A stretch of 64,000 nt of DNA from Bacillota bacterium (GTDB lineage: Bacteria; Bacillota; Negativicutes; DSM-13327): contig JAGFZX010000015.1 in NCBI GenBank assembly GCA_017889585.1, positions 1 through 64,000 of the forward strand, written 5' to 3'. The notes beneath the pieces are model-generated. The model saw nothing but the letters and a program-made list of their open reading frames with translations. It did not search any database and had not been told where the DNA came from. Of this stretch, positions 1 to 64,000 are shown piece after piece; positions within the stretch are counted from its first letter, which is position 1, and each line of letters starts with the position of its first letter. Made by a program: the position numbers and the translations under genes.

Positions 1-465
1 TTCATATTTCTTAACAGCACCTTTTACTTCCCATGCACGAACTTGTTCGTCAAGTGCATAAAGAAGTTGCTGACCTGTTGTGGAACCAGAAAACAAAGTT
101 CGTTTATTTTTCTGACCGCCAAAATTACGAAGATCAAGTAAACCTTCTGCTGTACGAGTAAATGTAACACCCATACGATCGAACATTTTAATTAATTTTG
201 GAGCTTCTTCACACATGCCTTTTATTGCAGTCTGGTCGGCAAGGAAGTCACCACCATAAACAGTATCATCAAAATGTTCATAGGTACTATCCTTTTCACC
301 CTTTGTATCCATACAAGCATTCATACCGCCTTGTGCACAAAGAGAATGAGAACGTTTTACCGGGCAATAGGAGAATAATTCTACTTCTCCGCCAGCTTCA
401 CAAATTTTAAGTGTTGCCATGAGGCCTGATAGACCGCCGCCAACAACGATAATCTTCTTTTTCAC
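1..465 (-). CDS. sdhA: Succinate dehydrogenase/fumarate reductase flavoprotein subunit (partial, N-terminal 155 residues)
   Basis: This is the 5' part of the FAD subunit that interconverts succinate and fumarate at the inner face of the cytoplasmic membrane; the rest lies left of the window. The GTG start at 465-463 has an AAGGAG site 9 bases upstream. The protein opens with a dinucleotide-binding fold (KKKIIVVGGGLSGLMAT). It continues with the SHSLCAQGGMNA region, where the flavin is normally attached or bound, and then YEHFDDTVYGGDFLADQ, typical of SdhA/FrdA. It follows sdhC by 27 bases, so the order is sdhC-sdhA and presumably sdhB beyond the edge. In an anaerobe with aspartase and fumarase next door, fumarate reduction is the likelier direction, which is inference. 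Confidence 0.93.
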   Translation of the reverse strand, partial: MKKKIIVVGGGLSGLMATLKICEAGGEVELFSYCPVKRSHSLCAQGGMNACMDTKGEKDSTYEHFDDTVYGGDFLADQTAIKGMCEEAPKLIKMFDRMGVTFTRTAEGLLDLRNFGGQKNKRTLFSGSTTGQQLLYALDEQVRAWEVKGAVKKYE

Positions 466-492
466 TGAGTTCTCTCCTTACGTTAAATTATT

Positions 493-1104
493 TTAGATAA
501 ATTTAAATAGTGCTGTTAATCCAACACTTGACATAATTACAAACAATCCAACGGTAGCAAGACTAACTAAACGTTGTGAACGTGGTCCTGCTACAATACC
601 CCAAGTTACTGCAAATCCCCACAAGCCATTTGTGAAATGGAAAATGGAAGATAATAAACCAATAACATAAACACCAAAAACGATCGGATTTGACAATACG
701 TTGTGCATATACTCAAAACCAATCAAATTACCGCCCATTGCTTTACCAACAATACGAAGCGTCCATACATGGTAAGCAATGAAAACGAAAGCAATATATG
801 CTGTAATACGTTGCATATAGAACATCCAATTGTTCCAATACCCATATTGAGATACATTATTTTTCGCTTTAAGAGCGTAAACCACCCCTAAGATGCCATG
901 GAATGCAAAAGGCAACCCAATAAACATGATTTCAATTGGCACTAAGAATGGCATAGATGCGAGAGCCTTTACTGCCTCATTAAAAGGACCAGGCCCCCCC
1001 ATCACTTTCGAAATAGTAAAAAGATGTTCCAATAAAAAGCCACCAAGTGCCGCAACCCCTGCAAGAGAATGAATACGACGAATCCAAAAATCAAATTTGT
1101 TCAT
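493..1104 (-). CDS. sdhC: Succinate dehydrogenase/fumarate reductase cytochrome b558 subunit
   Basis: Membrane anchor and haem/quinone subunit of the succinate:quinone oxidoreductase. The 203-residue product has five predicted membrane segments and histidines suited to haem binding (RRIHSLAG, LLEHLF, FAFHGILG, IAYHVW, IFHFTNGLWG). That is the pattern of the b558 family of Bacillus and epsilonproteobacterial enzymes. The frame is open further upstream, but the ATG at 1104 gives the conserved MNKFDFWIRRIHS start and has ACAGGAGG 7 bases before it. It is the first gene of the sdhC-sdhA unit. A 38-bp palindrome lies about 100 bp upstream. Confidence 0.92.
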   Translation of the reverse strand: MNKFDFWIRRIHSLAGVAALGGFLLEHLFTISKVMGGPGPFNEAVKALASMPFLVPIEIMFIGLPFAFHGILGVVYALKAKNNVSQYGYWNNWMFYMQRITAYIAFVFIAYHVWTLRIVGKAMGGNLIGFEYMHNVLSNPIVFGVYVIGLLSSIFHFTNGLWGFAVTWGIVAGPRSQRLVSLATVGLFVIMSSVGLTALFKFI

Positions 1105-1202
1105 GCTTTTACCTCCTGTAATATTTACGCGATTGATATAATTCTTTACCAACCAACTGTACAAAGTACTGTTTATTCGACATTATTCTACTTTTACCTT
1201 CA

Positions 1203-1240
1203 ATAAATTACAAAAAAATATATATTTTTTTGTAATTTAT
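1203..1240. repeat. 38-bp perfect AT palindrome upstream of sdhC
   Basis: Positions 1203-1221 are the exact reverse complement of 1222-1240. Each arm contains TTACAAAAAAA, and the whole is centred about 117 bp upstream of the sdhC start. It could be an operator for a redox or carbon regulator, or an AT-rich hairpin. The stem has almost no GC and so is not a convincing terminator. Confidence 0.7.
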
Positions 1241-1298
1241 ATTATTAGCAACGACTTATGAGTACTTGAATTTTAACCATTAGCTGCGGCTTCATATC

Positions 1299-1333
1299 TT
1301 TTACAGGAGTACCACTAGAGTACCCCTGTAAAA
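1299..1333 (-). terminator. Hairpin downstream of the fumarase genes
   Basis: TTTACAGGAGTAC (1300-1312) pairs with GTACCCCTGTAAA (1320-1332) with one mismatch and a 7-base loop. It lies 80 bp past the fumarase beta stop codon in the direction of transcription. No T-run follows, so it may be an RNA-end or processing structure rather than a classical terminator. Apart from this hairpin and the palindrome at 1203-1240, the 308-bp gap 1105-1412 shows nothing recognisable. Confidence 0.45.
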
Positions 1334-1412
1334 ATATTTTATCCAAAATATTCCAATGGCTATAGTATATCCAAATGTAACATAAATATCAAGTATACAA
1401 ATTAACTATTAA

Positions 1413-1970
1413 CTACAATTTACGGTAGGGTTTTTGACCTTCTTCATAATAGTTATTACCTTCACAGTCAATAGCTACAATAGCTGGGAAATCTTCCACT
1501 GTAAGTTTTGCTAGAGCTTCTGGTCCGAGTTCCGGATATGCCAATACTTCGTAAGCTTTAATTGACTTCGCAATCAAAGCACCTGCTCCGCCAATCGCTA
1601 CCATGAATACAGTGCTATTTTTTTTCATAGCCTCTACTACTTCTGGTGAACGATAACCTTTAGCAATCATTCCTGTCAGTCCCTGTTCGATCATTTGAGG
1701 CGTATATGCATCCATACGCCCGGCAGTAGTCGGACCGGCTGAACCAATGGCTTTGCCTGGTTTTGCTGGAGTTGGTCCCAAGTAATAAACAATTTGATTC
1801 GTAAAATCCACAGGCAATTTTTCGCCGCGTGCTAAAGCCTCGGTCATTACCTTGTGTGCTGCATCACGAGCACTATAAATGGTTCCAGTGATAAGTACAC
1901 TGTCACCAGCTTTTAATGAACGGGACATTTCTTTTGTCAATGGAGTGGTAATACGTTTTACTTCTGCCAT
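1413..1970 (-). CDS. Class I fumarate hydratase-type lyase, beta (C-terminal) subunit
   Basis: Small subunit of a two-subunit, oxygen-sensitive [4Fe-4S] hydro-lyase (185 residues). Family marks include LKAGDSVLITGTIYSARDAAH near residue 20, the YYLGPTPAKPGKAIGSAGPTTAGRMD stretch and the closing EVLAYPELGPEALAKLTVEDFPAIV. It follows the alpha subunit by 15 bases and must form a complex with it. The default substrate is fumarate/malate. Class I enzymes of this type also hydrate mesaconate to citramalate, the one step not otherwise encoded in the methylaspartate operon at 4612-15145, so a double role or mesaconase role is possible. Tartrate dehydratase is the other sister family. Confidence 0.9.
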   Translation of the reverse strand: MAEVKRITTPLTKEMSRSLKAGDSVLITGTIYSARDAAHKVMTEALARGEKLPVDFTNQIVYYLGPTPAKPGKAIGSAGPTTAGRMDAYTPQMIEQGLTGMIAKGYRSPEVVEAMKKNSTVFMVAIGGAGALIAKSIKAYEVLAYPELGPEALAKLTVEDFPAIVAIDCEGNNYYEEGQKPYRKL

Positions 1971-1985
1971 TTTTTCTACACCTCC

Positions 1986-2831
1986 CTACAGTTCAACTTC
2001 AGCATGCCGTGTGGCATGACAGTTGATATTAACAGCTACTGGAAGACCAGCAATATGTGTTGCAAAATATTCAATGTTAACCGCCAAAGCTGTCGTAATA
2101 CCACCCAAGCCTTGAGGTCCGACACCTGATTTGTTAACTAGCTCCAATAATTCCGCTTCCAATTTGGCATAATCTGGATTTGGATTGCGTTTGTTTAGTG
2201 AACGCAGCAATGCCTTTTTGGCTAATAAAGTTGATTTTTCCATAGTGCCACCAATACCAACACCAATTACCATTGGAGGGCAAGCATTAGGGCCAGCTGC
2301 CTTTACAGTATCAAGAACGACTTTTTTCACGCCTTCAACCCCATCGGCAGGAACCAACATTTTCAAAGCACTCTTATTTTCACTACCAAAACCTTTAGGG
2401 GCTAATTTAATTTTCAATTTATCCCCTGGCACGATCGTGATATGTAAAATAGCTGGAGTATTGTTGGTAGTATTTTTGCGATTAAACAAAGGCTCACCTA
2501 CAACTGATTTACGTAGATATCCCTCAGTATAACCTTTAGCCACACCTGCATTCACTGCCTCTTCTAAGTTACCACCAACCAAATGAACATCTTGTCCTAT
2601 TTCCATAAAAATTACAGCCATACCTGTATCCTGGCAAATAGGCACCTGATCGTTTTTGGCAATATCAGCATTTTCTACGATTTTGCCGATTATTTCCTTA
2701 CCCAACGCTGACTCTTCTTGCTTTTCAGCTGTCACTAAAGCGTCATACACGTCTTCAGATAAATAATAGCAAGCATCAATACACATTTTTGCTATTGCCT
2801 GAGTAATCTGATCTACTTCAATTGTACGCAT
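1986..2831 (-). CDS. Class I fumarate hydratase-type lyase, alpha (N-terminal) subunit
   Basis: Catalytic [4Fe-4S] subunit of the heterodimeric fumarase/mesaconase/tartrate dehydratase family (281 residues from the chosen start). Cysteines expected to bind the cluster are seen in QVPICQDTGMAV, AAGPNACPPMVIGVGIGG and AVNINCHATRHAEVEL. Two ATGs are possible. The run of G residues abuts the first (2837) but is 6 bases from the second (2831), so the second is chosen. The gene is transcribed with the beta subunit, and aspA lies just upstream on the same strand behind its own terminator. Confidence 0.9.
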   Translation of the reverse strand: MRTIEVDQITQAIAKMCIDACYYLSEDVYDALVTAEKQEESALGKEIIGKIVENADIAKNDQVPICQDTGMAVIFMEIGQDVHLVGGNLEEAVNAGVAKGYTEGYLRKSVVGEPLFNRKNTTNNTPAILHITIVPGDKLKIKLAPKGFGSENKSALKMLVPADGVEGVKKVVLDTVKAAGPNACPPMVIGVGIGGTMEKSTLLAKKALLRSLNKRNPNPDYAKLEAELLELVNKSGVGPQGLGGITTALAVNIEYFATHIAGLPVAVNINCHATRHAEVEL

Positions 2832-2930
2832 GTTCATCCCCCTATTCTAGTACGTAAGTGTATTATATCACAAACTTTTCATATAAACTACTACTCTATT
2901 AGTATGTTCATTTTTTTCTACTTAATATAC

Positions 2931-2974
2931 AAAGCGTGTCTATTTTGCTAGCAAAAGCATAAAAGACACGCTTT
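2931..2974 (-). terminator. Probable aspA terminator
   Basis: AAAGCGTGTC (2931-2940) is repeated inverted as GACACGCTTT (2965-2974), starting 22 bp after the aspA stop. A second small palindrome, TTTTGCTAGCAAAA, sits in the loop. Only a short T-run follows. It separates aspA from the fumarase pair. Confidence 0.6.
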
Positions 2975-2995
2975 AATTTATCTTAACGATCTATT

Positions 2996-4399
2996 TCACT
3001 TTAGAAATTGTTTACCAGCAATACCAGGTCTGGTCATTTCTTCAGGTGATAAAATAATTTCCAACTGTTCCCCAGTCAATAACCCTTTAGAAAGAACTAA
3101 TTCTTTAACAGAGCTACCTGTTTTAAGGGCTTCTTTAGCTATGTTCGAAGCTTGTTCATAACCAATATGAGGCAACAATGCAGTCACGAGACCAATACTT
3201 TTATCAACCATTTCCCGGCATCGTTCTTCATTGGCAGTAATACCTTTAATACATTTATGATTCAAAGTATTGACTACATTCGTCAAAATAGTCAAAGAGT
3301 TAAAGAGATTATAAGCCATAACTGGTTCCATAACATTTAATTCAAATTGTCCATTTTCTACAGCCAAACTAATTGCCGTGTCATTACCAATAACTTGGTA
3401 TGCTACTTGATTAACAACTTCAGGAATAACCGGATTTACTTTACCAGGCATAATAGAAGAACCAGGTTGTCTAGCTGGTAGGGAAAGTTCACCCAAGCCA
3501 CAACGTGGACCTGATGCCATCATTCTCAAGTCACTAGCAATTTTGCAAAAAGACAATGCAGTAACTTTCAACGCACTGGAAAATTCAGCAATCTGATCCG
3601 TATTTTGGGTAGCATCTACCAAATCTATGGCGGACTCAATTCTTTCACCTGTTAACTGTGAAAGTTCTTCTACTACATACTTAATGTACTCAGGTTCAGC
3701 ATTAAGACCAGTCCCTACAGCAGTTGCTCCCATATTTACGCAGTGCATATTCTTAACATTTTCACGAACTCGCTTAATACCCCGTTTTGTCGCTTCAGCA
3801 AAAGCATAAAATTCTTGGCCTAATGTAATTGGTACAGCATCCTGCAAGTGAGTGCGTCCCATTTTCAATATATGATTAAAACTATTACCCTTCTCAGTGA
3901 ACGTAGTTGCCATTTCTTCAAGAGCCGCAATTAGTTTTTTAGCTTTCGTTATAGTACATATACGCATAGCAGTTGGCATTACATCATTGGTAGACTGAGC
4001 CATATTTACATGATTATTGGGGGAAATAAGGTCGTAGTTGCCTTTTTTCTCACCTAATATTTCAAGAGCTCGATTGGCAATGACTTCATTAGCATTCATA
4101 TTCATGGAAGTACCTGCTCCACCTTGAATACAGTCAACAACAAATTGATCATGAAGTTTTCCATTAGCAATTTCTTCTGCAGCTTGTACAATGGCGTTAC
4201 CAATCTTCTTCGGCATACGACCAGTTTTCATATTAGCTTTAGCAGCAGCTGCTTTTACAATACCAAAGGATTTAATAAAATCATCATTCAGTTTGTGGCC
4301 GGTGATAATAAAGTTATCCAGCGCTCTAGTCGTTTGTACCCCATAGTAAATTTCATCTGGTATTTCAATTTCGCCTAAAAAATCATGTTCTCTACGCAT
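2996..4399 (-). CDS. aspA: Aspartate ammonia-lyase (aspartase)
   Basis: Deaminates L-aspartate to fumarate and ammonium in the cytoplasm, feeding the adjacent fumarase and fumarate reductase. The 467-residue length and sequence match the aspartase branch of the aspartase/fumarase superfamily. It has the N-terminal RREHDFLGEIEIPDEIYYGVQT, GGAGTSMNMNANEVIANRA, HVNMAQSTNDVMPTAMR, MGRTHLQDAVPITLGQE and the mobile catalytic loop GSSIMPGKVNPVIPEVVNQV. GTGGAGG stands 10 bases before the ATG. A TTGTATACAA palindrome shared with the gntR promoter overlaps the likely promoter 56 bp upstream, so control by that regulator is inferred. Class II fumarase is a less likely alternative. Confidence 0.93.
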   Translation of the reverse strand: MRREHDFLGEIEIPDEIYYGVQTTRALDNFIITGHKLNDDFIKSFGIVKAAAAKANMKTGRMPKKIGNAIVQAAEEIANGKLHDQFVVDCIQGGAGTSMNMNANEVIANRALEILGEKKGNYDLISPNNHVNMAQSTNDVMPTAMRICTITKAKKLIAALEEMATTFTEKGNSFNHILKMGRTHLQDAVPITLGQEFYAFAEATKRGIKRVRENVKNMHCVNMGATAVGTGLNAEPEYIKYVVEELSQLTGERIESAIDLVDATQNTDQIAEFSSALKVTALSFCKIASDLRMMASGPRCGLGELSLPARQPGSSIMPGKVNPVIPEVVNQVAYQVIGNDTAISLAVENGQFELNVMEPVMAYNLFNSLTILTNVVNTLNHKCIKGITANEERCREMVDKSIGLVTALLPHIGYEQASNIAKEALKTGSSVKELVLSKGLLTGEQLEIILSPEEMTRPGIAGKQFLK

Positions 4400-4454
4400 G
4401 ATTTAGCACCTCCACTGATTTATCTTACTATTATCATAGCACATTATTTGTATT

Positions 4455-4464
4455 TTGTATACAA
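4455..4464. promoter_or_regulatory. TTGTATACAA palindrome at the aspA promoter (candidate GntR operator)
   Basis: A 10-bp perfect palindrome within TTTTGTATACAATA lies 56 bp before the aspA start. It touches the likely -35 region; the likely -10 is TATGAT with an upstream TG, at about 4433. The same 10 bp occurs upstream of the gntR-glm-mal-cit operon at 15237-15246. It was not noticed in other promoters of this window. Confidence 0.5.
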
Positions 4465-4492
4465 TATACTTTTATTTCTTGTTCTATAAAGA

Positions 4493-4553
4493 AAATCTGT
4501 TCCCTCTACCTTGATATCAGCTAAGCGAGTATCACTAAAAAGGGAACAGATTT
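4493..4553 (-). terminator. Terminator of the glm-mal-cit operon
   Basis: AAATCTGTTCCCT (4493-4505) and AGGGAACAGATTT (4541-4553) form a 13-bp stem with a long 35-base loop. It begins 59 bp past the citC stop in the direction of transcription and is followed by a short T-run. It marks the end of the long operon. Confidence 0.65.
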
Positions 4554-4611
4554 CATACTTATATTATATTTACCAGATATTATTAACTCTATTAGTCAAA
4601 TAACACCATAA

Positions 4612-5661
4612 TCAATGTCTTGACTGACTATTTTTAATTTTTTCGATAATCGGTATAGCCTCTGTTGAACGCAGATATTGATATGTGGTACACGGTACTA
4701 AAGAGCGAATTTCATCCCATCCATTTTCACGAATGAGTTCCCTCACCCGAGAAGCACTCACAACTCTGCCATTAATTGCAATTCTCGACATTTCACGCAC
4801 CTCAATATGATAATCAGGTAACACATCAAACATCGCCTGATTATAAGTCTTGGTGACAGAGCAATAAGGTTCGTCACCAACATATCGGCAAGTAATGCCC
4901 ATAGCTGGCGCTATGTGCTGGGCAAAAATAGTGGCATCAAGGCGAGTCTGAGCAATGACTGTTTCATCACCTCTTGTAAAATACCCTGGAAAAGTAGCAG
5001 CTGATATAACATATTTACCACCTGGCACAACAACTACATTATCATATCCAGCTATCCCTTCCCGCACAAGACGCTGGCGAACATCAAAAGGAAACAGAGA
5101 ACCTTCTTCACTAACCACCAATACAACGACCCCCGGATTTTCAGCAGCAGCTTTGGCAATCACTGCCTGGTGCCCCAAGGTAAATGGATTACAATTTACC
5201 ACCAAACCAGCCCGTCTTCCTGGTGGTAAGTTTATCGTTTGCCTTGCCATCTCCCGGCAATAGGTATCAATAGACCCCATACCTGCCTCAAGTAGTACTG
5301 CATACGGCTTTGCCTGGGCTATTTCATTGAATCCCAGAGCACTAAACAAATGGGCCTTATCAGGTTTGGTGAAAATAAAATAATGATATATGCCCCGTTG
5401 CCCAGCTTCCCGCATTAAATGACTTATCACTGCAGAAGTTAGTCCTTCCCCTTGCAGAGACTCATCAATAGCAATATTGCGGAGAACTTCCCCCGCAAAT
5501 GAACCAGTAGCGACTAGCGTATTTTCTTTATATAGCGCAACTGTATAATCTACTTGCTCATTGAAGGTCAAAGAAAAACGTGCTAAGAAATCCCGCACAG
5601 CAGTCACTTGTCTTGGATTGTTAAGATTTATCGCCCGTTCCTCGATATTGCCCCACAGCAT
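4612..5661 (-). CDS. citC: [Citrate/citramalate (pro-3S)-lyase] ligase
   Basis: Activates the lyase by ATP-dependent acetylation of the thiol on the CitD prosthetic group. The 349-residue protein has the two-domain build of CitC. The N-terminal GNAT-like domain (about 1-125) includes LRNIAIDESLQGEGLTSAV. The C-terminal nucleotidyltransferase domain (about 145-340) has the HxGH-like NPFTLGHQ, the YVGDEPYC segment and VSASRVREL. GGAGG stands 6 bases before the ATG, inside the end of citF. It is the last gene of the operon. In the context of glutamate mutase and methylaspartase its target is probably citramalate lyase. Confidence 0.92.
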   Translation of the reverse strand: MLWGNIEERAINLNNPRQVTAVRDFLARFSLTFNEQVDYTVALYKENTLVATGSFAGEVLRNIAIDESLQGEGLTSAVISHLMREAGQRGIYHYFIFTKPDKAHLFSALGFNEIAQAKPYAVLLEAGMGSIDTYCREMARQTINLPPGRRAGLVVNCNPFTLGHQAVIAKAAAENPGVVVLVVSEEGSLFPFDVRQRLVREGIAGYDNVVVVPGGKYVISAATFPGYFTRGDETVIAQTRLDATIFAQHIAPAMGITCRYVGDEPYCSVTKTYNQAMFDVLPDYHIEVREMSRIAINGRVVSASRVRELIRENGWDEIRSLVPCTTYQYLRSTEAIPIIEKIKNSQSRH

Positions 5662-5663
5662 GA

Positions 5664-7205
5664 TTATTCCTCCACTTGACGTACAACATCAATAATTGTG
5701 CCGTCACGATATTCGACGATAGCAACAATTTTTTCCCCAGTTTTGATTTGTTTAGGAGCACCAGCAATTTTTTCAGCCAATTCTTTTAATTCCTGTATAT
5801 CTTTAACCGGCAAACCGGCAGCCAATATTTTTTCTTTTAAATCAGTTCTGCGTGGATTGATAGCTATACCTCGTTCAGTCACTAATACATCAATGGTTTC
5901 CCCCGGAGTGGTGGCAGTAAGCACTTTATCCACAATAATAGGCAGACGGCCCCGTAGTAGATTAGCAACAACAATTGTAACCTTCGCACCTGCTGCAGCA
6001 TCAGAATGACCACCTGAGCCACCCATAATGACTCCATCTGAGCCAGTCACGACATTGACATTAAAGTCTGTATCAATTTCAGTAGCACCAAGGATTACAG
6101 CATCCAATTTATTTACTGCACACCCCGCATTAAATGGACTGGCATAATAATCAGCGCCAACTTCCAAATGATTAGGGTTTTTAGCGATAGACTGAATGGC
6201 TTCTAAATCAAACCCTTGAACATCGATAAGTTTCTTAAATAATCCTTTTTCCAGCATATCCACCATATAACCAGTAATACCACCTAAGGCGAAGCTACCG
6301 GTTACGCCATCTTTTTCCATCATCCTGCGCACAACAGCAGCAGTGGCGAGAGAGGCACCGCCGGCCCCTGTCTGAAAGGAAAATCCAGCTTTTATCAATC
6401 CAGCTGCTTGAATGACTTTTGCTGCATTATCTGCAATTTTAAGTCCTACTGGATCTTTCGTAATACGAGTCGTTCCTGACACAATTCCCTTAGGATCTCC
6501 CACACAATCTACTTTTACTACATAATCAACTCTGGTTTGAGGGATAGACACGGGAGATAGAGGATATTCTACCATATAGTCAGTAACAGCTACCACATAA
6601 TCTGCATACTGAGCATCAGGAAAAGCATAGCCAAGAGAACCACAGGCTGCTGGCCCTTGCACACCATTAATATTACCATATTCATCAGCGGCTGGCGCGG
6701 CAATAAAAGCCACATCAATTTTAAGTTGGCCACATTCAATCGCACGTCCTCGCCCACCATGAGTACGCATTACTACAGGTGTTGCAAATAGGCCTTGGGA
6801 TACAGCCTTGGCTACTGGCCCAGACATATAATTAGTATCTAAAGCTGTTACTACACCATTTTTAGCATGTTCAATAAGTGGTGCATGTACAGGAAAAACA
6901 GAACTTAAGGCTACTTTCAGATTTTTTAATCCTAGTTTTGCTGCAGTAGTCAAGACCATGTTGACCACGCCATCCCCATTACGGAAATGATGATGAAACG
7001 ACAAAGTCATACCATCAGTAACTGGTATTTTTGCAAATACTTCTGCCAAACTATCCAACATTTTGCTATCAGTAGGATGCACTGTTTTTACTTTAGGTGC
7101 TTGGCGATTCATGCTAGGCGGTGTATCAAAAGCACCAGCAAAAACTTTCACCTCAGCAACTCCAGAAATATATTCAGGTATTTCACGTCCAAGTGCATTT
7201 TTCAT
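5664..7205 (-). CDS. citF: Citrate/citramalate lyase alpha subunit (CoA-transferase component)
   Basis: The alpha subunit exchanges the acetyl group on the CitD thioester for the incoming hydroxy acid, forming the citramalyl- or citryl-ACP intermediate. The 513-residue length is usual for CitF. Recognisable blocks are TLSFHHHFRNGDGVVNMVL near residue 65, RTHGGRGRAIECGQL, FIAAPAADEYGNINGV, FQTGAGGASLATAAVVRRMM and GSDGVIMGGSGGHSDAAAGA. Its start overlaps the citE stop by one base (TAATG). It is part of citDEFC. The glutamate-fermentation context argues for (S)-citramalate as substrate, which the sequence alone cannot prove. Confidence 0.93.
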   Translation of the reverse strand: MKNALGREIPEYISGVAEVKVFAGAFDTPPSMNRQAPKVKTVHPTDSKMLDSLAEVFAKIPVTDGMTLSFHHHFRNGDGVVNMVLTTAAKLGLKNLKVALSSVFPVHAPLIEHAKNGVVTALDTNYMSGPVAKAVSQGLFATPVVMRTHGGRGRAIECGQLKIDVAFIAAPAADEYGNINGVQGPAACGSLGYAFPDAQYADYVVAVTDYMVEYPLSPVSIPQTRVDYVVKVDCVGDPKGIVSGTTRITKDPVGLKIADNAAKVIQAAGLIKAGFSFQTGAGGASLATAAVVRRMMEKDGVTGSFALGGITGYMVDMLEKGLFKKLIDVQGFDLEAIQSIAKNPNHLEVGADYYASPFNAGCAVNKLDAVILGATEIDTDFNVNVVTGSDGVIMGGSGGHSDAAAGAKVTIVVANLLRGRLPIIVDKVLTATTPGETIDVLVTERGIAINPRRTDLKEKILAAGLPVKDIQELKELAEKIAGAPKQIKTGEKIVAIVEYRDGTIIDVVRQVEE

Positions 7206-8083
7206 TACTTCGCCCCCTCAATCAAGCCTAATAACCGTGCCAAATGCAAAATACGCTCTGCCCGGTTAACAATCGGTAAATCTACCATTTTCCCATTCAA
7301 TGAAGCCACACCAGAGCCTTCAGCTTCAGCTTTGCGAATCGCATGAATAACTTGCTCAGCCCAATCAATATCACTAATACTTGGATTAAACACACTATGA
7401 ATGACATCAATTTGTCTAGGATTTATGGATAACTTGCCTTTAAAGCCAAGCCGTTTCGCCAGTTCAGTATCAGCAAGTAAACCCTCTTCATCATTAGCAT
7501 CTGTATAGGGTGTATCAATGGATTGAACACCAGCAGCAGCGGCAGCATTGACTAGAATAGTACGGGCCGTAAAGATCTCAGTACCTTCTTTTGTACGCAT
7601 CGCACCAAGACCTGCAGTATAGTCTTCTGCCCCTAATGCCAACGCTACTACTCGAGGATCAGCCTTTGCAATATTATAAGCCTCAAGAATCCCTCGTGGA
7701 GTTTCTAGTAAAGCAATGATTTTTACAGGAGTTTGATCAGGTTGTTCAGCTGCAGCAATCATCTGCACTGCTGTATGTATATCTTCTGCACTCTCTACCT
7801 TAGGTACCAAAATAGCATCAGGATGACAAGGCACCACAGCTTTAATATCCTCTGCCGCAAAAGTGTCCAGCGGGTTAATGCGGATGACTTTTTCACTACA
7901 TCCATAATCTACAGTTCTCAAGGCATGTGCAATTAAAAAACGGGCAGCATCTTTTTCACTTGGTGCAACAGCATCTTCCAAATCTAAAATTACAGAGTCG
8001 GCACCAAATACACCACCATTTTGCAGCATTCCTGGATTATTTCCTGGAATAAACAACATACTTCTTCTTAATTTCATATCCAT
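7205..8083 (-). CDS. citE: Citrate/citramalate lyase beta subunit
   Basis: The beta subunit cleaves the acyl-ACP intermediate into acetyl-ACP plus an oxo acid, pyruvate if the substrate is citramalate. The 292-residue TIM-barrel of the HpcH/HpaI/CitE family shows LRRSMLFIPGNNPGML at the start, the magnesium-site GADSVILDLEDAV, KVESAEDI, IALLETPRGILEAY and ALGAEDYTAGLG, and INPRQIDVIHSVF near the end. It overlaps citD by one base, and GGAGG of citD's last codons serves as its ribosome site. Stand-alone CitE-like citramalyl-CoA lyases are related, but the tight citDEF order marks a true lyase subunit. Confidence 0.93.
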   Translation of the reverse strand: MDMKLRRSMLFIPGNNPGMLQNGGVFGADSVILDLEDAVAPSEKDAARFLIAHALRTVDYGCSEKVIRINPLDTFAAEDIKAVVPCHPDAILVPKVESAEDIHTAVQMIAAAEQPDQTPVKIIALLETPRGILEAYNIAKADPRVVALALGAEDYTAGLGAMRTKEGTEIFTARTILVNAAAAAGVQSIDTPYTDANDEEGLLADTELAKRLGFKGKLSINPRQIDVIHSVFNPSISDIDWAEQVIHAIRKAEAEGSGVASLNGKMVDLPIVNRAERILHLARLLGLIEGAK

Positions 8084-8376
8084 TACAGTATTTCCTCCTT
8101 AAGGACGGCACCTGCCCGACTGAGCGCCGTCAATACCCGAGCACGAATTGTACAATCAAGAGCGCCACGATCCAGAGCTTTTATATAGATATCATTGCAA
8201 TCTTGTTCAGCTACTGTTTTTTCTAATGTTAGGCGTATATCTTCACCATATTGAGCCATAACAATGCTTTCTAATTCAATGACTATACCACTGTCTTGCG
8301 GACCAGGTGCCACTGTAATCATAATATCACTGGATTCCAAAGTACCTGCCTGAGCAATTTTTACTAAACTTGCCAT
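8083..8376 (-). CDS. citD: Citrate/citramalate lyase acyl carrier protein (gamma subunit)
   Basis: A 97-residue carrier that holds the phosphoribosyl-dephospho-CoA prosthetic group, normally on the serine of the N-terminal AGTLESSDIMITV motif (about residues 11-17). The frame stays open upstream, but the ATG at 8376 has AAGGAGG 8 bases before it and gives the family start MASLVKIAQAGTLESSD. The enzymes that build and attach the group (CitG, CitX) are not in this window and must be elsewhere. It is separated from the preceding operon gene by 208 bp containing repeats and a hairpin. Confidence 0.92.
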   Translation of the reverse strand: MASLVKIAQAGTLESSDIMITVAPGPQDSGIVIELESIVMAQYGEDIRLTLEKTVAEQDCNDIYIKALDRGALDCTIRARVLTALSRAGAVLKEEIL

Positions 8377-8421
8377 TTCTTTTACCTCCTTATTAAAACA
8401 AGCGCTAACATATCCTATTGA

Positions 8422-8516
8422 AAGGCAAAGGCACAAAAGACACAAAGGGTACGCAAAAAAGCATTATGATTCTCTTTGCGATCTTTGTGCCCTTTGCGGT
8501 TAGTGTCTTTGTCTTG
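8422..8516. repeat. Imperfect inverted repeat between citD and the P-loop gene
   Basis: Left arm units such as CACAAAGGGTACGCAAA (about 8440-8456) are mirrored on the right by TTTGCGATCTTTGTGCCCTTTG (about 8475-8497). CAAAGGGCACAAAG-like words recur in both arms. It has the look of a small dispersed intergenic repeat, and copies elsewhere in the genome would be expected. No coding frame fits. Confidence 0.5.
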
Positions 8517-8532
8517 CATTTTTTATTCTTAT

Positions 8533-8561
8533 GGGTACTGTCTTTTAAAAAGACAGTACCC
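8533..8561 (-). other. Strong hairpin inside the operon, after the P-loop gene
   Basis: GGGTACTGTCTTTT and AAAAGACAGTACCC form a 14-bp perfect stem with a one-base loop, 24 bp past the stop at 8585. In the transcribed strand the following bases are A-rich, not T-rich, so full termination is unlikely. Partial termination or an RNA-processing/stability structure that lowers citDEFC relative to glm/mal is possible. Confidence 0.55.
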
Positions 8562-8584
8562 GCTCAATAGTTAGTTATAAAATT

Positions 8585-9517
8585 TTATAGATTAGCAGCA
8601 TAACTCACACCAGCAAATCCATCAAGATTTTCATTGACAGGACCTACCAAACCAATAATGAGATAGGTCTCGCTTTTCGGATCATACTTATATTCATGGA
8701 ATAACCGGAAATTTTCAATTTCTTCAGTATTGCGCACATGGGTCCGTGGCCCAGTACACGCCCAGGAAACGTCTCCAATGTTAATATGCCCTTCATCAGA
8801 GTAGCATACATTGACACCTTCATCAATGATTTGTTTAACCTTTTTCTCAACTTCCTTAAGATCAATATCAATCTTCATCGGATATTCCAAAACAAAGCCA
8901 TGATGTACATCTCGATGTCCAAAAGGTTTTGATACTCCATAATCCTTTAACAAAATGCTTGCAGTCAAATCTTCGGCACTATGGGCCATCTTACGATACT
9001 GCAGTGTTTTAATTGACACATCAACAATTTCTTTAGGAAATGGTCCAAACAGATTGGGACGCACTACAATAACTTCGCCACCTATACCAAGCAGTACATC
9101 AGCATTAATGCCAAGAGATGGATACAATAAATCAAAATGTTCTATAATGACACGTTTGCCATGAGATAAAGCCTGCTTTACAGCTTCAGCTAATACATGA
9201 ATTTGCGTAAATGCCAACTCAAAACGAGTGTCCATATGATAAGTATGGCAGGTAAAAAAACCTTTATCAATGTTCTTCAAGAGAGGCAGGGGGCGTAAAT
9301 TTACCCCGTCATCATCATTTGTCAGCTCCAGCCCAGGAAACATCCCCTTAATCATCGATGATTTACCTGCCCCGGCTGCACCAACAACACCAATTAGTCG
9401 ATCAAGGGGTGACAGATATCGTTCACTGACTTGCTGCCCCAATACATACATCCGATTACGACCCCGAGGCGCGAAGTAACTGGCATACATTAATTGCTCA
9501 TGCATTACAGATTTCAT
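8585..9517 (-). CDS. P-loop NTPase with a tRNA-synthetase SAD-like C-terminus, unknown function
   Basis: A 310-residue cytoplasmic protein with no recognised role in the methylaspartate pathway. A Walker A motif GVVGAAGAGKSSM lies at residues 43-55. The C-terminal third has C-T-G-P-R-T-H-V-R-N-T-E-E-I at 254-267, which resembles the CGGTHVxxTGEI motif of the second additional domain of alanyl/threonyl-tRNA synthetases. HRDVH at 201-205 could stand for that family's HxxxH. The spacing within the cysteine motif differs (CxxxxxH, not CxxxH), so a bound zinc or editing activity is not assured. It follows mal by 4 bases and is clearly cotranscribed. A helper, chaperone or regulatory role for the pathway enzymes is a guess. 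Confidence 0.75.
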   Translation of the reverse strand: MKSVMHEQLMYASYFAPRGRNRMYVLGQQVSERYLSPLDRLIGVVGAAGAGKSSMIKGMFPGLELTNDDDGVNLRPLPLLKNIDKGFFTCHTYHMDTRFELAFTQIHVLAEAVKQALSHGKRVIIEHFDLLYPSLGINADVLLGIGGEVIVVRPNLFGPFPKEIVDVSIKTLQYRKMAHSAEDLTASILLKDYGVSKPFGHRDVHHGFVLEYPMKIDIDLKEVEKKVKQIIDEGVNVCYSDEGHINIGDVSWACTGPRTHVRNTEEIENFRLFHEYKYDPKSETYLIIGLVGPVNENLDGFAGVSYAANL

Positions 9518-9521
9518 TTGT

Positions 9522-10772
9522 TTACGCCTTCAGTGCTTTACGTACCGCCAAAATACGTTGCATTTCGTTATACACAATCATAAAGCCTTCATCAACGCCC
9601 ATTCCAGGCTTCGCGAGCATTTGTACTGGTTTAGTTGCCATGGCAAGATGTACACAAACTTGTGCAGAACGATCTGTCTCGTTACAAGTACCACCTTGGT
9701 AAGCGCCAACACCTTTTTCTTGACAATAAAGTACAGCTTCAATGGTATTATTGATACCGCCTAAATCAGGAGTTTTTATTTGCAGCATATCGCCAGCATT
9801 GTTATCAGCAAAATATTTAATATCTTCTAAAGTATTGCACCATTCATCTGCTACTACTTCTACATTGATCTTTTCTTCATGCAGACGAGCAGTAATCTCT
9901 TTCAAAGCTAACATTTGCTTTTCACGATCTTCTACATCCATAGGACCTTCGATACGTAATTTAATAGGAGCAGCTGCTTTTTCCAATTGACGGAAATAAG
10001 CTACCATTTTTTCTGTATCATTGTTAAATGCAGCACCAATTGTGCCATACACATCAATATGCATCACTGGGTTATAAGCATCGCTAGTACGTAAGCTTAA
10101 GATACGGTTTTTCAGCCAAGTAACATATTCAACTAAAAGTTCACCGTTTTTACCCAGTTTTTCTTCAACATTATTAATAAGAGCATGAGGTAATACTTGG
10201 GCTCCTTTGATAATCATCTTATCTGCATTATCATAACGATTATCGCCTGACTGAGTGAAAATATTAATTTCTTCAGTGCTTACAACAGTATTGTATTCTT
10301 CAGCAACAACTTCACACATCAGTTTATGTTTAGCTTTAGCCACGGCGTCCAAAATAGCTTGAGTCACGCCATAACGCAATGCAGTATGAATCAACTTACC
10401 TGTTTTAGCATCAACCATGCTGTCAACTTCGCCAGCTAATTGTCTAAAGGAAGAAAGCTCACGGCCAACTAAAAGCGGTCTAATTTCCTGTTCAATAACA
10501 GGAATAAAATCATCCGCTAAAAATAATGGGTCACGTCCGCCTGCTCCACTGTATTGTACAGCAGCACAATCGCCATAAGCTACTTGTCCATCTTCAAGTA
10601 CAATCATAACAGATACAGCTTCACCTGATTGACGAATAGAACGAAATCCCGGTGTAACAGTCTCACCGACGTAAGTAAAGCCATCATGCTTGGCACCAGC
10701 TTTAATTGCCCGTTGATCATCAAAGTAGAATCCAGTACGACCTTTGGAACATACGACGTTTACAATTTTCAT
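9522..10772 (-). CDS. mal: Methylaspartate ammonia-lyase
   Basis: Deaminates (2S,3S)-3-methylaspartate to mesaconate, step two of the methylaspartate pathway. The 416-residue protein is an enolase-superfamily enzyme very close to the Clostridium tetanomorphum type, with KGRTGFYFDDQRAIKAGAKHDGF, AAVQYSGAGGRDPLFLA and the HIDVYGTIG metal-ligand strand. It also has RIEGPMDVEDREKQM, VADEWCNT, the catalytic-lysine strand QIKTPDLGG and GAYQGGTCNETDRSAQ. An upstream ATG exists at 10787, but the ATG at 10772 has GGAGAG 8 bases upstream and gives the family start MKIVNVVCS. Glutamate mutase genes precede it and the P-loop gene follows by 4 bases. Confidence 0.96.
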   Translation of the reverse strand: MKIVNVVCSKGRTGFYFDDQRAIKAGAKHDGFTYVGETVTPGFRSIRQSGEAVSVMIVLEDGQVAYGDCAAVQYSGAGGRDPLFLADDFIPVIEQEIRPLLVGRELSSFRQLAGEVDSMVDAKTGKLIHTALRYGVTQAILDAVAKAKHKLMCEVVAEEYNTVVSTEEINIFTQSGDNRYDNADKMIIKGAQVLPHALINNVEEKLGKNGELLVEYVTWLKNRILSLRTSDAYNPVMHIDVYGTIGAAFNNDTEKMVAYFRQLEKAAAPIKLRIEGPMDVEDREKQMLALKEITARLHEEKINVEVVADEWCNTLEDIKYFADNNAGDMLQIKTPDLGGINNTIEAVLYCQEKGVGAYQGGTCNETDRSAQVCVHLAMATKPVQMLAKPGMGVDEGFMIVYNEMQRILAVRKALKA

Positions 10773-10803
10773 TATTACACTCTCCACTCCATTATTTTAC
10801 GTT

Positions 10804-10836
10804 GACAGATAAGAGGCACTCATCCTCTCACCTGTC
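10804..10836 (-). other. Hairpin in the glmE-mal gap
   Basis: GACAGATAAGAGG and CCTCTCACCTGTC form an interrupted 13-bp stem between glmE and mal. There is no T-run. It is probably an mRNA stability or processing element inside the operon. Confidence 0.45.
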
Positions 10837-10858
10837 ATCTATCACTTCTAGTTGTTAC

Positions 10859-12310
10859 CTATCTAGGTCTGCCCACTAAGCGACCGTTGGAAATGGCATA
10901 GATGTCATCAATAACCATTTGGAAGCTAGCTTTACGACCTTCTGATTTTGCACGTTCATCGATTTTAGCACGGTGGAAATCAACAATATCCTGAGTGAAA
11001 GGCAGATTACCTACATCAAATAAACGTACAGCACCATTATTATCACGAGCAGGAAGAATCTTATTTAAAGAATATTGGCTAGGTGCAAATGGCACATCAA
11101 GTACGCCTGTCTCAAAGGCTCTAACACTACCAACAGCAAAGTCCCCATTACCAATTTCAAATATTTTATCCAAAATACAACGTGTTTCAGCTTTGATCAT
11201 AGCCAATTCAACATCAACTTCTGCACTCAATGGGAATGGTTGATCTCTAAGCATATTGATTAATTGTTTGGTTGTACGAAGACCCATAGCATTGGCTTCC
11301 TTAGTAGGAATCCCTAATGCTTCATGAGGAGTTTTAACAATAACTTTAGTTGCTTTTGCCAGAGCAGCTGCTGCTGCACCCCAAGAAATTACTGCAAAAG
11401 CTTTTGCTTCATCTTGCGGGAAGCCGCCCATCCATTGATGAAATACGGTAGTGATTACACAGTCATTGTAACCATGTTTTACCAAATATTCCTCTGCCAA
11501 TTGCTCTAGTGCCTTAATGGCCGCAATATCCTGGAACAAGTTACCACACTGACCATAACCTAGAGTAATATTTTTAACACCTTGTTCTGCTGCTAAAATA
11601 GCTTCGATAACGGCTACCGCATGAGAAACACAAGGCGGTACCAGTGTACCAGTCAATGGCCCAAATGGTTCCCGATTGATTTCAATACCATGCTCTGCAT
11701 AGATACCTACTAAACGGTCATTATACTGCCAATCAAAAATAGTTTGTTCTAATGATACACTTTTAGCATAAGGGATATTGTAGGAAATACCGCCCCCCTC
11801 ATAGGATGTGAAGCCACCAGCTAAAGTGATTTCAGTCAAAAGACGAGCATCTGGCGTGCCGTGACGTACTTGCAACGGTCCTTTTACGCTTTCTACTAAT
11901 TTACGCACACCATGAACACCATGGTTAACTGCTGGGAAGCCATTTAGCAATGAACGCCCCGCTTTCATGCTTTCCTCAATGGCATTTGCACAATTTTGGT
12001 ATTGGTTTTGACGAGTATAGCTGTCAATTGTACTTGGCAGAAGATCAGCTTCGCCTTCTGTATGCAGGAAGTTTAAAAGATTAATATGCTCATCGAGCAA
12101 CGCAACACCAGCGCGAGGCTGAGTTAATGTTTCACCATTCTTCTTAGCTTTTACCAAACGTTTAGCAAATTGCTTTTTCGCAGGAATGGTTTCATGATAT
12201 TTTACCGCTTCCTCAAAGTCTACATCAGCCCCTGTTGGCCACTGCGTTAATATGTCTTTACGCATAGCATAAAATTCATCATGGGACCACTTTTTATTTT
12301 TCAATTCCAT
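10859..12310 (-). CDS. glmE: Glutamate mutase (methylaspartate mutase) epsilon subunit
   Basis: Catalytic subunit of the adenosylcobalamin-dependent mutase that turns L-glutamate into 3-methylaspartate. The 483-residue TIM-barrel protein matches the clostridial epsilon subunit throughout, including MELKNKKW at the start, [68 protein letters not shown] and [14 protein letters not shown]. The ATG at 12310 is preferred because GGAGG is only 2 bases from the ATG at 12316. The ribosome site lies within the last codons of glmL. Works with glmS (B12 carrier) and glmL (reactivation). Confidence 0.96.
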
Positions 12311-12315
12311 AATCA

Positions 12316-13698
12316 TTACCTCCGCACAATATATTTTTTCATCATTCGTATTGCTACATCAGGATATTCGCCGCCTAACAAACCCATTGATGCCATAATA
12401 TATTCTTCATCAATCCAAAATTCTGGTGATATAGGTTTTAACATATGAGGCGTACTTTCCTCATAGGCAGTACCCATGAGGATGCCCTCAGGCTCTTTGT
12501 GATTGACAATAACTCCACCTGTACCAACAACTATTTTAACTGCAGTTAAATCTTTGCCCTTCTGTACAAAGGCCTCCCCAAGGAGGGTAAATACTTTTTC
12601 AACCTGACCAACATGGCGTTCTGTCGCTAGACAGGTACAAGCCCTACCCATAGCAATTTCCACTTTGCTTTCCACATCACTTTGGGGCAAATATTCAATG
12701 TTCTCTTCTACTTTTTGCATATATGCTTCTACATCAGCCTCAGTAACCACAGCAAAATCTGCAATCATTTTCGCCCCGGCAGCTTTAAACAATGCTGTTG
12801 CGCTATATCTCATACCTAGGTCACCTTCTACCGTACGCTTGGCAAAAGGCTCAGGCAAACCCTTGAGAGCTACATTTGCTCGATTCGGGTCACCTTTTGC
12901 AATGGAATAGACATCTGTAGTAGCACCACCAATGTCAATAACCATCAAATCACCTAAGCCAGATTCATAAGAAGTACCTTTGCCTAGTAGATCAGCAGCT
13001 TTCAATACGGCAGCCGGTGTCGGCATTACCATATGATCTACAAACTGATTGGCCTTATTTAAACCTTTTGCTTCCACAATACGCCGTAAAAATACGTTGC
13101 GTATCGTCTCGCGAGCTGGTTCAATATTGAGCTCATTAAGTCGTGGCATGACATTTTCAGTATGTACCACTTCTGTCATGACTTCAGATAAGATCTTCAC
13201 GACTTGAGGTGCTGCTGATTTATTACCAGCAACAATGACTGGTATATCTTTACCTAATGTTGTCAGCATTTTAGCGTTATGGAGAATGACTTCCTTATTA
13301 CCGCCATCAGTACCACCAGCAAGCAAAATAATTTCCGGATTCAGAGCAGCAATTTCTTCAATCTCATACTCGCTTAATTCATTACCATAGACGCCCATGA
13401 TTTTCGCTCCAGCACCAAGTGCTGCGCGTTTAGCAGCCTCAACTGTAAGTTCAACTACCAGTCCAATGGCTACCATTTTCAATCCACCAGCAGCACTAGA
13501 ACAGCCCAGTACTTTAGCAAATTCCAATTTTCCAGCCTTAGAAAACAGTTCATCAAGCGCCTGATTAAGACCATCCATAATGTCAGTTTCTACAGTAGTA
13601 ATTCCACGAGCAGTACCGAGTACTATTTCGCGTTCAACATCTACTGCTGTAATTTTGGTATAGGTACTACCAAAATCAATCAGCAAAACATTACTCAT
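12316..13698 (-). CDS. glmL: Glutamate mutase accessory/reactivating ATPase
   Basis: A 460-residue ASKHA-fold (actin/Hsp70-like) ATPase of the MutL/GlmL family. It is thought to replace inactivated cobalamin on glutamate mutase. Phosphate-binding loops are visible as [15 protein letters not shown] at the N-terminus, [13 protein letters not shown] in the middle and [15 protein letters not shown] at about residue 245. [11 protein letters not shown]-like sequence ([12 protein letters not shown]) lies near residue 395. The ATG at 13698 has GGGAG 8 bases upstream; a TTG two codons earlier is less likely. It lies between glmS and glmE, the usual order glmS-glmL-glmE. Confidence 0.94.
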
Positions 13699-13716
13699 AT
13701 ACAAGACTCCCTTTTC

Positions 13717-14133
13717 TTAAACACCTAAGTCATTTTTCAAATCAACAATCACTTGGTCAGGCAATATTCCTGGCTCATAAACCCTGTCATACCCCATTGC
13801 TAAGAACTTATCTCTAACTGCAGTAAAATCCGTTTTACCAACTACTAGATTACCACCAACATAAAGCTTAATATCACCAAGTCCGACCTCACGGCAACGG
13901 TCTTTGAGACCACGACAGTCAATCTCGCCATGACCATACAGAGAAGCTACCAAAATAGCCTTAGCACCTGTCTCAATTGCCGCATTAATAAACTCTTCCT
14001 GTGGCACCAGCACCCCTAAATTAATTACTTCGAAACCTGCTGATATGAGCGCATAATTTAGAATTTTATTACCAACTGCGTGACAATCTGCCCCAATAAC
14101 CCCCAAGACTACTTTCACTTTATTGTTCTCCAT
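13717..14133 (-). CDS. glmS: Glutamate mutase sigma subunit (B12-binding)
   Basis: A small 138-residue cobalamin carrier of glutamate mutase. The base-off/His-on signature DxHxxG is at D16-C-H18-A-V-G21, followed further on by [10 protein letters not shown] and YVGGNLVVG of the Rossmann-like B12 fold. It is the first structural gene after gntR (55-bp gap) and is followed by glmL after 18 bases. No cobalamin riboswitch fold was recognised upstream. Confidence 0.95.
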
Positions 14134-14188
14134 ACTAATGACTCCTTTACATTTATAATCTATATTTAGTTATTATTTTGTTGACCTT

Positions 14189-15145
14189 TTATACTGCCTG
14201 GCTTACTAGTTTCATCATCACTTGATTCAATGAACCACGATCAATCTCATAATAAAAAGTAATAACTTCCTGATGATCAGCCGCTATTTGATTCACTAAT
14301 CTTTCTCGTTCTTCACTGACGATTATCACATTGTAATTTTCGATCAGTGAATGAATTTCCTTACGATCATCGGATTGTATTAGCACTAAGTCAAGCTGGT
14401 TGATCATTGCTCGCTCAAGCAATTTCTCGAGTTTTTCTTTAAATTCTTGCGTCCTAGCTACGATAGCGATCTTTGTATTAGCTGGCAATCGAGCAAGTTT
14501 AATCACAGCCTCGAGATTCGGCACAGTCGCCACAGCAATCACCTTATTGGCATTTCCCATTAGACCTATTACCACTGTTTGATGCTCAAGAGTCGTAATA
14601 ACTACATCACAGACCTGTAGTAAGTCAATTGAAATTTTTCCTGAGATAAGCTCAGATAAAATTACAGATTCAAAACAGACATTAGCATTCTGACCAATTT
14701 GACTAATAAAGCGTTGAATATATTCGGCAGCACAATCCACAACCGCCACGCGCAATTCTTTAACAGTTTGCGTTTTTTCGATGGCTCTTATACTGGCAAT
14801 CGCAGCAAATTGATCAACTGTGAAACCAAGTTCCACCACTTTAGCCATAGCATCATCAATGATTTTTATCAACCGCCCTCTTCGACTGCCGCTAACTTCA
14901 TGGCCCGCATCATCAGAAGCAACCTTCACAAAAGTCCCTCGCCCCTGACGAGCTTCAAGCACACCTTCAAGGAGTAATTCCTTGTATGCCGCACTAACAG
15001 TATTACGGCTAATTCCAAGTTGCGTCGACAATTCGCGTTCTGTGGGTATTTTAAAGCCCGGCTGATACTCTCCAGATTTAACCTTCTCCAAAACAAAATC
15101 TTTGACTTGCAAGTAAATCGGGATACCAATTCGTTGTAAAATCAT
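14189..15145 (-). CDS. GntR-family regulator, probable controller of the methylaspartate operon
   Basis: A 318-residue protein with an N-terminal GntR winged helix (about residues 8-75: PIYLQVKDFVLEKVKSGEY, PTERELSTQLGISRNTVSAAY). The roughly 230-residue C-terminal part is not the usual FCD, UTRA or aminotransferase domain by eye. That part looks like a two-lobed alpha/beta sensor, with repeats of the type VVDCAAEYIQRFI, DVVITTLEHQTV, IAIVARTQEF and VIIVSEER. Its gene is first in the operon, so autoregulation is likely, and the palindrome TTGTATACAA at its promoter recurs at aspA. Glutamate or a pathway acid would be the natural effector, which is inference. Confidence 0.85.
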   Translation of the reverse strand: MILQRIGIPIYLQVKDFVLEKVKSGEYQPGFKIPTERELSTQLGISRNTVSAAYKELLLEGVLEARQGRGTFVKVASDDAGHEVSGSRRGRLIKIIDDAMAKVVELGFTVDQFAAIASIRAIEKTQTVKELRVAVVDCAAEYIQRFISQIGQNANVCFESVILSELISGKISIDLLQVCDVVITTLEHQTVVIGLMGNANKVIAVATVPNLEAVIKLARLPANTKIAIVARTQEFKEKLEKLLERAMINQLDLVLIQSDDRKEIHSLIENYNVIIVSEERERLVNQIAADHQEVITFYYEIDRGSLNQVMMKLVSQAV

Positions 15146-15200
15146 AATCCATCTTCCTTATTGGCTTAATCCATTAATCCAATTAACGTTTACATGTATT

Positions 15201-15246
15201 ATTATGTCATACTTTAATACAAATTGCAATGGTTTTTTGTATACAA
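15201..15246 (-). promoter_or_regulatory. Promoter of the gntR-glm-mal-cit operon with TTGTATACAA operator
   Basis: Reading on the minus strand, -35 TTGCAA (15224-15229) and -10 CATAAT (15201-15206) are 17 bp apart, about 60 bp before gntR. The palindrome TTGTATACAA (15237-15246) lies just upstream of the -35 box. It is identical to the one at aspA (4455-4464), supporting a common regulator. Confidence 0.55.
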
Positions 15247-15386
15247 TTTTCTATAAACTTCACCAACCCATTTATCCTTCTTTTTATTAATTCCTTTATA
15301 AAATTCAAACATACATAATATATTAAAAATCAAAAAATTACACATACATCCTTACCAATCTCCTGGAATTATCCATAAAAAAATAA

Positions 15387-15422
15387 TAAGCACCTACAAA
15401 CATATTCGTTGTAGATGCTTAC
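15387..15422 (-). terminator. Terminator of the two-component operon
   Basis: TAAGCACCTACAA and TTGTAGATGCTTA form a 13-bp stem with one mismatch. In the transcribed strand it is followed by a T-rich tract (TTATTATTTTTTT). It begins 16 bp past the response-regulator stop. The remainder of the gap up to gntR holds only the promoter above. Confidence 0.8.
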
Positions 15423-15437
15423 CTTACTATGCAATTT

Positions 15438-16298
15438 CTAACTTTCGACAATAAACAATAACCCCTCAATGAACTTCTTTACGTTTATTTTACCCCGGTA
15501 TGAACTTTTCCCCTGAATAAAATTCATCTCATGCCGCACCTCTTTAAAATCAAACAATGAAGAACTATGAGACTGAAATATCTCGTTGTAATAATCCTCT
15601 GTGCCAAGGTTCGCAATATTTTGTATACCTTTCGTTGTAGCCCGACGCACACGTTGTTCTATAGCCTTTGCATCTTGCTCACTACCTTCTGACATCTGCA
15701 AATAAACATCACGCAGCTGATAGGATTTATTTTCAGAACCTTGCTGTACAATAAGCTGCACCATCCGATATATGTCTTTAACCCCCGCTTCCCCAATGAT
15801 ACCAAGATCAGAAAACACCTTATAAATACGAGACTTTTGCATATCTTTTGTGCCTTCTTCTGTTACAGGAGGAGCAGAAGAATATTGAGAAATAGTTTTG
15901 TGCATTAGCGACATAATTTGTTTTAGCTTACGACTTTCTAACACTTTGTTAATAATTGAAATAGTTTCCAAAACATTGATTGGCTTATGTATAAAAAATT
16001 CAATTCCAGACTCATAGGCTTTGGTAATGAGTTGCTCACTCGTCGCTTGCGAAACCATGATAAAAGAAGTATTAGGTGCTGCTGCTGACACCTTGTCAAT
16101 TAACTCTACACCATCCTGCCCCGGCATAAGCAAATCAACCAAAGCAATATCTGGCTGATATTCACGAATGACTCGTTCCCCCTTTAACCCATCATCACAT
16201 TCATCAATAACAATTCCTAGATTGTTTTGTTGAATAATTTTTTGCAAAATCCTCCGAATACTAGCATCATCATCAATAATGACAAAACGTGATGACAT
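15438..16298 (-). CDS. Response regulator, GlnL-like (receiver plus YcbB domain)
   Basis: A 286-residue regulator. The receiver domain (about 1-120) has acidic residues D9-D11 and phospho-acceptor D55 in IALVDLLMPGQDG. The C-terminal half (about 150-286) matches the DNA-binding YcbB domain of Bacillus GlnL, for example KSRIYKVFSDLGIIGEAG, QRVRRATTKGIQNIANLG and HEMNFIQGKSSYRGKIN. The ATG at 16298 begins the family-type MSSRFVIIDDD; in-frame ATGs up to 16352 overlap the kinase gene and are less likely. Together with the kinase it probably controls the divergent symporter at 17916, by analogy with GlnKL control of a glutamine transporter. Confidence 0.88.
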   Translation of the reverse strand: MSSRFVIIDDDASIRRILQKIIQQNNLGIVIDECDDGLKGERVIREYQPDIALVDLLMPGQDGVELIDKVSAAAPNTSFIMVSQATSEQLITKAYESGIEFFIHKPINVLETISIINKVLESRKLKQIMSLMHKTISQYSSAPPVTEEGTKDMQKSRIYKVFSDLGIIGEAGVKDIYRMVQLIVQQGSENKSYQLRDVYLQMSEGSEQDAKAIEQRVRRATTKGIQNIANLGTEDYYNEIFQSHSSSLFDFKEVRHEMNFIQGKSSYRGKINVKKFIEGLLFIVES

Positions 16299-16335
16299 GT
16301 CAGCACCTACTTTCTTACGTAAATTATAGCGAATA

Positions 16336-17697
16336 TTAATCATTATGATCATTGCCTATCCCAGAAGTCATTATACCAGAATAGGGAAAAGTAATAAAAA
16401 ATCGTGTACATACACCAGGTACAGATTCAACCCGAATGGCACCATGTAATAATTCAACAAGAATTTTCACATGGGCGAGTCCAAGACCAGTGGAGATTTT
16501 ACCAGTCCGGGGTGAGAACTTGGTGGAGTAACCTGGATTAAAAATTAGATCAAATTCTTTGGAATCAATACCCGATCCATTATCTTCAACGCAAAAAAAC
16601 ACTTCATCATTTGAGCTTGTTTGCACAACTCGAATAACCCCCCCCTCACTACAAGCTTCAATTGAGTTCATAATCAAGTTATCTAATATAGAGACTAGGG
16701 TATAATGCTTATCTGTAAAAAAATCATCTGCCTGATTATAAGTGATAGTCATCTTTTTGTCCATAACACTAAGATAACGTATTGTATTTTGTTCAATTAT
16801 ATATAAAATATCTGATAACCTTACCTCCTGGGCTTTACTCGAAGGCATCAGAACATTTTCAATTCCTGCGACTACACGATTATAGTCTTTTTTTATTTCA
16901 TGAATTTCTCTTGCAACAGCCAATGCCTCATCTGCAGGTATATACTGCTTTTCACTGATATCTTCCTCTTTTGAGTTAAGCTTTTTATAAAGCCAATAGG
17001 ATTTTTCCATAACATTCTCAATATCTTGGGAGGATTTTTCTAAATAAAATAGTTCACACTTTAATTTGGCAATCAAGACCGTTTGTTCTATATAACGCTC
17101 AGCTTGATCCTTCGATAGAATAAAAGATTGATACTGTCTTAGGGCACAGTATCCTGCAACCGCTAAAATAGCCCTTACGACAGCTACACCTACAATACTC
17201 GGAAAAATCAATGCCGACTTTTCTGTCACCAATTCTAAACGAAAGCCAAGTTCTACAATATTACTTGCAATGTCCGTCACACTTAGCAGCAGGATAAGAT
17301 TCAATATATGATCTGCGTATTTCCGAATAGCCAAGGCATGAAACACCAAACCATAGGATACATAATAGGCTAAGGCCGGAATATTGGACGTAAACGCAGT
17401 CATATACCCATGACCGCTAAGTAAAATATCAATGGTTCCGCGAAGCAATACAACGATCGCACCCGTTATGACCGTACTGTACAAGATTGATAATTGTTCA
17501 AAATATAAAAGAAAGGTTGTCAGCAAAACAATGGCTATTGTAAAACGAAAGGAACTACCAAAAGGATAAATATATACAATACTCGTCAATGATACAAGTA
17601 CTACAGTATTAATCAACGATCTATTGCTACTCATTATTTTCTGTATAACTCCAGATATTCCATCAAATTTTTTTTTAAAATTGGCGATCGAACTCAC
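16336..17697 (-). CDS. Membrane sensor histidine kinase, GlnK-like
   Basis: A 453-residue kinase with about six membrane segments (residues 25-200), a short coiled linker and an H-box REIHEIKKDYNRV near residue 265. The ATPase domain (about 320-450) has the N box DNLIMNSIEAC and the G boxes EDNGSGI and STGLGLAHV. The start is uncertain. A GTG at 17697 lies inside the AGGAGGTG ribosome site, the codon at ideal spacing is a non-standard ATC, and the first ATG is 21 codons in. Its 3' end is separated from the regulator by 37 bp. A C4-dicarboxylate or amino-acid stimulus is likely from the neighbouring symporter. Confidence 0.87.
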   Translation of the reverse strand: MSSIANFKKKFDGISGVIQKIMSSNRSLINTVVLVSLTSIVYIYPFGSSFRFTIAIVLLTTFLLYFEQLSILYSTVITGAIVVLLRGTIDILLSGHGYMTAFTSNIPALAYYVSYGLVFHALAIRKYADHILNLILLLSVTDIASNIVELGFRLELVTEKSALIFPSIVGVAVVRAILAVAGYCALRQYQSFILSKDQAERYIEQTVLIAKLKCELFYLEKSSQDIENVMEKSYWLYKKLNSKEEDISEKQYIPADEALAVAREIHEIKKDYNRVVAGIENVLMPSSKAQEVRLSDILYIIEQNTIRYLSVMDKKMTITYNQADDFFTDKHYTLVSILDNLIMNSIEACSEGGVIRVVQTSSNDEVFFCVEDNGSGIDSKEFDLIFNPGYSTKFSPRTGKISTGLGLAHVKILVELLHGAIRVESVPGVCTRFFITFPYSGIMTSGIGNDHND

Positions 17698-17736
17698 CTC
17701 CTATAACTTACTTCCCTTTTGCAAACCTATAATAAT

Positions 17737-17796
17737 GAAACATATAATGTATAATGTTACATTATATATTACATTATATCTAATGTATAATGTTTC
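17737..17796. promoter_or_regulatory. ATAATGT heptamer array between kinase and symporter
   Basis: Sixty bases bounded by GAAACAT and ATGTTTC. They contain ATAATGT at 17744-17750, 17751-17757 and 17787-17793, and the reverse ACATTAT at 17759-17765 and 17771-17777. A variant CTAATGT is at 17780-17786. Copies two and three form the 15-bp palindrome ATAATGT-T-ACATTAT. The array lies between two divergent genes and is the obvious candidate binding region for the GlnL-like regulator. Confidence 0.65.
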
Positions 17797-17915
17797 GTTG
17801 TTTTCTGTAGTTTCCTAACTATGTGCAAACTATAATAATAACAGGATAAGCACTTTGAAGAGCATATTATCTTCAATTTACCAAATTATCTAAAAACTTA
17901 TAGGAGGGTTCGCTT

Positions 17916-19169
17916 ATGGAAAAGAATAAAAAAGGATTAGGTCTTTCTGCTCAGATTTTCATTGCTCTTGTTCTCGGTGTAGTCTTTGGTTATATTTTCC
18001 CTACCTATGGACAAACTTTAAAACCAATTGGTGACGCATTTATTCGTATGATCAAAATGATTGTTGTTCCCCTGATTTTTAGTTCCTTAATTATGGGTAT
18101 TGCCGGTACTGGCGACTTTAAAAAACTGGGCCGATTGGGTGCAAAGGCTATTCTCTGGTTTGAAATAGCAACAACTCTGGCATTGTTTGTAGGCTTGCTT
18201 GTTGCTAACGTATTCCAGCCTGGCGCAGGCGTGGCTATGGCAGTCGGCGCAGATGTTGGTACGGTTGCTACAGCAGCGACCAAACACATTGATATGACAC
18301 AAATGATGGTTAATATCGTACCTACCAACGTTGTTGATGCTATGGGACGCGGTGATATGCTGCAAATTATTCTCTTCTCCTGCTTCTTCGGCGTAGCAGC
18401 AGCTCATATGGGAGAGAAAGGTAAACCCGTTGTTAACCTAGCTATCAGCGTTGCTGAAATTATGTTCCAGTTTACTAATTATGTAATGAGACTTGCTCCA
18501 ATTGGTGTATTTGCGTTGATTTCATTTACCGTAGGCAAGTTTGGTCTAGGTATGCTTATTCCTTTAGCTAAACTCATTGGCTCTCTATATTTTGCATTAA
18601 TATTCTTCCTTTTCCTGCTAATGCTATTCACTTCATTGATTCTTCGTGTAAACTTTTACCATGTATTCAGAGCACTTAAAGAACCAATGTTGATTGCATT
18701 TTCCACGGCATCCAGCGAAGCGGCTTTGCCGATTGCTATGGAAAAATTAGAGGAGTTTGGTATTCCTAAGCATATTGTTACTTTCGTGTTACCAACAGGC
18801 TATACATTTAACCTGGATGGTTCTACATTATATAGTGCGTTGGCAGTAATATTTATTGCCCAAGTTTATAATATCCCCTTTCCCATTGAAACTCAATTAG
18901 TTATGCTTTTGACATTGATGATGTCGACTAAAGGTATTGCGGCTGTGCCTGGTGCTTCCCTTATTGTTATTGCAGGTACCGCAGCAGCTTTCGGCTTGCC
19001 AGTAGAAGGCATTGGCATTATCATGGGCGTTGACCGTATTCTTGATATGGCCCGTACGGTTTGTAACTTGACTGGTAACTGTGTTGCGGCTGTAGTAGTA
19101 GCTCGCTGGGAAAAAGAATTGCCTGATGAAGTTCTTGCCTTAGCATATGCTAAAAATTATGATCACTAA
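17916..19169 (+). CDS. Dicarboxylate/amino acid:cation symporter (DAACS family)
   Basis: A 417-residue secondary transporter of the GltP/DctA type in the cytoplasmic membrane. It has the hairpin-loop serine-rich motif STASSEAALPIAMEKLE, LPTGYTFNLDGSTLY, the second hairpin STKGIAAVPGASLIVIAG and MGVDRILDMARTVCNLTGN, which carries the cation/substrate residues. AGGAGGG precedes the ATG by 7 bases. Glutamate, aspartate or C4-dicarboxylates are possible substrates. Glutamate or aspartate would fit the neighbouring fermentation operon and aspartase. It is divergent from the GlnKL-like pair with the heptamer array between. Confidence 0.92.
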   Translation: MEKNKKGLGLSAQIFIALVLGVVFGYIFPTYGQTLKPIGDAFIRMIKMIVVPLIFSSLIMGIAGTGDFKKLGRLGAKAILWFEIATTLALFVGLLVANVFQPGAGVAMAVGADVGTVATAATKHIDMTQMMVNIVPTNVVDAMGRGDMLQIILFSCFFGVAAAHMGEKGKPVVNLAISVAEIMFQFTNYVMRLAPIGVFALISFTVGKFGLGMLIPLAKLIGSLYFALIFFLFLLMLFTSLILRVNFYHVFRALKEPMLIAFSTASSEAALPIAMEKLEEFGIPKHIVTFVLPTGYTFNLDGSTLYSALAVIFIAQVYNIPFPIETQLVMLLTLMMSTKGIAAVPGASLIVIAGTAAAFGLPVEGIGIIMGVDRILDMARTVCNLTGNCVAAVVVARWEKELPDEVLALAYAKNYDH

Positions 19170-19211
19170 AAAGTAAAAATAATGGGAAGGTTATACTTTC
19201 TATATGGTTTC

Positions 19212-19246
19212 AAAAAGCCAGCATCCCTTAATGATGCTGGCTTTTT
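19212..19246. terminator. Bidirectional terminator between symporter and clpB
   Basis: AAAAAGCCAGCATC and GATGCTGGCTTTTT form a 14-bp stem with a 7-base loop, with T-runs on both strands. It ends the plus-strand symporter gene and the minus-strand clpB gene, which converge here. Confidence 0.9.
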
Positions 19247-19251
19247 CCTTT

Positions 19252-21852
19252 TTATATCTTTTCCGGATTTTTCATTACGGTTTCTAAAAGCATGGCTCCA
19301 TCACGCACTTCTAGTTTCACCGTATCGCCTTCTGCCGTTTGACCGCGAACGAGCATCTTACTAAGCTGCGTTTCCACCGTCTGGCTGATCTGCCGGCGCA
19401 GAGGCCTAGCGCCAAAGGTAGGATCATATCCCTCTTTTGCCAGAAATTTAAGTACCGCATCATCCCAAACAAGGGTTATATTCAATTGCTTTTGCAGCCG
19501 TTCACTAAGGCTAGTCAGCATGATAGCCGCAATGGCACTTACCTGTTCTATTGTCAGGGCATTAAATACGACAATATCATCAATTCGATTTAAAAACTCG
19601 GGACGGAAATAGGTTTTAATCATCCCTAAAACGAGTTCTTTAGCTACAGAAAATTCATTCTGCAGAATATCCGCCGAACCCAGATTAGAGGTCATGATAA
19701 TCACAGTATTTTTGAAGTTGACAGTGCGCCCTTTACCATCGGTTAACCGCCCGTCATCAAGAATCTGAAGCAATATATTTAACACATCTTTATGGGCTTT
19801 TTCAATTTCGTCAAGCAGAATCACACTATAAGGACGGCGCCGTACCGCCTCTGTCAGTTGTCCCCCCTCTTCGTAGCCCACATAACCAGGAGGGGCACCG
19901 ATTAATCTAGCTGCCGTATGTTTTTCCATATATTCACTCATATCCAGGCGAATCATGCTACGTTCATCATCAAACAGAACTTCTGCCAAGGTTTTGGCCA
20001 ATTCCGTCTTACCAACTCCTGTTGGACCAAGGAAGATAAAAGATCCAATTGGTCGATTTGGATCCTTTATTCCGACTCTGGCCCGGATAATAGCATTACT
20101 AACTGCCTGTACAGCATAGTCCTGACCGACCAGTCGTTCATGTAAAACGTCCTCCAACTTGGCTAGCTTATCCCGCTCACCAGCCAGCATACGACTGACT
20201 GGAATACCAGTCCAACGACTGACCACCCGTGCGATATCGTCTTCACTTACTTCTTCTTTTAGTAGAGTTTCAGCGGTTTGTTTTTGGGCTAGTATTTCCT
20301 CCTCCTGTTTTAGCTGTTTTTCCAATTCCGGCAGACGACCGTACTTTAACTCTGCTAAGTGATTGAGATCATATGCCCGTTCAGCGCTTTCCATCTCATT
20401 CTTCACAGCCTCAATCTCTTTCTTGAAGCTACGCAAACGAAGGATGGCTTGTTTTTCGATCTCCCACTGGCCTTTTAGACTCTCAGCTTGCTGATGCAGC
20501 TCTTTTAATTCTTCTTGAATGCGTGCCAACCTGTCCAAAGAAGCAATATCACTCTCTTTTTTCAATGCTTGCTCTTCAATTTCGAGCTGCATCACCCGGC
20601 GAAGAATTTCATCCAATTCGGTGGGCATCGAATCAATCTCAGTACGAAGTCTAGCACCAGCCTCATCCACTAGGTCAATGGCTTTATCTGGCAAGAAACG
20701 ATCAGAAATATAGCGATCTGATAAAACCGCTGCTGAAACTAAGGCTGAGTCCTTAATACGGACACCATGATGAATCTCATACCGTTCCTTCAATCCCCGC
20801 AAAATAGAAATGGTATCTTCAACAGTCGGTTGGTCAACATGCACTGGCTGAAAGCGACGCTCCAAAGCAGCATCTTTCTCAATATATTTCCGATATTCAT
20901 TTAACGTAGTAGCACCGATACAACGGAGTTCACCCCGAGCCAACATGGGTTTTAGTAAATTACCAGCATCCATGGACCCTTCGGCAGCTCCTGCCCCAAC
21001 TACAGTATGGAGCTCATCAATAAATAATAATATTTTCCCTTCCGCCTTGACGATTTCATTAAGGACATTTTTTAATCGTTCTTCAAATTCCCCACGAAAT
21101 TTGGCACCAGCCACCATAGACCCTAAATCAAGGGAATACAGTATTTTATTTTTCAAAGTTTCCGGAACATCGCCGCCCACAATACGCCGGGCTAATCCCT
21201 CGACGATAGCGGTCTTACCAACACCAGGTTCACCAATCAATACTGGATTATTTTTGGTACGCCTTGATAATATTTCTATTACTCGACGAATTTCTTCATC
21301 CCGCCCGATTACCGGATCAAGTTTACCTTGTTTAGCCATCTCAGTCAAATCACGCCCGTATTTTTCCAGAGTTTTATAACCTTCCTCTGGGTTATCACTT
21401 GTTATGCGCTGTCCCTGACGATATTCATTAATAATCTTCTGCATACGGTTACGAGATAGGCCGAATTGCTTGCAAAGGTTTATTACATCGTTATCGCCAT
21501 CATCAACAATAGCCAACAGCAGATGTTCTGTGCTGACATATTCATCTTTCATGCTTGCCGTCATTTTTTCGGCTAAAGCCATTACACGAATCATCGCGGT
21601 ATTCATCCTCAGACCCGTATCCTGCCCCCGCACCGCTGGCTGTTCTTTCAATAATTGCTCTAATCTTGTCTGAAACAACTTTCCATCAACTTGAGATTGA
21701 TTCAGAATTTCCTTCATCAGGCCTTCCGGCTCTCTTATTAAGGCCATAAGCAAATGACGCGTAGTTACTTCCTGATGATAATACAGTGCACTTAACTGTT
21801 GCGCCTCCTGCAGGGCGGCCATTGCCTTCTGAGTAAATTTTTCTTGAGCCAT
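19252..21852 (-). CDS. clpB: ATP-dependent disaggregase ClpB (Hsp100)
   Basis: An 866-residue cytoplasmic chaperone that extracts proteins from aggregates with DnaK. Domain order is normal: N domain (1-145), first AAA+ module with GEPGVGKT near residue 205 and [10 protein letters not shown], middle coiled coil (about 410-525), and second AAA+ module with [16 protein letters not shown] and [21 protein letters not shown]. It closes with the C-terminal lid [16 protein letters not shown]. The second of two ATGs (21852) is chosen because AGGAGG is 9 bases from it and 3 from the first. It has its own promoter at 21905-21933. Confidence 0.96.
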
Positions 21853-21904
21853 CGTCATCTTCCTCCTTAATAATGATTATTTTTAAATAATCGATGTTAC
21901 AATA

Positions 21905-21933
21905 ATTTTAAACCAAATTTACATCATTATCAA
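21905..21933 (-). promoter_or_regulatory. Housekeeping-type promoter of clpB
   Basis: On the minus strand TTGATA (21928-21933) and TAAAAT (21905-21910) stand 17 bp apart, 53 bp before the clpB start. The leader contains the palindrome GATTATTT-TT-AAATAATC at 21875-21892. No CIRCE or CtsR box was recognised. Confidence 0.55.
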
Positions 21934-22001
21934 TATTTTTCTTCATCTTTTGACGTTTTATTTAGTGGTGAGTTAATAACATAGCACCAGCTTGGATTCG
22001 G

Positions 22002-22028
22002 AAAAGAGCACCACTACGGCGCTCTTTT
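22002..22028 (-). terminator. Terminator of rph-rdgB-phosphodiesterase
   Basis: AAAAGAGC and GCTCTTTT form an 8-bp stem around an 11-base loop just after the stop at 22035. A short T-run follows in the direction of transcription. Confidence 0.65.
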
Positions 22029-22034
22029 TTTCTA

Positions 22035-22505
22035 CTAACTATTTAATCGAATAATGTTACCTACAACTTGGGCCTCATCATCAATATCTAAAATCCCATA
22101 GGTAGCATGACTGCCATAGGCACTACCTGGATTAAAAATTAATATTCCTTCATGCCATTGATTATCAGGTACATGGGTATGTCCATAAATCACAACATTG
22201 ACTTCATACTGTTTACCCCACCGCACTAGCTCTTGAGTGCTTTTTTTAACACCATAATGATGACCATGAGTCAGCCATATTCGATGGTCGCCAACTTCCA
22301 CAAACTCATCAATCTTAGCAGTCGTATTACCGTCACAATTACCTTTGGCGGAAATAACTGGCACTGTTACCAAGTTCCTTAAACATTCTGCATCCTGGCT
22401 ATAATCACCTGCATGCAGCCACATATCAACATTGGAAAGCATTTTTACCACTTGCCGAATAGTTGCCTGATCACCATGAGTATCACTGATGACCCCTATT
22501 CTCAT
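22035..22505 (-). CDS. YfcE/MJ0936-type metallophosphodiesterase
   Basis: A 156-residue calcineurin-like phosphoesterase. All metal-site motifs are visible: GVISDTHGD at the start, LHAGDYSQ, SAKGNCDG, LTHGHHYG, YGHTHVP and a closing INPGSAYGSH-type sequence (FNPGSAYGSH). It overlaps rdgB by four bases (ATGA), as in many Firmicutes where rph, rdgB and this gene form a unit. The natural substrate is not known; small members cleave model phosphodiesters. Confidence 0.9.
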   Translation of the reverse strand: MRIGVISDTHGDQATIRQVVKMLSNVDMWLHAGDYSQDAECLRNLVTVPVISAKGNCDGNTTAKIDEFVEVGDHRIWLTHGHHYGVKKSTQELVRWGKQYEVNVVIYGHTHVPDNQWHEGILIFNPGSAYGSHATYGILDIDDEAQVVGNIIRLNS

Positions 22506-23098
22506 TTTAAACAGCCTCCAAGTTTGATTGCCATGCTACCCAAAGCCTGTCCTCTATGACTAATGGCATTTTTTTCATTTTTGGAAAGTTCCGCCATTGT
22601 CTTGTTTAGCTTAGGCACATAAAAGAGACAATCATAACCAAATCCGCCCACGCCACGCATTTCTTCAATAATATATCCTTCACAAACACCATCAGCTATT
22701 ATAGCAGACTCATCAGTATCTACAAATGCTAAAACGCAACGAAACCGCGCAGTACGTTCTTCAGCCCTACTATTCGTAAGTTTAGCCAGCAACATTTGGT
22801 TATTGGCAGCATCATCAGCAGTTTCTCCGGCAAAGCGAGCTGAATAAATGCCTGGAGCCCCATGCAGGGCATCTACTTCTAAGCCTGAATCATCAGCCAG
22901 ACAAGCTTTACCCGTAAACTTGGCATAATGTCTAGCTTTCAGCAGGGCATTTTCCATAAAGCTAGCACCGTTTTCTACAGCCTCAGGAATAGGACCAAAA
23001 TCACTAAGGGCTAGCACTTTGACAGGTAATTGAGATAGTGCGAGCACAATCTCAGCTATTTTGCCTTTATTTTTAGTTGCGACAACTATTTCTTTCAT
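22502..23098 (-). CDS. rdgB: XTP/dITP diphosphatase (HAM1 family)
   Basis: Hydrolyses non-canonical purine triphosphates (ITP, XTP, dITP) to keep them out of nucleic acids. The 198-residue protein has the family start [15 protein letters not shown], the [25 protein letters not shown] motif, [14 protein letters not shown] and [11 protein letters not shown]. It overlaps both rph and the phosphodiesterase gene by four bases, so the three are translationally coupled. Confidence 0.95.
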
Positions 23099-23835
23099 TC
23101 ACGCCCTACTTTCCACGACGAAGAGCCTAAAATATCTTTTTGGTAATCAATTAATCGAGCAACTGCTTTTTCAGCTACTGCCAACATTTCATTTAGCTCG
23201 TCCCGATTAAAAGGACGTTTTTCCCCTGTACCCTGAACTTCTACAAACTGTCCACTACCTGTCATCACTACATTCATATCAACAATGGCCGCCGAATCTT
23301 CTTCATAACACAAATCTGCAATAACGCCCTCTTTGATAACACCAATACTAACAGCGGCCAAAAAATCCTTTACAGGAAAAGGTTTTTCCTGATTGGTATA
23401 AATACTATTCACTGCATCGACCAATGCAACAAAAGAACCAGTAATAGCAGCTGTACGCGTACCACCATCAGCCTGTATAACATCACAGTCAATCCAAACC
23501 GTTCGTTCCCCCAGGGCTTTTAAATCCACTATACTGCGCAAGGCCCGACCAATTAATCGCTGAATTTCATGGGTTCGCCCTGTCACTTTACCTTTAGCTG
23601 ACTCACGAACATTGCGTACATGAGTAGAACGAGGCAATAGTGAATACTCTGCATTAATCCACCCTGAACCTGATCCTTTCATAAAGTGGGGTACTTTTTC
23701 CTCAATCGTGGCGGCACATATTACCTTGGTATTACCAACTTCAATCAACACTGAACCTTCAGGATATTTTAAATAATTGCGAGTAATTTTAACAGCACGC
23801 ATTTCATCAGCTTCACGACCATCAATTCTTTTCAT
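23095..23835 (-). CDS. rph: Ribonuclease PH
   Basis: Phosphorolytic 3' exoribonuclease that trims tRNA precursors. The 246-residue protein has the usual family length and motifs: [18 protein letters not shown]-like start, [60 protein letters not shown] and [26 protein letters not shown] lies 6 bases before the ATG. It is the first gene of rph-rdgB-phosphodiesterase and begins 42 bp after the preceding minus-strand gene, so read-through from that operon is possible. Confidence 0.95.
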
Positions 23836-23877
23836 ACTTATTCCTCCATAATTAGGTGATTCTTAAGATTATAAAAA

Positions 23878-25197
23878 TTACATTTTCTCTAGTCTATCTT
23901 CATGCTTATTTTGTACAAAATAATGTTGATATTTGCCTTGCTTCTTAGCTTTATACACAGCATCGACGGCCGTTTGCCGACAATGTGAACAAGCCTCACG
24001 GGAAATTACAGCAGCGAAAGCCGATTTATAGACAAAGCCAGAACCATAAGCTTCAGTGCCTATTGTAAGGTATCCGGAACACTTAGGACACAAACGTACT
24101 GTTTCTGTTTGCCGTTCGTTAATACCATTATCATCATAGTAAATGTTGCGATTTCTTTGCCAAAAATCACCCGTTTTAGCTACAACCTCCCGTCTGAGTC
24201 TTTCTCGCATTGTCCACATACCTTTTCGTTCTTCAACTAAACTTTTAATAGCTCTAGTTACTGCCAAAGGCTCTGATGGGCATTTATCAATATCTGGTTC
24301 AATCACCTTGCGATAGTCCATCCCAGCCATTGCCAAAATAATCCCAACATTAACATAAGGCAAGGCATTCTCAATAGAATATCCACCTTCAAGCACTGCA
24401 ATATCAGCTTTCAGCTTATCAGCTAACCTAGCATAGCCCTGAGCTGTAATATTCATATTGGCCAAAGGATCACTATAATGATTATCCTGGCCAGCTGAAT
24501 TTATAATAATTTCTGGTTTAAAATCAGCAAGTACCGGCATAATCAAATGATCAAGTACTTGATGAAGACCATCATCTGTCGTTCCTGGTGGCAAAGGTAT
24601 ATTAAGGGTAGTGCCGAGGGCCATTGGACTACCTATTTCATCAGTAAAGCCTGTACCAGGATACAATGTGCGCCCATCTTGATGAAACGAAATAAATAAA
24701 GTGTCAGCATCATGATAAAAAATATCCTGAGTACCATCACCATGATGTACATCAGTATCTACTATCGCTACTTTACGAATACCATATACTGTACGCAAAT
24801 ATTCCACCATTATGGCTTCAATATTAATAGCACAAAAACCTCGCGTTCCATGAACTACCCGCATAGCGTGATGACCTGGAGGACGAGTCAATGCAAACGC
24901 CCGATCTACTTCCCCCTGCCTCACAGCATCAGCGGCAGCTATCGCAGCACCAGCTGATACCAAATGGGCATTCGTAATCAAGGCTTTAATATCAGGAACA
25001 CCAATATGTACTCGTTCAATATCACTAAACCTCGCCATATTCGGCTTATATTCTTGTATACCAGGCATATCTAATAAGCCTTCTTCCACGATTTGATCGC
25101 GGGTATAGAGCAGCCTTTCTTCCCGTTCAGGATGAACCGGATTGATGGCCCAATCAAAAGCTGGAAAAAATACTAATCCTAACTTTTTTGCGTCCAT
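23878..25197 (-). CDS. Histone-deacetylase-fold amidohydrolase with C-terminal zinc ribbon
   Basis: A 439-residue member of the HDAC/AcuC/acetylpolyamine amidohydrolase superfamily. The catalytic core (about 1-300) shows RPPGHHA, VDTDVHHGDGTQDIFYHD with the zinc ligands, LFISFHQDGRTLYPGTG, NSAGQDNHY and the LEGGYSIENA loop. The extra C-terminal region (about 380-425) has CPKCSGYL and CSHC, a probable zinc ribbon unusual for bacterial members. GGAGG suits either of two adjacent ATGs; the inner one is used. The gene is coupled to the hydantoinase-like gene upstream. The substrate is unknown, and an N-acyl amide made or handled by this operon is a reasonable guess. Confidence 0.85.
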   Translation of the reverse strand: MDAKKLGLVFFPAFDWAINPVHPEREERLLYTRDQIVEEGLLDMPGIQEYKPNMARFSDIERVHIGVPDIKALITNAHLVSAGAAIAAADAVRQGEVDRAFALTRPPGHHAMRVVHGTRGFCAINIEAIMVEYLRTVYGIRKVAIVDTDVHHGDGTQDIFYHDADTLFISFHQDGRTLYPGTGFTDEIGSPMALGTTLNIPLPPGTTDDGLHQVLDHLIMPVLADFKPEIIINSAGQDNHYSDPLANMNITAQGYARLADKLKADIAVLEGGYSIENALPYVNVGIILAMAGMDYRKVIEPDIDKCPSEPLAVTRAIKSLVEERKGMWTMRERLRREVVAKTGDFWQRNRNIYYDDNGINERQTETVRLCPKCSGYLTIGTEAYGSGFVYKSAFAAVISREACSHCRQTAVDAVYKAKKQGKYQHYFVQNKHEDRLEKM

Positions 25198-26855
25198 CAT
25201 AGTTCCTCCTTATTATTCATTAACACACCAGGCTTAACCTGCAAACGACAGGTCATAATCTTCCCTACAGTACGAAAACCTTGTATCACATTAAACTCTT
25301 CTGATTGAATAATTTCTGTAACATCAAGGGAAATACCTTTGTTTGTGGCCAATTCCGCCAAATGGGCTGCCGCGAGCTGATAAGCATCTGCTAACGTAAA
25401 CTTGCTGCTCGACAGTTTATTTTTTATCCCAAGCTCGGCTACTGTATAATAACCTTCAACCGTATCAGCCCTGAGCGTAATATCAACAGTAGGCCTAGCC
25501 ACTGCAGCCCCAATGGCATTAGCAACCATCCCCTGTTTAGGAAGATCGTAGGTTAGCCCCAAATGCCCTGCGACCAGTGGCACAAGCCCTGCTGCGCAGC
25601 CACCTACACCAATAATATGCCCTACGGTAAACCTAGTGCCATGGACAACATCTGCCACCCGATATACAGGCTTATTAGCCTGCTGAACAAGCATATCGCC
25701 AATCGACTGTGAAATAATATTGACAGCCGCGCGAAGCACAATATCAGCCATCTCACGTGGTGTTCGTCCATCAAAGGCCACCTGCCGCATGGCTTCTATC
25801 GCCAGTTCCCTATTACCAAAATCAACCAGCCCCGCCACCACCATAGCATCCGTCACAGTCGGACTCTGTCCCCCTACTGCCATGGCCGGCCCCAGGCGCA
25901 TAGGCCCAACTTTCAATACCCCGCGGGTCTGGTAAACAAGACTGTCACCACCAAGACCGATTGAACTCAATTTAAAAGCCCGCAAAGCAGTAGCAAAGCC
26001 ACCGACCCTAGCACCACCTTCAGCAAAAAGCGGTACACCATTTTGCCACAAAGCAATATCTGTTGTTGTACCACCAATATCCAGAGATAAGAAGGGAATA
26101 TCAGTCGGGTTCATGGCCATAATACCTAGCACACTAGCAGCAGGTCCAGTAAAAATCGCCTCAATAGGGTAATCTCTAGCTACCAATAAGGGTAACGTAC
26201 CACCGTCTGCTTTCAGTACATATACAGGGGCTTTTATCCCTCGCGCCTTAAGTGCTGTTTCCACTGCAGTAGCAAATATATTAAAATGTCGCCATACAGC
26301 TGCATTATAGTAAGCCGAATTAGTACGTCTCAGAAAATTCAGATTCCCAGACACCTCTGAGCCTATCGTAATATGATCTGGACTAGCCAGTTCCTTAACC
26401 CATTGAACAACAGCAAGTTCATTACAAGGATTACGCACGGAGAATTTCCCAGAAATAGCAAACACGTCACATGAACCAAACTGGCGGCACGCTTCTATGA
26501 CTTCATTCTGCCGAGGGCCATTCAGGACTCGACCACGATGATCAATATAACCTGATAGGACGTACGGCTCTACAGGTAATGCTGCTTTAATTTCCATACC
26601 TGGTCCTGGCATGATACACAAGCCAACCTGGTCAATATCCCCCTCAACAAAGGCATTGGTAACAATCGTTGTTGACAAAGCAATACGGGTAAAATGCCTA
26701 CTACCGACCTCTTCCACCACTTGATCAACTGCCGCTAAAATACCTTTCAGTAAATTGCCATGAGTCGTTGGAGTCTTCACTACGCTGACTACTTTACCAT
26801 CTACAATAACTGCTCCATCGGTAAATGTTCCGCCCACATCAAGTCCTAACAGCAT
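25197..26855 (-). CDS. Hydantoinase/oxoprolinase-family (HyuA-like) protein
   Basis: A 552-residue protein with the actin-fold nucleotide site of hydantoinase A/oxoprolinase: LLGLDVGGTFTDGAVI at the start, LSTTIVTNAFVEG, LSLDIGGTTTDIALW in the middle and GVGGCAAGLVPLVAGHLGL. It lacks the HyuB partner that makes up the ATP-dependent amidohydrolases, so a lone HyuA-like role is implied. The ATG at 26855 is one base past the activator's stop and has GAGGGG upstream. Between two other unusual enzymes its substrate is unclear; ATP-dependent ring opening or activation is only family knowledge. Confidence 0.82.
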   Translation of the reverse strand: MLLGLDVGGTFTDGAVIVDGKVVSVVKTPTTHGNLLKGILAAVDQVVEEVGSRHFTRIALSTTIVTNAFVEGDIDQVGLCIMPGPGMEIKAALPVEPYVLSGYIDHRGRVLNGPRQNEVIEACRQFGSCDVFAISGKFSVRNPCNELAVVQWVKELASPDHITIGSEVSGNLNFLRRTNSAYYNAAVWRHFNIFATAVETALKARGIKAPVYVLKADGGTLPLLVARDYPIEAIFTGPAASVLGIMAMNPTDIPFLSLDIGGTTTDIALWQNGVPLFAEGGARVGGFATALRAFKLSSIGLGGDSLVYQTRGVLKVGPMRLGPAMAVGGQSPTVTDAMVVAGLVDFGNRELAIEAMRQVAFDGRTPREMADIVLRAAVNIISQSIGDMLVQQANKPVYRVADVVHGTRFTVGHIIGVGGCAAGLVPLVAGHLGLTYDLPKQGMVANAIGAAVARPTVDITLRADTVEGYYTVAELGIKNKLSSSKFTLADAYQLAAAHLAELATNKGISLDVTEIIQSEEFNVIQGFRTVGKIMTCRLQVKPGVLMNNKEEL

Positions 26856-26856
26856 G

Positions 26857-27621
26857 TTAGCCCCTCTTTTCTCGTCCATGCACTGCGCAACCAATTGCGC
26901 CATTTAGCTGAGGATATTTGGGTACAATGACCTGAAGACCAAGTTCTGACTCAATAATCTGAGCGATAGCCGGCCCTAAAGCCACTCCCCCTGTAAAAAT
27001 AACAGTCTCACTCTTTAGCGCTGTTAACATGGGTTTTATTCTCTTGAAGATCGTATAATTAACCCCCGCCGCCAGTTCTGGAACGCTGTAACCTTCCACA
27101 ATACGTCCAATAAGCTCAGATTCTCCAAAAATAGCACATGTCGCTGACAATTCCACTGGATTTTCCCGATAACTACTGAGTTCTTCTAAGCTAATTCCAA
27201 GCACTGTTGCCATATTTTCCAAATACCGCCCAGTACTAGCAGCACATTTATCATTTGTCGCAAAATCCACCATTTTACCGTTACGAACTTTAATGACTTT
27301 ACTATCCTGACCCCCTAAATCCAGAACCGTAAAATTCGAAAGCCCTGTCTGCCAGATAGCCCCCACAGTATGAGCCTTAAGTTCGGCAATCACAGTAGCC
27401 CCTACAATATTAATGGTATTGCGCCCATAGCCAGTAGCAACTACATCACGATTAGCGCCCATTCCTACTGCCTTAAAATCAACAACTAAACCTTCTGGCG
27501 TAGATTGCCCATACTGACGATAAAACTGCACTGTTTCAAAAATATCCGAACGCTGTACACTATTATGATCCATTATGACTAATTTTACACTACGACTACC
27601 TAAATCTATACCATAAAACAT
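26857..27621 (-). CDS. Activator ATPase of 2-hydroxyacyl-CoA dehydratase type (BadF/BadG/BcrA/BcrD)
   Basis: A 254-residue homodimeric ASKHA ATPase with a bridging [4Fe-4S] cluster, which in known systems pumps an electron into the partner dehydratase. Motifs: YGIDLGSRSVKLVI, VLDLGGQDSKVI, TNDKCAASTGRYLENMA with one cluster cysteine, SATCAIFGESELIG with the other, and FTGGVALGPAI. The ATG at 27621 is used because GAGGTGG sits 6 bases upstream. It lies next to its likely partner (27632-28609), the pairing seen for E. coli YjiL/YjiM and for double-cubane proteins. Confidence 0.9.
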   Translation of the reverse strand: MFYGIDLGSRSVKLVIMDHNSVQRSDIFETVQFYRQYGQSTPEGLVVDFKAVGMGANRDVVATGYGRNTINIVGATVIAELKAHTVGAIWQTGLSNFTVLDLGGQDSKVIKVRNGKMVDFATNDKCAASTGRYLENMATVLGISLEELSSYRENPVELSATCAIFGESELIGRIVEGYSVPELAAGVNYTIFKRIKPMLTALKSETVIFTGGVALGPAIAQIIESELGLQVIVPKYPQLNGAIGCAVHGREKRG

Positions 27622-27631
27622 GCTTTCCACC

Positions 27632-28609
27632 TCATCGCAGCATTTCCAGAAAACTATCCATCCTCAGTTTGGTACGAGCATCTAGTTTGCCCGGCTTATC
27701 ACCCTCAATTGTCAATACAGGTATATCTAGTTTTTCCCTAAAAATCATATCCTCAATCTGCCGAAAACAAAAACTCTGTACATAGTGAACAATACCATCA
27801 AGATTGCGCTTTTCAATTTCTTCCTTAATATCTTCAATACGTCTAAATACACCATAGGGATATGTATAACGCCGATATTGTTCCACCAAATCATCCACAT
27901 GATAAGGCATGGCAAACTGCCTTTGTACCTCATTGAATACAACTCGCGCCCCCATTTTTTCAAAATGATCATATAAATCATTTACAATAGGCGGCACCCC
28001 GATAAAACCCAATCGAAGATCTTCAGTATATTCAGTAGCTGACTGAGCCTGCATTATAAACTGGTTAACATCTTGCTCAAAAGCATCAACATCACCGTTA
28101 AAATCACTGCATGATACCTGATACAAATGGTTATGGAAACCACCCACCGTATTTTCTTGCCATGTAAGCCTATCTAATTCAGCTACTTTGCCTCTGACCT
28201 GATCCAAACGTTTCTTAACAGCCATCACGCTATCCCAATCCGTTCCTAATGCAGTAATCAACTTATCCATCTGCAACTTTAAGATGTCATAATCCCGATC
28301 AAAAGGGTAGGCAAAAGGGATGGTTTCTATCCCAACCAGTTCTAAGGTTTCCATTAATGCATGCGTGTTGCTACAATCCCCTTGAGTAACAGCCAGCACC
28401 ATATCAATATCGCCTCGATCAACTACCACTGAATAAAGCCCCTTAATCCAACCACATATATTGCGAGGATAACCCGCATCCTCAGCCACTTCTACTAATC
28501 GGGTGGCCTCTTTATCATTAATGAAAATATTATTCAAATCCACAGGAATATGACCTGCCGCCAAAATTATTTCCACAGGCACAGTCGTCGTCATACCAAT
28601 GCGAGCCAT
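27632..28609 (-). CDS. 2-hydroxyacyl-CoA dehydratase D-component-like protein (HgdB family)
   Basis: A 325-residue protein of the HgdB/BcrB/YjiM family. Cysteines likely to bind an iron-sulfur cluster are in RNICGWIKG (about residue 51), VTQGDCSNTH (about 79) and VQSFCFRQIEDMIF (about 284). The last is the most conserved family block and is followed by IPVLTIEGDKPG. Only this one dehydratase-type subunit is present, whereas true hydroxyacyl-CoA dehydratases need two, so the substrate is open. GGGAGGG lies 4-5 bases before the ATG. First gene of the four-gene operon ending with the HDAC-like gene. Confidence 0.87.
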   Translation of the reverse strand: MARIGMTTTVPVEIILAAGHIPVDLNNIFINDKEATRLVEVAEDAGYPRNICGWIKGLYSVVVDRGDIDMVLAVTQGDCSNTHALMETLELVGIETIPFAYPFDRDYDILKLQMDKLITALGTDWDSVMAVKKRLDQVRGKVAELDRLTWQENTVGGFHNHLYQVSCSDFNGDVDAFEQDVNQFIMQAQSATEYTEDLRLGFIGVPPIVNDLYDHFEKMGARVVFNEVQRQFAMPYHVDDLVEQYRRYTYPYGVFRRIEDIKEEIEKRNLDGIVHYVQSFCFRQIEDMIFREKLDIPVLTIEGDKPGKLDARTKLRMDSFLEMLR

Positions 28610-28655
28610 AAACTCCCTCCCAAACTAAAAAACTCATACTTCCTAATATAGCAAA

Positions 28656-28687
28656 CAAAGAGGATAGAATTTAGTCTATCCTCTTTG
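28656..28687 (-). terminator. Terminator after the CofE-like gene
   Basis: CAAAGAGGATAGA and TCTATCCTCTTTG form a perfect 13-bp stem with a 6-base loop. It is 60 bp past the stop at 28748 and precedes the HgdB-like operon. Confidence 0.75.
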
Positions 28688-28747
28688 ACAGCTAGTTACT
28701 CTGACCACAAGGTAACTTCTTTATCATAAGTATTTAGACATAACATG

Positions 28748-29416
28748 CTATGCCTGGTCCTTAGCCATCTTCTCTGCATTTGCATAATTTTTAATAATAA
28801 CAATCGGCGTCCGCTGTGACGCGTTGCCAAAAGGATTATCAATCAGAATGCGGGCCAACTTCTTAGGATCAAGACCTTCAGAAACGCCAAGCACTGCCGA
28901 CCGCTTAAGATCATTGACATCCGCAACTGCTGCTCCATAACAACCTAACCGACTTTTAATTTCTTCCGCCACCCCATGGGGATCATGAGGACCATATACC
29001 AAACATTTATCAAATGGAGGCATCGTGCCTGTCACATCATCAACCAAAGCAGTTTGTCCTCCTGCCATCTGATAAAACACTCCACTTTTACCTACTATTT
29101 TGGCCAACATGCCAATCATCATGGCAAAGAAAATCCGCCACTGCCCCTCAGTATCCATCGCGGACTGCATACCATAACAACTAGATAAACTACCTTCCTG
29201 AGGAACAAAACGGCATAAAAGTCTTGCCAAGAAACATACCTTCAAATCTTCCGGTCTAGTTATACGCCCCTGGGTAATAGCAACTACACTCTCAGCAACT
29301 GATACTACATCATCAGGACCTACATCATGTTTTGCATATTTCTCAATCATATCCACAATATTATCTTTATCTGTTAAAATACGCGTACGTACTGGCACTA
29401 ACTCAAGTTCTGCCAT
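28748..29416 (-). CDS. CofE-like (coenzyme F420-0:gamma-glutamyl ligase family) protein
   Basis: A 222-residue protein resembling the F420:gamma-glutamyl ligase domain: ELVPVRTRILTDKDNI at the start, GPDDVVSVAESVVAITQGRI, DEGxWRIF-like DTEGQWRIFFAMM, the YGPHDPHG segment, AAVADVNDLKRSAVLG and IDNPFGNASQRTPIVII. No other F420 gene is present, and Negativicutes are not known for F420. An amide ligase for another glutamylated cofactor or peptide is therefore more likely. AGGAGG precedes the ATG. A small membrane-anchored gene lies 11 bp upstream and is surely cotranscribed. Confidence 0.75.
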   Translation of the reverse strand: MAELELVPVRTRILTDKDNIVDMIEKYAKHDVGPDDVVSVAESVVAITQGRITRPEDLKVCFLARLLCRFVPQEGSLSSCYGMQSAMDTEGQWRIFFAMMIGMLAKIVGKSGVFYQMAGGQTALVDDVTGTMPPFDKCLVYGPHDPHGVAEEIKSRLGCYGAAVADVNDLKRSAVLGVSEGLDPKKLARILIDNPFGNASQRTPIVIIKNYANAEKMAKDQA

Positions 29417-29427
29417 CGCTAATCCTC

Positions 29428-29976
29428 CTATTTTGCAGCACCTTTTGCCTGCATAGCTCTCATTATTTCATCACATGTCATTATCATTCGCTTCTTATGT
29501 ATATACCAGAGAGATCTGGCTACAATCTGATATACAATATCAATAGGCATATCTACGTTAAGCTCAGACATCTGTCCTAATGCCTCTTGAATACCGCCCG
29601 CCTTAGCCGTAAATTTAACTGTAATCACAACCGTACCGCCAGTTCCTTGGGGAATGATAACTGCTTCAAAATAATTATCTGTCCGGGGCGCTGTGCTAAG
29701 TTCCATCCTAGAACTAACTTCTACACCATCATACTGCTCATATGGCAATAAATGACGAGGATAGGCATCCATAATAGTCCCACCCTGTGTACCTTTATTA
29801 ACAAAAGGTACTTTACACGAAAGAGTAGCTGTTTTATCTGTTAAATCTTCAAGAATAAAATCAGTCCGCTGATCGATAATAAACTCAAATTCTGCATCTC
29901 CCTGCCGAGCAATAAACAACCACACAGCGATTAGCACTATAACTACTAGTAATACTAAAATCATCAAGAATTCCAC
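29428..29976 (-). CDS. Membrane-anchored hypothetical protein paired with the CofE-like gene
   Basis: A 182-residue protein not recognised as a named family. One N-terminal membrane segment (about residues 3-23, MILVLLVVIVLIAVWLFIA) is followed by a soluble, beta-rich domain. That domain looks like an adhesin/transport-type fold (VPFVNKGTQGGTIMDAYPR, GTGGTVVITVKFTAKAGG), with a basic helical tail. The soluble domain may face the cytoplasm or the outside; flanking charges do not decide it. The CofE-like gene follows after 11 bp, so the two probably work together. Confidence 0.7.
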   Translation of the reverse strand: MEFLMILVLLVVIVLIAVWLFIARQGDAEFEFIIDQRTDFILEDLTDKTATLSCKVPFVNKGTQGGTIMDAYPRHLLPYEQYDGVEVSSRMELSTAPRTDNYFEAVIIPQGTGGTVVITVKFTAKAGGIQEALGQMSELNVDMPIDIVYQIVARSLWYIHKKRMIMTCDEIMRAMQAKGAAK

Positions 29977-30053
29977 ACCAAGGCCTCCATCTCTAAGAAA
30001 TTACTTCTTCCTTCATTATTATACCAAATTTTTCCCAATAGGGCTACATAACT

Positions 30054-30854
30054 TTATCCCTGCAAATTTACTAATTCAAAATCCACTTGCTGTGTATCTA
30101 GCATATAAACAGCCATTTTTTTTGCCTGTTCTACGTCTGCCGAAAAGCATAAGCGCACTTTACCACTCTTGTTAGTTGATAAACAATCTTGTTGTTGCAA
30201 AATACGGTAAGCATCAATAGCCGTTTCTCTGGCAGGATTAATCAGTGTTACACCCTTTCCCACTATGTTTTCAATAACCTGGCTTACAAAAGGATAATGA
30301 GTACAACCTAAAATTACCACATCCACACCAGCTTGTTTCACTGGCAGCAGATATTCTGTTGCTGCACTTTCTATTTCAGAGCCTTTAACATGCTCACTTT
30401 CAATAAGTGGCACAAGTTGGGGGCAAGCCTGAGGATACACAACTGCATCTGCATCTTTTGCCCGAACAGCCCTAGCATGCTTCCCGCTAGCAATTGTCGC
30501 TTGTGTTGCAATTACGCCAACCCTCTTATTCTTACTGATGCTCAGTGCCAAATCAACTCCGGCATTTACACCAACTAATGTAAATGGATATTGCTGCCTC
30601 GCTATTTCAAGTCCTAAGGCCGTCATTGTATTACAAGCAACAACTGCCATTTTCACTTTCCGCTGAACAAAAAAATTCAAAATTTCATGCATAAACTCTA
30701 TAATCTGCTCTTTCGGCCTAGGTCCATAAGGTATGCGGGCAGTATCGCCAAAATATATAAAGTCCTCCCCAGGCATTAGCTTGACAAGCTCTTTTACAAC
30801 TGTCAGGCCACCAATTCCTGAATCAAAAACACCAATCGGTGCATTATTGCTCAA
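30054..30854 (-). CDS. murI: Glutamate racemase
   Basis: Makes D-glutamate for peptidoglycan. The 266-residue protein has the two-cysteine active site in VACNTMTALG and ILGCTHYPF, the family start PIGVFDSGIGGLTVVKEL, and YFGDTARIPYGPRPKEQI. A ribosome site GGAGGTG is placed about 9 bases before the ATG. The thioesterase gene is upstream by 56 bp on the same strand. Confidence 0.95.
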   Translation of the reverse strand: MSNNAPIGVFDSGIGGLTVVKELVKLMPGEDFIYFGDTARIPYGPRPKEQIIEFMHEILNFFVQRKVKMAVVACNTMTALGLEIARQQYPFTLVGVNAGVDLALSISKNKRVGVIATQATIASGKHARAVRAKDADAVVYPQACPQLVPLIESEHVKGSEIESAATEYLLPVKQAGVDVVILGCTHYPFVSQVIENIVGKGVTLINPARETAIDAYRILQQQDCLSTNKSGKVRLCFSADVEQAKKMAVYMLDTQQVDFELVNLQG

Positions 30855-30910
30855 ATCCCTGCACCTCCTACAAAATATTCTATCTAAATATAATTTATTA
30901 TATCCCTTTT

Positions 30911-31321
30911 CTACTTCTTAGTATCACGACTCATCTGCAATTTATCATAATATTTCCTAGATAGACGAATTATTTTACCATTATTGTCAGTAAAAAGGTT
31001 TTGTGTGGAACCAGTTGCGAGCAGCACCCCATCCACTTCCTTGATAACCTTATATGTAAATATCATTTTTACAGGCGATACTTCTTCTAACGTTGTTTCA
31101 ATTAGAATATAATCATCAAACTTAGCAGAAGCCCGGTACTGACAATCAACATGAGTAATGGGAACTACAATTCCGTCAGCCAATAGATCCGTCAACAAAA
31201 CACCAGCCTGCCTTAGATGCTCCACCCGCCCCATTTCAAACCAACGAAAATAATTGGAATGATGTACCACACCCATCAAATCTGTCTCAACAAAACGAAC
31301 TTTTTCTCGTACTGTAATCAT
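30911..31321 (-). CDS. Acyl-CoA thioesterase, hotdog fold (4-hydroxybenzoyl-CoA thioesterase type)
   Basis: A 136-residue hotdog protein of the YbgC/FadM group. The active-site stretch RFVETDLMGVVHHSNYFRWFEMGRVE contains the catalytic Asp and the HxNYxxW-type signature. The ATG at 31321 is used; a GTG four codons further out overlaps the ribosome site. The acyl-CoA substrate cannot be read from the sequence. Confidence 0.88.
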   Translation of the reverse strand: MITVREKVRFVETDLMGVVHHSNYFRWFEMGRVEHLRQAGVLLTDLLADGIVVPITHVDCQYRASAKFDDYILIETTLEEVSPVKMIFTYKVIKEVDGVLLATGSTQNLFTDNNGKIIRLSRKYYDKLQMSRDTKK

Positions 31322-31381
31322 ACTATTAAACCTCACTTCTCAATAGATTACCGTCATTTGACGATCCCCTTGCAAAGGCAA

Positions 31382-31415
31382 ACGCCCACCGGGAGATAAT
31401 TCTGCCGTGGGGCGT
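31382..31415 (-). terminator. Likely terminator of the HD-GYP gene
   Basis: ACGCCCACC (31382-31390) pairs imperfectly with GTGGGGCGT (31407-31415); on the minus strand the stem is followed by TTTGCCTTTG. It lies 100 bp past the stop at 31515. Confidence 0.5.
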
Positions 31416-31514
31416 AAAAAACATGATCATCTATTAAACTCTTTATTTATTTTACTTTTCTTTACGGTTTTTGTCAAAAAAATATTTATAGATACTTTGC
31501 CAACGACTTCATAA

Positions 31515-32888
31515 CTACTTTCCCGATTGCAATACAAATTCAAAAAATGCATCTACAATTTCCGGATCAAACTGGGTGCCTGCGCAATGTCTTATTTCCG
31601 CTAAAGCCTCCTCTATGGGCATGCCCTTACGATAGGGCCGATCAGATACCATTGCCTGGAAACTGTCAGCCACAGCGATAATTCTTGCGCCAATAGGAAT
31701 GTCCCCGCCTGAAAGAGACTGAGGATATCCTTTTCCATCCCAGCGAGCATGATGGTGCATAACAATTTGTGAAATAACTTGCAAAGAGGGAATATCTGCG
31801 ATAATCATAGCACCAATATAAGGGTGCTGTTTTATGAGAAACCATTCTTCCTCTGTGAGTTTACCTTGTTTGTGCAGTACCTTATCAGGAATGCCTATTT
31901 TACCAATATCATGCAGAGTGGCGGCAATTGTTATGTTAAATATTTCTTTTTCCGGCAGTCTGAGCGCCTTAGATATCTCAAGAGTTAGGGATTCCACTTC
32001 AGACGAATGACCCGATGTATATTTATCTTTTGCTTCTAACGCATTAACTAGTACTGTGATGGTCGACAACAACATCTCTTCACGCTCTGTATGCAAGGTG
32101 GCGGCCAAATTATTAATACGAGCAGATAAACGCGCAATTGCATCCCCACCGTCAATCACCAGATCGATATCACAATTTCCGCTGGCAATTTCATCAATGG
32201 CTTTGTTAATCAACTGGAAGCGTCTAGCGAAACTATTGGCAATTATAAAAATAACAACTGCACACAGTATAATAACGATTACGGATTGATAGATAACTTT
32301 ATAAGTAACATTAGCCAATCCTTTAACCATAGTATCTGCGTCAATGTCAATACCTACAATGCCTACTATTTCATGATTGGAATTGCGTATCGGAGCATAA
32401 CCTGATATAGTGGTGCCCCATTGGTCAGTACTAAAATCCTGGTCAGCACTAGGGGCCACGAATCCTGCAGCCATTGCAGAGATTTTACTGCCATCATATA
32501 AGTCACCAATATGCGCAACACTTTCTGCATCTGGATCAGCATCAACAATGAAAGCATATTGTCCTGGTTGATCAGTCTTCCGCATGGTATAAATATATTT
32601 AATTTCGGGAATTTCATCAGCAATATTATTTAACTTTTTCTTAATGTCCATGTATTCTGCCAGATTTTCCTGTACTGGATCAACCATCTGTTCCAGGGCA
32701 TCTCCATCTAGTTGCATTGCAGTGACTGACGCAATGTTCATAATTCCCCGGCTCAAAGTATTAATATGATCGGCCCGCATATGCCCATATAGACTATATG
32801 CAACCGTCATTGTAATAAGAGCAGAAAGACTAAAAAAAGTAAAGAACAATTTACTTCGTATTGAAAATAAAAACTGAAATCCATGCAT
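31515..32888 (-). CDS. Membrane sensor with HD-GYP cyclic-di-GMP phosphodiesterase domain
   Basis: A 457-residue protein. A membrane segment at about 10-32 and another at about 199-218 flank an external Cache-like sensor (residues 33-198). A HAMP linker (about 219-265) and an HD-GYP domain (about 275-450) follow. The metal and signature residues are present: HDIGKIGIPD with H326-D327, KQHPYIGA, HHHARWDGKGYP with GYP at 387-389, and VADSFQAMVSDRPYR. It should hydrolyse cyclic-di-GMP in response to an outside ligand. GGAGG is 8 bases before the ATG. It stands alone between thioesterase and phosphatase genes. Confidence 0.9.
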   Translation of the reverse strand: MHGFQFLFSIRSKLFFTFFSLSALITMTVAYSLYGHMRADHINTLSRGIMNIASVTAMQLDGDALEQMVDPVQENLAEYMDIKKKLNNIADEIPEIKYIYTMRKTDQPGQYAFIVDADPDAESVAHIGDLYDGSKISAMAAGFVAPSADQDFSTDQWGTTISGYAPIRNSNHEIVGIVGIDIDADTMVKGLANVTYKVIYQSVIVIILCAVVIFIIANSFARRFQLINKAIDEIASGNCDIDLVIDGGDAIARLSARINNLAATLHTEREEMLLSTITVLVNALEAKDKYTSGHSSEVESLTLEISKALRLPEKEIFNITIAATLHDIGKIGIPDKVLHKQGKLTEEEWFLIKQHPYIGAMIIADIPSLQVISQIVMHHHARWDGKGYPQSLSGGDIPIGARIIAVADSFQAMVSDRPYRKGMPIEEALAEIRHCAGTQFDPEIVDAFFEFVLQSGK

Positions 32889-33056
32889 GAAAAATCCTCC
32901 ATTGAATACAACATTTTATATGCTTTCCACACATAAGAAGTTTTTACCTGCTTGCATGACTAGAATATATTTTCACAAAGCAGCTCCGCTTCCACCTTGT
33001 TTGTCCACTATATAATTCATTTTCCAATGCCACAAGGGGAGCCTGGGTCATGCACC

Positions 33057-34340
33057 TTACTTTGTTTTGTCAATGCTCCACGAGTCGATCAAGGCACCAC
33101 TTTGCTTAAAGGCTTTCACTGTCAGAAGGTCGCCTATTATCTTCACGGTAATATAGTTTGGTTCATCTACGGGGTTATAAAACGCCTCATGCCAGTCGTT
33201 GGAACATATATTTGGGTTTGCTTTAGTACCACTTCGGCCAGCGGTGATATATATCGTACCCTTATCAGGACGATCTACCATCGCGTCATTGCTGAGAGAA
33301 TATGTGCGGGCATAGACATGTTCATGACCGTTAAAGACAATGTCTACATGATATCGGTCCAGAACGGGCACAAAAGTTAGACGGATACTCTCGTTTTCAC
33401 TAGCTGACTTACTGTGATAAGGAGGTCGATGAAAAAAAACTATTTTCCACGGTTTGTCCGTAATCGCCAAATCTTTCTCCAACCACGCTTGCTGTCTCTC
33501 CAGCATATCGGGTACAAACCGCCCTTCTTCTCGTTCCTGGCTGTCCAGCATCACGAAATGCACGTTTCCGTAATCGAATGAGTACACTTGCCCCACAAGA
33601 TCTTCCGGACCATTGTTCGGTAACTTGAACTGAGCGGTAAACATTGTCGGCATGGAGCGTTCACCCCATACTGGTGTATAGGTTTCATGATTACCAGTCA
33701 ATGGCATAATTGGAATAGTTCCAATAACCTGCTGAGCCGCATCAAACCAGGCATCCCATTGGGCGCAATCTTGTTGCCCAACTTCCACTAAATCTCCTAC
33801 ATTAGTTAGGAAAACTGCATCTAGATTGGCCTCATAAGCCTGATAGAGCACAGAGTGCCAAATATCATAATTGTCACTTTGCGAATCACCAAAGACCAAA
33901 AACTTAAATTCAGGAACGTTAATAGCAGCAGTAGCAAAACTACGTACTTCGCTCCATTCCGCACCATAACCCACACGATAAAGATAATGTATGCCAGGCT
34001 TGAGACCAGTCAATGTCACTGAATGAATGGTCATATCCCCAAGATCTGTGGAAAAAAGTTCCGCTTTAGCAGCAACGGTTTTGACGTTACCGAAAAACGA
34101 TCCATCTGCAGTTGCTTCAACATATTGCACCTGTCCATTTGAAGAAGTAACAGCCGTTTTCCAGGTAATGGTTTGGGTCGTCCGCGTATCATCAGTCCAT
34201 GTTAAAGTAATATGCTTCGGAGCAGCAGCGACTTCTGCTGGTCCCTCAGAGCACAATACCGGCGTAGCGGAACCAGACAACAGAGCTACGACCAGCATAA
34301 TCACAAGCAAGCGATGGGAAAACCATTCTTTGTACAGCAT
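33057..34340 (-). CDS. Secreted purple-acid-phosphatase-like metallophosphoesterase
   Basis: A 427-residue exported enzyme. Signal peptide at about 1-33 (hydrophobic core LLVIMLVVALLSGSATPVLC). The N-terminal fibronectin-like domain (about 38-135) reads ITLTWTDDTRTTQTITWKT and is followed by the metallophosphoesterase domain. Metal motifs: VFGDSQSD, NVGDLVEVG, LTGNHETY, FFHRPPYHS and FNGHEHVYAR. AAGGAGG precedes the ATG at 34340, while the longer open frame starts without such a site. The cysteine at the signal end (VLCSEG) might make it a lipoprotein, though the lipobox is poor. Phosphate scavenging is family knowledge. Confidence 0.88.
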   Translation of the reverse strand: MLYKEWFSHRLLVIMLVVALLSGSATPVLCSEGPAEVAAAPKHITLTWTDDTRTTQTITWKTAVTSSNGQVQYVEATADGSFFGNVKTVAAKAELFSTDLGDMTIHSVTLTGLKPGIHYLYRVGYGAEWSEVRSFATAAINVPEFKFLVFGDSQSDNYDIWHSVLYQAYEANLDAVFLTNVGDLVEVGQQDCAQWDAWFDAAQQVIGTIPIMPLTGNHETYTPVWGERSMPTMFTAQFKLPNNGPEDLVGQVYSFDYGNVHFVMLDSQEREEGRFVPDMLERQQAWLEKDLAITDKPWKIVFFHRPPYHSKSASENESIRLTFVPVLDRYHVDIVFNGHEHVYARTYSLSNDAMVDRPDKGTIYITAGRSGTKANPNICSNDWHEAFYNPVDEPNYITVKIIGDLLTVKAFKQSGALIDSWSIDKTK

Positions 34341-34454
34341 ATTTCGTCCTCCTTGTATTCCTACTTTCTCGGAAACCGAGACAATACTCCAGGTATCAAT
34401 ATACGTCAACTATACGATTACTTCTGTCATAGCATTCCAACCATAGAACAATAC

Positions 34455-34491
34455 AAAGCTATTGCAAACGTATACTTGCAATAGCTTTTTT
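34455..34491. terminator. Terminator between phosphatase and methyltransferase genes
   Basis: AAAGCTATTGCAA and TTGCAATAGCTTT form a perfect 13-bp stem with an 8-base loop just after the methyltransferase stop at 34499. The T-run is stronger on the plus strand, but position fits the minus-strand gene. Confidence 0.7.
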
Positions 34492-34498
34492 ACACATC

Positions 34499-35485
34499 TC
34501 AACTACTGGCAATCATAGTAGCAAACATACCTTCCAGATTTACCGTTTTGCTATTATAAAATCCATGAGCTGATAAAAACCCTCGCCACTCTGCCTGAGT
34601 AAACAATTCCTTACCACCATGAACTTGCCAGAAAAGCTTGTTTAAATCATTTGATAGCGTATTCGGACAATCTGCAATCCGACATTTTAGAATAATCTTA
34701 CCACCAGGTCGCAATGCTTTTTTCACCTTAGCGAGAACAATATCCCGCTTATCACTATGCAAAATATTCGAACACAAAACAGTATCATAGCCAGATTGAA
34801 TATCATCTTGTAAAAAGTTTCCTGATAACAAGTTTATCTGTTCTTCCATATGAAATCGAACAATGAAATGGTGGGCTAGCGCAATAACTTGGGGTAAATC
34901 AAATAAAGTTATCTTCAGCTCTGGGTATTTTTGCGCCAAGGCAATACTATAAAATCCATGTCCACCGCCAAGATCAAGCATATACCTAGCATCTGTCAGG
35001 TCGCAGGAATTGACTGTATTTTGAATAGACCCTGTCAGCGCATTGACGCCAATTTGTCTGAGTTGTTCATGATCCCACTTGGGTTCCTTGCTAATAAGGG
35101 TATCTGGATCCTTTCGCAAACAGCGGAGTAATTTAGATCTGGATGAATTTAGCAATAGACCATCGTCAAACCTATGACCAAGATAGAGAAAATGCTCAGG
35201 TAGAAAGAAGGTATTTGTCACGGCAGTATTGCGATAACCTCCCTGAAAAAACTCAAGATAACCTGCCTTAACCAATACATTGAGTAATCGGACTGTAGTT
35301 TCTTCCTCCCAGTCCATTTCAGCAGCCAATTGTTCTGCCGGTTTGCTTGTTTCCAATCGTTCAAACAGCTTGCAAGATAATACAACTTGCAAAATCTCGT
35401 ACAGTTGTCCCTGCTCAGTTATCGTAATAATTCCACCTGGATCAACTGTCAGTGGATAATATAAATGTTTCATTTTAGGTTGCAT
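34499..35485 (-). CDS. SAM-dependent O-methyltransferase-like protein
   Basis: A 328-residue class I methyltransferase. A winged-helix dimerisation domain (about 15-95) includes VLSCKLFERLETSKPAEQLAAEM. The Rossmann domain (about 150-325) has the SAM motif YMLDLGGGHGFYSIALAQ, acidic loop ITLFDLPQVI and DTVLCSNILHSD, the pattern of O-methyltransferases such as hydroxyneurosporene or acetylserotonin methyltransferase. Of three possible starts, the ATG at 35485 lies 9 bases from the GGGGGAG site. It follows a decayed DUF364 gene by 23 bp. Placed beside TonB-receptor and DUF364 genes, it may modify a metal-binding small molecule, which is inference. Confidence 0.82.
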   Translation of the reverse strand: MQPKMKHLYYPLTVDPGGIITITEQGQLYEILQVVLSCKLFERLETSKPAEQLAAEMDWEEETTVRLLNVLVKAGYLEFFQGGYRNTAVTNTFFLPEHFLYLGHRFDDGLLLNSSRSKLLRCLRKDPDTLISKEPKWDHEQLRQIGVNALTGSIQNTVNSCDLTDARYMLDLGGGHGFYSIALAQKYPELKITLFDLPQVIALAHHFIVRFHMEEQINLLSGNFLQDDIQSGYDTVLCSNILHSDKRDIVLAKVKKALRPGGKIILKCRIADCPNTLSNDLNKLFWQVHGGKELFTQAEWRGFLSAHGFYNSKTVNLEGMFATMIASS

Positions 35486-35508
35486 GATATACATCTCCCC
35501 CACTTCGT

Positions 35509-35824
35509 TTATTTTGCCTGCCTAAGAATTGGGGTGTTTCCTATTGGAGCCAGCAGTTCTAAGTCTCTAAAACGCCCAATAACTGCCACTTTTCCCCCTA
35601 AGCTTTTCTTTCATATGCTCAAATATCTGTTCTAAGGGCTGTTTTTCCATGTTCACTCCCAAAGTTTCCAGCAACCTCTGTTGTGTATTGATGACTGAAT
35701 TGATGGCAGCTAGTCTCATAGCCCCTTCATAGAAATTCCAATATTTTATCAATTGAGCAACATCCCTCACCGATGCCTCGACTATTTTGCCTGTAAAGCA
35801 AAATTTAGGAAGAACTGGTAGCTT
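35509..35824 (-). pseudogene. Decayed DUF4213/DUF364 gene fragment
   Basis: The stretch reads VAQLIKYWNFYEGAMRLAAINS and continues to KEKLRGK. That aligns with LAQCIKSWNFIEASVGMAAINA in the intact DUF364 gene at 38195-38944. At a G5A4 run near 35592-35600 the frame shifts. The next frame continues VAVIGRFRDLELLAPIGNTPI, the expected DUF364 Rossmann start, then stops at 35509 long before the domain is complete. The 5' part is also missing (in-frame stop near 35827). It is thus a truncated, frameshifted remnant directly before the methyltransferase gene. A sequencing error could explain the frameshift but not the truncations. Confidence 0.65.
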
Positions 35825-35906
35825 CTATTTTATTTTTAGCAGCTATCACTCCCTAAGATCCTTTTGCATTCCCCAAAACATCTTATCCATGTAAGGTCGT
35901 ATAAGA

Positions 35907-35946
35907 AATTACAAGCAACAACACTTCCGCGCCATCGCTTGTAATT
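35907..35946 (-). terminator. Terminator of the TonB-dependent receptor gene
   Basis: AATTACAAGC and GCTTGTAATT form a 10-bp stem with a 20-base loop, 57 bp past the receptor stop and followed by TTTCTTAT on the transcribed strand. Confidence 0.65.
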
Positions 35947-36002
35947 ATTAATCTTCAAACAGTTCACTACACACCTTTTATAAGTAGCTTTTATACTTCT
36001 GC

Positions 36003-38015
36003 CTACATTTTAATATTAACACCAGCCATAAAATTGATTCCATCAGCTGGGTAGGATGCTGTCTCCCAGTAGTCAGCATCAAGAATATTATTTATACGCA
36101 GATAATAACTGAGTTTTTCATTTTGGTTATATTTAAAATCAAGATCTAGTGTGTGATAGCCGGCAAGTTGTTTATATGTTGAATCATCTGTTTTAATTTT
36201 ACTGAGGGCATGACCAACAACGGTAGTTTGGAACTTGTCTACCGTATAAGTTAGTCCGTAGTTAAAGATGGAATCAGGCAAATTAACCGCTTTTGTTTCA
36301 ACCCCTGCTGCACTGGTATCTTTGGCATCCAGATATGTATAGTTGACAAAGCCCTGCAGACGTTTTGTAAATTTCCGGTTGTATTCCAATTCCACGCCTT
36401 TTATATCCGTTTTAGAAATATTATAATACGTTTTGTATGTCGAACTGCTACTGTCAGTATCTTTCTCGATACGATCAGTGATTTTATTATTAAAGACGGC
36501 AACATCCAGCGACGACTTATCATCAAAATCGTGTTTCCAACCCACTTCGTAGTTGACTGCCTTTTCAGGGTCAGGTAGCGCCACACCGGCTGTAATATTG
36601 GTAGAAGCTTGTTTGGCCTGAACAAATATATGGGTCTTACCGGCGGAAAAGCGCAGGGTATTTTTTTCATCTAATTGATGGGTAACATTAAAGACCGGAT
36701 CAGTAGAATCTATCGTGCTGCTGTTCTGAATGCTGGTTGAACCCGTTTTGGAATACGAGTACGACTGTTTTGCCTGGTCATAACGCACTCCCATCATGAG
36801 ATTGGTTTTATCATTAATTTTTATATTATCCTGAATATAATAACCACTGCGTTTATCGGTACCGCCTTCATCAAGATCAGAGTTATTCTCGTCTGTACTC
36901 CAGTCAATTTGGGAGTATTTTGCACCCAAGGTGACGGTATTATTCCGGTCAGTCAGTAAATCGCCGGTAAATTCCATAACGTTTCCTTTGGAGTACCAGC
37001 CACTGCGGTACCAGATCGGATGAGCATAGGTATCAGTACCTGCACTGGCATTATTTCCATTATATACCCACAGATCGTTTCCATCTGTTACATGATACAG
37101 TTTTATATTATATTTAAATTGGTTACTGGTTTTTTGATCAAACTGCAAGCCAATATTAGTCTGTTTAAAGTCGGTATATTTCCAGTCCTTCACATCAGAC
37201 TTTCCATTCACCAGTGTATCACCTGACCATTTATTACTTGTAGCAGATGTCTCCTGACCTGTGATTTGATCAATGCCATTAGGTATCTCCCTGTCTGTAT
37301 TCATCGAATAGCCACTAAGTGTCAGAGCAGAATCTTTGTCGATATTCCATTTAATTTTACCGTTGAAATAATCTGTATCATATTCAGAATTATTTAAGGC
37401 ACCACTGCTTTGTTTTTTGCCGGCGGTTACGTAGTAGCTGGAGTTGCTATCACTCCCACTATATGAAGCGTAGTTATCATAACTGTCATGGGAACCGGCT
37501 GACAGTTGAAGATTGGTATGTCCGGCACCTTGCCCCTGCTTTGTAGTAATTAAAATAACGCCGCCTTTATAATCTGTTCCGTATTGTACAGGACCAGGCC
37601 CCTTGATAATCTCAATCTTCTCAATGTTATCAACAGGTATCGTTTCCAAATTAGATGCAGAGTTTGAAGCGATGCCAGACAAAGGGAATACCGGTATGCC
37701 GTCGATGTAGATTTTAGTCTGATCGGATGCTGCCCCACGGATGCGTACCAGACGACTGCCTTTACCGGCATAAGAGACATACATCCCAGGCACCGTATTA
37801 ATTACCTCAGCAAGATTTGTTGCACCCATCTCTTTAATCTTATCTGCCGTAATGACCGCTGTCGTCACTAGATAGTCTGCTAATGCCGTCGAATGAACTT
37901 CCACTTCATCAACAGAAACCGCATCGGCCTCTTCCGCCATGGCAGGATTGAGTGAGCTGAACAGACAAATACAAACCGCCGGTGGGATAACCATTTTTTT
38001 AATACTTTTTCTCAT
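36003..38015 (-). CDS. TonB-dependent outer-membrane receptor
   Basis: A 670-residue outer-membrane beta-barrel that imports a ligand using TonB/ExbB/ExbD energy. Signal peptide about 1-28 (ICLFSSLNPAMAEE). The plug domain (about 45-160) has NLAEVINTVPGMYVS, VRIRGAASDQTKIYIDGIPV and IEKIEIIKGPGPVQYGTDYKGGVILITTK. The rest is a barrel of alternating strands ending with a beta-signal-like INFMAGVNIKM. The ATG at 38015 has GGGAGGG 8 bases upstream. Its promoter (38159-38186) shares a core element with the modA, tonB and molA/molB-like promoters, so a molybdenum or tungsten compound is the proposed ligand. Iron or cobalamin receptors belong to the same family and are not excluded. Confidence 0.9.
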   Translation of the reverse strand: MRKSIKKMVIPPAVCICLFSSLNPAMAEEADAVSVDEVEVHSTALADYLVTTAVITADKIKEMGATNLAEVINTVPGMYVSYAGKGSRLVRIRGAASDQTKIYIDGIPVFPLSGIASNSASNLETIPVDNIEKIEIIKGPGPVQYGTDYKGGVILITTKQGQGAGHTNLQLSAGSHDSYDNYASYSGSDSNSSYYVTAGKKQSSGALNNSEYDTDYFNGKIKWNIDKDSALTLSGYSMNTDREIPNGIDQITGQETSATSNKWSGDTLVNGKSDVKDWKYTDFKQTNIGLQFDQKTSNQFKYNIKLYHVTDGNDLWVYNGNNASAGTDTYAHPIWYRSGWYSKGNVMEFTGDLLTDRNNTVTLGAKYSQIDWSTDENNSDLDEGGTDKRSGYYIQDNIKINDKTNLMMGVRYDQAKQSYSYSKTGSTSIQNSSTIDSTDPVFNVTHQLDEKNTLRFSAGKTHIFVQAKQASTNITAGVALPDPEKAVNYEVGWKHDFDDKSSLDVAVFNNKITDRIEKDTDSSSSTYKTYYNISKTDIKGVELEYNRKFTKRLQGFVNYTYLDAKDTSAAGVETKAVNLPDSIFNYGLTYTVDKFQTTVVGHALSKIKTDDSTYKQLAGYHTLDLDFKYNQNEKLSYYLRINNILDADYWETASYPADGINFMAGVNIKM

Positions 38016-38155
38016 ATGATAAACCCTCCCTCTCCTCAATAAATAAATTCACCCAAATATCAGGCTTTTTTTAATAGCCACATATTTCATTAATTATATA
38101 AAATTCCATTTATTATAAGCATATTTAAATTTAGCATTTAATGTAAATTAACATC

Positions 38156-38186
38156 CTAAATATAACTATACTCAAACTAATATAAA
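38156..38186 (-). promoter_or_regulatory. TonB-receptor promoter with shared TTAGTTTG element
   Basis: On the minus strand TTTATA (38181-38186), a 16-bp spacer beginning TTAGTTTG, and TATATT (38159-38164) form a promoter about 145 bp before the receptor start. The plus-strand words CTAAATATAAC, AT and CAAAC in this stretch recur in the same order upstream of the molB-like gene (58220-58245). Confidence 0.45.
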
Positions 38187-38194
38187 CAACTTTT

Positions 38195-38944
38195 TTACGG
38201 CTTAATACTTACTTTCTGTCCTGTTTTGTATATAGCATTTCGTTCAAAGCCTGATATTATATGTGCCGCGCCAGCATTATCCTTAATTACAAAGCTTGAT
38301 AGGTCATTAACACCGAACGAAAACAACTTCGGTGCCAAAGGAGTAAAAGGTCCAACAATGACGACATAAGCATTTCGGGCTAGCTGTAGCATGCGCGGTA
38401 ATGTTTTGTCAATCAAACTGTTACAACCGAGGATAACAAAATCACTTTCTGGTAGGATATATTCAGCAGCCGATTGAGGGTAATCACCTTCCGCTGGCTC
38501 ACGTTCAATAACAGTAAGATCACATACTGGTTGGAACAGTTGCTCAATATAAGGAAAATGACCGAGAACGGCAACTTTTTTATTTTTTATCACATTTTGA
38601 TAGGCAATAAAGGGATCGTTAAGACGATCCTCACTATACTGACTGTTAGAAAGGACAATTCCGTTGTCGGTCGCGACTGCTGGCGAATTATACCAGGCAT
38701 TTATCGCCGCCATCCCAACAGAGGCTTCAATAAAATTCCAAGATTTAATGCATTGGGCCAATTTCTTCAGTGGCATATGCAGTGATTTTTCCATCATTTC
38801 CGGCAGGGTATCTCCCGGCATAATATGGCTAAAACCACACCCATTGCCACTTCGTATAAGCACACCATAAGTGCCGCAAATAAACTCATCAACAAGACAC
38901 TTCTCAGGCATTCCTTCAATTAACGCATCATATAATTCCCACAT
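38195..38944 (-). CDS. DUF4213/DUF364 protein, putative heavy-metal chelation family
   Basis: A 249-residue protein starting MWELYDALIEGMPE. DUF4213 comes first (about 1-100, FICGTYGVLIRSGNGCGFSH and LAQCIKSWNFIEASVGMAAINAW). The DUF364 Rossmann-like domain follows (about 125-245, KKVAVLGHFPYIEQL, VIEREPAEGDYP, ILPESDFVILGCNSLIDKTLPRML, VVIVGPFTPLAP). The family has been proposed to handle metal ions or a metal chelate in anaerobes; no member's reaction is known to me. It lies between an ABC-ATPase gene and the TonB receptor. Confidence 0.85.
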   Translation of the reverse strand: MWELYDALIEGMPEKCLVDEFICGTYGVLIRSGNGCGFSHIMPGDTLPEMMEKSLHMPLKKLAQCIKSWNFIEASVGMAAINAWYNSPAVATDNGIVLSNSQYSEDRLNDPFIAYQNVIKNKKVAVLGHFPYIEQLFQPVCDLTVIEREPAEGDYPQSAAEYILPESDFVILGCNSLIDKTLPRMLQLARNAYVVIVGPFTPLAPKLFSFGVNDLSSFVIKDNAGAAHIISGFERNAIYKTGQKVSIKP

Positions 38945-39007
38945 TTTTTATTTTTCTCCTTACCCCATATTAGGCAAATCTGACCTTTTATGTCTGGCGC
39001 CCAATCG

Positions 39008-40033
39008 CTACAAGACAGATTTCAAAGGATAGACTCTTTCGCCATGCCTCAACTGCTGTCGAACAGCCTGCATGATAGCATCTAGCTTTTCAATATCACT
39101 CAGACTTTCAATTTCTTCGTCTGAAGTTTCCATTATTTTATGGATGCCACCGTTCTTTATCACGATACGTTTATTGGCACTCAAAGCGAGCAGTGGATCA
39201 TGGGTAGAAATCAATACAATTTTTTCGTTTTCCGTCAACAGGCTAATAGCCTGCTTTCGGTCAATGCCAGCATTTTCAATTTCATCAATCAGGACAACAG
39301 GCGAAGAACTCATATAGGCCGTGTCGGCAATCATCAATGCACGGGATTGCCCCCCCGAGAGCTGGGTCACTTTTGTATCCATGGTGAATTTTTCACCAGC
39401 CAGTTCATTGGCACATACAAAACATTGTTTTATCACCTGTTCGGCATTCTCACAAAGACGACTTTTTGCATGCATTGCCAGAAATTCCGCGACATTCAGA
39501 TCCATAACGAAATTCATATTTTGTGACAACTGCGCCACCATTTTATTGCCCATATCAAATCGTTCCTCATCACTCAACTGATGATCATTAATCAATATTT
39601 GGCGTCTGGTCGGCGTATCACACTGTGCTAAACACTCAATATCGCCCAGCAGACAGCTTTTCCCCGAACCCGTAGGACCTACAATACTAACAACCTCACC
39701 AATCGTTATCGTAAGGGTTATATTCTCCGCTTCCCCCTGTTTATTTCTGCCGCCAACGATTGTAATTTTTTGTACCTTTTCTCTCTCTTCCCGGTTATTT
39801 ACCAGTGTCGCCATGAATTTTACCAATTCTTCAGTTAGGCCGATTGCATCGAGGCCAAACTCTTCTAATTGCTCCAGCGGTATTTTCTCTAATGCCCGGG
39901 CTACCGTGAGATTTTTCTGCAGGTCCTGCAAATTATAATTAATAAAAAAATCCTGTACGACTGGATAATTCATAAAGATTTCAGCAATCGTCTTATAAGC
40001 GACAATCTCTCTAATTCTTGTATTTTGCATCAT
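39008..40033 (-). CDS. Soluble ABC-type ATPase of the TonB/DUF364 cluster, unknown role
   Basis: A 341-residue protein. The N-terminal helical region (about 1-85) resembles the small domains that precede redox or metal proteins (YKTIAEIFMNYPVVQDFFINY). One ABC domain follows: Walker A GPTGSGKS at 119-126, signature LSGGQ at 225-229, Walker B VVLIDE at 246-251 and STHDP as H-loop. No permease is adjacent, and Walker B is followed by IENAGIDRKQA rather than the usual D-loop, so an importer role is doubtful. It is 4 bp from the GTPase gene; the two are probably one functional unit handling a metal centre or chelate. Confidence 0.83.
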   Translation of the reverse strand: MMQNTRIREIVAYKTIAEIFMNYPVVQDFFINYNLQDLQKNLTVARALEKIPLEQLEEFGLDAIGLTEELVKFMATLVNNREEREKVQKITIVGGRNKQGEAENITLTITIGEVVSIVGPTGSGKSCLLGDIECLAQCDTPTRRQILINDHQLSDEERFDMGNKMVAQLSQNMNFVMDLNVAEFLAMHAKSRLCENAEQVIKQCFVCANELAGEKFTMDTKVTQLSGGQSRALMIADTAYMSSSPVVLIDEIENAGIDRKQAISLLTENEKIVLISTHDPLLALSANKRIVIKNGGIHKIMETSDEEIESLSDIEKLDAIMQAVRQQLRHGERVYPLKSVL

Positions 40034-40037
40034 AATT

Positions 40038-40724
40038 TCACCTGAATTCCATCTTTTTTAGCATTCCCATTTGGTAGGTTTCACCGATTCGTGTTTCCCC
40101 GGTACAGTAGGCACATACTGAAGCGGGCATCGAGAAGCGCAAACGTCGATTTTTCAGGGTATTAATGTCCGCTGCATTTATGACATGCTTACTCAGCATG
40201 AACGCCCCTTGACCGGTAATTCCGTTTACAAATAGAATTCTGGCTCCAGGGTTGACTTGTCGTACATTGAACATAAACACTTCACGTTCAGCCTGCGAGA
40301 CGATATCCCCCTTCGTAATTAAAACAATATCAGCCAGTTTCAGCATAGGGCCAATTTTACGAGGAGTATTAACTCCAGATAGATTGTCAATAACGCAAAT
40401 GCCAAGAATCCCCTGAACATGCGGAGAACAGCGATTGCATAAACCAGCGCTTTCACTGATCAGTATATCCAAACCAGCGCGCTGCCCCCACTCAACTGCA
40501 TTCTCAATATTGCTGATAAAAAAATGATCAGGACAGAATTTCCCAGAGAATCCCACCTGAACTTTTACGCCATATTCCTTATAGCGCAGTTGATCAAAAG
40601 AAGTCAGGCAGTCAAATTTTACAACACCGACCTCCTGACCATTATCCCTAAGACAATCGATTAGTCTGAGAATTACTGAAGTTTTACCCGAAGAAGGCGC
40701 CCCTGATACCGTAATGAGTTTCAT
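40038..40724 (-). CDS. G3E-like GTP-binding protein (HypB/UreG/CobW relative)
   Basis: A 228-residue P-loop protein of the type that delivers metals or assembles cofactors. Walker A GAPSSGKTS at 8-16; LDILISESAGLCNRCSPHVQ carries the ESxG motif of G3E GTPases followed by a CxxC pair. The specificity-like motif LITKGD follows at about 155, and a second cysteine pair SVCAYCTGE lies near the end. The four cysteines may bind a metal or cluster. GGGGGG stands 6 bases before the ATG. It follows exbD by 36 bp, tying tonB-exbB-exbD to the GTPase, ABC-ATPase and DUF364 genes. Confidence 0.85.
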   Translation of the reverse strand: MKLITVSGAPSSGKTSVILRLIDCLRDNGQEVGVVKFDCLTSFDQLRYKEYGVKVQVGFSGKFCPDHFFISNIENAVEWGQRAGLDILISESAGLCNRCSPHVQGILGICVIDNLSGVNTPRKIGPMLKLADIVLITKGDIVSQAEREVFMFNVRQVNPGARILFVNGITGQGAFMLSKHVINAADINTLKNRRLRFSMPASVCAYCTGETRIGETYQMGMLKKMEFR

Positions 40725-40760
40725 AGATTTCCCCCCAAAGCTCGTTTTAAAAAAGCAACT

Positions 40761-41186
40761 TCACCTGGCTGCCACATCTTTGCCGGCAGGATTAACAGCA
40801 ATGGCAATTCTTTGTATCCCCTTTCGGCGAATAACATCCATCAGTTCCACCACACGCCCGTGTTCAACGCCGCTGTCGGCATTAATAATGACAGAGATTT
40901 GTTTATCGCTTTGCCTCTGGCGTACAAGCCGTTGAGCAGCTTCCGCCGGGGTCCCAACTTGTTCCTTGTCGCAGAAGAGTTTGCCCTCTTTGGTTAAAGT
41001 TAGCGAAATCACCTGTTGCGGCTTGTCCTGGATTCCGGCCGCATGAGGAAGATTCACAGGCAGCGTATACTGGTTACTCATGGTTAAGGTAGCCAACATG
41101 AAAAACACCAGCAAAAAAAACATGGTATCGATCATAGGTATAATCTCGATGCGGGCTTTTTTTAACGGTTTTCGCGGCATCTTCAT
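40761..41186 (-). CDS. exbD: ExbD/TolR-family proton-channel subunit
   Basis: A 141-residue inner-membrane protein with one N-terminal membrane helix carrying the essential aspartate (RIEIIPMIDTMFFLLVFFMLATL) and a periplasmic domain (about 45-141). It forms the TonB-energising complex with ExbB. The ATG at 41186 has AGGAG 8 bases upstream, overlapping the exbB stop region. It belongs to tonB-exbB-exbD-GTPase-ABC-DUF364. Confidence 0.92.
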   Translation of the reverse strand: MKMPRKPLKKARIEIIPMIDTMFFLLVFFMLATLTMSNQYTLPVNLPHAAGIQDKPQQVISLTLTKEGKLFCDKEQVGTPAEAAQRLVRQRQSDKQISVIINADSGVEHGRVVELMDVIRRKGIQRIAIAVNPAGKDVAAR

Positions 41187-41191
41187 CACCG

Positions 41192-41782
41192 TCACTCCTT
41201 ATCCGGAAGGGATAATGCCATTTCCAGTCGGGTGGCATAGTGTTCAATTGTTTCGGTTTCCCTTTCAATGCGGGCCAAAAAATAGTTGTATGGAATTAGA
41301 GCTATAACCGCCACGGTTATTCCTGTTGCGGTAGCAATCAGCGCCTCAGCAACTCCACCAGTAACGGCGTGGGGTTGGCCCATTCCAGATAGCGCCATAA
41401 TCTGAAAAGAATCAATCATGCCAATAATCGTGCCCAAAAGTCCAAGGAGCGGCGACAAAGTGACAACTGTGTCCAGTACTGGCAATCCGCGACGCATTGC
41501 TGCAATTTCATTGATCCCCGTCGCTTCCATGGCTTTTGAAGAGTGATAACGATTGACTATCCCGGCCGACATAACGCGGATAAGCGGCAAAGAGGAGTTT
41601 TTCGCCATGGCCGTCGCTTCATCTATACGCCTATCACCGATCATATTCAACATTGTTTCGGCGAGGTTTATTGCACCGATACGCCGAAAGAAGAAAAAAC
41701 GTTCGACAATGACAGTTACCGCCACAACAGAGCAGACGGCGAGGGGCAGCATCATCCAACCCCCTTTTAACAATTCGTACAT
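41192..41782 (-). CDS. exbB: ExbB/TolQ-family proton-channel protein
   Basis: A 196-residue inner-membrane protein with three membrane helices: near residues 8-28, and the paired helices around LDTVVTLSPLLGLLGTIIGMIDSF and GGVAEALIATATGITVAVIALIPYNYF, the two conserved MotA/TolQ/ExbB blocks. The second ATG (41782) is 9 bases from a GAGAG site and is chosen. With ExbD it uses proton flow to energise TonB. A 5-bp gap separates it from exbD. Confidence 0.93.
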   Translation of the reverse strand: MYELLKGGWMMLPLAVCSVVAVTVIVERFFFFRRIGAINLAETMLNMIGDRRIDEATAMAKNSSLPLIRVMSAGIVNRYHSSKAMEATGINEIAAMRRGLPVLDTVVTLSPLLGLLGTIIGMIDSFQIMALSGMGQPHAVTGGVAEALIATATGITVAVIALIPYNYFLARIERETETIEHYATRLEMALSLPDKE

Positions 41783-41828
41783 TAGGATCATCTCTCTTTC
41801 TGCTTGAAAATTATTGTTGTAATGCCAA

Positions 41829-42533
41829 TCACTCTATCTCGTCAAGACGGAACCGGACTCTTACGTCATGAGAACTGGCAACAGGCACGCCGCCCTTTGT
41901 CGCCGGGGAAAAGCGCCACTTTTTCACCGCCTGCACGGCAGCTTCGTCCAAGATGTCATAACCGCTTCCCTCCTTCACCGATGCCATTGTGACCGATCCA
42001 TCAACATCGATGCGGACGCGCACCGCTACCGCTCCTTCCCATCTAGCCTTCCTAGCAGCCTGTGGATAGTCCGGTTTGGGCCCATAGAGATAATTAGGAG
42101 ATGTCCTGCCGCCTCCACCATGATTATTCGACGCCCCTTCACCGACGTTTGATTTCTCCCTATTTGAGCCAACCGAAACCATTTGTTCAACCACTTCTGT
42201 GCCAGACGAAACAACCTTAGCAACTGAGGTGTCACTTATTTCTCCCGGCAAAGCTGGAGAAAAAGACTCCGTACGGGCAGTAATCTGCGTCAGGTTTGGA
42301 GCAAGTCGTTCGGTCGAGGCCGACGGAGAAAAATCCGCTGGCGCAGGAGGTATCTCATCCTCCTTGTCAATCATAACGGCCGGATCAATGAAAACTTCTA
42401 TGGCAGTAATTTCCGCTGTCTTATCCACCAGATAAGGCGGTCCCAGCATAGCCAGACAGACAATCAGGGCACTGTGAAGAAGGAACGAGATTCCGGCAGG
42501 TTTTGCATATGGGAATTTGCTAAGATATTTCAT
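41829..42533 (-). CDS. tonB: TonB energy-transducing protein
   Basis: A 234-residue protein anchored by an N-terminal helix (about 13-32, GISFLLHSALIVCLAMLG). A proline- and serine-rich periplasmic spacer (about 33-150) leads to the C-terminal TonB domain with the YGPKPDYPQAARKARWEGAVAVRV motif and AVQAVKKWRFSPATKGGVPV. GGAGG lies 5 bases before the ATG at 42533. First gene of the tonB-exbBD operon. The promoter 206 bp upstream (42739-42767) carries the same core as the modA promoter, so this TonB set appears to be dedicated to the Mo/W island. Confidence 0.93.
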   Translation of the reverse strand: MKYLSKFPYAKPAGISFLLHSALIVCLAMLGPPYLVDKTAEITAIEVFIDPAVMIDKEDEIPPAPADFSPSASTERLAPNLTQITARTESFSPALPGEISDTSVAKVVSSGTEVVEQMVSVGSNREKSNVGEGASNNHGGGGRTSPNYLYGPKPDYPQAARKARWEGAVAVRVRIDVDGSVTMASVKEGSGYDILDEAAVQAVKKWRFSPATKGGVPVASSHDVRVRFRLDEIE

Positions 42534-42738
42534 TCTGGCCTCCGTCAAAGGTTCACCCCCTCTTGTTTTCGGGCTTCACCATGTGTTATCGCAATAGATA
42601 CTCATGTCAAAAAGAATGTCGATTACATTGTTCCTGCTTTGTCAGCATCGATTCTTGGGTCCTGATATATTTGTAAACGATCCAGCATCTCTTTCTTCTA
42701 GATATCATGAAATCATTTCCATGAATAATTCCATAATT

Positions 42739-42767
42739 ATGATATTACAAAAACAAACTAAGGTCAA
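42739..42767 (-). promoter_or_regulatory. tonB-exbBD promoter with shared Mo/W-island element
   Basis: On the minus strand, -35 TTGACC (42762-42767), the 17-bp spacer TTAGTTTGTTTTTGTAA and -10 TATCAT (42739-42744). The spacer is nearly the same as in the modA and molA-like promoters. A second TTTAGTTTGTTTT occurs on the plus strand at 42791-42803, giving an inverted pair. Between this and tonB the 5' leader shows no further clear structure. Confidence 0.65.
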
Positions 42768-42946
42768 CAAAAACATATATCAATTTTATATTTAGTTTGT
42801 TTTGGTTGTTTTATTTTGTTTGTTTATGCTTTGCTAGTGTCCAAAAAGACATACGCAAACAAAGCATCCATTATGTATTAAACACTGAATACTATTTAGC
42901 ACTCTAGAAAATTAGCAAATTACTTTCGAAAAACATAAAAGAAAGT

Positions 42947-43012
42947 AAAAAACCTGCCTCTTTTGCGGTATTGTTTAATCGCCAAATCAAACAAGCCCAA
43001 GGAGCATTCTTT
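42947..43012 (-). terminator. Terminator region after the orphan modA-like gene
   Basis: On the minus strand a 9-bp hairpin with one G-T pair (TTGTTTGAT/ATTAAACAA around TTGGCG) is followed by AGGCAGG and six T residues, 100-165 bp past the stop at 43112. A TATAAT at 43023-43028 just before it could instead make this a separate RNA of about 70 nt. The 578-bp gap 42534-43111 otherwise holds only the tonB promoter. Confidence 0.4.
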
Positions 43013-43111
43013 TACTTTTATGATTATACCTACTCTTTGTAAAGGCAACAGCCACTCTCAAACATAAATTTTTTTGACCTTACCAACCTTATCGCGAAAG
43101 AAGCTATTCAA

Positions 43112-43915
43112 TTATTGAATAGCTTGAAAACCATATTTATTAAGCACTGCCATCCCATCAGAACTCGTCAAATATTGCAAAAAGCCTTCTGCTTCCTTAG
43201 GATGCTTCGTACCACAAATAACAGCACCGAGAAATGTGATTGGTTCATGTGTATTTTCCGGGGCTATTGCAACAACTTTTACTTTGTCACTAGCGGCTGC
43301 CACTGTGGAAAATACAATCCCAGCTTCCACATTCCCTGTCTCCACATACGTCAACACTGTATGAATATCTTTGGTCATCACAGCTTTTTCTTGCACTGTT
43401 TCCCATACTTGTAATTTTTCTAATACCTGTTTGGCATATTCCCCAGCTGGCACTGTGTCTGGCATACCCATGCCAAAACGCGTAACATTTGAGTTGGTCA
43501 AATCTTGAAAGCTTTGCAATTCAAGTTTTGAAGCTTTCGGTACAATCAATACCAATTGGTTCCCAACCAAATTCTTACGTGTAGCAGGAATAATTAGATT
43601 CTTTTTCTGCAATGCATCCATTTGTTTATTTGCAGCGGAAATAAACAAATCCGTTGATGCTCCTTGCTCTATTTGGGTTTGCAATGCGCCAGAAGAAGCC
43701 AAGTTATATACAATCTTAATCGGATGATCAGCTTCATATTTTTGTTGAATTTCCAGCAGAGCATCTTTAAGCCCCATGGCTGCCGATACATTTATTTCAA
43801 CTAGCTGAGATTGAGGAGCTACGACCGGTTGCATCTTCCCACATCCAGTAATGAATAAAAAGGTCATGGCGCTTACTACTAAACACATTTTGGCATATAG
43901 GCCATTCATCGACAT
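43112..43915 (-). CDS. ModA-like molybdate/tungstate-binding lipoprotein (orphan)
   Basis: A 267-residue ABC-type binding protein. Lipoprotein signal with lipobox FITGC at residues 21-25. The ModA fold is shown by INVSAAMGLKDALLEIQQKYE, YNLASSGALQTQIEQGASTDLFISAA, DTVPAGEYAKQVLEKL and the VLTYVETGNVEAGIVF hinge strand. AGGGGG lies 7-8 bases before the ATG. It is last in modD-wtpA-modA, with no permease or ATPase. It probably feeds the modBC transporter at 48062-49457 or serves as a sensor. It is clearly paralogous to the modA gene at 47228. Confidence 0.9.
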   Translation of the reverse strand: MSMNGLYAKMCLVVSAMTFLFITGCGKMQPVVAPQSQLVEINVSAAMGLKDALLEIQQKYEADHPIKIVYNLASSGALQTQIEQGASTDLFISAANKQMDALQKKNLIIPATRKNLVGNQLVLIVPKASKLELQSFQDLTNSNVTRFGMGMPDTVPAGEYAKQVLEKLQVWETVQEKAVMTKDIHTVLTYVETGNVEAGIVFSTVAAASDKVKVVAIAPENTHEPITFLGAVICGTKHPKEAEGFLQYLTSSDGMAVLNKYGFQAIQ

Positions 43916-43927
43916 AATATATCCCCC

Positions 43928-44902
43928 TTATTCTTGCAGCCCCTTCACTACATGTTGAAGTTCCATCGGCAGGAAAAGCTTCTCATCTTCTCGAACTTGC
44001 GGTGGATTCATTGGAATAAATCCCGCTTTATTCATATAATCTTGCCCATCAGTCAAAAGAAACTCTAAAAATTCCAACGCTTCTTGACGGTGGGGTGAAT
44101 TATTTACTAAGGTTAAGCCATAAATAATAGGTTGTCCTTTTACCTCCACAAAAGATCCCTCTGCCTTACCAGTAAGTTTTAAAACAGCTTGTTGATAGTA
44201 GTCCGCATACCCTAAAGATGAGAAATCTAGTTGTTCTGGTAACTTCACATAGGAATAACCACCTTGTTTCGCTGAGGATTCATACATAAAGAAATAATCT
44301 AATTGACCAATACGAAGTTTTTCCTGAATTTCTTTCCCATTATTCACAATATTAGTAGGATGAAAATTCTTTTCCAGCCTTTGGTACAAACCAGGCAACT
44401 GGTAATATTTCTCAGCCAACTGCATCGACAAGACAGCCCGATAGCCGCCAGGATCTAAATTGGGATCAGTATGGCCATATTCTACATCAGGTCTAGCTAA
44501 AATCTCATACCAGTTATCCTCGTTAATTTCATCAGCATATTTACTTTTATCAGTATAAACTAAGACAGCCTTGTTCCTTGCAAAAAACACATTAAACTTC
44601 GCAAACTCAGGTTTCATCAAACTATCAATGGTTTCATAGTCGGCCGAAGCAACAATATCACAGGGTCTGTTCATTTCCGTTACTTTACGAGCGGCTTCCC
44701 GGCTTCCGCTTCCTTCCAACACCACCTTAATTTCTGGATGAACAGCCTCAAATGCCTTAGCAATCTTCTGAAAAGGTCCATTTAAACTTCCTGCATGAAA
44801 TACAATCACTTCTGTTTTCTCAGGCATTTCTGCAGCATACCCAACTGGAAGAAATGATAAAGATACACATAAACATAATAAAACTATACTTCTAAAATTC
44901 AT
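43928..44902 (-). CDS. WtpA-like tungstate/molybdate-binding protein (orphan)
   Basis: A 324-residue exported binding protein closest by eye to archaeal-type WtpA/TupA-related tungstate binders: VIVFHAGSLNGPFQKIAKAFE, VVLEGSGSREAARKVTE, DIVASADYETIDSL, FARNKAVLVYTDKSKY, GHTDPNLDPGGYRA and FMYESSAKQGGYSYVKLP. The signal peptide (about 1-23) ends GYAAEMPE without a lipobox. The ATG at 44902 is used since AAAGGGG is 8 bases upstream. It is flanked by modD and the modA-like gene and has no transporter partners of its own in the operon. Confidence 0.85.
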   Translation of the reverse strand: MNFRSIVLLCLCVSLSFLPVGYAAEMPEKTEVIVFHAGSLNGPFQKIAKAFEAVHPEIKVVLEGSGSREAARKVTEMNRPCDIVASADYETIDSLMKPEFAKFNVFFARNKAVLVYTDKSKYADEINEDNWYEILARPDVEYGHTDPNLDPGGYRAVLSMQLAEKYYQLPGLYQRLEKNFHPTNIVNNGKEIQEKLRIGQLDYFFMYESSAKQGGYSYVKLPEQLDFSSLGYADYYQQAVLKLTGKAEGSFVEVKGQPIIYGLTLVNNSPHRQEALEFLEFLLTDGQDYMNKAGFIPMNPPQVREDEKLFLPMELQHVVKGLQE

Positions 44903-44922
44903 AACACTAACCCCTTTCATTC

Positions 44923-45729
44923 TTAAATACCTTCTATTTTACAAGTAAAATCCAATGGAGGAGCATATAAAACAGAACTGAAAACAATCAAATCAACTGT
45001 TTTTGCAAATTCTTTAATATTCCCTCCTTGAATACCTCCCGCTACACCAACCTTTACTTGACTGTTTAACTTTTTTATTTTTTTAACAATCGGAGGCAGC
45101 GCTTCTGCCTCAAAATGATCGAGCAATATAACATCACAAAAACTAGCACATTGATAAGCTTCCTCTTCATTGCGCGGCTCGATTTCAATCTTATGATGAA
45201 AAGATTTTATATCTATCGGCAATTCTCCGAGCATTCGTAGATGATTTTGGGTAATCAGTACTGTATCACTTAAAGAATTGCGATGATACAATCCGCCCCC
45301 ATCCTCTACAGCTTCAATTTCTTCTTGTCGCATTCCTAGATGGGCTTTACGGCAGGCAACAACGATTTCAACATCAGGATTAGCCTCTTTTGCTTCATTC
45401 ACAATTTGTCGTGTCTTAGTCGCAATAGCACAAAGAGTTGTAAGATATGTTTGGCTAATCCTCCACATTTTAAAAAGTATTTTCAAATCACCAACTGCCT
45501 CTATGATCGTATCACCAGATTCTATTAATTCGCCTGGTTTTTGGCAAAACAACACCTCTAGCTTTTGCGATTCAAAAAAATCTCTAAGACGAAACACGCC
45601 AGTAATAACCGCATCTTCCCTAGTTATAAGCTTCATCCTCCCCCCACCTTCAATTTTAAGTAGTTCAGTTGTAATATCTGCGTAAGGACAGTCTTCTTGT
45701 AAACCAAGTTCTAATGGATAAATTTTCAT
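44923..45729 (-). CDS. modD: ModD, quinolinate phosphoribosyltransferase-like protein of Mo transport loci
   Basis: A 268-residue NadC-fold protein. Near-N-terminal EDCPYADITTELL and GGGRMKLITREDAVITGVF, then RISQTYLTTLCAIATKTRQIV, ACRKAHLGMRQEEIEAVEDGGGLYHRNSLSDTVLI, and the barrel end VGVAGGIQGGNIKEFA. The family clusters with molybdate transporters and is called ModD; its reaction is not established, and true NAD synthesis is unlikely here. GGGAGG lies 9 bases before the ATG. Promoter-proximal gene of modD-wtpA-modA, divergent from the regulator at 45922. Confidence 0.85.
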   Translation of the reverse strand: MKIYPLELGLQEDCPYADITTELLKIEGGGRMKLITREDAVITGVFRLRDFFESQKLEVLFCQKPGELIESGDTIIEAVGDLKILFKMWRISQTYLTTLCAIATKTRQIVNEAKEANPDVEIVVACRKAHLGMRQEEIEAVEDGGGLYHRNSLSDTVLITQNHLRMLGELPIDIKSFHHKIEIEPRNEEEAYQCASFCDVILLDHFEAEALPPIVKKIKKLNSQVKVGVAGGIQGGNIKEFAKTVDLIVFSSVLYAPPLDFTCKIEGI

Positions 45730-45781
45730 AATTTCTTCCTCCCTTATATTCTCACCATTTCTAAACTTAACTTAACCTAAC

Positions 45782-45798
45782 TAGCAAAAACAAATAAT
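45782..45798. promoter_or_regulatory. Weak copy of the Mo/W-island element in the modD/regulator gap
   Basis: TAGCAAAAACAAATAAT agrees at 12 of 17 positions, including CAAAAACAAA, with the element at the tonB promoter (TTACAAAAACAAACTAA). It lies between divergent modD and regulator genes, where autoregulation would be expected. Nearby GTTA/TTAA steps (45764-45784) could be part of the site. Confidence 0.3.
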
Positions 45799-45921
45799 TC
45801 CTAATAAAATTTTCCTAAATTGCTCAAAATAACCCTATAACGGCTATTTGTCCATTGTGAAATTATTAAAAATAAGATATGCTGTAAACAATACTATTAA
45901 GCAACTATGAGGTGAAAATAC

Positions 45922-46857
45922 TTGTCTGATACTATATCTTACACCCCGGAAGAAGTAGCAAAACTACTTAAAATTTCACGTTTCACAGTCTATGAATTCA
46001 TCAAACGCGGCGAATTGACCGCCTATCACATCGGACGTAAACTACGTATAGAGGCAGCGGATCTAGACATCTTTATGAAAAAAGCCAAGGGCACAAGCCA
46101 GCCAACCTCTGGCCCTACTCAGCAAATGGCCACTATTCCTATTTCTAGTCAGGATGGCTTGATTATTTACGGGCAAGATGCTGTTCTCGACGTATTAACG
46201 CGGCATCTACAAAGACAGATGCCCTATCTTAGGTTTCTACGTTCCTATAACGGCAGTATGGATGGGCTAATTGCCCTATATCGCGGTACAGCCAACTTGA
46301 TTACAACTCACCTTTGGGATGGTGATACTGAGGAGTATAATACGCCCTATGTTCGTCGCCTACTGCCAGGCCAACGAGCAATCATTATTAATTTAGTGTA
46401 TCGCCAAGCGGGATTTTATGTAGCACCCGGCAACCCCAAGAATATAAAAGACTGGTCAGATTTAATTAAGCCAGATATTCGTTTTATTAACAGAGAGCCA
46501 GGCTCGGGAGCCCGAGTACTGCTTGATGAAAAGCTTCGACAGTTAAATATTGATCCTAGAACCATTCTAAATTACAACCAAGAAGAAACCAGTCATCTCG
46601 CCATCGCCAGCGCAGTCGCTCGTGGAGAGGCTGATGTAGGGGTAGGTATTGAAAAAGCGGCTATGCAAGTTCAAAATGTGGAATTTGTTCCTCTGCAAAA
46701 AGAGCGTTATGACTTAGTACTACTACGTCACGACTTGGACAAACCTCACTTTCAAATCCTGTTATCAATACTACGCTCTCCTGCTTTTCATAAGGAAATA
46801 GATAGTATGGGTGGCTATGATGTATCACGAATGGGTGATATCATGGCACAAGTCTAA
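45922..46857 (+). CDS. HTH plus periplasmic-binding-protein-domain regulator (YvgK-like), probable Mo/W regulator
   Basis: A 311-residue cytoplasmic regulator. The N-terminal excisionase/MerR-type helix-turn-helix (about 5-55) reads YTPEEVAKLLKISRFTVYEFIKRGELTAYHIGRKLRI. The C-terminal PBP-like domain (about 75-305) has LRFLRSYNGSMDGLIALYRG, TTHLWDGDTEEYN, FINREPGSGARVLLDE and ASAVARGEADVGVGIEKAA. The same build is found in Bacillus YvgK next to modAB genes and in related oxyanion regulators. The start is TTG with GAGGTG 8 bases upstream. It stands between modD and modABC and is the best candidate to bind the TTAGTTT-core promoters. Confidence 0.85.
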   Translation: MSDTISYTPEEVAKLLKISRFTVYEFIKRGELTAYHIGRKLRIEAADLDIFMKKAKGTSQPTSGPTQQMATIPISSQDGLIIYGQDAVLDVLTRHLQRQMPYLRFLRSYNGSMDGLIALYRGTANLITTHLWDGDTEEYNTPYVRRLLPGQRAIIINLVYRQAGFYVAPGNPKNIKDWSDLIKPDIRFINREPGSGARVLLDEKLRQLNIDPRTILNYNQEETSHLAIASAVARGEADVGVGIEKAAMQVQNVEFVPLQKERYDLVLLRHDLDKPHFQILLSILRSPAFHKEIDSMGGYDVSRMGDIMAQV

Positions 46858-46877
46858 TCTGATCACCTCCAAAATTT

Positions 46878-46921
46878 AAAGTACTGGCGTGATGCGTAAT
46901 AAACATTCTCGCCGGTACTTC
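46878..46921 (+). terminator. Terminator of the regulator gene
   Basis: AAAGTACTGGCG and CGCCGGTACTT make an 11-bp stem with one G-T pair around a 20-base loop, starting 20 bp past the regulator stop. Confidence 0.65.
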
Positions 46922-47028
46922 TTTGCACACGCAGCAAACTAAATACAACTAAAACAAACTTAACTCGAATTATACATCTATCTTTCGCTTATTTCAATGC
47001 ATTTCCGCTATAAAATCGAGATTTTTTA

Positions 47029-47057
47029 TTGACTCTAGTTTAGTTTTGTAGTATTTT
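47029..47057 (+). promoter_or_regulatory. modABC promoter with shared Mo/W-island element
   Basis: -35 TTGACT (47029-47034), 17-bp spacer CTAGTTTAGTTTTGTAG, -10 TATTTT (47052-47057). A second partial copy, CAAACTAAATACAACTAAAACAAAC, lies upstream at 46936-46960 in inverted sense, so two sites about 90 bp apart flank the region. The element covers the promoter spacer, which fits repression. Confidence 0.65.
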
Positions 47058-47140
47058 AATTATAATACAAGTATTCACTTTCTTTAAAAAGCTCTCAGTG
47101 TATCCTTTTGTTCTATTTTAATAGCGTGGTACAAGGGAGT

Positions 47141-47184
47141 ATCAACTAATCTAGTTCTGTTGAGCTACGTTAGTTGATTTTTTT
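47141..47184 (+). terminator. Terminator-like hairpin in the modA leader (candidate attenuator)
   Basis: ATCAACTAA (47141-47149) pairs with TTAGTTGAT (47170-47178), followed by a run of seven T residues (47178-47184). It lies between the promoter and the modA start (47228) and would stop transcripts unless opened. CCTTTTGT/ACAAGG upstream could form a competing or sensor stem. Confidence 0.55.
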
Positions 47185-47227
47185 CGGAAGTAGTACTCGC
47201 AACATTAAATACTGGAGGGAAAACAAC

Positions 47228-48028
47228 ATGAAGACTCGTTTATTATCTTTTCTGATGACAGTCATTTTAATTACATCACTCATCACAGGTTGCAGCAGCG
47301 AAAAACAAGCTGCTCCAGCCACACAACAACCAAAAGTTGAACTGAACATATCGGCCGCTGTCAGCCTAAAGGATGCACTTGAAGAAATTCAAAAAAATTA
47401 TGAAGCTAAAAATCCCAATATAAAACTAACATATAACCTCGGGGCCTCAGGTGCTCTCCAAAAACAAATTGAGCAAGGCGCTCCCGCTGATATTTTCATG
47501 TCGGCAGCTCCAAAACAAATGAATGATTTAGAAGCAAAAAATCTTATTAATAAGCCTACACGCAAGAACTTGGTTGAAAATAAACTGGTTATTATTGTAC
47601 CAAAAGCATCAAGTATCAATATCTCAAAATATGAAGATTTAACAAAGGATGAAGTCCAAAAATTAAGCATTGGCGAAACAGCATCGGTGCCAGCAGGGCA
47701 ATATGCCCAAGAAGTTCTAAAAAAATTGGGAATCTGGGATAAAATAAAAGATAAAGCCGTGCTCGCGAAAGATGTGCGTACAGTTTTAACCTATGTGGAA
47801 ACAGGCAACGTAGAAGCCGGTATTGTTTACAAAACAGATGCTGCATCCAGTGACAAAGTAAAAATTACAGCTACCGCACCAGAAGGTTCTCACCAGCCCA
47901 TTGTATATCCAGTCGCAGTTTTGTCAGGAACCAAACAACAAAAAACAGCAGAAGATTTCCTTACCTATCTAAATACTCCTGAATGTAAAGCCATCTTTGA
48001 AAAATACGGCTTTACCATGAGTAAATAA
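47228..48028 (+). CDS. modA: Molybdate/tungstate ABC transporter binding lipoprotein
   Basis: A 266-residue lipoprotein (lipobox LITGC around residues 19-23, after LLSFLMTVILITS). ModA motifs: LNISAAVSLKDALEEIQKNYE, YNLGASGALQKQIEQGAPADIFMSAA, ETASVPAGQYAQEVLKKLG and RTVLTYVETGNVEAGIVYKTDA. The ATG at 47228 follows ACTGGAGGG by 8 bases; an earlier in-frame ATG at 47174 lies inside the leader hairpin and is rejected. First gene of modABC, under the shared promoter at 47029. Confidence 0.94.
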   Translation: MKTRLLSFLMTVILITSLITGCSSEKQAAPATQQPKVELNISAAVSLKDALEEIQKNYEAKNPNIKLTYNLGASGALQKQIEQGAPADIFMSAAPKQMNDLEAKNLINKPTRKNLVENKLVIIVPKASSINISKYEDLTKDEVQKLSIGETASVPAGQYAQEVLKKLGIWDKIKDKAVLAKDVRTVLTYVETGNVEAGIVYKTDAASSDKVKITATAPEGSHQPIVYPVAVLSGTKQQKTAEDFLTYLNTPECKAIFEKYGFTMSK

Positions 48029-48061
48029 TATAAATATAATAAGATGGTGCAGGTGAAACTT

Positions 48062-48727
48062 ATGGTCGAATGGCAACCCGTTATTCTCTCAATCAAAGTT
48101 GCATCCATTTCAGTATTGTTTGTATTTTTCCTAGGAATACTAGCGGCTTATGTGATGAGAAGCGTAGATATTCCAGGCAAAGCCGCTTTAGAATCACTTT
48201 TTACTCTGCCATTAGTTTTGCCTCCTGTCGTCATTGGATTTTTACTGTTAATCTTAATCGGCAAACAAGGGCCAGTAGGTATCTTACTGAAAGAATATTT
48301 TGATATGCAAATTATTTTTACCCAATCAGCCGCCGTTCTCGCTGGTATTGTTGTATCCTTTCCACTCATGTATCAAAGTACCAAAGCAGCTTTTGAAAGC
48401 ATCGATAAAACATTAGAAGATGCTGCCCGCACGCTAGGTTCTAGCGAATGGCGGGTATTCTGGACAGTGACCATACCATTATCCTGGCCAGGTCTTGTAT
48501 CCGGTTTGGTGCTCTCCTTTTCAAGGACTTTAGGAGAATTTGGCGCGACGATTATGATTGCCGGTAATATCCCTGGCAAGACACAAACCATTCCATTGGC
48601 AATTTATTTTGCAACAGAATCAAACGACTTGGTAACGGCAGGTATGTATGTAATCATTATCAGTGTAATCACCTTTTCCATTATTTTCGGACTGAACCAT
48701 TGGAAAGGCAAAAAGGCACTTATTTAA
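48062..48727 (+). CDS. modB: Molybdate/tungstate ABC transporter permease
   Basis: A 221-residue inner-membrane permease with about five membrane helices. The ATPase-contact loop is EAARTLG-like: DAARTLGSSEWRVFWTVTIPLSWPGLVSG. The family block RTLGEFGATIMIAGNIPGKTQTIPLAIY is also present, both typical of ModB. The ATG at 48062 has CAGGTG 6 bases upstream; the ATG at 48044 has no ribosome site. Follows modA by 33 bp and precedes modC by 25 bp. Confidence 0.93.
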   Translation: MVEWQPVILSIKVASISVLFVFFLGILAAYVMRSVDIPGKAALESLFTLPLVLPPVVIGFLLLILIGKQGPVGILLKEYFDMQIIFTQSAAVLAGIVVSFPLMYQSTKAAFESIDKTLEDAARTLGSSEWRVFWTVTIPLSWPGLVSGLVLSFSRTLGEFGATIMIAGNIPGKTQTIPLAIYFATESNDLVTAGMYVIIISVITFSIIFGLNHWKGKKALI

Positions 48728-48752
48728 ACTGCAACAAGGAAGGAGTAGCACA

Positions 48753-49457
48753 ATGTTAACAGTAGATATTAAAAAAAAATTATCTGATTTTACCCTAAAT
48801 ATCTCATTTACTGCTCCGAATAAAACCCTTGTTTTATTCGGTCCTTCTGGGTGCGGTAAAACTACGATATTGCGTTGTATCGCAGGTCTACTTAAACCAG
48901 ATGAAGGTAGCATTGTATCCAATGGAACAGTTTTCTACTCTTCACAAAATACTACTCATTTACCGCCTAGAACGAGAAATGTCAGTTATATGTTTCAGGA
49001 CTTTGCACTGTTTCCTCACATGAATGTAAAGCATAATATTTGGTATGGGGTTAAAACTCTTAACCAACAAGCCAATGAATTATATGAAAAACTCATTACC
49101 TTATTAAAAATTGAACACTTACCACATCGCAGGATAAACCAATTGTCTGGTGGCGAAAAGCAACGCGTAGCTATGGCTCGTGCATTAATGGCTGAGCCTC
49201 AGATCCTTTTACTAGACGAACCCTTATCTGCACTAGATGCCCAAAGTCGCTACGAATTGCAAGACGAACTAAAAAAACTGCAAGAAATTTGGAACATCCC
49301 ATTCGTTCTTGTTACCCATTCACCGGAAGAAGCCCAAGCACTAGGTAGTGAAGTAGTATTTCTCCATCAAGGACAACAAGTAGCTGAGCCACCACCATCC
49401 TGGAACATGAACGCGAATGGCACAACGACTAGAAGCTCTTTTCAATACTTTTATTAG
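48753..49457 (+). CDS. modC: Molybdate/tungstate ABC transporter ATPase (short form, no TOBE domain)
   Basis: A 234-residue ABC ATPase: Walker A FGPSGCGKTT near residue 30, LFGPS context and PPRTRNVSYMFQDFALFPHMNV as Q-loop. The signature is INQLSGGEKQRVAMARALMAEP and the Walker B is ILLLDEPLSALD, with LVTHSPEEA as H-loop. It stops about 120 residues short of classical ModC, so the C-terminal TOBE/Mop oxyanion-sensing domain is absent. A separate Mop protein is encoded at 55800. AAGGAGG lies 8 bases before the ATG. Last gene of modABC. Confidence 0.93.
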   Translation: MLTVDIKKKLSDFTLNISFTAPNKTLVLFGPSGCGKTTILRCIAGLLKPDEGSIVSNGTVFYSSQNTTHLPPRTRNVSYMFQDFALFPHMNVKHNIWYGVKTLNQQANELYEKLITLLKIEHLPHRRINQLSGGEKQRVAMARALMAEPQILLLDEPLSALDAQSRYELQDELKKLQEIWNIPFVLVTHSPEEAQALGSEVVFLHQGQQVAEPPPSWNMNANGTTTRSSFQYFY

Positions 49458-49477
49458 TATAAAAAATCATTAAACCG

Positions 49478-49528
49478 CAATAAGCATGGGTCTTGCAATT
49501 ATAACTATTGCAAGACCCATGCTTATTG
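49478..49528. terminator. Bidirectional terminator between modC and the GGDEF/HD-GYP/ModA gene
   Basis: A 22-bp perfect stem (CAATAAGCATGGGTCTTGCA and its complement plus two further pairs) with a 7-base loop ends the convergent modABC and minus-strand signalling operons. Confidence 0.9.
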
Positions 49529-49570
49529 TATTTACTAAATTCTTAAAAAACATAATAAATTCATTATCAT

Positions 49571-51724
49571 CTAACAAACTACAAAGCCATGTCTTTCAAA
49601 AATCATTCTCGCCTTATTACTTGAAAGAAATTTCACAAATTCTTTTCCGTCTTCTATGTTCGTGTTGTTTTTGAGTATAGCGATCGGATATACAACTGGA
49701 GAATAAGCTTTAAAGGGTACTACTTGGTCGATAATTTTTACTTTGTCTGAGGTCTTTGCATCGGTCCGATATACAATACCTACATCAATATTCCCTGTTT
49801 CAACAAACTTCAAAGCCTGACGAACATCTTTGGCAAAAACCAACTTAGATTTAACTTTCTCCAGAATTTCTAATGACATCAGTATATCTCGGGCATATTT
49901 CCCCGCAGGTACAGTATTGGGATCACCAATAGCTATCTTATTAATTTTTTCTCCTGCCAAATCTTCAAACTCACAAACAACGCTTGAATTCTTCGACGTG
50001 ATCAGGACAATTTCGTTTTCCAATAGCTTCTTCCTAGTTTCATCAATTAATAAATCCTTCTTTTGCAATTCATCCATCTGCCCTAGTGCCGCCGGAATAA
50101 AGATATCAGCCAGTGCACCATCCTCAATGTGTTGTTTTAACTCGCCAGAACCACCGAAGCGAAACACAATATTTTTTTGAGGATTATCTTTCATATACGC
50201 TTGTTCAATTTCGAGCATCACATCCTTAGCACTGATGGCTACGTATATTTTTATTGCCACGAGAATCCGTCTAAATTCAGAAACCAGTACTGGATCAAAC
50301 TGTATTCCCGCACCATTTTCCAGTTCAGCGAGTGCTTTTTCTTGGGACATGCCTTTGCGATAAGGGCGGTCATTTGTCATAGCGTCATACGCATCAACAA
50401 TAGCAAGGATACGACACTCGAGTGGAATGTTTTCTCCTTTTATGCCTTTAGGATAACCACACCCATTCCACCACTCATGATGCTTTAATATCCAGTTAGC
50501 TATATGGGCAAGGTCTGGCGATGACACGGCTATGCATTGTCCTATTTCGCAGTGTTTTTGCATTTCTTTTCTTTCTTCAGAAGTAAGGGGGCCTTGTTTT
50601 AGCAGCACTTTATCTGAAATACCCACCTTTCCTATATCATGAAATTCTGCTAATAACATTAACTCATTTACTTTTTCTTCCGATAATCCCAGTGAAAATG
50701 CCATCAGTTCCACCAGGATTTTTAAACGCTCACAGTGACCTTCAGTAATGAAATCCCTTGCTCCGATCATGCGCATAATTGTGTTAATAGCAGCTCTCCT
50801 ACTACTACTCTTTTGTTGTAACTTTTCTTTGTACATATTACGATCTGCTTTTTTGAATAAGCTGGTAATATTGGCGGATAACTTATTGTCAACAGTATAC
50901 CCAAGGGAAACACTTAAAAGTAGTCCGGATTTATTTTCATTATACTTTGATATATTATCCCTAATTCGCAGACATGCTTCCCTTAACGAATGAGAAGAGC
51001 TCCTGGGAAGCAAAACAGCAAACTCATCACCACCAATTCTAGCCACTATATCTTCTTTGCGGAAACTTTGTTTTAGTATATTCGCTACTGCAATGATCAT
51101 ATTATCGCCGACTCTATGCCCCAATGTATCATTGATAATCTTTAGCCCATCAATATCACATATAATTAAACCAACAGGAGCATATTGTTGTCCTCTTATA
51201 TTTAAAAATTCATTTTCGAAACAAGTGCGATTCGATAAACCAGTTAGAATATCATGCATACTTGTGTATATCAATTGTTTTTCCAGGCGCCTTTCTTCTG
51301 TCATATCATAGAAAACAATGACGAACCCTAAAATATAATTGGTATCATCTACAATCTGTGAAATTGATCCATCAACAAAAATTTTTTCGAAATTTTTTTT
51401 TACCAACAATGTACCTTTGCCAAACTTAATATATACATCGTGTTTAATCTTACCAACTGGAAACTCAATAAGCTTACCCGTTGCTTTATCTATTATTTCG
51501 AATAATTCTATTACGGTTGTCCTCAAGACCTCTATTTGTGAATAACCTGTAAGTTTTTCAGCCGTACTGTTCATAAATAATATATTGGCATTGAAATCAG
51601 TAATTATTACGGCCTCTCTAATACTTGATGGTACAAATTGAAGCATTTCATCTAACTCATTGAACTTTTCCATACGCCAGGTCGTTGCAATGATTGGTGA
51701 TCTCTTGAGATAAGACGTAGCCAT
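49571..51724 (-). CDS. PAS-GGDEF-HD-GYP protein fused to a C-terminal ModA-like oxyanion-binding domain
   Basis: A 717-residue soluble signalling protein; no membrane segment or signal is visible. A PAS-like domain covers about 25-145. The GGDEF diguanylate cyclase domain (about 150-305) has an intact GGDEF at 231-235 and the inhibitory site R222-K-E-D225 exactly five residues before it. The HD-GYP domain (about 315-490) has H362-D363, HH at 415-416 and GYP at 423-425. From about 493 to the end the sequence is a ModA binding protein without its signal: IYVAISAKDVMLEIEQAY, FGGSGELKQHIEDGALADIFIP, NTVPAGKYARDIL, FVETGNIDVGIVYRTDA. It should couple cytoplasmic molybdate or tungstate to cyclic-di-GMP synthesis or breakdown. 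Last gene of the operon starting at 54303. Confidence 0.93.
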   Translation of the reverse strand: MATSYLKRSPIIATTWRMEKFNELDEMLQFVPSSIREAVIITDFNANILFMNSTAEKLTGYSQIEVLRTTVIELFEIIDKATGKLIEFPVGKIKHDVYIKFGKGTLLVKKNFEKIFVDGSISQIVDDTNYILGFVIVFYDMTEERRLEKQLIYTSMHDILTGLSNRTCFENEFLNIRGQQYAPVGLIICDIDGLKIINDTLGHRVGDNMIIAVANILKQSFRKEDIVARIGGDEFAVLLPRSSSHSLREACLRIRDNISKYNENKSGLLLSVSLGYTVDNKLSANITSLFKKADRNMYKEKLQQKSSSRRAAINTIMRMIGARDFITEGHCERLKILVELMAFSLGLSEEKVNELMLLAEFHDIGKVGISDKVLLKQGPLTSEERKEMQKHCEIGQCIAVSSPDLAHIANWILKHHEWWNGCGYPKGIKGENIPLECRILAIVDAYDAMTNDRPYRKGMSQEKALAELENGAGIQFDPVLVSEFRRILVAIKIYVAISAKDVMLEIEQAYMKDNPQKNIVFRFGGSGELKQHIEDGALADIFIPAALGQMDELQKKDLLIDETRKKLLENEIVLITSKNSSVVCEFEDLAGEKINKIAIGDPNTVPAGKYARDILMSLEILEKVKSKLVFAKDVRQALKFVETGNIDVGIVYRTDAKTSDKVKIIDQVVPFKAYSPVVYPIAILKNNTNIEDGKEFVKFLSSNKARMIFERHGFVVC

Positions 51725-51759
51725 AATACCCCTCCCGGAGAATGATTGATTGAATTTAT

Positions 51760-53484
51760 TTACACGAGAAACTTAGCAACAGATTCTTTCAGATGATTCG
51801 CCATTGCACTTGTTTCTTCCGCACTAGCTGCCACTGTTTGCATAGCGGCCGATTGTTCCTCCGATGAAGCCGCAACTTCTTCACCATGTGCTGCAACAGT
51901 TTCAATAACTGTCGCAAGATGGTCAATCAATTTTACAATTTGTTCCGAATTGGCAACTTCCTCAGAGGCTAAATCACCAATCTCCCTGGTTTCAGCAACA
52001 GTCTGCGTTACGGCCTGTAAAATTCCATCTAAAGCTAATCCTGCTTCATTGACCGTAGCTACACCATATTCAACTTCTGAAACATTTTGCGCCATTGCCA
52101 ATACTGCCACATTCGTTTTCTCAGTAACCCGTTTCACTAGAGCTGTGATCTCTTGAGCTCCCCGATCAGATTGCTCAGCCAACTTACGTACTTCTTCCGC
52201 TACAACTGCAAAACCACGCCCATTTTCTCCAGCCCGCGCAGCCTCAATAGCCGCATTAAGTGCCAAAAGGTTGGTTTGTTTAGCCAAACTCGTTATGGTA
52301 TCTGTAATGCGGGATATTTGCTTGGAATAATCATTAAGCTCACCAATGATCTGACTAGAATGTTCTGCCTGCCGTTTAATATTACCCATTTTGCTAACCG
52401 ATTCATCAACCTTAAGTCGCCCGTTTTCCGCGGACAGCAACGTGTTTTCTGAGTTTTCACAAGTATGATTAGTCCTTGCTTTGGCCATTTGTATCAGACT
52501 CGCTAACTGCACTAATGCTTGAGCTGCTTCTAGCATAGATTTATTTCCTAAGTCCGCCTCCTTGGATAAGTTTTGCATATTATTCGAAATTTCTCCGCTT
52601 GTTGCGGTCACTTGTTCTGTTGATGCCGCCATTTCTTCCGAAGCCCTAGCTAAATGTCCGGAAACCGACCGAATATTAGTAATCATCTCTACAAAGTTCT
52701 TATGCATAGTTCGTAGCGAATCAGCTAGCACTCCTATTTCATCCCCAGTTTTTACTTTGACCTTATTCCGCAAATCTCCATTTGCATATTGATTGGCAAT
52801 GGCAGTAAGTTCTCCAACAGGCTTACGAATCATATTAGTCAGAATAACTGCGATCGTTATGCCCAATAGTAATACCAGTAAACTGATAACTGATGAAATC
52901 GTCATTACATTATTGGCCGTGATGATACTCTCTTGTATCAATCCTTTTGCTAAATCAACATTGCCCTTAGCAAAAATATTTATTGTTTTTTCAATCCCTG
53001 CTGTTTGCGGCGCAAGCGTAGCTGCAAGTTGGGTTAACCTTATCTTACAATCTTGTGCTTTCACAAAATTCCCCATTGCCAACTCCGCATTATATTCTCT
53101 GGCAATTGGCAAATATTCTGTCATAACAACATTTTTATTTTTTATAGTTTCATCAATCAATACTTGTACTTCTGACCGTTTTTCCACCCGGGCAAGTTCC
53201 AGCAATTCTTTCTCTAGAGCTAAAACTTGATTAAAACTGTTCTCAATCTTGCTGATCTTAGTTTCGTCCCCATATGCAATATAAGAACGAACTTCTGAAA
53301 CATTCCCTTTGAATTCAATGACAAGTTCCTCTGCAAGTGCCATACGAATATTTGACTCATTTATTTTGACCAAATCTTCATTTGCATTTCGGAGGGAAAT
53401 AAGAGAATTCATTGCCATAACCATGATCAGAGCAATAATCACTCCGAAACTTAAAAAAATTTTAGTACCTATCTTCATCTTCAT
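51760..53484 (-). CDS. Methyl-accepting chemotaxis protein
   Basis: A 574-residue chemoreceptor. Membrane helix at about 7-27, a four-helix-bundle sensor outside (about 28-185), second helix (about 186-208), HAMP (about 209-262) and the cytoplasmic signalling coiled coil. The CheA/CheW-binding tip reads [40 protein letters not shown], and methylation-type helices flank it. The ligand cannot be read. Placed 35 bp before the GGDEF/HD-GYP/ModA gene and after STAS and RsbW-like genes, it may share an input with them. The ribosome site (GGTG) is weak. Confidence 0.93.
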
Positions 53485-53575
53485 TTTTATGTCACCATCT
53501 TTATATTATATTTAACTTAACAGATGACAATTCCCATAGTCGAGATATCGTTCTCCTCACCTTATTCCTTTAAAG

Positions 53576-53878
53576 TTATTGCATTACAAATACTTTATTT
53601 AATCTTGTTAATTCGAACAACTCTTTCACAAGGCTAGTTGCACCAACAAGGGTTATCCCCCCATTCATTTTCAATGCCCTTTTTTGTATAGCTACAAACA
53701 CCCCCAGCCCTGAGCTGTCAATATAATCAACATTATTGAGTTTAATTATAAATTGTTTATGACCTGATTCCATAAAAGCAATCAGCTTTTCTCGAAGAAC
53801 AGCTGCTTCTTCAACATACATACTACCCCATAAAGTCACCGTAACTTGTCCGTTATTAATAACAGTATCAATCTCCAT
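53576..53878 (-). CDS. STAS-domain anti-sigma-factor-antagonist-like protein
   Basis: A 100-residue single STAS domain. The phosphorylatable serine lies in the conserved NVDYIDSSGLGVFVAIQ segment (about residues 50-65). It is the probable partner of the RsbW-like kinase encoded just upstream, in the manner of RsbV/RsbW or of STAS proteins acting on chemotaxis and cyclic-di-GMP pathways. AAGGAG lies 9 bases before the ATG. Confidence 0.9.
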   Translation of the reverse strand: MEIDTVINNGQVTVTLWGSMYVEEAAVLREKLIAFMESGHKQFIIKLNNVDYIDSSGLGVFVAIQKRALKMNGGITLVGATSLVKELFELTRLNKVFVMQ

Positions 53879-53925
53879 GCTAATGATCTCCTTTCAATCC
53901 AATACAACTATATCTAGCCACCATT

Positions 53926-54303
53926 CTAAGCAACCTTAGTTTTTTTAATCAGCGTTATTTCATTTCCCATCTTATTAAGTCTATACGAGTCCACACAATG
54001 TTGTATAATTGCAAAGCCCCGTCCATGTTCTTCCAGCCAATCGCTTGTATTAGGTATTTCCCGATTCAAAAACCCCCTACCCTCATCACGAATGACAATT
54101 TTAATCCCATTGGGCATTTTTTCTATAATTAGATATACGTTTTTGCTATTATCTTCTTTATTGCCGTGAAAAATTGCATTATTAACACTTTCATTGATAG
54201 CAATAAATACAGCCAGAGCATCTTTCCCACAATTTTTCATTAAACCTTCTTTAATAGATTCTCGTAAAATAGAAAATTCCGCTAGCGAGGAAAAACAATA
54301 CAT
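53926..54303 (-). CDS. RsbW-like serine/threonine kinase (anti-sigma type ATPase)
   Basis: A 125-residue GHKL ATPase: N-box FIAINESVNNAIFHGN, G1 IRDEGRGF and G2 EHGRGFAIIQHCVDSY. It should phosphorylate the STAS protein that follows after 47 bp. No sigma factor is encoded nearby, so the pair may control another target, possibly the chemoreceptor or the cyclic-di-GMP protein of the same operon. GGAGGTG stands 6 bases before the ATG. First gene of the signalling operon. Confidence 0.88.
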   Translation of the reverse strand: MYCFSSLAEFSILRESIKEGLMKNCGKDALAVFIAINESVNNAIFHGNKEDNSKNVYLIIEKMPNGIKIVIRDEGRGFLNREIPNTSDWLEEHGRGFAIIQHCVDSYRLNKMGNEITLIKKTKVA

Positions 54304-54389
54304 TCTTTCACCTCCTCAAATACTCTTAATATTTTTGTCGAATAATCTTTTATTTTTGGAAATTTTATTGAACAATATCCCTTTTCTTG

Positions 54390-55439
54390 TTACAGTTTTC
54401 CGCCCAAAGCGGTAAAGGAGCGACCAAAAAATTTCTGATAATATTCATCAGCAACTTCCGTCATATTAACATCAGCAAATCTCTCAGGATATAAAGTTTT
54501 AGCGATCCAAACTATGCCAAGCACACAATGAGGCGCTGGAAAGTCCCACCAGCCGATATTAGACGGTATGACATAGACCCGTTTTTCTTTAACCGCTGTC
54601 AGAGTACTTAACTGTGGATTGTCCAAAATATCCTGCATCCCGAATACTTCCCATGATGAACCCCGTAAAATAACATCAGGCCTCCATTGAATGACCTGCT
54701 CTGGCGACACTACCGGCCAGCGCCCAGGCAAATCTTCCGCTACATTGTAGGCCCCGGCTTTTTTTAATATGTACGTCTGTAACATTTGACCCGAAGCTAC
54801 GGAAAATACGCTCCGGTCACCTGAGACCATCACCCTCATCCGTTGCTCCACCGGTATACCACTTACCCTGTCCTCAACCAAATGCAATAGTTTCTCACAA
54901 TCATTAATATATTCTTCACCTCGCGCTTCACAACCTAGTACCTTGGCCATCAATCGCACAGCTTCATAACCTTCCTCTATTGTTTCACCTTTAATGGCCA
55001 CTACCGTCAGACCAGCATCCTCGATTTGACGTATACTAGAGCCATCTAATGATACTTCACAAAAAATTACCTGGGGTTTTAAAGCAAGCAAATTTTCAAG
55101 ATTAGGCGTGTGGCTCCGCCCCGCATCAGTCCCCATTGCATTTTTGCGTTGTACTGAGCCCAGAACCTTGCCTAGCATACCAAGGGACGCCTCACCTACC
55201 AGCTTATCTTGCTGCCCGAGAGCATATGCTATATGAACTCCGATATGAGTCTCCCAAGCGGAAACTCTTTCAATATTGCGGGGTATAGTCACCTGGCGAC
55301 CCAATTGATCTGTTACGGTAATCGTCGTATTATCAAGGCTGGTCGGCGTATTTTTCGATACCATAGGCGCAGTTCCGCATGCTGTCAACGACATTAACAC
55401 CATGATTAAACATAATAGAACGGTTAGTTTTCTTCTCAT
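54390..55439 (-). CDS. FecB/BtuF-fold binding lipoprotein of a MolABC-like Mo/W transporter
   Basis: A 349-residue lipoprotein (lipobox LTAC at residues 18-21). Class III binding-protein signs: TVTDQLGRQVTIPRNIERVSAW at the start, LALKPQVIFCEVSLDG, YILKKAGAYNVAEDLPG and the C-terminal WIAKTLYPERF. Such proteins usually bind iron chelates or B12, but Haemophilus MolA of this fold binds molybdate/tungstate. The promoter at 55634 with the Mo/W element and the neighbouring Mop gene favour that here. It has its own promoter and a structured leader, apart from the molB/molC-like genes. Confidence 0.85.
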   Translation of the reverse strand: MRRKLTVLLCLIMVLMSLTACGTAPMVSKNTPTSLDNTTITVTDQLGRQVTIPRNIERVSAWETHIGVHIAYALGQQDKLVGEASLGMLGKVLGSVQRKNAMGTDAGRSHTPNLENLLALKPQVIFCEVSLDGSSIRQIEDAGLTVVAIKGETIEEGYEAVRLMAKVLGCEARGEEYINDCEKLLHLVEDRVSGIPVEQRMRVMVSGDRSVFSVASGQMLQTYILKKAGAYNVAEDLPGRWPVVSPEQVIQWRPDVILRGSSWEVFGMQDILDNPQLSTLTAVKEKRVYVIPSNIGWWDFPAPHCVLGIVWIAKTLYPERFADVNMTEVADEYYQKFFGRSFTALGGKL

Positions 55440-55484
55440 GCTTCTTTTCTCCCCATCACATTAAAATAATAAGCTCATGAATTA

Positions 55485-55547
55485 TAAGAACGACGAAGGT
55501 TAGCGCCAATCCCCTTAGTACTTTAGCACGAACCTTCGTCGTTCTTA
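55485..55547 (-). other. Long hairpin in the leader of the MolA-like gene
   Basis: TAAGAACGACGAAGGTT (55485-55501) is exactly complementary to 55531-55547, a 17-bp stem around a 29-base loop, within the 5' leader 46 bp before the start codon. A second hairpin with a T-run lies nearer the promoter (about 55587-55616, AAAAAGACT/AGTCCTTTTT). Both could attenuate transcription. Together with the promoter these explain most of the 360-bp gap 55440-55799. Confidence 0.6.
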
Positions 55548-55633
55548 CTTATCATTCAGAAAGTCATTATACTTTCTAATCATGTAAAAAAGACTACGCT
55601 TGCCACAAGTCCTTTTTCAATATAGTTAAAATT

Positions 55634-55662
55634 ATAATATTACAAAAATAAACTAAAGTCAA
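55634..55662 (-). promoter_or_regulatory. MolA-like gene promoter with shared Mo/W-island element
   Basis: On the minus strand: -35 TTGACT (55657-55662), 17-bp spacer TTAGTTTATTTTTGTAA, -10 TATTAT (55634-55639). A second inverted copy, TTTTAGTTTGTTTGTA, is at 55706-55721 on the plus strand. The match to the tonB promoter extends from the -35 through the -10. Confidence 0.65.
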
Positions 55663-55751
55663 CTAAAACTTACCAAACTTTACATTTTAACTTGTTTTAA
55701 TCCATTTTAGTTTGTTTGTATATTTCATAGAATTATAGTCTACAATATAAA

Positions 55752-55786
55752 AAAAAGACTTGGCCCCGCTGAGGCTAAGTCTTTTC
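55752..55786 (-). terminator. Terminator of the mop gene
   Basis: AAAAGACTTGGCC and GGCTAAGTCTTTT form a 13-bp stem with one mismatch. It is followed on the transcribed strand by eight T residues, 14 bp past the stop at 55800. Confidence 0.85.
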
Positions 55787-55799
55787 TTATGTATAATTA

Positions 55800-56003
55800 T
55801 TATTTTATGATCATAACTTCTGTGGACTTAATCAATGCCGTTACTTCGTCGCCTACTTTTAATCCTAAATCTTCAATTGAGTCTACTGTAATTGCCGCAA
55901 CAATTTCTTCACCCTTATAGTCAACTACAATCTTGGCCATTACAGTTCCCATAACAACTTCTTTAACAACACCTTGCAATTTGTTTCTGCCGCTAATTTT
56001 CAC
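55800..56003 (-). CDS. mop: Molbindin (Mop/TOBE domain protein)
   Basis: A 67-residue single TOBE domain (KISGRNKLQGVVKEVVMGTVMAKIVVDY, GDEVTALIKSTEVMIIK). Such proteins assemble as hexamers that bind molybdate or tungstate in the cytoplasm for storage or buffering. The SGRNKLQG and TALIKSTEVMI segments are the family's oxyanion-site parts. It lies downstream of the molC-like ATPase gene and before a strong terminator, so the FecBCD-type transporter here carries Mo/W rather than iron. Also complements the missing TOBE domain of modC. Confidence 0.92.
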   Translation of the reverse strand: MKISGRNKLQGVVKEVVMGTVMAKIVVDYKGEEIVAAITVDSIEDLGLKVGDEVTALIKSTEVMIIK

Positions 56004-56162
56004 AAATACATCTCCTTCTTCAATGTAAATTTATAGGGAAGAGCTTATCACTCTTATCCCAAATAATAGCATTTCTCTACATTATATTCAACATAAAATT
56101 ATTATCATGCCAATTTTCTTTCAAGGCAATTCCCCTTTTCAGCATTCTACCGATGTCGACTA

Positions 56163-56951
56163 TCAATGTTTCAATACTGGGACACATATTTTTAGTTTCT
56201 CACCCATTTGTTCACCAATCTCAATTACCTTTACATCAACACCATAGGTTTGTTTCAACACTTCTTCACTAATCACGTCCACAGGAGTACCAGTAATAAA
56301 TGTATTATTTCGCCCCATCACAGCTACCCTCGAAGCACATAAAAAGGCATGATCAGGAAAGTGCGTGGTCATAATCACGCCAATATTACTCTCTTTAGTC
56401 AATCGCTTTATCTGGCATAATACTTTAATTTGGTTACCAAAATCCAGATTGGATGTTGGCTCATCCATGATTAATATTTCCGGCTGCTGCGCCAGCGCTC
56501 TAGCGATCATCACCAATTGTCGCTCGCCGCCACTAAGCTCCGTATATGTTCGTTCTTGCAAGTGACTAATACTCAGCATTTCTAAGGTTTCTTTAGCTAT
56601 TTCTCGATCTTTAGCCCCAGGAGAGGAAAAAACACCTACATGGGCTGTCCGCCCCATAACAACCACGTCAATGACTTTAAAAGGAAAAGGCGGAGTGTGT
56701 ACTTGAGGCACATAGCCTACTTTTTTTGCAAAAGTTTTGCGCGACCATTTATTGATATCTTCGCCATTTAAAAGAATCTTTCCCGACTTTAGCTTTAGCA
56801 GTCCTAATAAGGTTTTAAAAAAGGTGGTTTTACCAACACCGTTGGGACCTAAGAGGCATAAGGAATCTCCTGATCCCATTTCAAGGGATATACCACTAAC
56901 TATCGCCTTCCCGGCATACCCACACGAAACGTCTTGCACTTCAAGTCTCAT
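56163..56951 (-). CDS. FecE/BtuD-type ABC ATPase of the MolABC-like transporter
   Basis: A 262-residue ATPase: Walker A LLGPNGVGKTTFFKTLLG near residue 36, VPQVHTPPFPFKVIDVVVMGR as Q-loop, signature TELSGGERQLVMIARALAQQP, Walker B ILIMDEPTSNLD and TTHFPDHA as H-loop. The second ATG (56951) is chosen, 9 bases after AAAGG. Follows the permease gene by 54 bp and precedes mop by 159 bp. Confidence 0.92.
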   Translation of the reverse strand: MRLEVQDVSCGYAGKAIVSGISLEMGSGDSLCLLGPNGVGKTTFFKTLLGLLKLKSGKILLNGEDINKWSRKTFAKKVGYVPQVHTPPFPFKVIDVVVMGRTAHVGVFSSPGAKDREIAKETLEMLSISHLQERTYTELSGGERQLVMIARALAQQPEILIMDEPTSNLDFGNQIKVLCQIKRLTKESNIGVIMTTHFPDHAFLCASRVAVMGRNNTFITGTPVDVISEEVLKQTYGVDVKVIEIGEQMGEKLKICVPVLKH

Positions 56952-57005
56952 GCTGCTCATCCTTTCTGATTTATGTAAATATAAGCGGTACTTCCCATTT
57001 TCGCG

Positions 57006-58058
57006 TTACACCCAGTGTTTACGTCGGTTATTGCTCAAAAGGTACAAAAACACCGGTGCCCCAATAATAGAGGTCAGAATTCCTAGCGGAATTTCTACAG
57101 CATACAAGGTGCGAGCCAAATTATCCACCAAGAGCAGAAATAAGCTTCCCATTCCTATAGACATTGGCAGTAATACATTATAATTCGGCCCCACTATGAG
57201 TCTGGCAAGATGGGGAACAATTAGACCAACCAGACCAACAATACCGCTTATCGCCACTGCCGATGAACTCATCAAGGTAGCACAAAAAACTACTATCAGA
57301 CGTATTCTCCCAGTATTAACACCTAGGGTCTTAGCCTCTTCATCGCCAAAGGACATAACATTGAGGTTCCACCTGATTAAAGTCAATATTATGAGCCCTA
57401 TCATAATCGGGATACCCGCCATCATCACGTCTGACAGATTTACTGAAGCCAGACTCCCCATCAACCAATAAGTAATCGTCGGTAATTTTGTGTAAGGATC
57501 TGCTGTATATTTTGTCAGTGATACAAAGGAAGTAAATAAGGTTCCGACAATAATACCTGCCAAAATCATGACTAGCGTAGCATCACCATTTTTACCCAGC
57601 CAAACACCAATTAGATAGGTAATCATCACTGCTAGCATCCCACCGGCAAAAGCACCAATTTGAATGCCAATAATGTTAAAGGAAAGCAAGATAGCTAACG
57701 CTGCCCCAAAACTAGCTCCAGCCGACACCCCCAAAATTCCTGGCGATACCATTGGATTTTTGAACAACCCCTGATAGGCGGCACCAGCCGCTGATAAAGC
57801 CGCCCCAACCAGCATCGCCGCCAAAATTCGTGGCAAGCGTATTTTCCAAACAACAATTTCCATATCAGGAGTCCAATTGCGCGGGATATCAGCAAACTTT
57901 GCGGCGATGATATTTATAACAGTTTCAATAGGTACCGGGTAGCTGCCAACAGTAAATGAAACGAGTGCCACAGCAGCTAGCACTACCGGCAATAACATTA
58001 TTTTGGCACAAGTAAGTTTTGGTATGCTGCCACCACGTAGCACAAGACTATCCCACAT
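57006..58058 (-). CDS. FecCD/BtuC-type permease of the MolABC-like transporter
   Basis: A 350-residue inner-membrane permease with about ten helices. Family marks: RLPRILAAMLVGAALSAAGAAYQGLFKNPMVSPGILGVSAGA, the ATPase-contact region EEAKTLGVN and GIVGLVGLIVPHLARLIVG near the end. A GGGGGGG site lies about 7 bases before the ATG. First gene of molB-molC-mop-like unit. A promoter with the Mo/W element and a terminator-like hairpin precede it. Confidence 0.93.
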   Translation of the reverse strand: MWDSLVLRGGSIPKLTCAKIMLLPVVLAAVALVSFTVGSYPVPIETVINIIAAKFADIPRNWTPDMEIVVWKIRLPRILAAMLVGAALSAAGAAYQGLFKNPMVSPGILGVSAGASFGAALAILLSFNIIGIQIGAFAGGMLAVMITYLIGVWLGKNGDATLVMILAGIIVGTLFTSFVSLTKYTADPYTKLPTITYWLMGSLASVNLSDVMMAGIPIMIGLIILTLIRWNLNVMSFGDEEAKTLGVNTGRIRLIVVFCATLMSSSAVAISGIVGLVGLIVPHLARLIVGPNYNVLLPMSIGMGSLFLLLVDNLARTLYAVEIPLGILTSIIGAPVFLYLLSNNRRKHWV

Positions 58059-58162
58059 ATATATACCCCCCCTTTTTATCTTATCTATAATTTTTTTGTT
58101 ACATCTCTGTACTTGCTAAAATTTAATCAAAATATCAAGTTTAAAGAAAAAAAAAAATTATA

Positions 58163-58195
58163 GCCGACCAAAACGCACAGGCGTATTTGGCCGGC
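58163..58195 (-). terminator. Terminator-like hairpin in the leader of the MolB-like gene
   Basis: GCCGACCAAAACGC and GCGTATTTGGCCGGC form a stem of about 14 bp with a bulge and one mismatch. On the minus strand it is followed by TATAA and about a dozen T residues. It lies between the promoter (58201-58229) and the start codon (58058), so it may attenuate the operon, as in the modA leader. Confidence 0.6.
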
Positions 58196-58200
58196 ACTTC

Positions 58201-58245
58201 ATTGTACGTTAAAACTAAACTAAATATAACCATCACCAAACAAAT
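58201..58245 (-). promoter_or_regulatory. MolB-like operon promoter region with shared element
   Basis: On the minus strand, TTATAT (58224-58229), 17-bp spacer TTAGTTTAGTTTTAACG and TACAAT (58201-58206). A further possible promoter, TTGAAA-17-TATAAT, lies upstream at about 58250-58280. The plus-strand words CTAAATATAAC, AT and CAAAC at 58220-58245 repeat those at the TonB-receptor promoter (38156-38181). Confidence 0.5.
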
Positions 58246-58399
58246 TCATTTTGATTATATAATATAATTATATATATTTCAATATGTTTTATTTCCGAAA
58301 ACGAATTACCTGAGCCATTGCTATATATTTAATTTTTAGATAATTTAATATATACACTGCTTCAAAATGAGCAATACATAAGCAGTTATTAACTACAAA

Positions 58400-58429
58400 A
58401 AGCCTTCTAGCAAAATTGCTAGAAGGCTT
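58400..58429 (-). terminator. Terminator of the tRNA-Arg gene
   Basis: AAGCCTTCTAGCAA and TTGCTAGAAGGCTT form a 14-bp perfect palindrome followed on the minus strand by five T residues, 11 bp past the tRNA end. Confidence 0.85.
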
Positions 58430-58440
58430 GAAATTCATTA

Positions 58441-58515
58441 TGGTGTGCCCGGCAGGAATCGAACCTGCGCACATGGCTTCGGAGGCCAATGCTCTATCCC
58501 CTGAGCTACGGGCAC
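58441..58515 (-). tRNA. tRNA-Arg (anticodon CCG)
   Basis: The minus strand reads a full cloverleaf of 75 bases including an encoded CCA. The acceptor stem GTGCCCG (58515-58509) pairs with CGGGCAC, and the D arm contains AGCTCAGGGGATAGAGC. The anticodon arm TTGGC-CTCCGAA-GCCAA-like has CCG in the loop. The T arm is GCAGGTTCGAATCCTGC. Confidence 0.95.
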
Positions 58516-58575
58516 AATTTACTGTTTCCAGTCACAAAATCTATTATAACATAACACTCGTGACATGTCTAATTA

Positions 58576-58896
58576 TTAATTATCTTTTTTACTTGTAACA
58601 GTCGATTCCTTACAATAAGGACATACCGAAACATCTTCTTTAATCTTGTTTCCACACCTCGTACAGTTGATCGATTCTTCTACTACTGTTGCTTCAATAT
58701 CAATTACATCATTACCATAGTATTGATTCTGCTTCTTAGTCTTGCGACCAAGTAGAAAATATAAAGGCAGAATCACATAAGGCACAACACAACTACCAAC
58801 AGACCATAATACCGCCCTTATCGTTTCATGCCCCCGTTTCTTGGCATCATAATATACAAAAAATACAACTAAAAGCCTAATGATAATCATTGCCAT
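58576..58896 (-). CDS. Small membrane protein with C-terminal zinc ribbon
   Basis: A 106-residue hypothetical protein. Two membrane helices (about 1-16 and 27-48) with the short motif YYDAKKRGHETIRAVLWSVGS between. A soluble tail ends in a zinc ribbon CTRCGNKI and CPYCKEST. AAGGTGG stands 6-7 bases before the ATG. It resembles the many small zinc-ribbon membrane proteins of Firmicutes with no assigned role. Confidence 0.75.
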   Translation of the reverse strand: MAMIIIRLLVVFFVYYDAKKRGHETIRAVLWSVGSCVVPYVILPLYFLLGRKTKKQNQYYGNDVIDIEATVVEESINCTRCGNKIKEDVSVCPYCKESTVTSKKDN

Positions 58897-59387
58897 AAAA
58901 AAACCACCTTACTGCGATCTATATAAAGAAGACTTGATTCAGATAAAGTTTTAACTCCACCTGGATCTAAGTCCCACTTATTCAGGTCCCACACGAATGC
59001 ATTTCCATCTCTGGCGCATTCGGTACTAGCGCATCCATGCGCATCTCATTTGTATAAGATGGGAGTCTTAAATCGGTTTATTTATCGGATAAATTATAGC
59101 ATTTTTTAAGTATACTCGTCCATCTAAAGCTTAAGTCCAAGCCTTCTCATAGTTCATAATACATTTTTGCAAACTTGGGTTTACAAAAGTTGTTCCTCAT
59201 TACTACCTCTTCTTTATGTACATAATTTCGATTCCTGATATAATTAATTACATAAAATATATTGTCAATTCATAATTATATGTTACCTTTCAATTGGTAT
59301 CTAATAGGCGAAAATCTATATAATGAAGATTTAATAAATCTTCTAAATTTTTGTGCCAAGAACATAACTAAAGGAGTGAAAGCAAGT
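58897..59387. other. Non-coding gap with an unexplained GC-richer block
   Basis: Positions about 58935-59085 are richer in GC than the flanks and contain three GCGCAT words. On the minus strand one short frame reads NAFVWDLNKWDLDPGGVKT. That frame is closed upstream by a stop and has no ribosome site, so it may be a decayed gene end or a dispersed repeat. The remainder is AT-rich and probably holds the promoter of the plus-strand gene at 59388. Confidence 0.4.
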
Positions 59388-60416
59388 ATGGTAATCACGA
59401 AGAAAATTTTAAGACAATTAGACAAAGCATATGCAACTAGAATAATGAACGTAAATGGTGAAACAAACTACCTAATTGCAACTGAAGGTCATGGTCCTTG
59501 CGTTGCATTTAATGAAAATAGTTTAGAGGAAGGCACTGTCTGGGGTGGGCCGGGAGGAACTATGAACATAGTACCAATCCCCGGCAGAGAAAATGAGTTT
59601 ATTGCCACACAGGATTTCACGCCTACATTTCAGGCACAAGAATCCAAAATCGTTCATGGCAAGTGTGATAGCAGCGGCAATTGGGAGATTAATCCTATTA
59701 TGATTATTCCTTATCTGCACAGATTTGATATATTTATGTTAAATAATAAACTATTTTTCATTGGCGCGACTCTATGTGAAGCTAAAGATTCTAAGGAGGA
59801 CTGGTCAAAACCAGGTAAAGTATATGTTGCGGAAGTACCTGATGAAATATGTAAACCCTTTGATCTAAAACCAGTACTTGAAGGCATTACTAAAAATCAT
59901 GGTTTTTGCAAGGGAAAGTGGAATAATCGCGATGCCTATCTCATTTCTGGCTCTGAAGGAGTATTCGTTCTATATTTACCTGAAAACAGTAGTGATAGCT
60001 GGGAATCAGAGCAAATATTGCACCATGAAGTGAGCGATATTGCTGTATGTGATATCGATAGTGATGGTTGTATGGAATTGGCTACAATAGAACCTTTTCA
60101 CGGCAGCAAAGGTCTTATCTATAAGCATATAGATGGCAAGTTGACTCCAATCCATGAACATGAATATGAATTTGGACATGTTGTATGGGGGGGAAAAATA
60201 TTGAATAAGCCATCATTTATTATCGGTGGTCGAAAAGGAAACCGGGAATTAAATTGCTTTTATATGGATAATGAATCTGGACAAATCAAGCATTTCACCA
60301 TAGACAATGCAGGCGGTCCAAGCAATATATCTGTCGGTCTGAAAAATAACTCAAATGTAATTCTGGCTGCTAATAGAGAAATTGGCGAGATCGCAATTTA
60401 TGAAATAACCGAATAA
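59388..60416 (+). CDS. Beta-propeller-like (FG-GAP/VCBS-type) hypothetical protein
   Basis: A 342-residue soluble protein with no signal peptide. Repeating blade-like units are visible, such as TNYLIATEGHGPCVAFN, DIAVCDIDSDGCMELATIEPFHG and NSNVILAANREIGEIAIYEI; the DIDSDG part is a calcium-loop-like FG-GAP motif. The open frame extends upstream to a TTG at 59262. The ATG at 59388 is used because AAGGAGTG lies about 11 bases before it. Function unknown; a sugar-lactone or scaffold role would be guesswork. Confidence 0.75.
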   Translation: MVITKKILRQLDKAYATRIMNVNGETNYLIATEGHGPCVAFNENSLEEGTVWGGPGGTMNIVPIPGRENEFIATQDFTPTFQAQESKIVHGKCDSSGNWEINPIMIIPYLHRFDIFMLNNKLFFIGATLCEAKDSKEDWSKPGKVYVAEVPDEICKPFDLKPVLEGITKNHGFCKGKWNNRDAYLISGSEGVFVLYLPENSSDSWESEQILHHEVSDIAVCDIDSDGCMELATIEPFHGSKGLIYKHIDGKLTPIHEHEYEFGHVVWGGKILNKPSFIIGGRKGNRELNCFYMDNESGQIKHFTIDNAGGPSNISVGLKNNSNVILAANREIGEIAIYEITE

Positions 60417-60442
60417 CTAACAAACCTCTTATTTAAACGATT

Positions 60443-60474
60443 AGCCGGTATTTCTTAACATAGAAATGCCGGCT
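60443..60474. terminator. Terminator between convergent hypothetical genes
   Basis: AGCCGGTATTTCT and AGAAATGCCGGCT form a 13-bp stem with one mismatch, followed by TGTTTTTT on the plus strand. It serves the plus-strand gene ending at 60416 and perhaps the minus-strand gene ending at 60503. Confidence 0.8.
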
Positions 60475-60502
60475 TGTTTTTTGTCTTCTCACCATATTCT
60501 TA

Positions 60503-60790
60503 CTATTCTCCAATTTCTATATAAGGCATATTAGGACCAACATGGATAATTAAGGATGGTGTTACATTATAAGGCTTAGCGCTGTTAATAAAATCGTTTT
60601 TGGCAGTGCTGACAACACGATCATAACTCACATTATCTTTAAATTTTGCGTACCACGTAGTAAATAATGTTTTTTCTCCATTAGTATGAAATTTTATCCA
60701 CTTTTCTTTTTCTAAATGATCATAAATATTCTTTATATTCTCAGAGTCTACCACCGGAAATTCAGCATGTACCATCACATAGTTCGACAC
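60503..60790 (-). CDS. Small hypothetical protein
   Basis: A 95-residue soluble protein not recognised. It reads YVMVHAEFPVVDSENIKNIY, then KWIKFHTNGEKTLFTTWYAKF and a hydrophobic PSLIIHVGPNMPYIEIGE end, suggesting a small alpha/beta ferredoxin-like fold. The GTG at 60790 is chosen since GGGAG lies 8 bases upstream; a second GTG at 60799 overlaps that site. Confidence 0.6.
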   Translation of the reverse strand: MSNYVMVHAEFPVVDSENIKNIYDHLEKEKWIKFHTNGEKTLFTTWYAKFKDNVSYDRVVSTAKNDFINSAKPYNVTPSLIIHVGPNMPYIEIGE

Positions 60791-60799
60791 ATAAACCAC

Positions 60800-61148
60800 T
60801 CCCTTTAGCTTTACATTTACTTGTTATTTGAAAATTAGTCTTCTCACTTCATTTTCGAACTTTCATATAAAATCTAAGAAATACTGATCGTGAAAATAAT
60901 AACAATCTTGCACATAAACTATCTCTCCACCTAAACCAATTTACTAGATAGATTTATATATCAATGCACTTTATGAATATTGCAATATTATACATGTATA
61001 TTTTACCATTTTCATTGCCACCTTTCAATCTATTTTTGACAGCATATTTTATTTGAGCCTACAAATTATGCGCATAGGAAAGTTTTAATTTTTCTCCCGA
61101 CATATTGATGTAGAATTACAGTACATCATATGTGCCAGTACGTTAGTT
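60800..61148. other. Gap without a recognisable gene
   Basis: About 350 AT-rich bases upstream of the small minus-strand gene. Small palindromes are present (AATATTGCAATATT near 60973; GATGTA and TACATC near 61105-61125), but no coding frame, RNA gene or convincing promoter was identified. Confidence 0.5.
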
Positions 61149-61208
61149 ATGACCCTAAGTCTATAATTAGGGTCATCGAAAAAAGAGTCCGCATACATGC
61201 GAACTCTT
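61149..61208 (-). terminator. Tandem hairpins ending the MFS gene
   Basis: AAGAGTCCGCAT/ATGCGAACTCTT (61183-61208) is followed on the minus strand by six T residues, 35 bp past the MFS stop. A second hairpin, ATGACCCTAA/TTAGGGTCAT (61149-61176), lies directly behind it. Confidence 0.8.
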
Positions 61209-61243
61209 AAATTCACTGAAAACACTAACAGAACCTTAAACCG

Positions 61244-62563
61244 CTATCCACTTATCTCTGTCAATGACTTGCCTTTTGTTTCCTCACCAATTAGCCCAAC
61301 AACGACTGCAACAACTAGCATGACAGAGGCGAACATCACGAAAACGTTATTAAATCCATCATTGCCAGTAATCATATACCCTACAACAGCAGGCGCTAGG
61401 ATACCACCCACACGACCTACAGCAGCTGCCCACCCTGAGGCCAAAGCCCGTACTCTAGTGGGATATAATTCAGGAGTGTATGTATATACGACCCCCCATG
61501 CCCCCAAGTTAAAAAAGGACATCAAACTCCCCCACCATAATACAGTTCCCGAACTGCCGCCCTGACCAAAAAAATAAGCACAGACAGCGCTAGCCGTTAA
61601 AAATCCAGATAAAGTGGCTTTGCGGCCAATACGATCAACCAGATAGGCTGCCGCAAAATATCCAGGCAGTTGAGCCAAGGTCATGATCAATACATACTCA
61701 AATGTTTTGATTACAGAATAGCCCTGCCCTACCATCAGTGAAGGCAACCACGTAAAAATACCATAATAGGAATATACAATGCCAAACCACAATATCCATA
61801 ACATGATTGTCCTTTTGAAGAATTGAGGTGTCCAAATATCAGCAAACGTAGCCTTATATGCTTTTTGCACTTGAGGGGCAACCATACTTTCCTCAGGCTT
61901 AAATCCGGCAGCTTCTTCCATCGCCTTAACAATCTCATGAGCTTCTTGTATACGTCCTTTGCCTAGTAAATAACGTACCGATTCAGGTACTGATTTCCAG
62001 ATTTTAAATACATATAATGCAGGTAGCGCCCCGATTAAAAATGCTACATTCCAGCCATAACGAGGAATAATCAGATAGGCAATAATGGCGGCAACCAACC
62101 ATCCAACACCCCAAAAACTTTCCAATAGGACTATAAATCGTCCTCGATCACCAGGGGGTGCGTATTCACTCACCAATGTAACCGCTACAGGCAGCTGCCC
62201 CCCTAGGCCAAAGCCTACTAAAAACCGAAAAACCAATAAGGATTCAAAGTTCCAAGCTAAACCGCAGAATCCAGTGGCTAAACTATAAATAACCAGAGTA
62301 CCAGCAAATATATTTTTACGTCCAAACCGATCTGCCGCCGATCCGGCCAGGACCGCCCCCAATGCCATACCGACCAAACCAATACTGCCAATATAACCAA
62401 CCTGAGCAGTCGACAATCCCCATGCTTTGATCAGCACTGGTAATACAAAAGCAATAATGCCTGTATCCATAGCATCAAACATCCAGCCTAGGCCAGTAAT
62501 AACAAGCAAACGATAATGGAATTTCCCTACAGGTATTTTTTCCAAACGAGCAACAATATCCAT
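61244..62563 (-). CDS. MFS transporter, aromatic-acid/niacin (AAHS/NiaP-like) type
   Basis: A 439-residue twelve-helix transporter. Family motifs: LLVITGLGWMFDAMDTGIIAFVLP in helix 1, AGSAADRFGRKNIF (loop 2-3), RFLVGFGLGGQLPVAVTLVSEYAPPGDRGR, the long central loop, and DRIGRKATLSGF (loop 8-9) with YTPELYPTRVRALASGWAAAVGRVGG. The second ATG (62563) is 6 bases from GGAGG, while the first abuts it. The substrate is not defined; niacin, benzoate-type acids or small carboxylates are transported by relatives. Confidence 0.88.
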   Translation of the reverse strand: MDIVARLEKIPVGKFHYRLLVITGLGWMFDAMDTGIIAFVLPVLIKAWGLSTAQVGYIGSIGLVGMALGAVLAGSAADRFGRKNIFAGTLVIYSLATGFCGLAWNFESLLVFRFLVGFGLGGQLPVAVTLVSEYAPPGDRGRFIVLLESFWGVGWLVAAIIAYLIIPRYGWNVAFLIGALPALYVFKIWKSVPESVRYLLGKGRIQEAHEIVKAMEEAAGFKPEESMVAPQVQKAYKATFADIWTPQFFKRTIMLWILWFGIVYSYYGIFTWLPSLMVGQGYSVIKTFEYVLIMTLAQLPGYFAAAYLVDRIGRKATLSGFLTASAVCAYFFGQGGSSGTVLWWGSLMSFFNLGAWGVVYTYTPELYPTRVRALASGWAAAVGRVGGILAPAVVGYMITGNDGFNNVFVMFASVMLVVAVVVGLIGEETKGKSLTEISG

Positions 62564-62703
62564 CTTCATCCTCCATTGTACATATAATTATTGAATTAAA
62601 CACCATCTAATCTCAAATGACAAGTGTATTTGCACCTGTCTTGTCAGCATTATTATAAACCATTCACTATTCTCATGACAATACTAAAATAAAAAAAAAT
62701 AAA

Positions 62704-62753
62704 GGTTAGGCATTACTGATAAACTATTTCATTAGTTTAAGTAATGCCTAACC
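62704..62753 (-). terminator. Terminator of the CstA-type gene
   Basis: GGTTAGGCATTACT and AGTAATGCCTAACC form a 14-bp perfect stem with a 22-base loop. It is followed on the minus strand by TTTATTTTTTTTT, 21 bp past the stop. Confidence 0.85.
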
Positions 62754-62774
62754 CCATTCTTATTTTTTATTTAT

Positions 62775-64000
62775 TTAACTTGGGATAGTGGGTTTAGTAT
62801 TCCCAATTGGACAATTATCATACGGTTCAATGTTCATACCAACAGGTTTATCTGTTTTCAAAAGTTCTAACCATTTGCGCGCGCAATCAATTACTGTAAC
62901 GACGACTAATATTATCAAAACGATACTCACGGTACCATTAATATTACCGAGCAAATCTCCACGTTTATAAAACATGAACACATTGAGTATTCCAGCGTAT
63001 ATTACAGTAATAGCTAAAAATACTAGGGGAGCAAAGGTGACCCATGCATAGGATTTTTTTGGTGCAATTTTCAAGATGATTGTTGTACCAATCGCAAGAG
63101 CTACAACAGCCAAGAGCTGATTAGCTACACCAAATAACGGCCAAATACTTGCCACATCTCCGCTATAAAGCAGATACCCCCAGCTCACTGTAACAGCAAC
63201 ACTACAAACTAAGCTTCCTAGCAACCAATTTGTCTCCTTAAAGGAAGCATGCATATAGGTTCCCAAAATATCCTGCAAAATATATCTAGCTACCCGGGTA
63301 CCAGCATCAATCGTTGTCAAAATAAATAAGGCTTCAAACATAATGATAAACTGATACCAATAATTCATAAGATGACCCATACCAGGAATACCAGAAAAAA
63401 CGCTCGCCATACCAACAGCAAGGGACACTGCGCCGCCTGGTCGACCAGCTACTTCCATACCCACTAGTTCTGATAAGTGCTTGATATCAACAGCTGGGAT
63501 ATTCAGTTTTGCAAATACTGCTGGCGCAGAATTAATAGCAAAATAATCGCCAGGGATAAGCACCAATGCAGAAATAAGTGCCATAGTTGCTACAAAACCT
63601 TCAACCAGCATACCGCCATAAGCAATCGGACGAGCCTGAGACTCAAGTTCGATCATTTTGGGTGTAGTTCCTGAACTAATTAAAGAATGGAATCCAGAAA
63701 TAGCGCCACAAGCAATGGTAATAAACACATAGGGCCATACAGGTCCTGGAATAATGGGTCCACCACCATTAATGAAGGTAGTCGTAAAGGGCATATGGAC
63801 AGTAGGCTGAACAATCAAAATCCCCAAGGCCAAAGCACCAATGGTACCGATCTTCATATAGGAGCTGAGGTAATCACGAGGAGCTAGTAATAGCCATACA
63901 GGCAGTACAGCGGCGAAGAATCCATAAACAGGTAAAGCAATCGCCAACTGATTTTTTGTTAAAGTAAACACATCTGCCCATGAAGATCCTGGAATATAAT
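62775..64000 (-). CDS. Carbon starvation protein CstA family transporter (partial, C-terminal 408 residues)
   Basis: The C-terminal part of a large membrane transporter of the CstA/BtsT group (pyruvate or peptide uptake); the N-terminus lies beyond the right edge. The frame is open to the end of the window (YIPGSSWADVFTLTKNQ). Motifs: ACGAISGFHSLISSGTTPKMI, YGGMLVEGFVATMALIS, GGAVSLAVGMASVFSGIPGM, FEALFILTTIDAGTRVARYILQD and WPLFGVANQLLAVVALAIG. About nine helices are visible. The internal GTG at 63971 is not a start. Pyruvate uptake or export would suit a fermenting cell, which is inference. Confidence 0.92.
   Translation of the reverse strand, partial: YIPGSSWADVFTLTKNQLAIALPVYGFFAAVLPVWLLLAPRDYLSSYMKIGTIGALALGILIVQPTVHMPFTTTFINGGGPIIPGPVWPYVFITIACGAISGFHSLISSGTTPKMIELESQARPIAYGGMLVEGFVATMALISALVLIPGDYFAINSAPAVFAKLNIPAVDIKHLSELVGMEVAGRPGGAVSLAVGMASVFSGIPGMGHLMNYWYQFIIMFEALFILTTIDAGTRVARYILQDILGTYMHASFKETNWLLGSLVCSVAVTVSWGYLLYSGDVASIWPLFGVANQLLAVVALAIGTTIILKIAPKKSYAWVTFAPLVFLAITVIYAGILNVFMFYKRGDLLGNINGTVSIVLIILVVVTVIDCARKWLELLKTDKPVGMNIEPYDNCPIGNTKPTIPS

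Follow-up and report, generated by a model that had tools for sequence, protein, structure and literature searches.

Sensors of the RmcA type signal through the membrane, and ModE and the Mop/TOBE proteins are cytoplasmic Mo/W regulators. A 2022 review describes the binding-protein domains of c-di-GMP enzymes as periplasmic and SBP_bac_3 as the only one of them that has been studied (PMC8846402). We analyzed a stretch of 64,000 nucleotides, referred to here as the window (Bacillota bacterium [Negativicutes; DSM-13327], GCA_017889585.1, contig JAGFZX010000015.1, positions 1-64,000, forward strand), which carries a gene for a PAS-GGDEF-HD-GYP protein ending in a ModA domain. Like RmcA of Pseudomonas aeruginosa and other SBP_bac_3 c-di-GMP enzymes, this fusion places a putative sensor with a binding-protein fold on c-di-GMP turnover; the RmcA-type sensor, however, is periplasmic (PMC8846402), whereas that of the fusion is C-terminal, of the ModA type, and predicted to be cytoplasmic. 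With DgcZ of E. coli, a zinc-sensing diguanylate cyclase (cited in PMC8846402), the fusion would share a cytoplasmic metal input to c-di-GMP, but DgcZ senses zinc through a CZB domain and has no binding-protein fold. The intracellular sensing of an oxyanion proposed here is also found in the cytoplasmic Mo/W regulators (HTH + PBP_like [PF12727], ModE, and Mop/TOBE proteins), whose output is DNA binding rather than second-messenger turnover.

As to the enzymatic part, the fusion has the PAS-GGDEF order, the intact cyclase motif, and the HD-GYP metal residues of PAS-GGDEF-HD-GYP and GGDEF-HD-GYP hybrids, and the first two features are also common to PAS-GGDEF-EAL structures such as PA0861 (5xgb). 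None of the hybrid PAS-GGDEF enzymes was found to carry a C-terminal ModA, which the fusion has. Compared with exported ModA (TIGR01256; Clostridioides difficile 4kd5, Klebsiella pneumoniae 8k8k, E. coli 1amf/1wod), the fused domain has the same fold, length, and five contacts, but it lacks a signal peptide or lipobox, stands behind an HD-GYP domain, belongs to a separate clade, and is not encoded as a subunit of a transporter. Binding-protein domains on c-di-GMP enzymes are already common; what is unusual here is a cytoplasmic ModA-type sensor on a one-component enzyme. The titles and abstracts that were searched contained no paper tying ModA, molybdate, or tungstate to an HD-GYP/GGDEF protein as a sensor, and within that literature the view of the first-pass annotation that no characterized protein has this domain order still stands.

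Domain organization and catalytic motifs

The fusion gene (49571-51724, minus strand) is a single open frame of 717 residues with zero internal stops, beginning with an ATG preceded by a strong ribosome-binding site (GGGAGGGG at 51729-51736, minus strand, then TATT), as read from the sequence. The frame lies exactly where the first-pass annotation had placed a PAS-GGDEF-HD-GYP protein with a C-terminal ModA, and Pfam and NCBIfam matches were obtained for all of these domains, each encoded on the minus strand: PAS (residues 33-143, 51296-51628; PF00989/PF13426, E 2.6e-7 over residues 33-134), GGDEF (residues 156-305, 50810-51259; PF00990, E 3.9e-36), HD-GYP phosphodiesterase (residues 316-479, 50288-50779; PF13487 [HD_5], E 1e-33, and alignment to 4mcw), and ModA (residues 491-714, 49583-50254; SBP_bac_11, E 2.5e-52, with further support from TIGR01256, PDB alignment, and AF2 plus Foldseek). 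Hardly any linker separates the last two domains: the HD-GYP part extends to about residue 489, and ModA opens with its strand 1 at residue 491 (Pfam, alignment, and AF2 model).

The catalytic motifs of both the GGDEF and the HD-GYP domain are intact in the window fusion, from which the two enzyme activities are predicted. The GGDEF motif (231-235) and D190, N198, and D207 are invariant in all three aligned fusions, i.e., that of the window and two from Sporomusa described below. The HD, HH, and GYP signatures claimed earlier were located at residues 362-363, 415-416, and 423-425, and alignment to 4mcw gave the residues H330, H362, D363, H391, H415, H416, and D444 in addition to GYP. Where 4mcw has its third-metal Glu, the window fusion has Ile326, and therefore a two-metal site would be expected. 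The inhibitory site attributed to the GGDEF domain fared less uniformly: an RxxD is present in the window copy (R222-K-E-D225, five residues ahead of GGDEF), but it is replaced by HxxD in both Sporomusa fusions, so that product inhibition appears to be no fixed part of the fusion design.

Distribution of the fusion

End-to-end homologues, with 61-62% identity over the full length and 65% over HD-GYP plus ModA, were found in Sporomusa ovata DSM 2662 and Sporomusa sp. KB1. These were the only two genomes with the same fusion among 150 related genomes searched, and they represent two of the nine Sporomusa genomes; the contig scan that named them used two exact peptide patterns and detects close relatives only. 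There was no match in the one other genome of the genus of the window or in the eight sister-genus genomes sampled. Viral contigs likewise contained no further fusion, nor did the 398 phylum genomes searched at E <= 1e-80, a threshold that a more diverged fusion could escape, and no plasmid record covered 80% of HD-GYP plus ModA. Across 300 genomes of the class that were surveyed for ModA, the two Sporomusa frames were the only ones of >700 residues among the matches listed. The architecture is thus rare and patchy, with three species found.

The fused ModA domain and its origin

The first-pass annotation had called the C-terminal part a full ModA-like domain, which profile and contact residues both bear out. 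The TIGR01256 modA model matched residues 498-713 with 194.8 bits against a cutoff of 62.5 (NCBIfam), over positions 3-217 of its 217. The oxyanion contacts listed for perrhenate-bound ModA structures are Ser12, Ser39, Ala125, Val152, and Tyr170 (PMC8895017). Mapped by PDB alignment through K. pneumoniae ModA 8k8k (numbering, precursor number minus 24), they correspond to S498, S526, A607, V634, and Y652, so that all five oxyanion-ligand positions are kept, and they are invariant in the three fusions. Their pocket neighbors Ile497 and Ala499 of the window fusion stand where ModA has Ala/Val and Leu. On these residues, the fused domain looks functional and is predicted to bind molybdate or tungstate.

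The AF2 model of the fused domain (mean pLDDT, 93.7) superposed on C. difficile ModA 4kd5 with a TM score of 0.93 and on Klebsiella ModA with 0.89 (Foldseek). Its rmsd was 1.5-2.4 to 4kd5 and 8k8k versus about 4.6 to several other ligand-bound structures, and this better fit suggests that the model represents the open form; the molybdate-soaked 8k8l fits it equally as well as 8k8k. A model of the full-length fusion (pTM, 0.47) was set aside for domain contacts, because its alignment had the exported-ModA rows out of place over their first 13 residues, which spoiled ModA strand 1 (491-497).

The fused domain had been said to closely track the two exported ModAs of the window, but its identity to them is just 43% and 39%. 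In a tree of 39 ModAs that included the three fused domains and both exported ModAs of the window, the fused ones formed a single clade (support, 100/100) apart from the two exported ones. The domain is therefore old and no local duplicate, and an origin by duplication of the neighboring modA was rejected; most likely, as judged from the tree, the fusion arose once and without copying the local modA. The branches of the fused ModAs are long, their divergence having been faster than that of exported ModA.

Molybdenum and tungsten genes next to the fusion

A molybdate transporter operon, modA1-modB-modC (47174-49457, plus strand; modA1 by Pfam/NCBIfam, modB and modC by ORF reading), is convergent with the fusion gene in the window. 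Between modC and the fusion lies a 20-pair hairpin (49480-49526), likely a bidirectional terminator. The modABC gene order is kept in sister genomes, which share this mod cluster but not the fusion. Further from the fusion are genes for a modD/nadC-like protein, a WtpA-like tungstate-binding protein, and the second exported ModA, ModA2 (together 43112-45729, minus strand; Pfam/NCBIfam). In ModA2 itself (43112-43915, minus strand), Ser12, Val152, and Tyr170 are replaced by Gly, Ile, and Phe, respectively; with these three contacts lost, its ligand may be a different one, or it may have none. Adjoining modABC, an excisionase-type HTH_17 + PBP_like (PF12727) cytoplasmic regulator (45922-46857, plus strand; Pfam/NCBIfam), with a putative role in controlling the mod cluster, is a second candidate Mo/W sensor with a binding-protein fold inside the cell.

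The AOR (aldehyde:ferredoxin oxidoreductase) family is known for tungsten enzymes. In both Sporomusa genomes, the fusion gene adjoins a MarR gene and a divergent AOR gene, a context common to two related species that we count once and not as two independent cases. The leader of the fusion-adjacent AOR gene contains a Moco/Tuco RNA (L040, 2281-2388, minus strand; L039, 2401-2508, minus strand), with a score of 36.9 bits in S. ovata, which exceeds the gathering score, and of 31.2 bits in KB1, which falls just short of it. The P3 stem is missing, as examined in the S. ovata copy, and this P3-less form has been linked to the tungsten cofactor (PMC2408646). Two different neighborhoods, modABC in the window and a riboswitch-led AOR gene in Sporomusa, thus point to Mo/W. 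Tungstate raises several AOR transcripts in S. ovata and strongly raises its ethanol output (PMC4973070). The fusion-adjacent AOR was also considered as the tungstate-induced aor4 of S. ovata; neither this match nor one to another of the measured AORs could be made, as the contig carries a second AOR.

Proposed function and competing explanations

We consider it rather probable, from the domain content and the neighboring genes, that the fusion is a soluble one-component sensor that would connect the cytoplasmic molybdate/tungstate pool to c-di-GMP turnover, in line with the molybdate/tungstate-responsive switch suggested by the first-pass annotation. The broader proposition is, in our estimate, evenly balanced: in it, a binding protein of the transport type has been taken into the cytoplasm to serve as an allosteric domain, the fusion would be the first among c-di-GMP enzymes to be under direct gating by that pool, and W/Mo supply for acetogenic metabolism would be linked to c-di-GMP-controlled behavior. 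If true, c-di-GMP signaling would receive a molybdate/tungstate input directly from within the cell, and a solute-binding protein of the periplasmic type would have become an allosteric part of a second-messenger enzyme in the cytoplasm. The same rare fusion in two Sporomusa species suggests that lifestyle decisions may be under the direct influence of the cellular molybdate/tungstate supply. Since one homologue belongs to S. ovata, a cultured electrosynthesis organism with a tungstate response, the idea is testable in a cultured strain.

Mechanistically, molybdate or tungstate imported by the neighboring transporters would be bound in the ModA cleft, and the closure of the ModA lobes would pull on helix 478-489 and shift the HD-GYP domain. 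Because there is almost no linker before ModA, lobe closure could act directly on this last HD-GYP helix. The HD-GYP shift may in turn activate or inactivate the GGDEF dimer. As ModA is directly behind HD-GYP, the phosphodiesterase would be the likelier direct target, and the likeliest outcome would be that ModA controls how c-di-GMP is hydrolyzed; GGDEF would then be either a second output or a GTP-sensing partner, and PAS probably a second input. The sign of the ligand effect on c-di-GMP is not predictable from the sequence. A change in c-di-GMP would then adjust behavior; c-di-GMP-I riboswitches occur in all three fusion-bearing genomes (6, 10, and 14), and therefore c-di-GMP is in use there.

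An explanation that we regard as unlikely, but deserving of real weight, is that the ModA domain is no longer a ligand switch and persists as a docking platform or a relic, leaving the enzyme under PAS control alone. Between the two Sporomusa copies, the dN/dS of the ModA part was 0.29 versus 0.125-0.19 for the other domains, which indicates a looser constraint on ModA; the distribution of the fusion is patchy, and many PAS-GGDEF-HD-GYP paralogues in the genome of the window manage without ModA. The same dN/dS value is, however, still well under 1 and thus speaks for purifying selection, and the fusions, which have diverged by about 42% in sequence, all retain the five contact residues amid altered surroundings. 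That the domain binds and reports a different oxyanion (sulfate, chromate, vanadate, phosphate, or similar) seems to us quite improbable. Such a change would suit the separate, fast-evolving clade and the slight differences at Ile497 and Ala499, and ModA-type proteins do take other tetrahedral oxyanions, an example being the PDB structure of P. aeruginosa ModA with chromate bound. Yet the complete group-VI contact set is retained, the modA equivalog model is exceeded by a wide margin, and Mo/W genes adjoin the fusion in both lineages, all of which argue for molybdate or tungstate as the ligand.

Cell location and integrity of the gene

Cytoplasmic placement of the fusion, which the first-pass annotation had deduced from the lack of a visible membrane helix, agrees with our analysis. 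In 19-residue hydropathy windows, none reached the usual membrane level, the maximum being 1.59 compared with 2.05 for the exported ModA1, and neither a signal peptide nor a hydrophobic N terminus or lipoprotein anchor was found in the protein. The fusion thus differs from a ModA transport subunit in having no export signal and in carrying the domain C-terminal to cytoplasmic enzymes, and from the RmcA type, where an outside sensor is joined via a transmembrane helix, in having no membrane segment. It is very unlikely that a membrane helix where HD-GYP meets ModA places the ModA domain outside, even though no window of the protein is more hydrophobic than the one at this junction (479-497). 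This window contains two Arg, one Lys, and one Glu; it is made of the last HD-GYP helix and ModA strand 1 (491-496), each required by its own fold; and the hydrophobicity maximum of both Sporomusa homologues falls within ModA, not at the junction. We therefore rejected a membrane-spanning design.

An assembly or frameshift artefact fusing two adjacent genes, a conceivable error in a draft genome of 134 contigs (84% complete, 5.4% contamination), has a negligible probability and was rejected because the same full-length fusion, with identical domain order and junction, is present in the independently sequenced genomes of S. ovata and Sporomusa sp. KB1.

Probable operon and riboswitch content

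In the window, the genes ahead of the fusion (51760-54303, minus strand) are, in order, those for an RsbW-like kinase, a STAS anti-sigma antagonist (both within 53576-54303), and a methyl-accepting chemotaxis protein (51760-53484), the last separated from the fusion by a 35-bp gap; all three are probable operon partners of the fusion. Elsewhere, this operon is conserved in a form in which a gene for a PAS-PP2C-like phosphatase, identified by reading the sequence, stands between the STAS and chemoreceptor genes (L106, 8437-12002; L109, 6518-10158). The window copy is without it and has the fusion gene after the chemoreceptor instead. No Moco/Tuco riboswitch was found in the 84% complete draft genome of the window, compared with 17 matches in one Sporomusa genome and 11 in the other. 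At one S. ovata site (L096, 1501-1763, minus strand), a Moco/Tuco RNA and a ZTP riboswitch are arranged in tandem, about 60 bases apart.
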